This document shows positions 1-36,966 of a stretch of DNA of 36,966 bases, in pieces (positions within the stretch are counted from its first letter, which is position 1; each line of letters opens with the position of its first letter). The notes beneath the pieces were generated by a model that searched no databases, had not been told where the DNA came from, and saw only the letters and a program-made list of their open reading frames with translations. Origin of the DNA: Armatimonadaceae bacterium (GTDB lineage Bacteria > Armatimonadota > Armatimonadia > Armatimonadales > Armatimonadaceae). Position numbers and translations under genes: made by a program. Where the stretch lies: positions 1 to 36,966 of the forward strand of contig JAUJNC010000020.1 in NCBI GenBank assembly GCA_030446525.1, written 5' to 3'.

Positions 1-1
1 C

Positions 2-913
2 CGGCCCACCCGCCCACGTATGGGGCAGGGTGTGTCGCCAACCCCCCCCGCGGTGTTCACCGCGCCCCCGCTGCCCGCGCCGCGGGGGGGGCCGCTGCTA
101 AACACCGCACGAATGCTGTTTTTACCGGTTTTAAGCGGCTACGTGGGGCGGCCCCGGGTTGGGGGGGCCCCCCGGCGGGCCCGCGCCCGGGGGCGAGCGC
201 GGTGGGACGACCGCGCCGTGCTGCTCGCGCTGGCGATGCTGCCGTCCCTGCTCTTCTTTTCCCTGATCCATATCCAGCAGATCGGCCACGCCATGGCCTA
301 TGTGCCGTTCTTCGTCATCGTGGTCGCCGCGGCGGGCGCCTGGGTGACCTCCGCCCGGTCCTATCCCGTGATGGCCTCCGGCCTCGTCGCCGCCAACCTC
401 GCCTTCGTCTTTTTCTACCCGTCGCGCCTTGTGGGGGACAAGATAGGCACCCCCACCGTGGCCACGCTGCGCAAGCGTGACGCGGCCGTGCGCGCCGTCG
501 AGGACATAAAGCGGCACACCGACCCCAAGGACACGCTCGTCATCGCTTCGATGATGAGCCTGAACCACGTGGAATACTACCTTCCCGGGTACCAGTTTTT
601 GTGCATGCTCCCCTTGCAGAGAGAGGGGGACACCGTGGTGGGGAACCGGAAGGTGAAGATCGACCGGGTACCCTTGCCCACCGTCGCCCCCGGCGTGGTG
701 GATCCGCCGGGCACGGCGCGGCGCTTCGTGTTCTTCGGATGGGACGCCGACCTCGCTTCCATGGTCTCCAACCGCGCGGTGACGGAGCTGCCCCGGCCCG
801 CCCCCGGCGCGCCCGCGCCCCGGATCGCCGAGACGGCGGGCCCGGCCCGGCTGCGCTTCGCGCCCGAACGGCTCGAGATCGTCGAGAAGCGCGGCCCGGG
901 TGTGGAGGGCTGA
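2..913 (+). CDS. C-terminal part of a polytopic membrane protein (glycosyltransferase-like), partial
   Basis: The frame is open from the left edge, so the true start is probably outside the window; the first internal ATG is at 20. Two hydrophobic stretches (about 221-280 and 295-415) look like the last membrane helices of a multi-spanning protein. They are followed by a soluble tail of about 150 residues containing an RAVEDIKRHTDPKDTLVIAS stretch of the kind found in PMT-type or related lipid-linked sugar transferases. No catalytic motif lies inside the window, so the family is a guess. The first 190 bases are full of C and G runs and translate into proline/glycine/arginine-rich sequence unlike the rest, so one or more frameshifts there are likely. 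It ends 111 bases before panB on the same strand. Confidence 0.45.
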   Translation, partial: RPTRPRMGQGVSPTPPAVFTAPPLPAPRGGPLLNTARMLFLPVLSGYVGRPRVGGAPRRARARGRARWDDRAVLLALAMLPSLLFFSLIHIQQIGHAMAYVPFFVIVVAAAGAWVTSARSYPVMASGLVAANLAFVFFYPSRLVGDKIGTPTVATLRKRDAAVRAVEDIKRHTDPKDTLVIASMMSLNHVEYYLPGYQFLCMLPLQREGDTVVGNRKVKIDRVPLPTVAPGVVDPPGTARRFVFFGWDADLASMVSNRAVTELPRPAPGAPAPRIAETAGPARLRFAPERLEIVEKRGPGVEG

Positions 914-1024
914 CGGCGGCACGAGCGGGTTCGGCGCCTGTTCCCTGACCGCCGTGCCGGCCGGGGGGAGGGAACCGACCCGCCGCCGCGGAATGTATGC
1001 TCTGCTATGGCACAGGAAGAGCGT

Positions 1025-1873
1025 ATGACGGTCCCGATGCTCCAGCGGCGCAAGGCGCGGAAGCAGCCCATCGTTATGGTGACGGCCTACGACGCGGCGC
1101 AGGCGCGGCTTGCCGACGCGGCCGGCGTGGACGCGATCCTGGTAGGTGACTCGCTGGGGATGGTCACCCTGGGCCACGAAACGACCCTGCCCGTGACCCT
1201 CGATGACATGCTGCGCCACACGCAGGCGGTCACGCGCGGCGTCGCCTCGGCCCCCGCCTGCCCGGAGACCGCGCCGACGCCGGGGGCGCTGGCGCGGGGG
1301 GCGCGCCACGCCCTGGTCGTGGCCGACATGCCTTTCGGCTCCTACGGCGTCTCGGTGGAGGAGGGGGTTCGCGGCGCCGTCCGCCTCGTCGCCGAGGGCG
1401 GCGCGCAGGCCGTCAAGCTCGAGGGGGGCGCCGCGATAGCCCCGACGGTCCGGCGCATCGCGGATATCGGCGTGCCGGTGATGGGCCACCTGGGGATGAC
1501 CCCGCAGTCCGTCCACCACTTCGGGGGGTTCAAGCTGCAGGGCAAGAGCGACCGGGCCGCCGAGGGCCTCCTGGCCGACGCGCATGCGCTGGCCGAGGCG
1601 GGCGTCTTCGCCCTGGTGCTCGAGGTGATCCCGGCCTCCCTCGCCCGGCGCATCACGGACGCCGTGCCCGTCCCCACTATCGGCATCGGCGCGGGCGCCG
1701 GGTGCGACGGCCAGGTGCAGGTGCTCCACGACCTGGTCGGCCTGATCGAAGGCCCGGTCTTCAAGCACGCGCGCCGCTACGCCGAGGCAGGGCGCCTGAT
1801 GCGCGAGGCCCTGGCCGCCTACGCGGACGACGTGCGCGCGGGCCGCTTCCCCGGCGACGAGAACGCCTTCTGA
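1025..1873 (+). CDS. panB: 3-methyl-2-oxobutanoate hydroxymethyltransferase
   Basis: Ketopantoate hydroxymethyltransferase, the first committed step of pantothenate synthesis: it transfers a hydroxymethyl group from methylene-tetrahydrofolate to 3-methyl-2-oxobutanoate. Family landmarks are clear: MVTAYDAAQA near the N-terminus, the metal-site segment LVGDSLGMV, VVADMPFGSY, AVKLEGG, the GHLGMTPQSVHHFGGFK loop and TIGIGAG. An ATG at 1007 is also in frame. I prefer 1025 because AGGA lies seven bases upstream and the resulting N-terminus matches the family length. Unusually, about 20 residues rich in Ala and Pro are inserted between the TRGV helix end and the VVADMPF strand (about 1240-1305); these are directly adjacent in most PanB proteins. 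It converges on the next gene with one base between stop codons and no terminator. Confidence 0.95.
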   Translation: MTVPMLQRRKARKQPIVMVTAYDAAQARLADAAGVDAILVGDSLGMVTLGHETTLPVTLDDMLRHTQAVTRGVASAPACPETAPTPGALARGARHALVVADMPFGSYGVSVEEGVRGAVRLVAEGGAQAVKLEGGAAIAPTVRRIADIGVPVMGHLGMTPQSVHHFGGFKLQGKSDRAAEGLLADAHALAEAGVFALVLEVIPASLARRITDAVPVPTIGIGAGAGCDGQVQVLHDLVGLIEGPVFKHARRYAEAGRLMREALAAYADDVRAGRFPGDENAF

Positions 1874-1874
1874 A

Positions 1875-3854
1875 TCACCCCATCGTCACGCGGATCGCGG
1901 CCAGCACCTCCTCCAGGTCGGGCAGCACGGCGTATTCCAGGGACGGATGGTAGGGGACGTGGACGTCCTCGCGCGCCACCAGCTGCGGCGGCGAGAAGAA
2001 GAGCTCCCACCGCTCCGGCCGCGACGTCATCTCGGCGAGGATGCTCTGGCCGAAGCCGGTCGTGCGCGCGTCCTCGTGCACCACGACGAGCCGCCCCGTG
2101 CGCCGCAGCGACCCCTCGATCGCGGCGTAGTCGCAGGGCGCGATCGAGCGCAGGTCGATGACCTCGACGGAAACCCCCTCGCCCTGCATCCGGTCCGCGG
2201 CCTGGTCGGCCAGCTCGGTGCAGTTGCCCCACGTCACCAGGGTGACGTCCGTGCCCGCCCGGCGCACGGCGGCGCGGCCGAGCGGCACCGCCTCGCAGGC
2301 CGCGCCGGCCGGCGCGCGCTTGCGGAAGATGTGCTTGGGCAGCAGGAACAGCGTCGGGTCGCTGCCCCGGATCGCCGTCCAGAGCAGCCCGGCCGCGTCC
2401 CCGGCCGTGCTGGGGATGACGACGTTCAGCCCGTGGATGTGCGCCCACATGCCCTCGTTGCTTTCGCTGTGCCACAGGCTCCCGCCCGGCAGGTAGGCGC
2501 CGCAGGGGGCGAGGATGACCAGGGGGCAGGACCACTCGCCGCACGTCCGCCAGCGCAGGCTCGCCGCCTGGGTCATCAGCTGGTTGAGCGCGGGGCAGAG
2601 GAAGTCGATGAACTGCATCTCGATGACCGGGCGCCACCCCACGCTCGCCAGCCCCACCGCCGTGCCCAGGATCGTCGCCTCCGCCAGCGGCGAGTTCAGG
2701 ACCCGGCCGGGGAACCGGCCGGACAAACCCTTGGTCAGGCCGAACACTCCGCCCTTCGGGTCCTCGATGTCCTCGCCGAAGAGCAGGACCTTCGGGTCCC
2801 TTTCCAGCGCCGTGCGCAAAGTCTGGTTGACCGCGGCGACCATCGTGGCGGGGCCGGCGGGCGCCACCGGCGGGGCGGACGGCGGCGCGGGCGGGCCGAA
2901 CAGGTGCTCGGTCGCCGCTTCGGGCTCCGGGTCGGCGGCGGTCTGGGCCCCCCGGTAGTCCGCGTCCACCTGCCGAGCGATCTCGGCCTGCTCCGCGTGC
3001 CACTCTTCCAGCGTGAGGGCGCCTTCCTCGATCAGGCGGCGGGCCAGGTTATCGATCGGGTCGCGCAGCAGGTCAGCGGCGATGTCCTCGGCGCGGCGGT
3101 AGACGCGCTGGTCGTCGCTGCTGGTGTGCGAGCACAGCCGGTCCATCTCGCACCAGAGGACGGCCGGGCCGCCGCCCTGCCGCGCCCGGGCCACGCAATC
3201 GGCGCCCGCCCGGAACACGCCGCACGGGTCGCGGGCGTCCACCCGCACCAGACACTCTTCGCCGAGCGCGCCCAGGCGGTAGGGGAAAAACCTTTCGGTG
3301 GGCGTGCTGATGCCGTAACGGTTGTCCTCGATGACGAACAGGACCGGCAGCCGCTCCTGCAGCGCGAAGGCGACGGCCTCATAGAACTCGCCCTGGCGGG
3401 TCGCCGCGTCGCCCACGGTGGCAAGGACCACCTGATCCGTGCCCGACATCTTGAACGCCCAGGCGGCCCCGGCTGCCGGGAGACACTGGGAAGCCGTCGG
3501 GGTTGCCACCGAGAAGATGTTCCGCCGCCGGTCGCTGAAATGGCCGGGCATCTGCCGCCCGCCGCTGCTGCTGCCCTGCTTGGCGAAGTAGGCCAGCGCC
3601 AGCTCATAGTTGGAGACGCCGCGCGCCAGGACCATGGCGCGGTCGCGGTAATATGGGAAAAGGTAGTCGTCGGGGCGCAGCGCGTACGCCAGGGCGGCCA
3701 GCGCCTCGTGCCCCCTGCCGGAGACCTGGAACCAGCCTTTGCTTTGCCGCAGAAGTATGCCCTCACGCCGGTCGCCTTCGCGCGAGAGCGCCATCAGATG
3801 CAGCAGCGGGCGCACGGGAAGCTCCGCGCGCACCTCTGCCAGAGTTAGCTCCAT
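1875..3854 (-). CDS. Fused alpha-beta E1 of a branched-chain-type 2-oxoacid dehydrogenase
   Basis: Thiamin-diphosphate-dependent E1 (about 659 residues) with both subunits in one chain. The alpha part (about 1-300) carries the ThDP motif GDAATRQGEFYEA ending in EDNRYGIS (G148-D149 to N178) and the FPYYRDRA and QMPGHFSD segments. The beta part begins near residue 340 with MVAAVNQTLRTAL, followed by VLLFGEDI, EMQFIDF and DLRSIAPCD. It would decarboxylate a branched-chain or similar 2-oxoacid and pass the acyl group to a lipoyl E2; no E2 or E3 is in the window. Start: ATG at 3854 has AGGAG eight bases upstream; the upstream in-frame ATG (3944) lacks a site and adds a non-conserved tail. A link to panB through 2-oxoisovalerate metabolism is possible but not shown. 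Pyruvate or acetoin specificity cannot be excluded. Confidence 0.88.
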   Translation of the reverse strand: MELTLAEVRAELPVRPLLHLMALSREGDRREGILLRQSKGWFQVSGRGHEALAALAYALRPDDYLFPYYRDRAMVLARGVSNYELALAYFAKQGSSSGGRQMPGHFSDRRRNIFSVATPTASQCLPAAGAAWAFKMSGTDQVVLATVGDAATRQGEFYEAVAFALQERLPVLFVIEDNRYGISTPTERFFPYRLGALGEECLVRVDARDPCGVFRAGADCVARARQGGGPAVLWCEMDRLCSHTSSDDQRVYRRAEDIAADLLRDPIDNLARRLIEEGALTLEEWHAEQAEIARQVDADYRGAQTAADPEPEAATEHLFGPPAPPSAPPVAPAGPATMVAAVNQTLRTALERDPKVLLFGEDIEDPKGGVFGLTKGLSGRFPGRVLNSPLAEATILGTAVGLASVGWRPVIEMQFIDFLCPALNQLMTQAASLRWRTCGEWSCPLVILAPCGAYLPGGSLWHSESNEGMWAHIHGLNVVIPSTAGDAAGLLWTAIRGSDPTLFLLPKHIFRKRAPAGAACEAVPLGRAAVRRAGTDVTLVTWGNCTELADQAADRMQGEGVSVEVIDLRSIAPCDYAAIEGSLRRTGRLVVVHEDARTTGFGQSILAEMTSRPERWELFFSPPQLVAREDVHVPYHPSLEYAVLPDLEEVLAAIRVTMG

Positions 3855-3881
3855 TGCTCGCTCCTGGTTTTGCACGTTACG

Positions 3882-3936
3882 TGTCGGGCGCGGGTCGACA
3901 GGCCAACCCCGAGGCGCCCGACTCGTATCTATTATA
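3882..3936 (-). promoter_or_regulatory. Candidate promoter -10 and leader hairpin of the fused E1 gene
   Basis: On the minus strand a perfect TATAAT lies at 3936-3931, about 77 bases before the start codon; no good -35 is visible at 16-18 bases. The transcript would begin with an inverted repeat (GTCGGGCGC at 3883-3891 against GCGCCCGAC at 3914-3922), a stable hairpin in the 5' leader. Its role is unknown. Confidence 0.4.
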
Positions 3937-4699
3937 CGTGGCAAACGCGCGGAATTCTCCCGGGGCGTCCTTATTCCGGCGATCCTACGGGTGAGGCGGT
4001 TCCTCGTCCGCGGTAGTTGTATCGTTTTTTCCGGAAAGCTGGTTCGCCCGGCCGCTGTCCCCGCGCCGGGAACACGTCGTCACGAGCTTCCTATACAGGC
4101 GGCTCTCAGAACGGGGCGACATTTTTTGTTTCGCGGATCTGCCGCAAAAATCGGTCATACCCCCGGGAATACAGGATAAATTGCTAAAAAGGAACGAAAA
4201 TGATCTTTGCAGGGGTTGACAAAGCACCACAAAACCGGTAAACTTCGGGACGGCGGCGCCTGTCGAGTCGGGCGCCTCAGTGTCCACCGCCGGTTACAAC
4301 GTCGGCGGCTATGCGGGGCCCGGCGACCAGGCAGAAGCCGAGATCGCTGGGACCCCACAGACAAACACGAAAAGGCCGCGCGCCTTGAAAGGAAGTGATG
4401 TTTTGACGATCCTGCGTGCCCCGCAGGCGACGTTCGCCTCGCGCCTCCGCAGCCTCGTTGCCACACGTCGTGTGGCGTCTGATGTCGTGACAGGTTCCTC
4501 GCCCGGTTTTTGTGCCAACTTCCCCACGACCCGACACCGAGAGATTGCCCCGGCCCTTGTTGTGGTGGAAACGACACCATCGCGACCCAATTCCCCCCAG
4601 CACAAAGCTGCCCTTCCGGTCAGCCACAGCGCCCGTGGTGCGACAGCAGCGGCAGCCTTACGCGACGCATCGCGCTCTTTGCAAGAAAGGAAAGTCGCT
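3937..4699. other. Intergenic region with long 5' leader; no gene supported
   Basis: From 3937 to 4215 I see nothing convincing. From 4245 to 4699 lies the leader of the hydrolase gene. It contains GC-rich hairpins (GGCGCC at 4255-4260 against GGCGCC at 4271-4276, and GCCGG/GTCGGC around 4288-4310). The frame of the downstream gene stays open through it up to 4280, but that reading has no family-like sequence, and the signal peptide and ribosome site place the start at 4700. I could not match the leader to a riboswitch class. Confidence 0.4.
4216..4244 (+). promoter_or_regulatory. Sigma-70-type promoter of the DUF5060 hydrolase gene
   Basis: TTGACA at 4216-4221, a 17-base spacer and TAAACT at 4239-4244. 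This is the best promoter upstream of the 4700 start and implies a 5' leader of about 450 bases. Confidence 0.6.
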
Positions 4700-7597
4700 A
4701 TGAACCGAGGACCCTCCCACGAGGTGTTTTCTGATCTGGAAGGTTTAAAAGCGCCTTCGCCCGAGGACGGACGTCACGCCGCCCGCGGGGAGAAGCGCGG
4801 CGTTCTGCGCCCTGTTTCCCGTGCCCTGGCGGCGCTCGCCTGTGTTTTGTTTTTGGCCTGTCCGGCCCTCGTGCGCGCGGAGCCCGGCGCCGTCGTGACG
4901 GGCAGTTTGGATCAGGTGGAAAAATACGGGCCTTTCGAGGCGACCATTGACGTCTCGACGGTCGCGTCCAACCTGCAGTTTCCGTACGACCCCGACCCGC
5001 CCGCCGGGGTCGCCCCCGGCGTGGGCGTCACGGTGGACGCGCTGTTCCTGCCCCCCGGCGAGTCGGCCTGGGAGAACGCCCGGGTGCAGCCCTGCTTCTG
5101 GTACCAGCCCATGACCGAGAGCCGCGGCGACTTCTACCCCGACGGCTCCCCGCACTTCCGGGCGCGCTTCGCCCCCGATCTGGAGGGCGAGTGGCGCTAC
5201 AAGATCCGCGTCACCGACGCGGAGGGTACCGGGGAGAGCGCCGAGGGGAGCTTCATCTGCACCGGCGCGAACAGCCGGGGCTTCGTCCGCACCTCCCCGA
5301 GCGACCCCCGCTTCTTCGAGTTCGACGACGGCACGACGTTCACCCATCCCAGCATCGAGAAGGGTGGCTGGGGGGACATCGCCACGCAGGACACCTTGCT
5401 GCCCACCCTGACGACGAACGGGGTGCGGTATGTCCGCTGGTATCTGACGCCGCGGGGTGGCATCCAGGTCTTCGGCGGGACCACCAACGGCAAATGGGAC
5501 GGCCGCACCGTCGTGGGCGAGAACGGGCAGGGGCAGCCGGGCTTCGCGCTGGCGCCCGTTACCTGGACCCGTGGGGAGTTCTTCGGACTGCCGGTGGGGA
5601 CGCAGGTGCGCCTTTCCTGCCGCGCTAAGCTTACCGGCCGGCGGCCGCTCGCGATCCGCATCCAGGAAGGCGATGCCGTCCGCGACTCCGTCCTGGTTTC
5701 CCCGCCCACCGATGGCTGGCAAACGGTCGGGCTGGACACCTACACCGTCCGCTCGGAAGACCCCATCCGCTGCTTCTTCGTGGCACCTGACAATTCGGGC
5801 GATGAGGACATCCTGATCGACGACATCCGGGTCGAAATCTCGACGGATGGCGGCAACACGTGGTTGAACGCCGCCACGAGGGGCAGGGCCGACACCTACA
5901 CCTACATGGACGATCGCGAGGCGTACCGGATCGACCGCTTCTTTAAGCTGTGCGACGCGCAAGGGATGTATAACAAGATGACCGTCCTCGACAAGGACGA
6001 CTTCGTCTTGTCGCGGATGGGCCCGGACCACACCTTCCAGGACGAGCGCGACGACAATAATACCTATGCGCCCTGGAACGACGGGGACAACCCCTCCCGT
6101 TGGTACCAGCAGGCGTGGTGGCGCTACTTCATCGCCCGCTGGTCGGCGTACCAGTCCGTCCATACCCTGGAGTATGCCAACGAGAACGACCCATTCAGCG
6201 GCGTCGCGAACGAGGCCGCTTATGCCATGGCGGAGTATTTCCACGCCAACAGCCCACGCTACCTGCTGATGGGCAACTCCACCTGGCACTCGTTCGTGCG
6301 CTCGTTCTGGGCCGACGACCGGATGGATTACGCCGACATACACGGCTACACCGGGCCGGGGACCCCCGAGTCCGGCAGCGAGGGGACGAGATACTTCTGG
6401 GGCCTGACGGGTGAGGACCCCGACGGGAACTCGCTGTACCACCCCTGGTCCGTGGACAACCCCAACGGCGCAGGCCGCGTGTTCGCGGCGGCGCTCGCCC
6501 CGGACGCGCCGGACCGCACGCGCGACATCCGGGTGATCACTTACATCGGCGGGGAGCCGGGACGCCGCTATCGCGTCCGGGCGCAGGTGCGTACCCACAA
6601 TCTCACCACCAACCCCGCCAACTCGTTCGAGAGGCCGGCGCTCCGGCTGGCGGCCTACCAAGGCTACACCGCTGAAAACGACGCCCAAAGCGCCGTCCAG
6701 AACACCAACCTGCCGCTGGGCACCTACGAGTGGCGAGAGATCGTCTCGGAACCCTGGGCCATGCCCCTGGGCAAGGACATCCTGTCCGTGCAGCTCGACA
6801 TGTGGGGTCCGGGCGGAACGCTCTGGATGGACGACGTGGCGGTCGAGGAAGAGGTCGCCCAGGACCAGTGGCGGCGCATCTACCTGCACACCTGGGACGA
6901 GAACCGCGTCGACTTCGACTCCGCGCTCGACGTCCGGGCGTTCTGGACCCGATTATCCGCGTTCCGCCTTCCGAAACCGATCGTACGCAGCGAGTCGGGC
7001 CTGCGCGGGTGGAACATCCACGGCAGCCCCTTCATCTGGAACGGCCAGAGCTATCTCTACCGCGACGAAGAGCAAGACCTGGTCCGCGACGCGGACGGCA
7101 TCTACTACCAGAAGAAGCTGTGGGCGCAGCTCGGCTGTCCCGGCTTCTATAGCGGGCAGCTGTGGACGGACAACCTGGCGCAAAAGAACCTGTGGTTCCT
7201 GTACGGGGCCTATGCCAACTTCCTCGAGGGGGAGCGCATCAGCAACGGGAACTACGACGCCGTCGGCTCCGATCTGGACGGCGATCAGGCGCTCACCGCC
7301 GGGGGAGGGCTGCGCTGCTGGGGCATCCGCGACCGAGCGGCGAGTAAGGCGCTGCTCTGGATCGACAACCCGGACCACACGTGGCGCGATGTCGTGGACG
7401 AGGCGCCGATACCTGCCAAATCGGGCCAGGTGGCGGTGCCGGACTTCGCCCCGGGCTCCTACACCCTGGAATGGTGGGACACCCGCGCCGGCAGCGTGAC
7501 GCGGCGGCAGCCGGTTTCGGTGGGCGGCAACGGGATACTGAGGATCGATGTCAACAACCTCGCGACCGATGTCGCCGTCAAGGTGATACGGAACTAG
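4700..7597 (+). CDS. Secreted DUF5060-containing glycoside hydrolase with inserted CBM-like modules
   Basis: A 965-residue secreted protein. Start 4700 is set by AAGAAAGGAAAG just upstream. After a polar stretch of about 35 residues comes a hydrophobic signal segment (about 4825-4870) ending in VRAEPG. Residues about 70-200 match the DUF5060 immunoglobulin-like domain that precedes catalytic domains in many polysaccharide hydrolases (FEATIDVS, RARFAPDLEGEWRYKIRV). A TIM-barrel-like hydrolase follows, with ANEN (Glu495) and IVRSESG (Glu765) as the likely acid/base and nucleophile by analogy with clan GH-A; this assignment is inferred. Two beta-rich, CBM-like segments (about residues 257-391 and 564-724, each ending in a WMDDV/LIDDI-type strand) interrupt the barrel. 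The substrate is unknown, probably a plant or microbial polysaccharide. It has its own promoter and terminator. Confidence 0.8.
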   Translation: MNRGPSHEVFSDLEGLKAPSPEDGRHAARGEKRGVLRPVSRALAALACVLFLACPALVRAEPGAVVTGSLDQVEKYGPFEATIDVSTVASNLQFPYDPDPPAGVAPGVGVTVDALFLPPGESAWENARVQPCFWYQPMTESRGDFYPDGSPHFRARFAPDLEGEWRYKIRVTDAEGTGESAEGSFICTGANSRGFVRTSPSDPRFFEFDDGTTFTHPSIEKGGWGDIATQDTLLPTLTTNGVRYVRWYLTPRGGIQVFGGTTNGKWDGRTVVGENGQGQPGFALAPVTWTRGEFFGLPVGTQVRLSCRAKLTGRRPLAIRIQEGDAVRDSVLVSPPTDGWQTVGLDTYTVRSEDPIRCFFVAPDNSGDEDILIDDIRVEISTDGGNTWLNAATRGRADTYTYMDDREAYRIDRFFKLCDAQGMYNKMTVLDKDDFVLSRMGPDHTFQDERDDNNTYAPWNDGDNPSRWYQQAWWRYFIARWSAYQSVHTLEYANENDPFSGVANEAAYAMAEYFHANSPRYLLMGNSTWHSFVRSFWADDRMDYADIHGYTGPGTPESGSEGTRYFWGLTGEDPDGNSLYHPWSVDNPNGAGRVFAAALAPDAPDRTRDIRVITYIGGEPGRRYRVRAQVRTHNLTTNPANSFERPALRLAAYQGYTAENDAQSAVQNTNLPLGTYEWREIVSEPWAMPLGKDILSVQLDMWGPGGTLWMDDVAVEEEVAQDQWRRIYLHTWDENRVDFDSALDVRAFWTRLSAFRLPKPIVRSESGLRGWNIHGSPFIWNGQSYLYRDEEQDLVRDADGIYYQKKLWAQLGCPGFYSGQLWTDNLAQKNLWFLYGAYANFLEGERISNGNYDAVGSDLDGDQALTAGGGLRCWGIRDRAASKALLWIDNPDHTWRDVVDEAPIPAKSGQVAVPDFAPGSYTLEWWDTRAGSVTRRQPVSVGGNGILRIDVNNLATDVAVKVIRN

Positions 7598-7638
7598 CGG
7601 GGGAGAGGAGAGCCTTCCCCCTCTCCCCGGACATCCGT

Positions 7639-7668
7639 GCCGCCCCGCAGAAGCGGGGCGGCCTTTTA
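7639..7668 (+). terminator. Rho-independent terminator after the DUF5060 hydrolase
   Basis: Perfect 10-bp stem (7639-7648 against 7653-7662), AGAA loop, then CTTTTATTT. The convergent gene's stop codon lies in the T-tract, so the same hairpin sits at the 3' end of both transcripts. Confidence 0.85.
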
Positions 7669-9863
7669 TTTCGCGATCGCCAGGGCGCTGAGGGTCTCGC
7701 CCACCTGAGTGCGCACGCGCTCCAGGGCTGCCGGATCCCACGCGAAGTCGGTGGGGGTGCGTACCAGGCCTTTCACCCCGGCATCGAGCAAACCTTCGGC
7801 CTCCCGGAGGGCCGCACCGGCCCGCCGATCCCGGGCCGGTGCCTTCCGCGCCGCGGTTACCGCGGCCGAAAGCAGCCGCAGTGTCTCGTAGTCTTCCAGG
7901 CCTTCGCGGAACAGCTCCCACCGGACCGAATTGACGGGGGTGCCGTCTTTGGGGTTGGGGTAGAGGAACGCCCCCCGCATAAAGGTGCCGCCCTGGCTGG
8001 TGTCGGTCCACGGGTCCCCGGTCCAGGAGTTGACGGCCCAGAACAGGTACCCGTTCAGGTCGTGCCGCCACAGCATCCAGGGGATCAGGCGCATGCCGAC
8101 GGACGGGTAGCCGATGCCATGCAGGAAGTTGTGGTACAGCCACACCTCATCGCCCGCCTTGCGCTGCCGGACGGCCGCCTCGATGTCGAAGCGGGCGGAG
8201 CTGGCGTACGGCGTCCACACGTTCGCCCCCTGCCTCAGGATCGCGTACGGCTCCTCCGACAGCTCGCGCTCGACGCCGGGCAGGAGAGCGCGCGCGTACT
8301 CGTACACCGCCGCTACCCGGCCGTACTCGCCGACGCCCGGCTCGTCCTTCAGCTTTATCTGCGCCTTGTCCAGCCAGCCGCGCTCCTTGAGGAACGCCGC
8401 GGCCTGCTCGAAATGGTCGCGGAACGCCTCTTTGAAGGCGGGCGTCAGCGCCGCCCGCTCCCGGAGGAGACGCTCGAAATCGGGCCTGTCCTCCGGGGTG
8501 AGATAGACGGCGTACAGCGGGTCGGACGCCCCCGCGACGTCGGCGACCTCGACGCGCAGCGTGTGCCTGCCCGGCGCGAGCGTCACCGGCTCGGGCAGGC
8601 GCGCCAAGCCCAGCGGGTCCTTCCAGCTGTCGCCGCTCGTCAGCACTCCCAGCCGCTTGCCGTCCAGGTAAACGATCTTCTTTTCCTGTTTCTGGATCGG
8701 CTCGATCTGTAGCCATACCCAGAACGGCTTCTCGTCCTTGCTCTGGAACGCGTACTCCACCCACGCGCCCTGGGTGCCGCGCGGCGCCGCCAGCAGGGCG
8801 CCCCCGAAATCCTCGGGCGCGCTGCCCTGGCCGGCCACCCGGTTCCACCGCGCCCCCTTGGCGCCCCCGGCATGCTCGCGGACCCAGCCGCTGCCGTTGA
8901 TCCAGACGCCGCTCCGGGGCTCAGCGGCCTTCTGGAAGACGGGCAGACCGCCCCAGCTGCCGCCGGCCGCGCCGCCGCCGCTGGCCATGCGGAAGCGCAC
9001 GAACTTCAGGTCGTCGAGCACGTAGCGCAGCGCCGCTCGTAGTCGGCTGTTTCCGGCGCCGGCTCCCCCGCTGCCAGCGTCCTCGAACGGGTACACACTC
9101 GCCGTGGCGTTGATGCGGTGCGCCTTCAGGTTGTCGTAATACGGGCGCAGGTGGTCCCACAGCGGCTTGCCGTGCCGGAACGGCTCGGGGTTCGCCCACA
9201 CGTTCCCCATGACGACCAGGTGGGTCTCGTCCGGCAGGGTGAAGTTCCACACCGTCAGCGACAGCGGCGCCTCCAGCAGCGTCGCGCTTTCCCGAGCAGC
9301 CGGACCCGTCCTTCGTACCGTCCGGGCGCCGCATCCTTGGGCACCCGGACGGTCAGCCAGATCCGGTTGTAGGCGCCGCCCTGGAGGTCGAACACCGGGT
9401 CCGGCAGGAGCGGGTCCGGTATCCTGTCGACGTCCCCTGTCCCGTTCGCGCCCGCCGGCCACGAGCGCAGCGTCAGGGCCGCGCGCGGGCGGGTTTGCCC
9501 GGCACCGTGCCCACCTTGTTCGCCTGCCACGCCGTGGCGGGGATGCGCCCGGGCCCGCCGGCGAAGGGCGTGAAGAAAACCCGGACGCCCTTCAGGTCCC
9601 CGTCCGGGCGCACCACCGCCTGCACGCACTCGTACTCGCCGCGCCCCGCCCTCAGGCCGAACCGGCCGCGGCGCCGGCGTCTGCGGCAGGGGACGCGTCG
9701 TCCAGCACGAGCTTGTGGGCAGCACGAACCACGCCCGCATCCCGCCCGGCGCGCGCTGCCCCCAGGCCACGCCGTCCCATTGGTCCGCCCGGGCCGCACC
9801 CCACCCGCAAAGGGCGATCCCCGCGCACAACATTCCCAGCCCCGACCGGCTCCTACGGCTCAC
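7666..9863 (-). pseudogene. Secreted DUF4091 (glycosidase-like) protein, several frameshifts
   Basis: The 3' two thirds (7666 to about 9290) form one intact frame typical of DUF4091 (PF13320) proteins: LTVWNFTLPDETHL, a central jelly-roll-like region, LKDEPG, VWTPYASSARFD, EVWLYHNFLHGIGYPSVGMRLIPW, the YLFWAVNSW segment and a REGLEDYETL helix. The 5' third is split over three frames. Starting at GTG 9863 (GGGAGG ten bases upstream) one reads a signal peptide MSRRSRSGLGMLCAGIALCG, then a change near 9715, then KLVLDDASPAADAG, then YECVQAVVRPDGDLKGVRVF after about 9660. A change near 9480 leads to the segment with VFDLQGGAYNRIW, and another near 9290 joins the long frame. Every segment keeps family-like sequence, so an intact gene with indel errors is likelier than a decayed one. 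The role is inferred: extracellular glycan hydrolysis. Confidence 0.75.
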
Positions 9864-9921
9864 TTCCCGGTACCTCCCGTCCTTGCTTTTTGGGACAGCG
9901 CATTATCGCGCGAATAACATG

Positions 9922-9927
9922 TATAAT
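9922..9927 (+). promoter_or_regulatory. Candidate -10 box for the AraC-type regulator gene
   Basis: TATAAT preceded by TG, 73 bases before the ATG at 10000. The A+T-rich stretch 9901-9935 contains a near-palindrome, TTATCGCGCGAATAA, that could be an operator. No strong -35. The region also faces the divergent DUF4091 gene. Confidence 0.4.
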
Positions 9928-9999
9928 ATGCTACAGGCGGGAGAATAGGAATGGCGTTTTTGCCACAAAACTTGTGCTTTCTGATTGGGGTGGGCTATC

Positions 10000-10950
10000 A
10001 TGAGCTACGTCGACGAGTCCAGGGTGCTGTTCCGGGACCACGTCAACACGCCGCTGGGGCGCTGAGGCTCTCGGGATACATCAAGGACAGCGTGGGGGTC
10101 CCCGCCCACTCGCTGGCGGGGTCTTCCGCCTATTCCCCGAAAAAGGCCCCTCCTATCCCATGCGCGTCCTGGGCTGCTACGTGATCGTTTATCTGCTGGA
10201 GGGCAGCGGCTTCTACCGCGATGCGAACTGGTACTTCCAGCCGGTGCGCGCCGGCGACCTGATCCTCATCTTTCCCGAGTGGCGCACCGCTACGGGCCGG
10301 GGCCGGGGGCGCTGGAGCGAGTTTTACCTGGAGTTCGACGGGCCCGTCTTCGACCTGTGGCACGAGGTGGGGCTGCTCGACGTGACCCGGCCCATCCACC
10401 ACCTGGAGCCGATCGACTATTGGCTCGCCCGATTCCGGGCGGTCGCCGAAGCGCCGCGCCCCGCCAGCCTGGCCGGGCGGATCGGGGAGGTGTACCGGTT
10501 CCTCGGCATCCTCACGGATTTCCTGGCGCCGGACTCGGCGGAGACGCCGGAGGTGTCCGACCTGCGGTGGCTTTCCCGGTCGCGCAACCTGCTCGAGATG
10601 CACCTGAACCGGGACATCGACCTGGTCCAGATCGCCCGGCAGGTCGGCCTGTCCTACGCGAGCTTCCGCAACGCTTCCAGCAGCACACCGGCGTGTCGCC
10701 GGCGCGCTACCGCGCCACCAAGCGCATCGACGCCGCCTGCGAGCCTGCAGCACACCCAGATGACGAGCAAGGAGATCGCCAAAAGCCTCGGCTTCAGCGA
10801 CGAGTTCTACTTCTCAAACGCTTCAAGCAGATCATGGGGACCACCCCCGCGCTTTCCGCCAGCGCTTGCCCCGAGGGCACGCCGTTCCCGGTATCGACAA
10901 CACAGGGATTCCGGCCGGTTCCGTCGAATGATCTGTGGAAGGAGAAGTGA
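10000..10950 (+). pseudogene. AraC-family transcriptional regulator, frameshifted
   Basis: ATG 10000 starts MSYVDESRVLFRDHVNTPLG. One base seems missing in the G run near 10061, after which ALRLSGYIKDSVGVPAHSLAG continues. A second missing G near 10122 restores the main frame, with FRLFPEKGPSYPMRVLGCY and a cupin-like ligand-binding domain to about 10660. The C-terminal AraC DNA-binding domain is split again: IDLVQIARQVGLSYASFR (first helix-turn-helix), then FQQHTGVSPARYRATKRIDA, then MTSKEIAKSLGFSDEFYFS (second helix-turn-helix), then KRFKQIMGTTP and a tail ending at 10950. All parts are present in order, so the gene was recently intact or is misassembled. Regulators of this type in glycan-degrading bacteria often control neighbouring hydrolase genes; whether it acts on the DUF4091 gene is unknown. 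Confidence 0.75.
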
Positions 10951-10953
10951 TAA

Positions 10954-11937
10954 ATGGAAACCGTCAAGTATGCTCTGCAATGTAGATGATGCGGTCCCCT
11001 TGTTCCATCCCCGCGCTCTCCCGGCCCTGTCGTCCGGTGCCGGCACTGCGAATTGGTGTACATATCCCCGCGCGTTGCCCACGCATTGATCGAGGAAGGA
11101 CCCGTGTTAGGCGATCAGCCTCCGGAAATGCTGCAAAGCGACGACTGGAAGTACCTGGAGGACAGCTGGGAGCGGAGCGTCCTCGAGGGAAAGCAAGAGG
11201 AATGGCCGGCGCTGAACTGAACGCCAACCGCACACTGGATAGGCTCCAACGGTTCAAGCAGCCACCGGGCAGACTACTGGACTTCGGCTGTGGCGGGGGT
11301 TCTTTTATCCACCGCCAAAGCGCGCGGCTGGGAGGCTTTCGGTCTCGAGCCGCTCCCCGGACACGCCGTCTACGCACGGGCCAAATTCAAGGTGGATGTG
11401 GTATGCGACGTTTTGCGCGACGACACTTTCCGAACCGACTATTTTGACGTGGTCACGGCTTTCCAGGTTTTTTGAGCACCTACCCGATCCTAGAGGAGAT
11501 TTGCGGAAGCTGGTCCGGTTCATGAAACCAGGCGGCGTCATGCTGATCGAGGTCCCTCACATCGAAACACTGTGGGTCAAATTGCTCCGGAAACACCGGC
11601 ATTTCGTCCCGGATCACCTTTTCTTTTATTCCGCGAGAACGCTATCCCGGCTGATGGAGATGTGCGGGCTCGAGGTGCTCGATGCGTATTACCCGACCCG
11701 GCGGATGACACTGAGACACCTTTCAGGGCGGTGGCCTCAAGGCGAATCTTGCCGGTGAGCAACAGGCTGAAAAACGTCATCGTTCTTTAACCTGCTCTAC
11801 TTCTTGAAGTTTGTCGGATTAAAACGTTAGGGCGTCTGCGGCTCAGCAGAGGACGTCCGAGCAGATCACCATTCAGCGGTGTGGTCGCGAAGAGCAACGC
11901 CATCGCCCTGATGCGCGCCGTGGGGCTTGAGGTATGA
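10954..11937 (+). pseudogene. Class I SAM-dependent methyltransferase with N-terminal zinc ribbon, frameshifted
   Basis: Starts at ATG 10954 (AAGGAGAAG just upstream) and follows the AraC gene by three bases. The opening METVKYALQCR runs into a TGA; the next frame supplies RCRHCELVYISPRVAHAL, the ribbon/arm common in sugar and lipid methyltransferases, up to about 11215. The SAM motif I, LLDFGCGGG, follows in a shifted frame. After a break at the G run near 11295 comes LSTAKARGWEAFGLEP; an extra T near 11470 precedes EHLPDPRGDLRKLVRFMKPG and the C-terminal EVPHIETLW region. The tail resumes as FFNLLYFLKFVGLK (about 11783) and finally ends at TGA 11935-11937 (SNAIALMRAVGLEV). The final stop overlaps the next gene's ATG. 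The substrate is unknown. Confidence 0.7.
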
Positions 11938-12413
11938 CAGCGCCACTCCCCGTCCTCGCCGGGCCTGGAAAGGCTTTCCGGATGTCCTTCAGGCGTTTCG
12001 TGCTCCCGATCATCGGCATCACCACGGCTGTCGGCACCCTGATGGTGTTCGCCGCATTTGGGACCAGGACCGCTCTGCCACTCCTCCTGACGGGCGTTCT
12101 TCCAGGGATAGCCACCACATCTGTTCTGGGCCTGCTCGTGGTGGGGTATTTCAAGGTCGTCCTGCACGCCCACGGCATCCGGGGGTATAACTTCTGGGGC
12201 CTGTCGGCGTCCCTGACGTGGCAGGAGATCGCCTCCGTAAAGCCGGTCAACCTGTTCGGGTATCGTTTCCTGCGCCTGGCGCCGGGCAGCGCGGGCAGCG
12301 CTCTCTGGCTCCCGCTGTTTCTCCAGGACATGGGAGCGGTTCGCTCCGCGGTGCTGGAGTACGCCCCGCCGCACTCCCCGATGCGGGCTTACTTCGAGCG
12401 GTACCGCACGTAA
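11934..12413 (+). CDS. Small membrane protein with two N-terminal helices and a PH-like C-terminus
   Basis: 159 residues. The start ATG overlaps the preceding methyltransferase stop as ATGA, implying translational coupling. Two hydrophobic helices (about residues 22-43 and 48-72) are followed by a soluble beta-rich segment (KVVLHAHGIRGYNFWGLSAS, LTWQEIASVKPVNLFGYRFL). This layout resembles bacterial PH-like membrane proteins, but the match is by architecture only. It is probably cotranscribed with the AraC and methyltransferase genes. Function unknown. Confidence 0.7.
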   Translation: MTAPLPVLAGPGKAFRMSFRRFVLPIIGITTAVGTLMVFAAFGTRTALPLLLTGVLPGIATTSVLGLLVVGYFKVVLHAHGIRGYNFWGLSASLTWQEIASVKPVNLFGYRFLRLAPGSAGSALWLPLFLQDMGAVRSAVLEYAPPHSPMRAYFERYRT

Positions 12414-12551
12414 CGCGGCACGGCGCCGGGCGCAGGTGTCACCCCGCTGGTGGAGTAGGCCCACGCCGCGATCGGGCGGCCCGCGGTGTCGCCGAACTGG
12501 TAGGCCGCTTCCGCCGTGGCGTCGAACCCCTTAAGGTCAGGCGTCCCTTCG
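12389..12551 (-). other. Possible 3' fragment of a gene downstream of cheW
   Basis: Reading leftwards past cheW, a minus-strand frame encodes GFDATAEAAYQFGDTAGRPI and ends RYVRYRSK with TAA at 12391-12389. It overlaps the plus-strand gene end by 25 bases and has no start of its own. The composition looks protein-like, but no family is recognised. It may be a remnant. Confidence 0.2.
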
Positions 12552-13082
12552 CAGCTCCTTGAGCGCCTCCGCGCCCTCGGCCCCGTTGGAAAGCGCCTTG
12601 CGCACGTCCAGCAGCAGGATCAGGCGCTCCTCGGCATCTTCCCTGCGCCGGTGCGTCGGGATGCGCCCGATGCCGGTGATGCAGTCGATGTCGCTCGAGG
12701 CCACCAGCCAGGAGGGCGGGTCGATCGAGGTCTCGGGCACGCGCAGCACCTCGGACACGGCGTCGACGATAAGGCCCGCGGTCAGGCCCTCCACGTCCAC
12801 GATCACGATGCGCGACGCTTTGTGCTTCTCCTCCGCGAGCGGCGGCAGGCCGAAGCGGGTCCTGAGGTCGATCACGGGCAGGATGCGCCCGCGCAGGTTC
12901 ATGACGCCCTTGACGAAGGGGGGGGTCCGGGGGACCCAGGTGATCGCCTGGGGCGTGATCACCGTGTGGATGTAGGCGATGTCGACGCCGTAGATCTCTT
13001 CGGCCAGGTGCAGGGCGACGATCTGGCGCTCCGCGCCGGACTCGGCCGGGGCCCCGGGCTTTTCCAAAAGTCCTGTGCTCAC
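12537..13082 (-). CDS. cheW: Chemotaxis adaptor CheW
   Basis: 181 residues with the CheW fold: QIVALHLAEEIYGVDIAYI (the ligand-like first strands), PFVKGVMNLRGRILPVIDLR (family signature), then RIVIVDVEGLTAGLIVDAV and VASSDIDCITGIGRI. It couples chemoreceptors to the CheA kinase; no cheA is in the window. Start is a GTG at 13082 with AAGGAA upstream. It is the last gene of the operon, 94 bases after the MCP stop, with a strong hairpin in between. Confidence 0.93.
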   Translation of the reverse strand: MSTGLLEKPGAPAESGAERQIVALHLAEEIYGVDIAYIHTVITPQAITWVPRTPPFVKGVMNLRGRILPVIDLRTRFGLPPLAEEKHKASRIVIVDVEGLTAGLIVDAVSEVLRVPETSIDPPSWLVASSDIDCITGIGRIPTHRRREDAEERLILLLDVRKALSNGAEGAEALKELRRDA

Positions 13083-13133
13083 CTTTGGTTCCTTTTACTG
13101 GTTACTGGACTGACGTTCTGGATGGCAGCATCC

Positions 13134-13161
13134 CACCCGGGGGTAGCCATACCCCCGGGTG
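13134..13161 (-). terminator. Intercistronic hairpin between mcp and cheW
   Basis: Perfect 12-bp inverted repeat (13134-13145 against 13150-13161) with a four-base loop. No T-tract follows on the minus strand, so it may attenuate, or protect the upstream mRNA 3' end, rather than terminate fully. That would lower cheW relative to the receptor gene. Confidence 0.45.
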
Positions 13162-13176
13162 ATCGTGCGTGGGTGG

Positions 13177-15138
13177 TTACGCGGCCTTGAGCAGAGTCAG
13201 AGTCGGTTTGCCCGCCGTCTGCCCCGTCTCCTCGACGCGGAACTGCGCCACGGCGGCCTCCAGGTCCCGGGCGATCGTGGACAGCTCCTCGGAGGAGGCC
13301 ACCAGCTCCTCGACCGAGGCGCTCGTCTGCTGGGTCGTGCCCGCCACCGTCTGCACCGAGGCCGAGACCTCCTCGGCCGAGGCCGACATCTCCTGCGTCG
13401 CCGTGCTGCTCTCTTCGACCACCGCCGCCACCTCGGCGATGCTTTTAGAAACCTCATCCGAGGCCGCCGTCATCTCCTCAGCGGCGGCACAGATACCCTG
13501 GACGCGGTCGGTGACCGTATGGACCACTTCCTGAATCCGCGCCAGCGCGCTGCCCGCCTGTTCCGCCAGCGCCGTCCCTGCCTCGACCTCGCGCGTGCCG
13601 GCCTCCATCGAGGCGACTGCCTGCCGGGTGCGGGTCTGGATGTTGGCGATCAGCGCGCTGATCTCGCGGGTGGCGTTCCCCGACCGTTCGGCCAGCTTTC
13701 GCACCTCATCCGCCACCACGGCGAATCCCCGACCCGCCTCGCCGGCGCGTGCCGCTTCGATGGCGGCGTTGAGGGCTAGCAGGTTGGTTTGCGCGGCGAT
13801 CTCGTCGATGGTCTGGATGATGGTGCCGATCTGGCCCGACGCCTCACCCAGGATATGGATCACCTCGGCGGATTCGGAAACCGTATGACGGATGCGGTGC
13901 ATGCCGGCGACGGTTTGGCTCACTGCCTGCCCACCCGCGGTGGCCACTTCCGTGGCGTCCGCGGTGGCTCTGGTGGCCATCTCCGCGTCGCGGGCGACGC
14001 TGCCCACGGTCTCGGCCAGCTGCCTGATGAGTTCGGCGCCTTCGGAGACGGAGCGGGCCTGGTTGGCGCTGCCCTGGGCGACCTCGCCCGCGCCGCGCGC
14101 TGACTGATCGCTAGCGTTCGCCACCTCCTGCATCGTGGCGGTGATCTCCTCGGTGGCGGCCCCCACCTGCTGCGCGGTACTGGCCAGCGTTCCCGATGCC
14201 GTAGCCACCTGCCCTGCGGACACCTGCAGCCGTCTTACCAGGTCGGACAGCGCCGCCTGCGACGTCTGGAACGATCCGGTGGTGGCCTTGACCTGATCCA
14301 GCATGTCATTGAAGGTCTTGGCTAAATCCCCGAACTCGTCTTTGGTGCGGATATCGAGCGGATCCGTGCCCGTTTCGATCTTGGCGGTCAGGTCACCGTG
14401 CTCCATCGCCTGGACGGCACTCGTGAGGTTGGTGATGCAAATGCTTTGCAGTTTGGCCAGCCGATCCATGACTTGCGTCAGGGTGCCGGTGATCCGGCGT
14501 GAGATGGCTATCGCCAAAATCCCCCCCAGGAGGAGGCTACCGCACAAGACGGCTATCACCCACAAGCGTGACGAGGCGTAGAGCTGGTCACCCAAACGGC
14601 TCGCTGTCTGTCCGCCCCTCATGTTCAGGTCGGCGAGTTCCAGCAGCGTTGCGCATGCGGCGTCAAATTCCTGCTGTGACTTTCCCCGGAGCACAGCCAG
14701 GGCTTCTTTCTTCCGGTTAAAGCGCGAGAGATCAACTACCTTGGTGTGCTGCTCCAGGTAGCTCGCCCACTGCGCCTTGAACTCCTCGTACCGCTTCTTT
14801 TCTTCACCGGAAGAGATCAGCTTCTCGTACGCAGCCTGATTGCTTTTGAGTGTGGCCAGCACCTTGTTCAGGTCTTTTTCCCTTGCGTCCATCTCCGCTT
14901 TTGTCGGCGAATTGATGTGCTGGAGTTCCGCGATGCGGAAGTCCGAGGTGTTGGTGTTCATGTCCGCGGTGACCTTGACGCTCGGCATCCAGTTGATCTC
15001 CATGTCCGTGGATGTCTGATTGACATCGCGCAACTTGAGGATAGAGAAGATGCCAAGGAAGGCCGTCAAGGCGAGAACGGCCAGAAAGCTTACCAGGAGC
15101 TTCCTTACGACTCGGAGATTATCGAACCAGTTAATCAT
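13177..15138 (-). CDS. Methyl-accepting chemotaxis protein
   Basis: 653 residues. TM1 at about 13-33 ([20 protein letters not shown]), a periplasmic four-helix-bundle sensor (about 34-188, with [10 protein letters not shown] typical of 4HB_MCP), TM2 at about 190-212, HAMP at about 213-290, then the cytoplasmic signalling coiled coil. Its tip carries [20 protein letters not shown] followed by [16 protein letters not shown]. The C-terminus [10 protein letters not shown] is usual for receptors that signal through CheW/CheA; no NWETF-type CheR tether is present. Its ATG overlaps the stop of the upstream GGDEF gene as ATGA. The ligand is unknown. Confidence 0.95.
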
Positions 15139-16607
15139 AACGTTTGCTCCTTAGGCGTGTTTCTTGCCGCAGGCTCTGTGATGGCGTTCTGGAAAAAATC
15201 CGCGGCATGGGTCACCCGGTTCCGGCCGCTTTCCTTGGAGCGATAAAGCGCCCTATCTGCCTGGGCGATTAGCTCAGCCCGGCTCCTCATGGCGGCGGTC
15301 AACGTGGCCACGCCAAAGCTGGCCGTCACCGGGCGCTGCGGCCACGGCGCCTGCCCGATCGCTGCCCGCAACCGCTCGGCTGCCGTGCGCGCGCCCGCAC
15401 AATCCGTGTGGGGCAGCACGACTACGAACTCCTCGCCGCCGTAACGGGCCGCAAAGTCGCTGTCGCGTGCGCCCCGCTGCAAGAGGTGCGCCACCGTTTG
15501 GAGCACCTGGTCGCCCGCGGGGTGGCCGAAGGTGTCGTTATACTGCTTGAAATGGTCCACGTCCAAAAGCAGCAGTGACAGCGGCGTGTTGTAGCGAAGA
15601 GTGCGCTCCCACTCCCTTTCCAACCGCTCCTGGAAGGCACGGTGGTTCTTCAGTCCGGTCAGCCCATCCAAGGTCGCGAGCGCTTCCAGCCGGGCGTTGG
15701 CTGCCTCCAACTCTCGTCGCTGCTCCAAGATCCGCTGTTCCTGCCGCTTGCGCTCGGTGATGTCGGTGGACGATCCCGCCATGCGCACAACCTCGTGATT
15801 CCGGTTCCACAGTGCCTGCCCCCGGTCCAGGATCCACTTGTAGCTGCCGTCCTTGCACCGGATGCGGTATTCGGCGACATAGAATTCGGTCTTCTTGTCG
15901 AAGTGGTCCTGGATCGCTTGCTGTACCCGGGCGATGTCGTCCGGATGCACCCGCTTGGTTCGTTGCTCGAGCGTACCCGCGATCTCGTACTTCTCGTAGC
16001 CCAGCATCTCCTTCCAGCGCGGGGAGAAGAAGGCATTGCCCGTCTTCACGTTCCAGTCCCAGATCCCGTCGTTGTTACCCCGCAAGGCGAGCTGCCACCG
16101 CTCCTCGCTCTCCCAGAGCGCCTCCTGCGCCAGCTTGCGCTCGGTGATATCCACGTTGGCGCTGATGCCGCCGGTGATCGTGTCGTTCGGGCCCCTGAGC
16201 GGGAACGTGTTGCACAGCAGGTGGCGCGTTGTGCCGTCCGGGTGCAGGTGCTCGCACTCCAGTCCTTCGTAGGTGTCGCCCGCGAACACGCTGGCGACCA
16301 GTGCCTTGGTGATCTCCCAATCCTGCGGGCGTCCGATGACCTCCCAGATCTTTTTGTGGAACACCTCGTGGGCGCGCAGCCCGAAGAGCGCTTCAAAGGC
16401 GCGATTCCATTCGAGGATGTGCCCCTCGGCGTCGTAGCAAAAGCACGCCACCGGCAGCCCTTGAAAAAGTTCCTGAAAGCGGCATGCCGACTGCTCAAGA
16501 AGGGCATTCATCTGGGCAAGGCTCTGGGCGTCGTGGTCGTGCTCCCGTCCCTGATTGCGTTCTTCGCGGGCCAGGCTCTGGCGGGCAATCTGCGTGTGTG
16601 CTTCCAT
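15135..16607 (-). CDS. PAS-PAS-GGDEF diguanylate cyclase
   Basis: 490 residues. Coiled N-terminus (about 1-30), PAS 1 (about 33-150: [20 protein letters not shown]), PAS 2 with PAC (about 155-285, ITERK after each), a coiled linker ([20 protein letters not shown]), then GGDEF (about 300-465). The active site is GGEEF at 390-394, and an RxxD product-inhibition site (R381-D384) stands exactly five residues before it, so it should make c-di-GMP and be feedback-inhibited. There are no membrane helices. Start ATG at 16607; the frame stays open upstream but runs antisense-like through cheX. The gene is coupled by ATGA overlap to the receptor gene, tying c-di-GMP synthesis to the chemotaxis operon. 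Confidence 0.93.
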
Positions 16608-16663
16608 CAGGTGCCGTTGGGATAGCAAAGATCTGCTTCTTCCGTTTCTTCCGTAATGTGAGG

Positions 16664-17128
16664 CTATTTCTTGCCTTGCAGCCCTACCGTGATGGACAGG
16701 TGACCCAGTGCTATCTCCAGCGGGATTACAATAGCCGGGATGGAAAGCGTACTGATTGTCACCTTGCTGCCGCGAACAATCGTCGGCGGCGTGATGTCGC
16801 ACACGTAGCCCGCCTCCGACAGGTGCAGCATGGCGTTGCCGCTGATCATGTTGCCCAGCTCGGCGATCGCGCTGGCCGCCAGCTGGTCGAAGATCTTGAT
16901 CGGCTGGCCCACCATCGCCGAAGCGACCTGATCGGCCGTGGTGAGCGACATGCCGTAGATCACCTGGCCCTCGATCTGCCCGGTCACGCCACACACCACG
17001 TTCACCTGCTGGCTGGTGAAGGAGGTGGGCTGCATCGCCAGGTTGCCCTTGGCCGGCGCCTGGCCCAGCACCATCTCCAGCACGGACGAGGAGGCGATCA
17101 CGAAGGGGTTGATAAGCTCGACCTTCAT
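16664..17128 (-). CDS. cheX: CheX-type CheY-phosphate phosphatase
   Basis: 154 residues matching the CheX/CheC/FliY phosphatase fold. The catalytic ExxN is ELGN (E90, N93) within IAELGNMISGNA. N-terminal MKVELINPFVIASSSVLEMV is the usual CheX opening. It dephosphorylates CheY-P and so terminates the signal. AGGAG lies seven bases before the ATG. It follows cheY by 12 bases and is certainly cotranscribed. Confidence 0.92.
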   Translation of the reverse strand: MKVELINPFVIASSSVLEMVLGQAPAKGNLAMQPTSFTSQQVNVVCGVTGQIEGQVIYGMSLTTADQVASAMVGQPIKIFDQLAASAIAELGNMISGNAMLHLSEAGYVCDITPPTIVRGSKVTISTLSIPAIVIPLEIALGHLSITVGLQGKK

Positions 17129-17140
17129 CTTGTGCTCCTG

Positions 17141-17503
17141 TTAGCCGATCAGCTTCTTGATGCTCTCGAGCACGCGCCCGGGCTCGAACGGCTTGACGAT
17201 GAAGTCCTTGGCGCCGGCCTGGATGGCCTCGACGACCATGTTCTTCTGCCCCGTGGCGGTGCACATGACGACCTTGGCCTCGGGGTCATTGCTCTTGATG
17301 GTGCGCGTGGCGGTGATGCCGTCCATGACGGGCATGGTGATGTCCATCAGCACCAGGTCGGGCTGGTGGGTGGCGTACTTGTCGACGGCCTCCTGGCCGT
17401 TGGCGGCCTCGTCGACCACCTCATAGCCGTTGGACGTCAAGATGTTCTTGAGGGTGGCGCGCATGAACATGGCGTCATCCGTGATCAGGATTTTTTTAGC
17501 CAT
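17141..17503 (-). CDS. cheY: Chemotaxis response regulator CheY
   Basis: A 120-residue single-domain receiver. Acid pocket D9/D10, phospho-acceptor D54 (LVLMDITMPVMDG), switch T82 and conserved K104 (FIVKPF). No output domain, so it probably acts on the flagellar or pilus motor, or as a shuttle. First gene of the minus-strand chemotaxis operon cheY-cheX-GGDEF-mcp-cheW; its phosphatase is encoded next door, while the kinase is elsewhere. Confidence 0.95.
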   Translation of the reverse strand: MAKKILITDDAMFMRATLKNILTSNGYEVVDEAANGQEAVDKYATHQPDLVLMDITMPVMDGITATRTIKSNDPEAKVVMCTATGQKNMVVEAIQAGAKDFIVKPFEPGRVLESIKKLIG

Positions 17504-17598
17504 TGATGTCTGCTTTCTGTTGACGGGTTGCCGGGTGTGAGGGACGCCCTTGCACAGGCATCACACCACAGTAATTCCACGATAGTTATATTGGAAGG

Positions 17599-17630
17599 GG
17601 CGGCAAAATCAACAGGTTGATTTTGCCGCC
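17599..17630 (-). terminator. Strong inverted repeat between the 17664 gene end and cheY
   Basis: Perfect 14-bp arms (17599-17612 against 17617-17630) with a four-base loop and an internal A4/T4 block. It lies 34 bases past a minus-strand stop (17664) and about 95 bases before cheY, as expected for a terminator that separates the two units. Confidence 0.6.
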
Positions 17631-17663
17631 CGGGGCCCGGCGGGCGTGCCGCCGGCTTGCCGC

Positions 17664-17945
17664 TATTTCGGCTTGAGGTTTCCCGCCAGATCCGCGGCGT
17701 CCAGCGGGCGCCGATAACGCTCCTCGCCGCGCAGGCGGTGGCGCGCAAGGTTGGGCGCATCTGCGGGCCGCCGGTTGTGCCCGGGAACAACTGGGCCACT
17801 TCCAGGTTCTGTCGCAGATGTTTGGTCATGCTGGGGAGAGTCATTCGCAGGTGGTGCGCCTTGTCGCCGGGTTGGTCCGCCGGCGCCTCGCCGTGCAACC
17901 GCTCAAGACCTATGTGCCGGCAGGAACGCGCCCCTATTGAAGGTG
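17664..17945 (-). pseudogene. Short unrecognised gene or gene remnant, frameshifted
   Basis: Three minus-strand pieces join into one protein-like sequence: PTFNRGAFLPAHRS, then ERLHGEAPADQPGDKAHHLR continuing to EVAQLFPG, then LARHRLRGEERYRRPLDAAD ending NLKPK with TAG at 17664. The reading breaks twice. A terminator-like hairpin follows it and another hairpin (17959-17982) closes the gene upstream of it, so at most about 100 residues fit. I do not recognise the family. Confidence 0.35.
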
Positions 17946-17958
17946 GGCGGCACGAAGA

Positions 17959-17982
17959 AAGGCCGGGCGATCGCCCGGCCTT
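17959..17982 (-). terminator. Rho-independent terminator of the ferritin-like gene pair
   Basis: Perfect 24-base palindrome (AAGGCCGGGCGA and its complement) 46 bases after the second ferritin-like stop, followed on the minus strand by TTTCTTCG. Confidence 0.75.
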
Positions 17983-18027
17983 CCGAAGGTCCGCCTGCGC
18001 ACGGCCGTCAGCCGGCCGTCCACACTG

Positions 18028-18926
<899 letters not shown>

Positions 18927-18943
18927 GTTCGTTCCTTTCTCTT

Positions 18944-19862
18944 CTACGCGGCGGTGATCGTGCCGTTCAGGCCGTTGGGGAAGAAGCCGCCCCGGCTCGC
19001 GGGCCCCGAGGGTTGGAGATAAACGATGCGCAGCACCTCGCTCGTGCTCCGGCTGAACGCGATGGCGTTGTTGTCCGCCGGGACGAGGTTCGCGCTGCCG
19101 CCGATGACGATCCCCTGGTCCTTGTCGGCCGGGCCGTCGGCGGCGTCGCGCAGGTCGAGATCTGCTGCGCGATGGTCACGGCGCTGCCGCCCAGGCCCTG
19201 CAGCACCGTGCGGATCTCGCCCGCGTGGTAGGCCTCGACGGCATGGATGCCCGCGGCGGCCTCCAGGAAGTCCTTGTTGCTGAGCAGTGTGACCGCGCCC
19301 ATGTACGCGGTCACGCCGACGTCCTCGAAGAGGAAGGCCCCCAGCAGGAAGCTGGTCTCGTCGGCGAAGGGGTCGAAGGCGCTGCCGATGCCGGCGGCCT
19401 GGGCGGCGGCGTTGAAGCTGGCCTGCAGGTCAATGGCCGGGCGGGCGACCGCCGCCCCGCCCAGCGCCGAGCGCAGGAACCGGACATGGGCCTCCTCGTC
19501 GCGGGCGATCTCCTCGGCGTACTGGCGAAACGCCGGGGTGCTGAAGGGACCTGCCGCCCGCCGGTCACCGCGCCCGCGCCCGCCCCCACGTCACCGGCAG
19601 CAAGGCCGGCCCCGAACGCGCCGCGCAGGTAGTACTCGGCCTCCAGGTACTCGAGGTTGAGCGCGAAGTTAAGCACGTCCGCGTCGGTGACGCGGCCGGC
19701 GGGGGGGTTCGGCGTGCCGCCGCCGGGGGGATTGTCGCCCCGCCCGAGTATGTTGCCGCCGCAGCCGGCCAGCAGCGCCGCCCCGGCCCCCGTCGCGCCC
19801 GCGCGCGCCAGGAGCGCACGCCGGCTCAGGGAGCCGCGCGTGACCTGGTCGAAATCTTTCAC
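18944..19862 (-). pseudogene. Ferritin-like (Ferritin_2) exported protein, upstream copy, frameshifted
   Basis: Start is GTG 19862 with AAAGGAG eight bases upstream, giving [20 protein letters not shown], a Tat/lipoprotein-like signal with LLAGCGGN (possible lipobox) and a glycine/proline linker. [20 protein letters not shown] and [14 protein letters not shown] follow. The frame breaks near 19560 and resumes with [20 protein letters not shown] and [20 protein letters not shown], continuing through [20 protein letters not shown] and [21 protein letters not shown] second break at AQQIS (about 19160) leads to [20 protein letters not shown] and the end [13 protein letters not shown]. Most of the core is nearly identical to the downstream copy at the nucleotide level, so this is a recent tandem duplication or gene conversion. 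Confidence 0.75.
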
Positions 19863-20054
19863 CGTACAAACTCCTTTCCGGATGGCGCCGACGTCCCTGC
19901 TGAGTTCCGGGACGGCGCGCCAGGGTCGAATGGTGATACACACAACCCGGTACTATTATCGGGATGCGCGTGTGGTTTCCTTAGGGTATCCGCGGGGGAG
20001 ATTTTGCGCCGGCTGGCAGGACAGCGGGGGCGGCAAGGCGGAGGTACGGGGGCG

Positions 20055-21497
20055 CTACGCGGCGCGCAGGCGCGCGCTCAGCTCTTGGGCGGCTTGCCGC
20101 ATGTCCGGGGCGCAGACGACCGCAGACACGACGGCGGCCGCATGGGCGCCGGCCTGCGCGACAACGGCGACGTTCGCGGCGCTAATGCCGCCGATGGCGA
20201 CGACGGGGTGGTCGGGGAAGGCCCGCTTTATCTGGCGGATACGCTCCGGGCCGACCGGCGGCCCGGCGTCGCCCTTGGTGGCGGAGCCGAAGACGGCGCC
20301 GACGCCCAGGTACGATGCGCAGGGCGCGAGGGGGACGGCTTCCTCCACGGTGCTGACCGAGACGCCGATCAGGCGTTCCGGGCCGAGCAGGCGGCGCGCG
20401 TCCGCGGGGTGCATGTCGTCCGGCCCGAGGTGCACCCCGTCCGCGCCGGACGCGAGCGCCACGTCCACGCGGTCGTTGACGACGAACAGCGCGCCCGCCA
20501 AGCGCGCCATCCGGTTCAGCCGCTTCGCCAGCTCTATCAGCGCGGGCATCGCCAGCCGCTTGTCGCGCAGCTGCACGACCTGCGCGCCGCCCTGGAGCGC
20601 GGCGCGCGCGATCTCCTCCGGACCGCGGTCGGGCCGCAGGTCGGGGTCGGTGAGCACGTACAGCCCGCACAGCAGCGCCCGCCGCTCGGCGTGCGTGCGG
20701 TCGTCGCCCGCCTCGATCGCCCGAGCCGCCCTCGGGGCATCGGGATAGCCGCGCCCTCGCCCCGCCACGACCGGCGAGCGGAGCGCGCGCGTGAGCAGGT
20801 GTTTGGCCGCGGCGACCGCCTCCTCCAGGCCGAGCCCGCGCGCGAGGTGGGCCGCGATGGCCGAGGAAAGCAGGCAGCCGGTCCCGTGGGTGTGTGGCGT
20901 GTCGACCCGCTCGCCGGGGAAGCGCAGGGTCGCGCCGTCCGCCGTGACGAGCAGGTCGTCGGGCGGCCCGGCGAGATGCCCCCCCTTGATGAGCGCCGCG
21001 CGGATGCCGCGCTTCCCCAGGCGCTCCGGGGAGGCCGCGCCGGACGGTGCGAGGAGCGCCAGCGTCTCCGCCTCGGGCGCGTTCGGCGTCACGAGATCGC
21101 ACAGCGGCATAAGCTCGCGGAGGAGCGCTTCTTGCCCCGCCGCGTCCAGCAGCGGCACGCCGCCCGTCGAGGCGAGGACCGGGTCGAGGACCACGTGGGG
21201 CGGGCGGACGCGGCGCAGGGCGTCGGCCACCACGCGCACCTGCGCCGCGCCGCCGAGCATCCCTATCTTGACGGCGCGCAGGTCGGCCGCGTCGGTCAGG
21301 GCCGCCTCGATCTGCGCCGCCAGCACGTCCGGCGCAACGAGATGAACCGACTGCACGCCCTGGCTGTTCTGGACGGTGAGGGCTGTGATGGCGGACAGGC
21401 CCGCCACGCCGAGCGCCCCGAAGACGCGCAGGTCGGCCTGCACGCCCGCGCCGCCGGACGGGTCGGAGCCGGCGATGGTGAGCGCGCTCAGGGGCAT
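20055..21497 (-). CDS. thiDE: Bifunctional HMP-P kinase / thiamin phosphate synthase (ThiD-ThiE fusion)
   Basis: 480 residues. ThiD domain (about 1-265): ALTIAGSDPSGGAGVQADLR, VLDPVLASTGG, DLVTPNAPEAE and the anion-hole HGTGCLLSSAIAAHLARG; it phosphorylates HMP-P to HMP-PP. ThiE domain (about 285-480): LYVLTDPDLRPDRG, VVQLRDK, FVVNDRVDVALASGADGVHL, VGAVFGSATKGDAGPP and VVAIGGISAANV; it joins HMP-PP to the thiazole phosphate to give thiamin phosphate. The ATG at 21497 overlaps the end of thiO by 10 bases. A second, free-standing thiE lies upstream in the same operon, so one copy may be redundant or specialised. Last gene of the thiamin operon. Confidence 0.95.
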   Translation of the reverse strand: MPLSALTIAGSDPSGGAGVQADLRVFGALGVAGLSAITALTVQNSQGVQSVHLVAPDVLAAQIEAALTDAADLRAVKIGMLGGAAQVRVVADALRRVRPPHVVLDPVLASTGGVPLLDAAGQEALLRELMPLCDLVTPNAPEAETLALLAPSGAASPERLGKRGIRAALIKGGHLAGPPDDLLVTADGATLRFPGERVDTPHTHGTGCLLSSAIAAHLARGLGLEEAVAAAKHLLTRALRSPVVAGRGRGYPDAPRAARAIEAGDDRTHAERRALLCGLYVLTDPDLRPDRGPEEIARAALQGGAQVVQLRDKRLAMPALIELAKRLNRMARLAGALFVVNDRVDVALASGADGVHLGPDDMHPADARRLLGPERLIGVSVSTVEEAVPLAPCASYLGVGAVFGSATKGDAGPPVGPERIRQIKRAFPDHPVVAIGGISAANVAVVAQAGAHAAAVVSAVVCAPDMRQAAQELSARLRAA

Positions 21498-22603
21498 CGG
21501 TCTGCCGCCCCGGGCGTGAACCGGTCCGGCCGGAAGGGCGCGAGCAGCGGGTGCGCCCGCTCGCCCAGCACGCTCGGCGTCACGGCCTCGGCCGTGACCG
21601 GCGCCAGCAGGACGCCGTTGCGGAAGTGCCCCGCGGCGACGTGCGCATTTTCCCAGGCGGGCAGCGGCCCCAGGATCGGCAGGCCGTCCGCGCTCGCCGG
21701 GCGCAGACCCGCCCAGGCGCTTTCGAAAGATGCGTCGGCGAGGGCGGGAACGAGTGTTGGGGCCATCACGAGCAGTCGGGCGAGGCCGCCCGCGGTCGGG
21801 CGCGCGTCGAAGCCGGCCCGCGCCTCCGTCGCGCCGACGACGACGCGCCCGTCCGCCTTCGGGACCAAATAGCCCCGGTGCGCGTAGACCGTGTGCCGCA
21901 CGGGCGGCGGCAGGCACGCGAGCGCCAGGATCTGCCCGCGCACGGGAAACTCGGGCAGGGGCGCATCAAGGCGGCGGCCTATCGCCCCGGTCCACGCGCC
22001 GCCCGCCACGACGACCTGCCCGCAGGAAACGGCGCCGTCCGCCGTCCGCACCCCGGTCACGCGCGCCCCCTGCGTCTCGAAACTCTCCGCCGGCGCCCCC
22101 TCGGCGATCCGGCCGCCGCGCCGTGCGCAGGCCAGGGCGAGCGCCCGCACCAGCCGGCGCGGCTCCACATGCCGTTCCTGCGGCGAAAGGACGGCGGCGC
22201 GGACATGGGGCGACAGACAGGGCTCCAGCCGCCGCGCTTCCTCGCCGGAAAGCCGCTCCACGCGAAGCCCCGCCTCCCCTTGCCAGGTAAACGCGCCGCA
22301 CAGCGCGTCCTCCTCCTCGGCGTCCATCGCCACGCGCAGCATGCCGGGACACGATAGTTCCGGGTCGATGCCCGTCTCCTCGCGCAGCGCATCCACGAAC
22401 AGGGGGTAGCGGCGCAAGCTTTCCAGCCCCAGTTCCACGAACGGCCCCGGCCCCCTCGCCTCGGCCAGCGGCGCCAGCATCCCCGCCGCCGCGCCGGACG
22501 CCTCCTTGCCGACCTGCCCGCGCTCCAGCACCACGACGGACGCGCCCGCATGGAGCAGACGCCAGGCGACCGACAGCCCGATCACGCCGCCGCCGACCAC
22601 CAC
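21488..22603 (-). CDS. thiO: Glycine oxidase ThiO
   Basis: About 371 residues, an FAD-dependent D-amino-acid-oxidase-fold enzyme that makes dehydroglycine for the thiazole ring. The N-terminal dinucleotide motif VVGGGVIGLSVAW is followed by VVVLERG and the GAAAGMLAPLAEA segment, then the substrate-side RGQILAL and YLVPKADGRVVVGAT, and ends with WAGLRPASADGLPILGP and GHFRNGVLLAP. The start is uncertain: the GTG at 22603 lacks a ribosome site and falls inside the conserved strand, while upstream codons (SPSADV) look native. The true start may have been disturbed by the small duplication at the end of thiS just upstream. Confidence 0.92.
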   Translation of the reverse strand: MVVGGGVIGLSVAWRLLHAGASVVVLERGQVGKEASGAAAGMLAPLAEARGPGPFVELGLESLRRYPLFVDALREETGIDPELSCPGMLRVAMDAEEEDALCGAFTWQGEAGLRVERLSGEEARRLEPCLSPHVRAAVLSPQERHVEPRRLVRALALACARRGGRIAEGAPAESFETQGARVTGVRTADGAVSCGQVVVAGGAWTGAIGRRLDAPLPEFPVRGQILALACLPPPVRHTVYAHRGYLVPKADGRVVVGATEARAGFDARPTAGGLARLLVMAPTLVPALADASFESAWAGLRPASADGLPILGPLPAWENAHVAAGHFRNGVLLAPVTAEAVTPSVLGERAHPLLAPFRPDRFTPGAADRCP

Positions 22604-22629
22604 GACGTCCGCGCTCGGCGACAGCCACC

Positions 22630-22657
22630 CGCCATCATCTGGACGCCATCATCTGGA
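22630..22657 (-). repeat. 14-bp perfect tandem duplication at the 3' end of thiS
   Basis: CGCCATCATCTGGA occurs twice back to back (22630-22643, 22644-22657). Removing one copy restores Met-Met-Ala-Gly-Gly at the ThiS terminus. Confidence 0.9.
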
Positions 22658-22838
22658 CGATCTCGACCTCGTCGCCCGCCGCCAGCATCGTCTCGCCGAA
22701 GCGGCTGCGCGGCACGATCTCGCGGTTGTGCTCGACCACCACCAGGCGCTCGTGCAGGCCGCGGCCCGCCAGAAACTCGGCTATGCTCATCGGCTTATCG
22801 ATAGCGCAGGTTTTACCGTTCACTATCAGCTCGATCAC
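22635..22838 (-). CDS. thiS: Sulfur carrier protein ThiS, C-terminal diglycine displaced
   Basis: 67 residues, GTG start at 22838 overlapping the thiE stop as GTGA. Beta-grasp sequence IELIVNGKTCAIDKPMSIAE then VVVEHNREIVPR and GDEVEIVQMMA. ThiS must end in Gly-Gly, which is adenylated by ThiF and converted to the thiocarboxylate. Here the frame ends MMASR and stops. A 14-bp tandem duplication (22630-22657) sits exactly at this point; the GGT GGC codons are present right after it (22629-22624) but out of frame. As written the protein would be inactive. Confidence 0.85.
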   Translation of the reverse strand: MIELIVNGKTCAIDKPMSIAEFLAGRGLHERLVVVEHNREIVPRSRFGETMLAAGDEVEIVQMMASR

Positions 22839-23446
22839 TCCCTGGTTCTCCGTTCGGCCCAGGCCGCGTCCAGCGCCGCCCGGTACGAACCGGCGACCGC
22901 GCGCGGATCCCGCGCCCCCATCAGCGGCGAGAGCGCGGCCACGCCCGCCGCGCCCGCACGTACGCACGCGCCCGCGTTTTCCGGCGTGACGCCGCCGATC
23001 GCGATCACCGGCAGGGGGACCGCCGCGCAGACCGCGCCCAGCCAGTCCAGCCCGGCGGGCGCCCTGTCCGGGTGCGACGCCGAGGCGAACACGGTCCCCG
23101 CCAGGAGGTAGTCGGCGCCCTCCTCCTGCGCGCGGCGCGCGCCCTCGGCCGAGTGCACGGAGCGGCCCACCAGCACTCCCTCGCCGGCCACCCGACGTGC
23201 CTCCGGCACCGATGGTCCCGCCTCCGGCAGGTGCACCCCGTCGGCCCCGACCACCCGCGCCCGTTCCGGAGGGCCGTTCACGACCAACAGCGCCTGCCCC
23301 TCGGTGACGCGGCGCAGGCCTGTCCCAATCTCCCGCAGGCGGTCGGCGGGCGCTGTCTTATCACGGAGCTGCACCAGGTTCGCCCCCCCGGTGACCACCT
23401 GCGCGACGATCTCGGCCAGCCGGTCCGCCGGCCGGGTGACCAGCAT
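22835..23446 (-). CDS. thiE: Thiamin phosphate synthase (second copy)
   Basis: About 203 residues, TIM-barrel ThiE/TenI superfamily: NLVQLRDKTAPADRLREIG, LLVVNGPPERARVVGADGVH, GVLVGRSVHSAEGARRAQEE, ADYLLAGTVFASASHPDRAP and VIAIGGVTPENAGACVRAGA. Compared with the ThiE half of thiDE it has NG in place of ND in the second phosphate/metal segment and lacks the K(G/E) signature after FAS, so it may be a TenI-like member rather than a full synthase. The ATG at 23446 is likely but the frame is open a little further upstream. Overlaps thiS by GTGA; preceded by the small peptide gene. Confidence 0.85.
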   Translation of the reverse strand: MLVTRPADRLAEIVAQVVTGGANLVQLRDKTAPADRLREIGTGLRRVTEGQALLVVNGPPERARVVGADGVHLPEAGPSVPEARRVAGEGVLVGRSVHSAEGARRAQEEGADYLLAGTVFASASHPDRAPAGLDWLGAVCAAVPLPVIAIGGVTPENAGACVRAGAAGVAALSPLMGARDPRAVAGSYRAALDAAWAERRTRE

Positions 23447-23493
23447 CAGGCAGGGGCGGGGCAGTCCGGGTCTGGGGCCCGCCCCCGGGTCGC

Positions 23494-23652
23494 TTAGTGG
23501 CCGGGGCAGCAGGATCCCCCGGTAGCTTCCTTCGGCGCGGGGTCCGGCGTGACCGCGTTGTTGCCCACGATGCTGGCGCTGACCGCCGCGCCCACGAGCG
23601 CCAGGAGCGCTGCCAGGATGCCGAGGCGGGTGCGAAGTGGCGATTTCCTCAT
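23494..23652 (-). CDS. 52-residue peptide with membrane/signal helix and CCPGH C-terminus
   Basis: ATG at 23652 with a near-perfect AGGAGGTGAG ribosome site; TAA at 23494. The sequence runs MRKSPLRTRL, a hydrophobic helix GILAALLALVGAAVSASIVG, then a short polar segment and the end GGSCCPGH. The positive N-terminus and helix suggest an exported or membrane-anchored peptide with its tail outside. The adjacent Cys-Cys-Pro-Gly-His tail could bind a metal or form a redox pair. It sits between thiG and thiE in the thiamin operon. No family is recognised; the strong ribosome site and clean codon use argue that it is real. Confidence 0.65.
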   Translation of the reverse strand: MRKSPLRTRLGILAALLALVGAAVSASIVGNNAVTPDPAPKEATGGSCCPGH

Positions 23653-23715
23653 AGTTTTCTCACCTCCTGAGAATGCGCGGGGCGAGCGCCCGGCGCTACG
23701 TATATTCTACCCTAC

Positions 23716-24531
23716 TTATCGCACCACGCCTTCCAGCGGGCTGCTCGCCGAGGCGTAGGGCAGGACCGGCATCCGGCCCGCCCGGTATGCCGCGCGCCCG
23801 GCCTCGACGCCCAGCCGCATCGCCTCGGCCATCCGCGCGGGGTTCTGGGCGCGCGCGATGGCCGTGTTGATCAGGCAGGCGGACGCGCCCAGCTCCATGG
23901 ACAGGGCCGCATCGGAAGGCACGCCGATGCCCGCATCGACCACGACCGGCACCCGCGCCTGCTCGACGATGATGCGGATGCTGTCGAAGGTTTTCATGCC
24001 CTGCCCGCTGCCGATGGGCGACGCCAGCGGCATGACGGTCGCCGTGCCGATCTCCTGGAGCCGCGCGGCGAGGACGGGGTCGGCGTTGATGTAGGGCAGG
24101 ACGACGAAGCCCTCGTCCACCAGCACGCGGCACGCCTCGAACGTCCCGACCGGGTCGGGCAGCAGGTACTTGGGGTCGGGGATCACCTCGACCTTGATCC
24201 AGTCCGACAGCCCCATCGCGCGGGCGAGCCGGGCGGTGCGGATAGCCTCGTCCGCCGTGCGCGCGCCCGCCGTGTTGGGAAGGATATGGTAGCGCTGCCA
24301 GTCGATCTCGTCCAGGATGCTGCGCCGGGGCGCGTCCAGATCGATCCGGCGCAGCGCGACGGTCACGATCTCGCAGCCCGACGCTTCGAGCGCCGCGTTC
24401 ATCTCGTCGGCGTTCCGGTACTTGCCCGTGCCCAGCATCAGGCGCGAGCGGAAGCGTTTGCCGCCGATCTCCAGCAGCTCATCGTGCGCCGCCTGTGCGA
24501 CGGGCGGCGCGATTGGGTTTGCGATCGCCAT
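23716..24531 (-). CDS. thiG: Thiazole synthase ThiG
   Basis: 271 residues. It forms the thiazole phosphate from DXP, ThiS thiocarboxylate and dehydroglycine. Landmarks: [40 protein letters not shown], the Schiff-base lysine K113 in [31 protein letters not shown] and [25 protein letters not shown] lies just upstream of the ATG. It follows thiC by 13 bases. Confidence 0.97.
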
Positions 24532-24544
24532 CTGTTTCTCCTGG

Positions 24545-26441
<1,897 letters not shown>

Positions 26442-26466
26442 CGGTTTCTCCTTGCAATATGCGAAA

Positions 26467-26500
26467 GGCCGCCGTTCCCCGTGGAAAGGGAACGGCGGCC
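26467..26500 (-). terminator. Terminator hairpin, probable TPP riboswitch expression platform
   Basis: Perfect 13-bp arms (26467-26479 against 26488-26500) followed on the minus strand by TTTCGCATATT and then the thiC ribosome site. It lies between the aptamer and the thiC start, as expected for ligand-induced termination. Confidence 0.7.
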
Positions 26501-26531
26501 GTGGCAGAACAAAAACGCCGTGGTCGCGCCC

Positions 26532-26640
26532 GCTTTCCTACGCCGGTATTACCCGGTTCAGGTGGTTGGGGTTGACGCCCTGCGCCTCTCAGCCGGCCTT
26601 ATCGCGGACACGCCACGATTGCCAGCACCCCCAGCGGCCT
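26532..26640 (-). ncRNA. TPP riboswitch aptamer
   Basis: Minus strand carries the conserved blocks in order: GCTGGGGGTGCTGG, GGCTGAGA (26594-26587), CAACCCC, CCTGAACC (26562-26555), GGGTAATACCGGCGTAGG and GAAAG near 26533. Position about 90 bases upstream of thiC and the block order leave little doubt. Bound TPP should favour the downstream terminator and shut off the whole thi operon. Confidence 0.95.
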
Positions 26641-26684
26641 GTGCTTCGAATCTTCGGCGGCGATACGCCGCCGGTGTTGGGATT

Positions 26685-26714
26685 AGTATAGCGCAGCGGC
26701 TCGCGGCCTGTCAA
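26685..26714 (-). promoter_or_regulatory. Promoter of the thiamin operon
   Basis: Minus strand TTGACA (26714-26709), 18-base spacer, TATACT (26690-26685). A perfect hairpin (26655-26673) lies between it and the aptamer. Confidence 0.8.
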
Positions 26715-27200
26715 GGTGCGCCACGGCCGTCTCGCCCCGGAGCGCCGTCGAGCGGGAAGCGGGAACGAGGCGGGGACTTACGATCCGGGTGGCTTCGGGT
26801 GGGGGGAGAAGCGGGCGACGTTGGGTTCGAGCCCGTGATCTCTTGGGTGTGAACAAAACCCTCGTGTTTCACCGCGTTCTTACCGCTTCCCAATGTAAAC
26901 GGCGCATCCACCGCGCTTAATCTTTGATGAACGATGCGCTGTTTTGCGCAAGTCGTTCACGTACATTTCACGTGTCTGTTTGCCTGATGTCAAGGCCAAC
27001 GCACGTATGCTCCGTTGCCGCCGCGCGGCCAAGCCACTGTGTTGCGTGGTCGAATGTCTTTCCCGAGAAGGCTATATTCTGCCATAGGAGCAGGTACGAA
27101 ATCGCCAAATATAGAACATAGTTGCGCCCCGAGCGGGTCGCTGTGGCCTAGCATGGTCGGCCCGTCAGACGCGAAACAAAGATTGAGGAGACGTCACGAC
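26715..27200. other. Intergenic region, nothing recognised
   Basis: No gene, RNA or repeat supported. Base composition falls from GC-rich to more AT-rich after about 26860, marking the entry into the accessory region. GAGGAG at 27185-27190 is the ribosome site of the next gene. Confidence 0.5.
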
Positions 27201-28337
27201 ATGCCGGGTCCCCGTAAACCCCTCAACGGCACGACCATGGATAATAGCGGCCCCATCGCCGATTACCGCTACCCCGATGCCAAACGCAAGAACCTGCCCG
27301 CCGCGGGCATGGCCGCGCAGGGCAAGGTGCAGGAAACGCCCAAGCAGCGGTTCGCCTACAACCCGCACCTGCCGCCCGTTCTACGCTTCGACCCGACGGG
27401 CAAGTCCGATGCTCTGCCGAGCCTGCTCGAAAAAGCCCGCCACAACAAGCTGACTGAGGACGAGATCCAACTGCTGGCTGACGCGCTGCGCAACCGCGAG
27501 CCGTGGCTGGAGTGGACCGGTAAGCGTGAGGCGCAGGCGGTCGAGGTAGACCCGGTCGCGCTGCACATTCACGAGCGCGTGTCCGCACAGGCGATTGTGA
27601 AGATGGCCGCCCGGCAGGACGTGCCCCGGAACCTGTTCGCGGACCCGGAACAGGAGTACCGCGAGGCCGTCCAGTTCTACCAGCACAACGTGGAATGGGC
27701 GAACCGGCTGATCCTGGGTGACAGCCTGGCTGTCATGGCGAGCCTGGCGAAGCGCGAGGATTTGGCGGGCAAGGTCCAGATGATCTACATGGACCCGCCG
27801 TACGGGATCAAGTTCGCGTCGAACTTCCAGAGCGAGGTCGGCAAGCGCGACGTGAAGGACAAGCCGGAAGACCCGACGCGCGAGCCGGAAATGGTGAAGG
27901 CATACCGCGACACCTGGAACCTCGGCGTCCACTCTATCTCGCCTACCTGCGCGATCGGCTCTACGCGGCGAAGGAGTTGCTGACGGACAGCGGCTCAATC
28001 TTCGTCCAAATCAGCGACGAGAATCTGCACCGCGTTCGGATGGTCATGGACGAGGTGTTTGGGCCGGAGAACTTTATTGCCCAGATCACGTTTCGAACGA
28101 GCGTCCCTCTTGGTGCTACATATGTACCGGCAATTGTCAACTACCTTCTATGGTATTCCAAATCTGGTCAACCTAAGTTTCGCCGTGTCTTCGTTGATCG
28201 TGTAATGGACGAAGACAGCAGGTACTCGCTCGTGGACCTCCGAAGTGGTGAGCGCAGACGCCTTTCGGCGGACGAGAAGACAGGCAATGCAGACTTACAA
28301 TGGAGGGAGGCCATTTGTGGCCGAGAACCTTAACTCT
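27201..28337 (+). pseudogene. Type III-like adenine-specific DNA methyltransferase (Mod), truncated
   Basis: ATG 27201 (GAGGAG upstream). The N-terminus has LRFDPTGKSDALPSLLEKAR, then WANRLILGDSLAVMASLAKR and the catalytic motif IV as MIYMDPPYGIKF, typical of beta-class N6-adenine methyltransferases. One C is missing near 27938; the next frame continues YLAYLRDRLYAAKELLTDSG, SIFVQISDENLHRVRMVMDE and VFGPENFIAQI. After another shift near 28290 comes GRPFVAENLNSA, where homology stops at about 28337. The SAM-binding motif I (FxGxG), which is C-terminal in this class, is missing, so the enzyme is dead even without the frame errors. An IS starts 30 bases further; the partner res gene is gone. Confidence 0.8.
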
Positions 28338-28464
28338 GCGTGGTAGAACAGAGTCATGTGTGTTTAATTGAGGTCCGGTCATAATTCTTATTGATATTTG
28401 TTGATGAACAATGGCAACTTAGTCCTGCAGAACGCACTTCCTGTTCTGGTAGATCGGTCATCGC

Positions 28465-29394
28465 TCAGGCTGCCCGCAGAAACGGCTTGAGACCGACGTT
28501 GAGTTCCAGACCATGCTCGAAGCGATACAAGAGAGCCAACTGATACACCAAGATCGCACCCAAAGCGAAGCGAGCCGTCGCTGCCTTACCCTTAGTCGGC
28601 ACAGGACCATGCGCCGCAAAGATACCCTTAAAGTGCTCGTTCAAGTTCTCCATCGCCAAAGAGCGCAACTTGTGGAAGATACGCCGCACTTCCACGCCAT
28701 CGTCGGTGTGCGGATACTTGCCCGGCTGACTCGTCACCAGGCTACAGTCCCGAAGATGGCAGTCCGCCCGCAACTCCTCCCGGTTGTAATGCTAATCGCC
28801 AAGGACAAAAACGCACCTCCTGGGGCACTTCCACCAACAACTGCCGGGCAACTTCGCCATCATCGATGTTGGCAACCGTCAGTTGAGCCGCAAGAGGAAT
28901 CCAGACACCGGCTACTACCGAAGCGATATGCAGTTCCCAGCCGGATACCCACCCGTGCCACCGATTTCGTCCAGCCCGCCTCGATATCGATGCGACTGTG
29001 CGGCACAACACCTCTGTCTCTGTCCTTCTTGTGCCAGAGCGCTCCATCTTTGGCTCGAAGTACCGTGCTGTCCATGGCTGCTGCCCGACCGCAGTGCCGC
29101 CACGGCTGTATCAGCGCCACCAAGTGGCGTCCCAGGCAGCCAATCTGTGCTGGCAGCGTCTGGGGAAGTGCTGCCAGTCTTCTATCAAAGGTTTTTCGTG
29201 TCGGGTAGCGCCCGTTCTGCATCAGCGAAGCACGCAGGGTCTGCATTTGGGTGGTCGGCTGCTCCAAGACCGACAGGAGTTCGTGCACCTGGGTGCAGTC
29301 TTCGCACGATCATGATCACCAATGCTTTGAGAAACAGGCGATCCGTGTAGATCCTAGGTCGGCCCCGTCCGCGTTTCTTGGGCGGTGCGGGCAT
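28465..29394 (-). pseudogene. Transposase (IS4/IS5-like DDE), frameshifted
   Basis: Starts MPAPPKKRGRGRPRIYTDRL at 29394, continues after a shift as VHELLSVLEQPTTQMQTLRA and on to RAAAMDSTVLRAKDGALWHK (first catalytic D), then HIASVVAGVWIPLAAQLTVA with NIDDGEVARQLL (second D). It ends RSLAMENLNEHFKGIFAAHG and QLALLYRFEHGLELNVGLKP with stop at 28465. At least three frame changes. The motifs fit a DDE_Tnp_1 transposase; family placement is approximate. Confidence 0.7.
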
Positions 29395-29445
29395 GGGATT
29401 TGATCAATAAGCCTCACGAGCAGGGCAAGAAGACTTTCCTGCAGT

Positions 29446-29534
29446 ACCATAAAGTTGCCTCCGACGTGGGATGTGTCGCAACTTCTATGGTACGGCGGCC
29501 ACCGCGCCCAGGGCTTGCCTGGGCGCGGTGTTTT
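29446..29534 (+). terminator. Two hairpins at the right end of the first IS
   Basis: An imperfect 14-bp inverted repeat (29446-29459 against 29477-29491) is followed by a perfect 13-bp hairpin (29500-29512 against 29518-29530) with TTTT directly after it on the plus strand. The second is a good plus-strand terminator; transcription crossing the IS from the left would stop here. Confidence 0.55.
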
Positions 29535-29836
29535 CTGCCTGCCTGAGCGTTCATCTTGCTATATTGTTAATACTCAGCAGCGGCTGTCAACAAGAATTAT
29601 GACCGGGCCTCACTTAAGTAACGCTGAGGGCTGTCTGGCTTAACAGCTAAATTGGGAGACAAGCTTAAGCAAATCAGAGCGACCTAACCAATCGCTGCAC
29701 CGGACGCGAATGCAACCAGTTCTTGTCGGCGCTGACGGCAAGTGCCCGCTCATCAGGCTCATCTTCGCGCCGGTGAGCTTTTTCGTTGGGCCGGTGCGTG
29801 CAGCGTCGCGGCGGATACTGTTGTATAATCTTCTCA

Positions 29837-30103
29837 TGCTTAACACCTTCAAAGCCGTCTTGCGCGGTAATTGCAGTGGCACAGCGACATGCCGCAACAA
29901 TCCGTGCACGACCAAGCCCTCAACGTTTACGTCACCGTTTTAGAGGAACCAGCCGTTGTGTCTCCCGCCGAAGATCAGGGCCAGCGCATGGCCGTCGCAT
30001 TAGAACGACTTGCCTTGTCATAGCTCTGGCGGATCTGCCCGATCCGGCAGCGTGGGAACGGGAGATGCGGGAGGATCGCGTCCTGCCCGGCAGAGGCGAG
30101 TAG
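29837..30103 (+). pseudogene. Antitoxin of a VapBC-type pair, frameshifted
   Basis: ATG 29837 gives MLNTFKAVLRGN; after a shift near 29875 the frame reads WHSDMPQQSVHDQALNVYVT and VLEEPAVVSPAEDQGQRMAV to LERLALS. A second shift leads to ALADLPDPAAWEREMREDRV and LPGRGE with TAG at 30103. The WEREMREDR-LPGR ending is a recurring end of antitoxins encoded beside PIN toxins. TATAAT at 29823-29828 is a probable -10. The toxin start follows two bases later. Confidence 0.6.
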
Positions 30104-30105
30104 GT

Positions 30106-30470
30106 GTGCTTATCGATAGCAACATTATCATCTACGCGGCTCAACCAGATCAAGAGGATTTGCGCCGTTTCATCGCCGAACACGCACCTGCTGTATCCGC
30201 CGTCAGCTATGTTGAGGTCTTTGGCTACCATCAACTGAGCGAACAGGAGCGTGAGCATTTTGAAGCATTCTTTGCTGCTGCTACGGTTTTGCCAATAACG
30301 CAGGCTGTTTTAGATCAGGCCGTGCGACTGCGTCAGGCCAGGAGAATGAGCTGGGGGATGCCCTGGTAGCTGCGACTTGTCTTGTTTATAACCGCACCCT
30401 CGTTACGCGCAACACCGGAGACTTCTCCTGGGTTCCGAATCTTTCGGTGCTGAATCCCTTTGGTAAGAGC
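30106..30470 (+). pseudogene. PIN-domain toxin (VapC-like), frameshifted near the C-terminus
   Basis: GTG 30106 starts VLIDSNIIIYAAQPDQEDLR, with the first catalytic Asp of the PIN ribonuclease fold (LIDSN). AVSAVSYVEVFGYHQLSEQE supplies the conserved Glu, and after a missing base near 30352 LGDALVAATCLVYNRTLVTR plus NTGDF supply the last two acidic positions. Predicted sequence-specific endoribonuclease. The reading frame then runs on without stop into the attC-like site, so the true end (about 30470, NPFGKS) is uncertain. Confidence 0.7.
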
Positions 30471-30514
30471 CAGCCGCAGGCCAAGACAGCGGCGACGATA
30501 CCGAATAGATACCG

Positions 30515-30606
30515 GCCCAACCACTCACTGCAGGGGACGCGAGAGCAGCCGGCAGTTTGCTTCGCACCGGGTCAAGTGCTTCGCGCCCTGAGTTCGGGCG
30601 TTAGGC
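30515..30606 (+). other. attC-like recombination site
   Basis: 92 bp bounded by GCCCAAC (R'' box, RYYYAAC) and GTTAGGC (R' box, GTTRRRY). Next to them are partly complementary segments: ACTCACTGCAGGGGACGCG on the left and CGCGCCCTGAGTTCGGGC on the right. This is the folded arm pattern of integron cassette recombination sites. It lies just after the toxin gene and 30 bases before the next ORF, the usual place in a cassette. No integrase gene is visible. Confidence 0.55.
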
Positions 30607-30636
30607 GCGGTATCTTGGGCAATTTGCATAGGACCG

Positions 30637-30876
30637 ATGACTGGACACCTTATCATTTTCGGCCAGGCCGTTCTGCTCATCGTCCTCGGTTTGATGTATG
30701 CTTACCTCAAAGGACTTCCAGGTCGCCTGCATCAAGAAGGAACTAAACGGCTGGAGTTCAGTCTTAACTCAAGGCTCGAAGCGGTAAAGGCAGATTTGTC
30801 TAAAGAGATCGAACTGCTGAAAATCAGCCAGGCTCAGTTGCAGGCCCAGAAAACCAATAGAGTTGTGGTGCATTAG
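30637..30876 (+). CDS. Small membrane-anchored coiled-coil protein, 3' end replaced by an IS
   Basis: Starts MTGHLIIFGQAVLLIVLGLM (one membrane helix), then YLKGLPGRLHQEGTKRLEFS and a charged coiled-coil region (SRLEAVKADLSKEIELLKIS). The last codons (RVVVH) come from the IS that begins at 30860. Without the IS the frame would end after about six more residues (NNDSFR), so the gene may already have been short. It looks like a cassette gene following the attC-like site. Function unknown. Confidence 0.55.
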   Translation: MTGHLIIFGQAVLLIVLGLMYAYLKGLPGRLHQEGTKRLEFSLNSRLEAVKADLSKEIELLKISQAQLQAQKTNRVVVH

Positions 30877-31927
30877 CGTTGAAGCCGTCTCCTGGCGTCT
30901 TTGTCCTTGCTTCGGTTTCAGGCCGCCGCATATTTCTTGAGCGGACGCACCGCGGTGCGCCGGTTGACCAGGCCCGCCACGACACGCACCACCGGAGAAG
31001 GATGCTCACGCCCATGACGGAACACCCGCCACAGAACCGCAAACCCATTGGTGAGCCAGCGCGTGCTCCACCACCATCCGATACCGCCACAGATGCCGGT
31101 GGTAAGCTTTGTGCTCCTCGGTCGGCGGGTGGCCGCGACGTGCCTTGAACGGCTGGTAAATGCGCGCGCCGGGGTGATCCTTCTGGAGGCCATCGTAGCC
31201 CTTGTGCGTCATCGCCGCCTCCTCCGGCGTCAGTCTGTCCAGCAACTTGGTCTGCCGCAGCAGCGTCCGGTCGTGGTTGGCGCCGCCCGGCGCTCTCGAG
31301 AGAGCATCGATGTGCCCATCCGGGCGCACGCCCACCTGGTTCTTGAGCGTGTGCGCCTTCTTCTTGCCCCAGTAGTAGGGCTTCTGCTGATCGTGGGCAG
31401 GCGTGTCGCCCTTGGTGCTCCTGGATGCGCTGCTCTTTGGCATCAATGACCAGACGAACGTCAGGAAAGGCATCCATCACCGCGTGCGGCGAGCGCAGCT
31501 TGGGCCGCTCGGGAGCAGGGCGCTCAAAGGCGAAGGTGCTCATGCTCTGCAAGGTAGCTAAAACATCCTTGAGATTGTCTTCGACATTAGTCTTGTTGAG
31601 CCCGAAGAAGAAGCCCAGGATCTCATAGGTGGTATAGACGCGCAGCCAGATGAGCGTCATCAGTAGCCGGTCGCGAAGGTCATGGCGGTGGGGCCCTCCG
31701 CCCCGCCAGACGCTGCCGGGGGCGTTTGTCGCGCTTCGTGATGTTGAGCGTGGCGCGGCGTCGGGCGTGGGCGGGTGCGAACTCTTCGTGGAGGGCGTCG
31801 AACTCGGCTACGCTCATGCCGGTCATGCTAACAAAGGCCCAGGGGCGGGCGGACAGCTTCTGATAGGTCACCGCAATAACGAAAGTTTACCAGACGAGAC
31901 GACAACAAAGCAATTGCGCCACAACTC
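30860..31927 (-). mobile_element. Insertion sequence, IS5-family-like (second IS)
   Basis: 1068 bp. Terminal repeats GAGTTGTGGTGCA (left, from 30860) and GAGTTGTGGCGCA (read inwards from 31927). TA flanks both ends (30858-30859, 31928-31929), the target duplication of the IS427-like subgroup. Confidence 0.8.
30918..31871 (-). pseudogene. IS5-like transposase with HTH and DDE_Tnp_4 regions, frameshifted
   Basis: Starts MTYQKLSARPWAFVSMTGMS at 31871 with FDALHEEFAPAHARRRATLN. A shifted frame has MTLIWLRVYTTYEILGFFFG, LNKTNVEDNLKDVLATLQSM and AFPDVRLVIDAKEQRIQ. Another shift leads to YYWGKKKAHTLKNQVGVRPD, MTHKGYDGLQKDHPGARIYQ and HLWRYRMVVEHALA, and a last one to VVRVVAGLVNRRTAVRPLKK. At least three breaks, so inactive as written. 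Confidence 0.75.
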
Positions 31928-32001
31928 TAATGATAGCTTCCGCTGAAGGTAGGCGCAGCCCGTTCTTGAACCGACTGCCTACCGCAGGCAGAACCTTCCT
32001 G

Positions 32002-32390
32002 TCACCCCGCGCGTCGGGCGGCGAAAAGGCGGTCTGCAAGTCGCCGTGCTCCTTGGAAGCCGGGCTCCGCGCGGTCGGCGTTAGTGCGCGGGTTGTGGTC
32101 GCTAAGGGCGGTCCCGAGAAAGACTGGCAGGCCCGCTACCCCCTCGCTCCCCACAATGCCCACGGATGCCCACTTCGGCCCTTGCCGTTCTCCAGGACCG
32201 TGAGGGTCGAGGCGACGCCGCTCTCGGGGAAGTAGACGTTCAGGATAGGCTTCGTGGGCTCGTAGATGCTCTCCCATATGCCGAAGGAGACCGCCTCAAG
32301 TTCCGATGGAAGATCCTGGTAACCTTCCCGGCATAGAGCGACGGGGAGACGGTTTCAGGGCGGTGCTGCGGGATCTCTGACGGTGGACAT
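32002..32390 (-). pseudogene. Crp/Fnr-family regulator, N-terminal sensor fragment
   Basis: Begins at ATG 32390 (MSTVRDPAAPP) and hits a TGA; NRLPVALCREGYQDLPSELE continues and FGIWESIYEPTKPILNVYFP is the cyclic-nucleotide-binding-like barrel. After a shift near 32190 comes SEGVAGLPVFLGTAL, closely similar to the GNEGMLGVPVFLGGG segment of the intact homologue at 33404-34138. Homology fades by about 32060, and the whole helix-turn-helix half is missing; the cassette/IS region abuts there. It is transcribed away from cheB over the operator pair at 32408-32460. Confidence 0.65.
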
Positions 32391-32407
32391 AAAAACCTTT
32401 GCCAAAG

Positions 32408-32460
32408 TGTGCGCTACCGTACACAAATGTGATATAACATGGTTTGTACGGTAGCGTACG
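32408..32460. promoter_or_regulatory. Paired operators and divergent promoter between crp fragment and cheB
   Basis: Two copies of TGTRCG-N4-CGTACR: TGTGCGCTACCGTACA (32408-32423) and TGTACGGTAGCGTACG (32445-32460). Their inner parts also form an 11-bp perfect inverted repeat (32413-32423 against 32445-32455). The A+T-rich core between them (GATATAAC) holds the likely -10 elements. The same arrangement recurs at 34157-34207. Confidence 0.65.
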
Positions 32461-32505
32461 TGATCCGTTGGCCCTATTCTACTCAATCCGCAGCAAGGAG
32501 AAAGC

Positions 32506-33162
32506 ATGCCCCACCGGCCCCAACCCAGTGTTGGACCTGTTTCCAGCGCCGCCTTTGATGTGGTGGCGGTCGCGGCGTCTTTGGGCGGCCTCAAAGCTAT
32601 CGAGCAGATCCTGTCGGCCCTTCCGGGTGGCTTCCCCGCGCCCATCCTGGTCGTGCAGCACCGTGATCCGCGCAGCGACAGCCTGCTTCCCGACCTCCTC
32701 TCCCGCCGAGCGCCCCTTCCCGTCAAGGGCGCGGAGCAAGGGGAACGTCTGCGCGGCGGGACGGTGTACGTGGCCCGCCCCGACCGGCACCTGCTGGTTT
32801 GCCCCGACAGGACGCTCGCACTCTCGGACGGGCCGAAGGTGGAGTTCACGCGCCCGTCGGCGAACCCGCTGTTCGCGTCGGTGGCGGCCTGTTTCCGGGA
32901 GCGCGCGATTGCCCTGGTCCTGACCGGCAAGCTCAAAGACGGCGCGGCGGGCGTGCGGGTGGTAAAGGCGGCGGGCGGTGCGGTACTGGCGCAGGACGAG
33001 GCCACGTCCCGGGCGTTCGGCATGCCCGGCGCGGCGATTGCCACCGGGTGCGTGGACCACGTGCTCCCCCTGGACCGGATCGCCCCGGCCCTGGTAACGC
33101 TGGTCATGGCAAGGTGCAGAGCCGTCCGGGAGGGGGACAGGCCGGGAAGGGAGCTACAGTGA
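32506..33162 (+). CDS. Stand-alone CheB-type methylesterase
   Basis: 218 residues. Catalytic triad of the CheB methylesterase domain: Ser25 (VAASLGGL), His52 (VVQHRDP) and Asp145 (GKLKDGAAG); strands LVVQH, GTVYVARPDRHLLV and VLTGKL are in place. The usual N-terminal receiver domain is absent, so activity would not be controlled by phosphorylation in the classical way. AAGGAG lies eight bases before the ATG at 32506. The last codons overlap the next gene (TGATG). It could demethylate the receptor encoded at 13177 or serve another array; there is no cheR in the window. Confidence 0.9.
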   Translation: MPHRPQPSVGPVSSAAFDVVAVAASLGGLKAIEQILSALPGGFPAPILVVQHRDPRSDSLLPDLLSRRAPLPVKGAEQGERLRGGTVYVARPDRHLLVCPDRTLALSDGPKVEFTRPSANPLFASVAACFRERAIALVLTGKLKDGAAGVRVVKAAGGAVLAQDEATSRAFGMPGAAIATGCVDHVLPLDRIAPALVTLVMARCRAVREGDRPGRELQ

Positions 33163-33383
33163 TGCAGAGCACGGTCAAAGAAACCCGCATCCGGCGCGAA
33201 GGGAACCGCGCGCACAAGGTGTGCGTCAAGCCCTCGGAGCTCGAAACCGTCCGCGCCGCGGGCGCGGCCTACGAAGACTACGCCGCGCGCCTGCGGGAGT
33301 TGTGCGAGAGGCGGGAACGGCTCGCCGTGTCGATCCGCCAGCACATCCGCATGTTCCGGCAATTGCAGCGGAAGGCGCGGTGA
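33162..33383 (+). CDS. 73-residue basic helical protein coupled to cheB
   Basis: ATG 33162 overlaps the cheB stop (TGATG), so it is translationally coupled. MQSTVKETRIRREGNRAHKV is followed by a predicted long helix rich in Arg and Glu (LRELCERRERLAVSIRQHIR). Unrecognised; the coupling suggests a partner or regulator of the CheB-like esterase. Confidence 0.65.
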   Translation: MQSTVKETRIRREGNRAHKVCVKPSELETVRAAGAAYEDYAARLRELCERRERLAVSIRQHIRMFRQLQRKAR

Positions 33384-33403
33384 GTAGAAAGGTGATAGCG
33401 GAT

Positions 33404-34138
33404 CTACTGCCCGGGCGGGCCGCCGACGAGCCGGTCGAACTCGCGGCGAATGACGCCGTAGCACTCGCAGGCGGCAGCCTCCAACCCCGGGCGGTCGATG
33501 ATGGTCATCTTGCCATGGGTGTAGCGGATCAGCCCCGCCTTCTGGAGCCGGCCCGCGGACTCCGTGACCCCGGCGCGGCGCACCCCCAGCATTGCGGCGA
33601 GGAACTCGTGCGTCAGCGGGAACGGGTCCGCGCCGCCCCCCACCCGGTCGTGGGTCATCAGCAGCCACCGGGCGCACCGCTGGTCGATGGAGTGGACAGG
33701 GTTGCAGGCGGCGCTTTGGGCGATCTGGCTCAGCAGCGCCTGCGTGTAGCGGTGCAGGATCTGCTGCAGCGCGCTCCCGCCCGCCGCCTGCTCGTTGAGC
33801 GTCTGCGCCCCCAGCCGCACCGTCTCGCCCGAGATCTGGCAGAAGCATCGGCCGGGGATCGAGCCGCCCCCCAGGAACACGGGCACACCCAGCATGCCTT
33901 CGTTGCCCACCGTCGCCACCTCGATCTGCTCACCCTCCTCCAGGACGATCATGATGGAATACACGCCCCGGCGCGGGAAGTAGACGTGCTCGATGGGCTG
34001 GTTCTTGTCATAGAGGATCTCCTTGAAGCCCAGCGTGACGACCTCCGCCGAAGCGAGCAGGGGCTCGTATTCCTCGCGGGGCAGCGCCGCAAGCAGGCGG
34101 TTTCGTTCCTCACTACCGGCGTCTTGTTCCACAGGCAT
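33404..34138 (-). CDS. Crp/Fnr-family transcriptional regulator
   Basis: 244 residues. An N-terminal cNMP-binding-like barrel (ILYDKNQPIEHVYFPRRGVY, VATVGNEGMLGVPVFLGGGS) is joined by a dimer helix to a Crp-type winged helix (LTHEFLAAMLGVRRAGVTES with GLIRYTHGKMTIIDRPGLEA). The cAMP-contacting arginine/serine motif of CRP is not evident and there is no cysteine cluster as in FNR, so the ligand is unknown. It converges with the 73-residue gene (20 bases between stops) and is read away from the 34287 gene across an operator pair, which suggests autoregulation. Confidence 0.9.
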   Translation of the reverse strand: MPVEQDAGSEERNRLLAALPREEYEPLLASAEVVTLGFKEILYDKNQPIEHVYFPRRGVYSIMIVLEEGEQIEVATVGNEGMLGVPVFLGGGSIPGRCFCQISGETVRLGAQTLNEQAAGGSALQQILHRYTQALLSQIAQSAACNPVHSIDQRCARWLLMTHDRVGGGADPFPLTHEFLAAMLGVRRAGVTESAGRLQKAGLIRYTHGKMTIIDRPGLEAAACECYGVIRREFDRLVGGPPGQ

Positions 34139-34156
34139 CCGTTATTTTCACTTTCT

Positions 34157-34207
34157 GGTGCGCTCACGTACAGAATATGATACGATGTCACTGTACGCTG
34201 ACGTACA
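34157..34207. promoter_or_regulatory. Paired operators and divergent promoter of the intact crp divergon
   Basis: TGTACGCTGACGTACA (34192-34207) is a perfect copy of the motif TGTACG-N4-CGTACA; GGTGCGCTCACGTACA (34157-34172) is a weaker second copy 35 bases away. AATATGATACG between them holds the probable -10 boxes. The first site is 19 bases from the crp start, against 18 bases in the other divergon. Confidence 0.65.
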
Positions 34208-34286
34208 ATTTCTCCTGTCTGTTTCTACCCATCCGACGCCGTGTTCAAAAGAGCCGAGAAGGCGCAGGCAGGGAAAGGGAAACCCC

Positions 34287-34512
34287 GTGCATAGTGACGT
34301 TGCGACGCTGCAAGAAGCCATCGATCGAGACATCGCGGCCGAGGCCAAAAGCGCCCCCGGGGTGGGAAGAACTCGGTCTTCGTCTGCCCCGAGTGCGGCG
34401 GCGTGCTATGGCCGGTTCGCGGGGGGCGCGCTCCACGACGACGCCTGCCTGCTATTGGCGCGGCGCGCTTAACACCTCGGCCCGGTTCCAGCACCGCCAG
34501 GGCGGGAGATAG
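34287..34512 (+). pseudogene. Small zinc-ribbon protein resembling a CheB C-terminal extension, frameshifted
   Basis: GTG 34287 (GGGAAAGGG upstream) gives VHSDVATLQEAIDRDIAAEA; after one shift near 34360 the frame reads KNSVFVCPECGGVLWPVRGG, and the tail ALNTSARFQHRQGGR ends at 34512. CPECGG-LW is the zinc-ribbon motif found after the esterase domain of many stand-alone CheB proteins; the expected second cysteine pair is not clear. It is followed by a strong terminator. Its pairing with a divergent crp gene mirrors the complete cheB divergon at 32390-33162. Confidence 0.45.
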
Positions 34513-34525
34513 CCTCCTTTCAAAG

Positions 34526-34549
34526 AGCCCGGTCGCGACCGGGCTTTTT
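34526..34549 (+). terminator. Rho-independent terminator
   Basis: Perfect palindrome AGCCCGGTCG/CGACCGGGCT (34526-34545) followed by TTTT. It closes the 34287 transcript. Confidence 0.85.
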
Positions 34550-34638
34550 GTTCCTGTTCAGTTCTTGGGAAGGTAGGCAATGGCAGGCCCCCGATTCCAC
34601 CTGCCGTTGCCCTGTTCCGGCCGCTCCGGCAGACCGTT

Positions 34639-34983
34639 TCACGAGGAGGGCTGTCCTTCGCTCTGGGTAGGAAGTCCGGCGTCCACCCAGTCCTGCTTGC
34701 CTTCCGCATAGTCCTTGACGTTCGTGTATCCCATCGCCGCCAGTTCACGGGCGACGTTCTCCGAGGCGTTTCAGGTGGGGTTGCTGCAGTAGACCACGAT
34801 CTCGGCGGCTTTGTCCGGCAGGAGCGCGGGGGCGAGCTGCGTTGCCTCGTTGGGCGGCAGGTTGATGGCTCCGGGCAGGTGCTGCGCCTGGTACATGAAC
34901 GGCGCGAGGGTCTCGACAAGCCGGAAGTCTTCGGCCCGATCCAGCTTGGCCTTCAGCTCTTCCCGGCTGATGGTTGGGACCAT
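34639..34983 (-). CDS. Rhodanese-like protein with in-frame UGA (possible selenoprotein)
   Basis: ATG 34983 with AAGGAG seven bases upstream. A single rhodanese domain: ISREELKAKLDRAEDFRLVE, HLPGAINLPP and the active loop VVYCSNPT with catalytic Cys66. Codon 71 is TGA (34773-34771), after which the same frame continues with family-like sequence (ASENVARELAAMGYTNVKDY, GKQDWVDAGLP) to a normal stop at 34639, 114 codons in all. Relatives carry YCxxPxC here, so TGA replaces the second cysteine. A 7-bp stem with 8-base loop (34756-34735) begins 14 bases after the TGA. Alternatives: sequencing error (TGC to TGA), or a nonsense mutation. Confidence 0.75.
34735..34756 (-). promoter_or_regulatory. Possible bacterial SECIS-like hairpin
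   Basis: CGTCGCC pairs with GGCGGCG (one G-U) around loop CGTGAACT. The loop starts 21 bases after the UGA and has G at its second position, meeting the loose bacterial SECIS rules (loop 3-14 bases, 16-37 bases from UGA, early G). Such hairpins arise by chance in GC-rich DNA. Confidence 0.25.
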
Positions 34984-35120
34984 GTTTGCTCTCCTTACGG
35001 CGGGCGGATATCCCGCCCGCCGTATCTTTACCCGCCTATGCAGGGGAGTTATGCAGAGGCGCGAGGTGGGACGCGATAGCGCCGGAAGGGGCGCCCGGAG
35101 GGGAGTCAGCGTCGTCCACA

Positions 35121-35924
35121 TCATCCTCCCGATCCTGACGCTCCCGACTCTGCGGGCCCCATCTGGTCCAGCTTCGCGGCATAAACGGCGGCGACACCAG
35201 GATAGGCGTGAGCTATCTCCTCGCGGCCTGCGGGGCGCAGGGCATAAACACCGCGCTCCAGCCGCTCGAACCAGCCGTAGACATTCCTGAACAAGATGCT
35301 CTGGGTCTTGGGACTGGCGCCCAGAGCGCGCAGGGCGCGGGGAGTCATCGGGCCGGATCGTTCCAGGCAGCAGGCGATGAAGATAGCCTGCTCGCGGTAG
35401 GCAGTCAGGATCGCCCGTCCCCCGGTGCCCCCGACGTTGTAATCGCCGGAGCGGCCCGCGATCTCCCGCAGGATGGCGTGGCGCACCCCGGGCTTGCGGC
35501 GCGGCCTGGGGACGCTCACCGGGTGAAAGACGAGCTCGACTACCGGCGGGGCGTCCCTATCGTCCGGGAAGTGGACCAGGAGGAGGCCTATTTCAAGCCG
35601 CTTCAGGAGGCGCTCGATGCCGCGCCACCGCTTGCTGTGGCGGTCCCGCCGCTGAGGACTGCCCTCTACCGGCAGGGCGACGTACACGCTGTCGGCCACG
35701 CGCTGCCGCTCCGCGGCCTGTATCAGCAGGTCTGTGGAGAACGACTTCTTCATCTCGATGACGATGAGCCGGTCGCCGTCGAGCGCGGTGATGTCGCATC
35801 CATTGACCTCACTGCGGACGGTGTAGCCGTGTGCGCTCAGGTAGCGTTGGATCGGCGGCGACAGGTCGCACTCGAGGCGTCTGGAAAGGGCTGTCCTGGG
35901 TTTTGGGGAAGCAGCAGAGGCCAC
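35121..35924 (-). CDS. DUF2161 protein with PD-(D/E)xK nuclease-like core
   Basis: 267 residues, GTG start at 35924. GCDITALDGDRLIVIEMKKS has the D...ExK pattern of restriction-endonuclease-fold enzymes, followed by AAERQRVADSVYVALP. The family signature GRSGDYNVGGTGGRAILTAY and the C-terminal winged-helix-like segment TPRALRALGASPKTQSILFR are clear. DUF2161 (PF09929) proteins are annotated as putative phosphodiesterases of unknown role. No obvious partner gene. Confidence 0.85.
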   Translation of the reverse strand: MASAASPKPRTALSRRLECDLSPPIQRYLSAHGYTVRSEVNGCDITALDGDRLIVIEMKKSFSTDLLIQAAERQRVADSVYVALPVEGSPQRRDRHSKRWRGIERLLKRLEIGLLLVHFPDDRDAPPVVELVFHPVSVPRPRRKPGVRHAILREIAGRSGDYNVGGTGGRAILTAYREQAIFIACCLERSGPMTPRALRALGASPKTQSILFRNVYGWFERLERGVYALRPAGREEIAHAYPGVAAVYAAKLDQMGPAESGASGSGG

Positions 35925-36009
35925 GGCGCATTATTGTTGGCTGTGACGCAGCCTTACTCCTTTAAAGGATGGACACCCTGGCGGCCACTGCCACCGGGGC
36001 GCCCGTCAG

Positions 36010-36225
36010 CTATTTGCGAATCACGAAGGCCGCCCGTCGGGAGGCCAGGCCTTCGAAGTTGCCGGTGGGGTCGTCCACCCAGCCCTGCACGTCCGCCACC
36101 AGCCCGGGCGTCGAGCCCCAGGTGTAGGAGCCTACGCCGCCGACGGTCTGGCTGGCACTGACGGTGGGGGAGAAGTCGCCGCCCGGCCTGCTTGCGATGC
36201 GGGACTCTGCCGTAGGAAATTCCGG
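36010..36225 (-). pseudogene. Fragment of a DNRLRE-type extracellular repeat protein
   Basis: Minus-strand frame reads PGGDFSPTVSASQTVGGVGS, YTWGSTPGLVADVQGWVDDP and TGNFEGLASRRAAFVIRK, with TAG at 36010. The TWGSTPGLVADVQGWVDDPTGNF pattern (given here in overlapping pieces) is typical of the end of DNRLRE-domain surface proteins, but no N-terminal part exists and the usual tail after GNF has been replaced. It lies directly behind the esterase gene; probably a recombination remnant. Confidence 0.5.
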
Positions 36226-36232
36226 GGGTGGT

Positions 36233-36966
36233 TCACGTTGACGGCTTCCCGGGCCGTCGCATGTGTTTGTCCGCGAAGTCCAGGAAGCGGTCCCAGTCGT
36301 AGGGCGTCAGGTTGTGCCCCCCCGTCCGCAGGTGGTACCCGATGGACCCGCCGTGCAGGGGGGCGCCGGGCCTGGGCATCTGGTCGGCTCCCACGCCCCG
36401 TAAGCCAAACAGTTTGTAAACCGGCTCCGCCATCACGCACGCCAGGAACTCGCTCCGCGGGTCTGCCCAGCTGTCTTCCGACGCGCTCGCGACGTAGACC
36501 AGACGCGGCGCCATCAGCGCGACGAGCTCATGCTGGTCCACGGGCAGCTCGTCCTCTTTGCCGGCGTACTTCTTGTAGTTCTCGCAGAACCAGTGCGGGA
36601 ACGCACTGTTGATCCTGGCGACCGACTCCCCCTTCTTCTGGCGGGCGATGGCCGCGCCGGTGGAGCCCGAATCGTTGCTGATGACCAGGGCGAAGCGCTC
36701 GTCCTCGGCGCCGCACCAGAGCGCGGCCTTGCCGCCGCGCGAATGGCCCACGACCGCCACGCGCGCGGCGTCGACGTCCCGGTCCGTTTGCAGGTAGTCC
36801 ATCGCCCGGCTCGCCCCCCAGGCCCAGGCCGCGATCGTGCCCCACGAGTCGGCGGAGCGCTTCTGATCGAAGATGGCGTGCACGCCATCCTTGAAGCCCT
36901 CGTGCTTATCCGGGTCGACCTGGGAGACGTGGAAAGCGGCCGCCGCGTAGCCGCGGGCGACGATCT
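36233..36966 (-). CDS. Glucuronoyl-esterase-like (CE15) alpha/beta hydrolase, 5' end outside the window
   Basis: 244 residues visible, running off the right edge. GHSRGGKAALWCGAEDERFA contains the nucleophile Ser of the G-x-S-R-G-G-K motif characteristic of CE15, followed by LVISNDSGSTGAAIARQKKG. WADPRSEFLA and the catalytic-His segment RTGGHNLTPYDWDRFLDFAD complete the core. CE15 enzymes cleave ester bonds between lignin alcohols and glucuronic acid on xylan. This fits the other secreted glycan-degrading genes in the window. The signal peptide would be beyond the edge. Confidence 0.88.
   Translation of the reverse strand, partial: IVARGYAAAAFHVSQVDPDKHEGFKDGVHAIFDQKRSADSWGTIAAWAWGASRAMDYLQTDRDVDAARVAVVGHSRGGKAALWCGAEDERFALVISNDSGSTGAAIARQKKGESVARINSAFPHWFCENYKKYAGKEDELPVDQHELVALMAPRLVYVASASEDSWADPRSEFLACVMAEPVYKLFGLRGVGADQMPRPGAPLHGGSIGYHLRTGGHNLTPYDWDRFLDFADKHMRRPGKPST

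Follow-up and report, generated by a model that had tools for sequence, protein, structure and literature searches.

A likely operator of a multi-phylum Crp/Fnr subfamily lies between divergent crp and cheB genes in an Armatimonadaceae bacterium

Among the closest described systems are the CRP/FNR autoregulators, such as CRP and FNR of Escherichia coli. These combine the Crp fold with a helix-turn-helix (HTH) and recognize, at their own genes, a 16-bp site of two-fold symmetry with TGT...ACA ends. Their half-sites are TGTGA and TTGAT, and cAMP-CRP sites read TGTGA-N6-TCACA. NtcA, the cyanobacterial nitrogen regulator, has the consensus GTA-N8-TAC. The known CheB methylesterases (PDB 1chd, 1a2o, and 3sft) share a methylesterase domain with a Ser/His/Asp triad. 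Here we describe a locus in which members of both families, and remnants of each, diverge from intergenic regions that carry paired copies of one palindrome.

The window, by which we mean the whole stretch of 36,966 nucleotides analyzed from contig JAUJNC010000020.1 of an Armatimonadaceae bacterium, contains two such regions, with the following features.

32113..32390, minus strand: crp1 pseudogene, interrupted by a stop and a frameshift and alignable to Crp residues 1-90; DNA-binding part absent
32408..32423, unstranded: putative operator 1a (TGTGCGCTACCGTACA), on the side of the crp1 remnant
32433..32438, plus strand: candidate cheB -10 element TATAAC, 9 nt after operator 1a
32445..32460, unstranded: putative operator 1b (TGTACGGTAGCGTACG), on the cheB side
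32506..33162, plus strand: cheB, encoding a stand-alone CheB methylesterase domain of 218 aa with Ser, His, and Asp of the triad kept
33162..33383, plus strand: ORF of 73 aa, the ATG of which overlaps the cheB stop (TGATG)
33404..34138, minus strand: crp2, encoding an intact Crp/Fnr-family regulator of 244 aa (from profile, alignment, and predicted fold)
34157..34172, unstranded: putative operator 2a (GGTGCGCTCACGTACA), on the crp2 side, with G as its first base
34177..34182, minus strand: candidate crp2 -10 element TATCAT, 9 nt after operator 2b
34192..34207, unstranded: putative operator 2b (TGTACGCTGACGTACA), with perfectly palindromic arms
34308..34426, plus strand: CheB remnant, C-terminal tail only (CPECGG), in two frames; catalytic domain absent

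The initial annotation had described both regions as divergent crp/cheB pairs with paired motif copies, and all four sites were found again, with the spacings that it gave: the first site lies 18 and 19 bases from the start of crp, and the second 37 and 35 further on. Its view that the second Crp is intact also held. The protein has a Crp-type HTH (PF13545, 61.6 bits against a cut-off of 27) and scores just under the cut-off of the cNMP-binding family (PF00027, 26.5 against 27.5 bits). Its AF2 model is a Crp fold with a pLDDT of 89.5, which in Foldseek matches GlxR, MtbCRP, NtcA, and FNR with E values of about 1e-11 to 1e-13. Crp2 has the fold and HTH of the CRP/FNR autoregulators and a 16-bp symmetric site with the same ends at its own gene, but the half-site is TGTnCG, and the helices that follow the wing carry a CxC motif. 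The window sites, of the form TGTnCG-N4-CGnACA, also differ from those of cAMP-CRP. NtcA is the best match of Crp2 in both NCBIfam and PDB sequences, and the NtcA consensus is matched by two of the four sites in the window; the score against the NtcA profile TIGR03697 is, however, 28 bits against a cut-off of 244.95, and the sites of the Crp2 family elsewhere vary at the A of TGTA.

Four residues of Crp2, C145, H149, C224, and C226, are invariant in all 40 aligned close relatives. In the wider family of 51 they are kept in 47, 47, 47, and 45 members, respectively. In the model, C145 is situated where the long helix ends, and C224 and C226 are at the C-terminal helices. Our guess is that this Cys-x3-His plus Cys-x-Cys arrangement may serve the sensor as a metal or redox site.

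The partners of cheB and crp2 in these regions are less complete than first supposed. Rather than a truncated protein, crp1 is a pseudogene: aligned to the intact Crp, residues 1-70 are 41% identical with an internal stop, residues 74-90 lie in another frame, and no credible Crp sequence was found beyond about codon 90. Similarly, the small CPECGG protein proposed for the second region does resemble the tail with which certain longer CheB genes continue beyond the catalytic domain, but it is a frameshifted remnant, not a protein. A recent duplication of one module, as the initial annotation could be read, does not fit, as identity between the Crp copies is just 41% over 70 residues and the CheB lost from the second module was of the tail-bearing type. 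A broken-looking transposase adjoins the modules, and thiC (judged by eye) and other genes of the window also look frameshifted. Single frameshifts in the window may be sequence errors; errors of this kind do not account for the missing Crp and CheB domains.

These lesions raise the prospect that both modules are decaying relics, their operators persisting only by recency and regulating nothing of importance. The broken crp1, the CheB reduced to a tail, and the neighboring transposase would all fit, but neither crp2 nor cheB is damaged, the operators show good preservation, and other lineages share the divergent arrangement (see below), which makes decay an improbable account. We instead favor a functional module in which, with crp1 dead and its operators and cheB intact, the operators at cheB are probably controlled in trans by Crp2.

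The intact esterase proposed for the first region was borne out. The cheB product scores 195.7 bits against PF01339, the sole family found in the 218 aa by profile search, so that a receiver domain is absent, and its catalytic triad aligns with those of 3sft and 6ymz. It differs from known CheB proteins in this lack of a receiver, in scores under the NCBIfam CheB cut-offs (175 against 342 and 167 against 293 bits), and, relative to 3sft, in having Leu for Thr after the catalytic Ser and Lys for Met near the Asp. The overlap of its stop codon with the ATG of the 73-aa ORF suggests that the two are probably co-translated; a family profile scan of the small product gave no significant match. Freed of the inhibitory receiver domain, such a CheB would be set by its amount and not by phosphorylation. 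Control of CheB by transcription would be a departure from the textbook control of adaptation, and it is perhaps what is seen here.

How exceptional are the four sites? TGTnCG-N4-CGnACA occurs in four copies in the window, split over the two intergenic regions, and operator 1b equals the reverse complement of 1a in 14 of 16 bases. With one mismatch allowed, TGTRCG-N4-CGTACR gives seven strand-matches, all within the four operators, against a mean of 0.64 (largest value 5) in 100 dinucleotide shuffles, none of which reached seven. Allowing two mismatches leaves a weak excess, with 17 matches compared with 9.5 in shuffles and 4 of 100 shuffles as high. A lenient pair test (up to three mismatches to TGTACG-N4-CGTACA, copies 20-45 bp apart) was also passed by 21 of 300 shuffles, and one weak pair alone would therefore be unremarkable; the two better pairs of putative operators, placed at both crp genes, are striking. 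No match was returned when 6 kb of the window was used to query a plasmid collection. ThiG, encoded at 23719-24531, has matches of 81-92% among at least 120 listed; just two of these bear organism names, Capsulimonadaceae and Fimbriimonadaceae, and both belong to Armatimonadota.

The association extends far beyond this window. We sought TGTnCGnTAnCGnACA within 350 bp upstream of the 51 distinct family members in the fetched loci; these derive from 52 Crp copies, two of which are the same gene (L002, dropped, and L131), and the Crp of locus L199, discussed below, is in none of the counts. At two mismatches or fewer the site was present upstream of 29 of the 51 family genes, compared with 24 of 1136 control windows from the same loci; at one mismatch or fewer the figures were 12 of 51 and 3 of 1136. 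Shuffling the letters of the 52 upstream regions gave an expectation of 0.5 at the looser threshold. The carriers include Collimonas, Halomonas, Aidingimonas, Rubrivivax, a planctomycete, and Chloroflexota, and 22 of the 51 genes have no site at this threshold. Presence of the site follows a residue of the recognition helix: it was found for 27 of 37 members with LGVRR and for none of 10 with LGSRR, and the VR group as a whole differs from all others (27/37 against 2/14, Fisher p 0.0003, a value not corrected for kinship). These results support the assignment of the putative operator to a Crp subfamily spread over several phyla, and autoregulation of the crp gene, as the initial annotation supposed, is the natural reading of an operator at the regulator's own gene. 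In the open-licence literature we found no operator for this subfamily and nothing relevant on the motif, in a search that perhaps missed papers spelling the family name with a slash. With a likely operator assigned to so large a subfamily, its regulons become predictable.

Such an assignment would be undermined if the motif were common in genomes without regard to crp genes. The exact motif was found in 17 places in 10 of 21 genomes, compared with one for the reversed pattern. Five of these places adjoin crp genes and 12 do not, and the test was in this sense mostly passed. Five of the 12 are a single sequence, which in the four loci seen starts an acyl-carrier-protein-like gene and looks inherited; the other seven lie elsewhere, and a SYLF-like gene follows one of them. 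A looser pattern in 14 genomes gave 128 strand-matches compared with 31 for the control, eight of the 128 being one repeat array.

The pairing of crp with cheB is much rarer than the operator. CheB searches covered 201 Chloroflexota genomes and 47 of the order of the genome G062 (E ≤ 0.001, the best loci examined), 246 Planctomycetota and 150 Gemmatimonadota genomes (E ≤ 1e-38), and 398 Pseudomonadota genomes, 198 of the phylum of G009, and 149 of that of G012 (E ≤ 1e-42). A divergent family Crp stands at two of the 67 CheB loci examined, with flanks of about 1.5 kb. In the first, L046 of the Chloroflexota genome G062, Crp and CheB are 51 and 50% identical to those of the window, with TGTACGTTCGCATACA between the genes. 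In the second, L199 of G1224 (drawn from the phylum of G009, the record of which is labelled Nitrospirota), the identities are 50 and 43%, with TGTACGTTACCGTACT between; 17 bp separate the end of this site from the cheB ATG, and the genes are about 60 bp apart if the crp ATG is at 1421. No Crp was seen at the 12 CheB loci of Planctomycetota (5 of 246 genomes) and Gemmatimonadota (7 of 150), nor beside the one CheB found among the 149 genomes of the G012 phylum. At E ≤ 1e-42 none of the 398 Pseudomonadota genomes had a CheB, which proves little, as the set included no known positive. The crp loci L001-L021 and L120-L138 have no CheB near crp, and most members of the Crp family have neighbors other than cheB.

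From such figures it could be argued that the neighborhoods in G062 and G1224 are coincidental and that the operator serves crp alone, all the more as only 2 of 67 loci show them and as, in trees with several long branches, the Crps of the three divergons do not group as a clade, and nor do their CheBs. Against this, three distant genomes have the two genes in identical divergent order around an operator, and their spacing in G1224 is tight; coincidence is, in our estimation, a poor bet. The recurrence in two distantly related bacteria suggests that the pairing is probably real regulation, and the predicted co-regulation of crp and cheB is well supported where the divergon occurs. Since neither protein forms a clade, the linkage has formed or been broken on several occasions. 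A broad regulon in the divergon-bearing genomes did not emerge: the relaxed motif was near background in G1224 (14 against 9 in the control) and in G062 (10 against 9, with a pattern that does not cover that genome's own divergon site; an earlier pattern that does cover it gave 4 against 1), which suggests a local switch. For Crp-CheB linkage and for receiver-less CheB, the open-licence literature yielded nothing relevant, and here too papers using a slash in the family name may have been missed.

What would Crp2 do at these sites? We consider it more likely than not that it is an autoregulated switch that probably represses, through operators flanking the -10 element, and that also sets the amount of the receiver-less CheB. 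As a member of an uncharacterized, widespread Crp/Fnr subfamily, Crp2 would bind TGTnCG-N4-CGnACA as dimers and so control its own gene; the same intergenic operator would serve the divergent cheB, both in this bacterium and in at least two further ones, and both genes would be held down until a signal releases Crp2. The operators flank an AT-rich core and lie over the presumed -35 and start point of both promoters, and this suggests repression. Since a promoter scan found no full sigma-70 promoter, we infer the sign of control, as we do Crp2 binding, the signal, and the CheB substrate.

The alternative is that the operator and the co-regulation are the same and that Crp2 activates itself and cheB, in the style of class II FNR/CRP promoters. 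In five proteobacterial relatives (two Collimonas, a Halomonas, Aidingimonas lacisalsi, and Betaproteobacterium UKL13-2, all in the crp direction) the gap from the operator to TATACT is 19-20 nt, one helical turn further than in the window; this puts the operator centre near -40, the class II position expected of an activator. The best -10-like hexamers lie only 8-9 nt away, however, for cheB (TATAAC) and crp2 (TATCAT) of the window and for crp of G062 (TATAAT), and the second operator of the window overlies the expected start point, so that activation appears unlikely. Other cases are less regular: the best hexamer is 14 nt from the operator in G1224, one lies at 3 nt in the direction of the window's remnant cheB, and the crp1 direction offers only hexamers matching at four of six positions, at 8 and 10 nt. 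Of the 29 family members with an operator, 16 have no -10-like hexamer within 30 nt.

The physiological setting of the repressing switch that we favor is harder to place. The initial annotation saw control of receptor demethylation, an unusual wiring for chemotaxis; for the CheB of the window, which has no receiver domain, a part in chemotaxis can only be inferred. A chemotaxis-type cluster does exist on the same contig, 15-20 kb from the divergons.

12537..17503, minus strand: chemotaxis-type cluster, comprising the next five features
12537-13082, minus strand: CheW
13177-15138, minus strand: methyl-accepting chemotaxis protein (MCP)
15138-16514 (as scanned), minus strand: PAS-GGDEF protein
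16664-17128, minus strand: CheX
17141-17503, minus strand: CheY-like receiver

Within this cluster no operator was found at one mismatch or fewer, and the single match at two mismatches (15386) lies inside the PAS-GGDEF coding region.

The chance that CheB instead belongs to a stress-response module falls only a little short of even. The Crp subfamily would then be a stress regulator, and CheB would act on a non-MCP protein with no part in chemotaxis. The genes around the G1224 divergon point this way (hemerythrin, SDR, PRC-barrel, polyketide-cyclase, DUF421, and CBM48), as do the Collimonas operators, which adjoin genes named by eye as DUF883-like, SYLF-like, and NRAMP-like, and the lack of any MCP match in the nine further Chloroflexota genomes that have a close stand-alone CheB, some of these genomes being perhaps incomplete. 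It is countered by the five MCPs of the divergon-bearing G062 and by the MCP, CheW, CheX, and CheY-like receiver of the window. More tentatively, and with the odds rather against it, Crp2 could exemplify a recurring switch in which a divergent Crp-family sensor, possibly using the Cys-x3-His plus Cys-x-Cys site, sets a receiver-less CheB transcriptionally, so that a slow environmental signal resets the methylation of receptors or sensors. Two further genomes, G066 and G010, gave no MCP match and may be incomplete. In the former, which belongs to the Chloroflexota, a PAS-GGDEF-EAL gene is preceded at about 100 bp by a sequence identical to operator 2b.

The intact Crp/Fnr-family regulator of the window (33404-34138, minus strand) has four residues, C145, H149, C224 and C226, that are retained in every one of 40 aligned close relatives, and it is possible that together they form a metal or redox site. 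In its predicted fold, the protein also has helices beyond the usual Crp wing.

Genes of this Crp subfamily occur as tandem paralogs in seven proteobacterial loci (L001, L003, L004, L005, L007, L008 and L021), and in most of these an operator-like site, resembling the predicted 16-bp palindrome, is located upstream of each crp copy. The first copy in L001 has no such site upstream, and that preceding the second copy in L005 is recognizable only at 3 mismatches. A different arrangement is found in Betaproteobacterium UKL13-2 (locus L017, 3735-4001), where two diverging family crp genes have a single site, TGTCTGATAACAAACA, in common.

An exact copy of the window operator, TGTACGCTGACGTACA, is present in a Chloroflexota genome (G066; locus L179, position 2473), with a PAS-GGDEF-EAL gene ~100 bp downstream and a family crp ~4 kb away. 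In one genome, several genes for long secreted repeat proteins are, as judged by eye, each preceded by a site at a constant position (TGTTTGCTAACGCACA in L181 and L183, TGTTTGATACCGCACA in L182), with a transposase-like ORF on the opposite side of TGTTTGCTAACGCACA in L181 and L183.

The window has three further features:

30824-31890, broken-looking DDE transposase, adjoining the crp1 remnant
33162-33383, 73-aa ORF, its start overlapping the stop of the stand-alone methylesterase gene cheB (TGATG)
35121-35924, DUF2161 PD-(D/E)XK-type protein, within 34771-35924

The transposase may have contributed to the truncation of crp1. A family search with the 73-aa ORF returned no significant match. Because thiC (24545-25846), read by eye, has an apparent internal frameshift, the contig may carry sequence errors. 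A broken-looking rhodanese-like gene adjoins the DUF2161 gene within 34771-35924.
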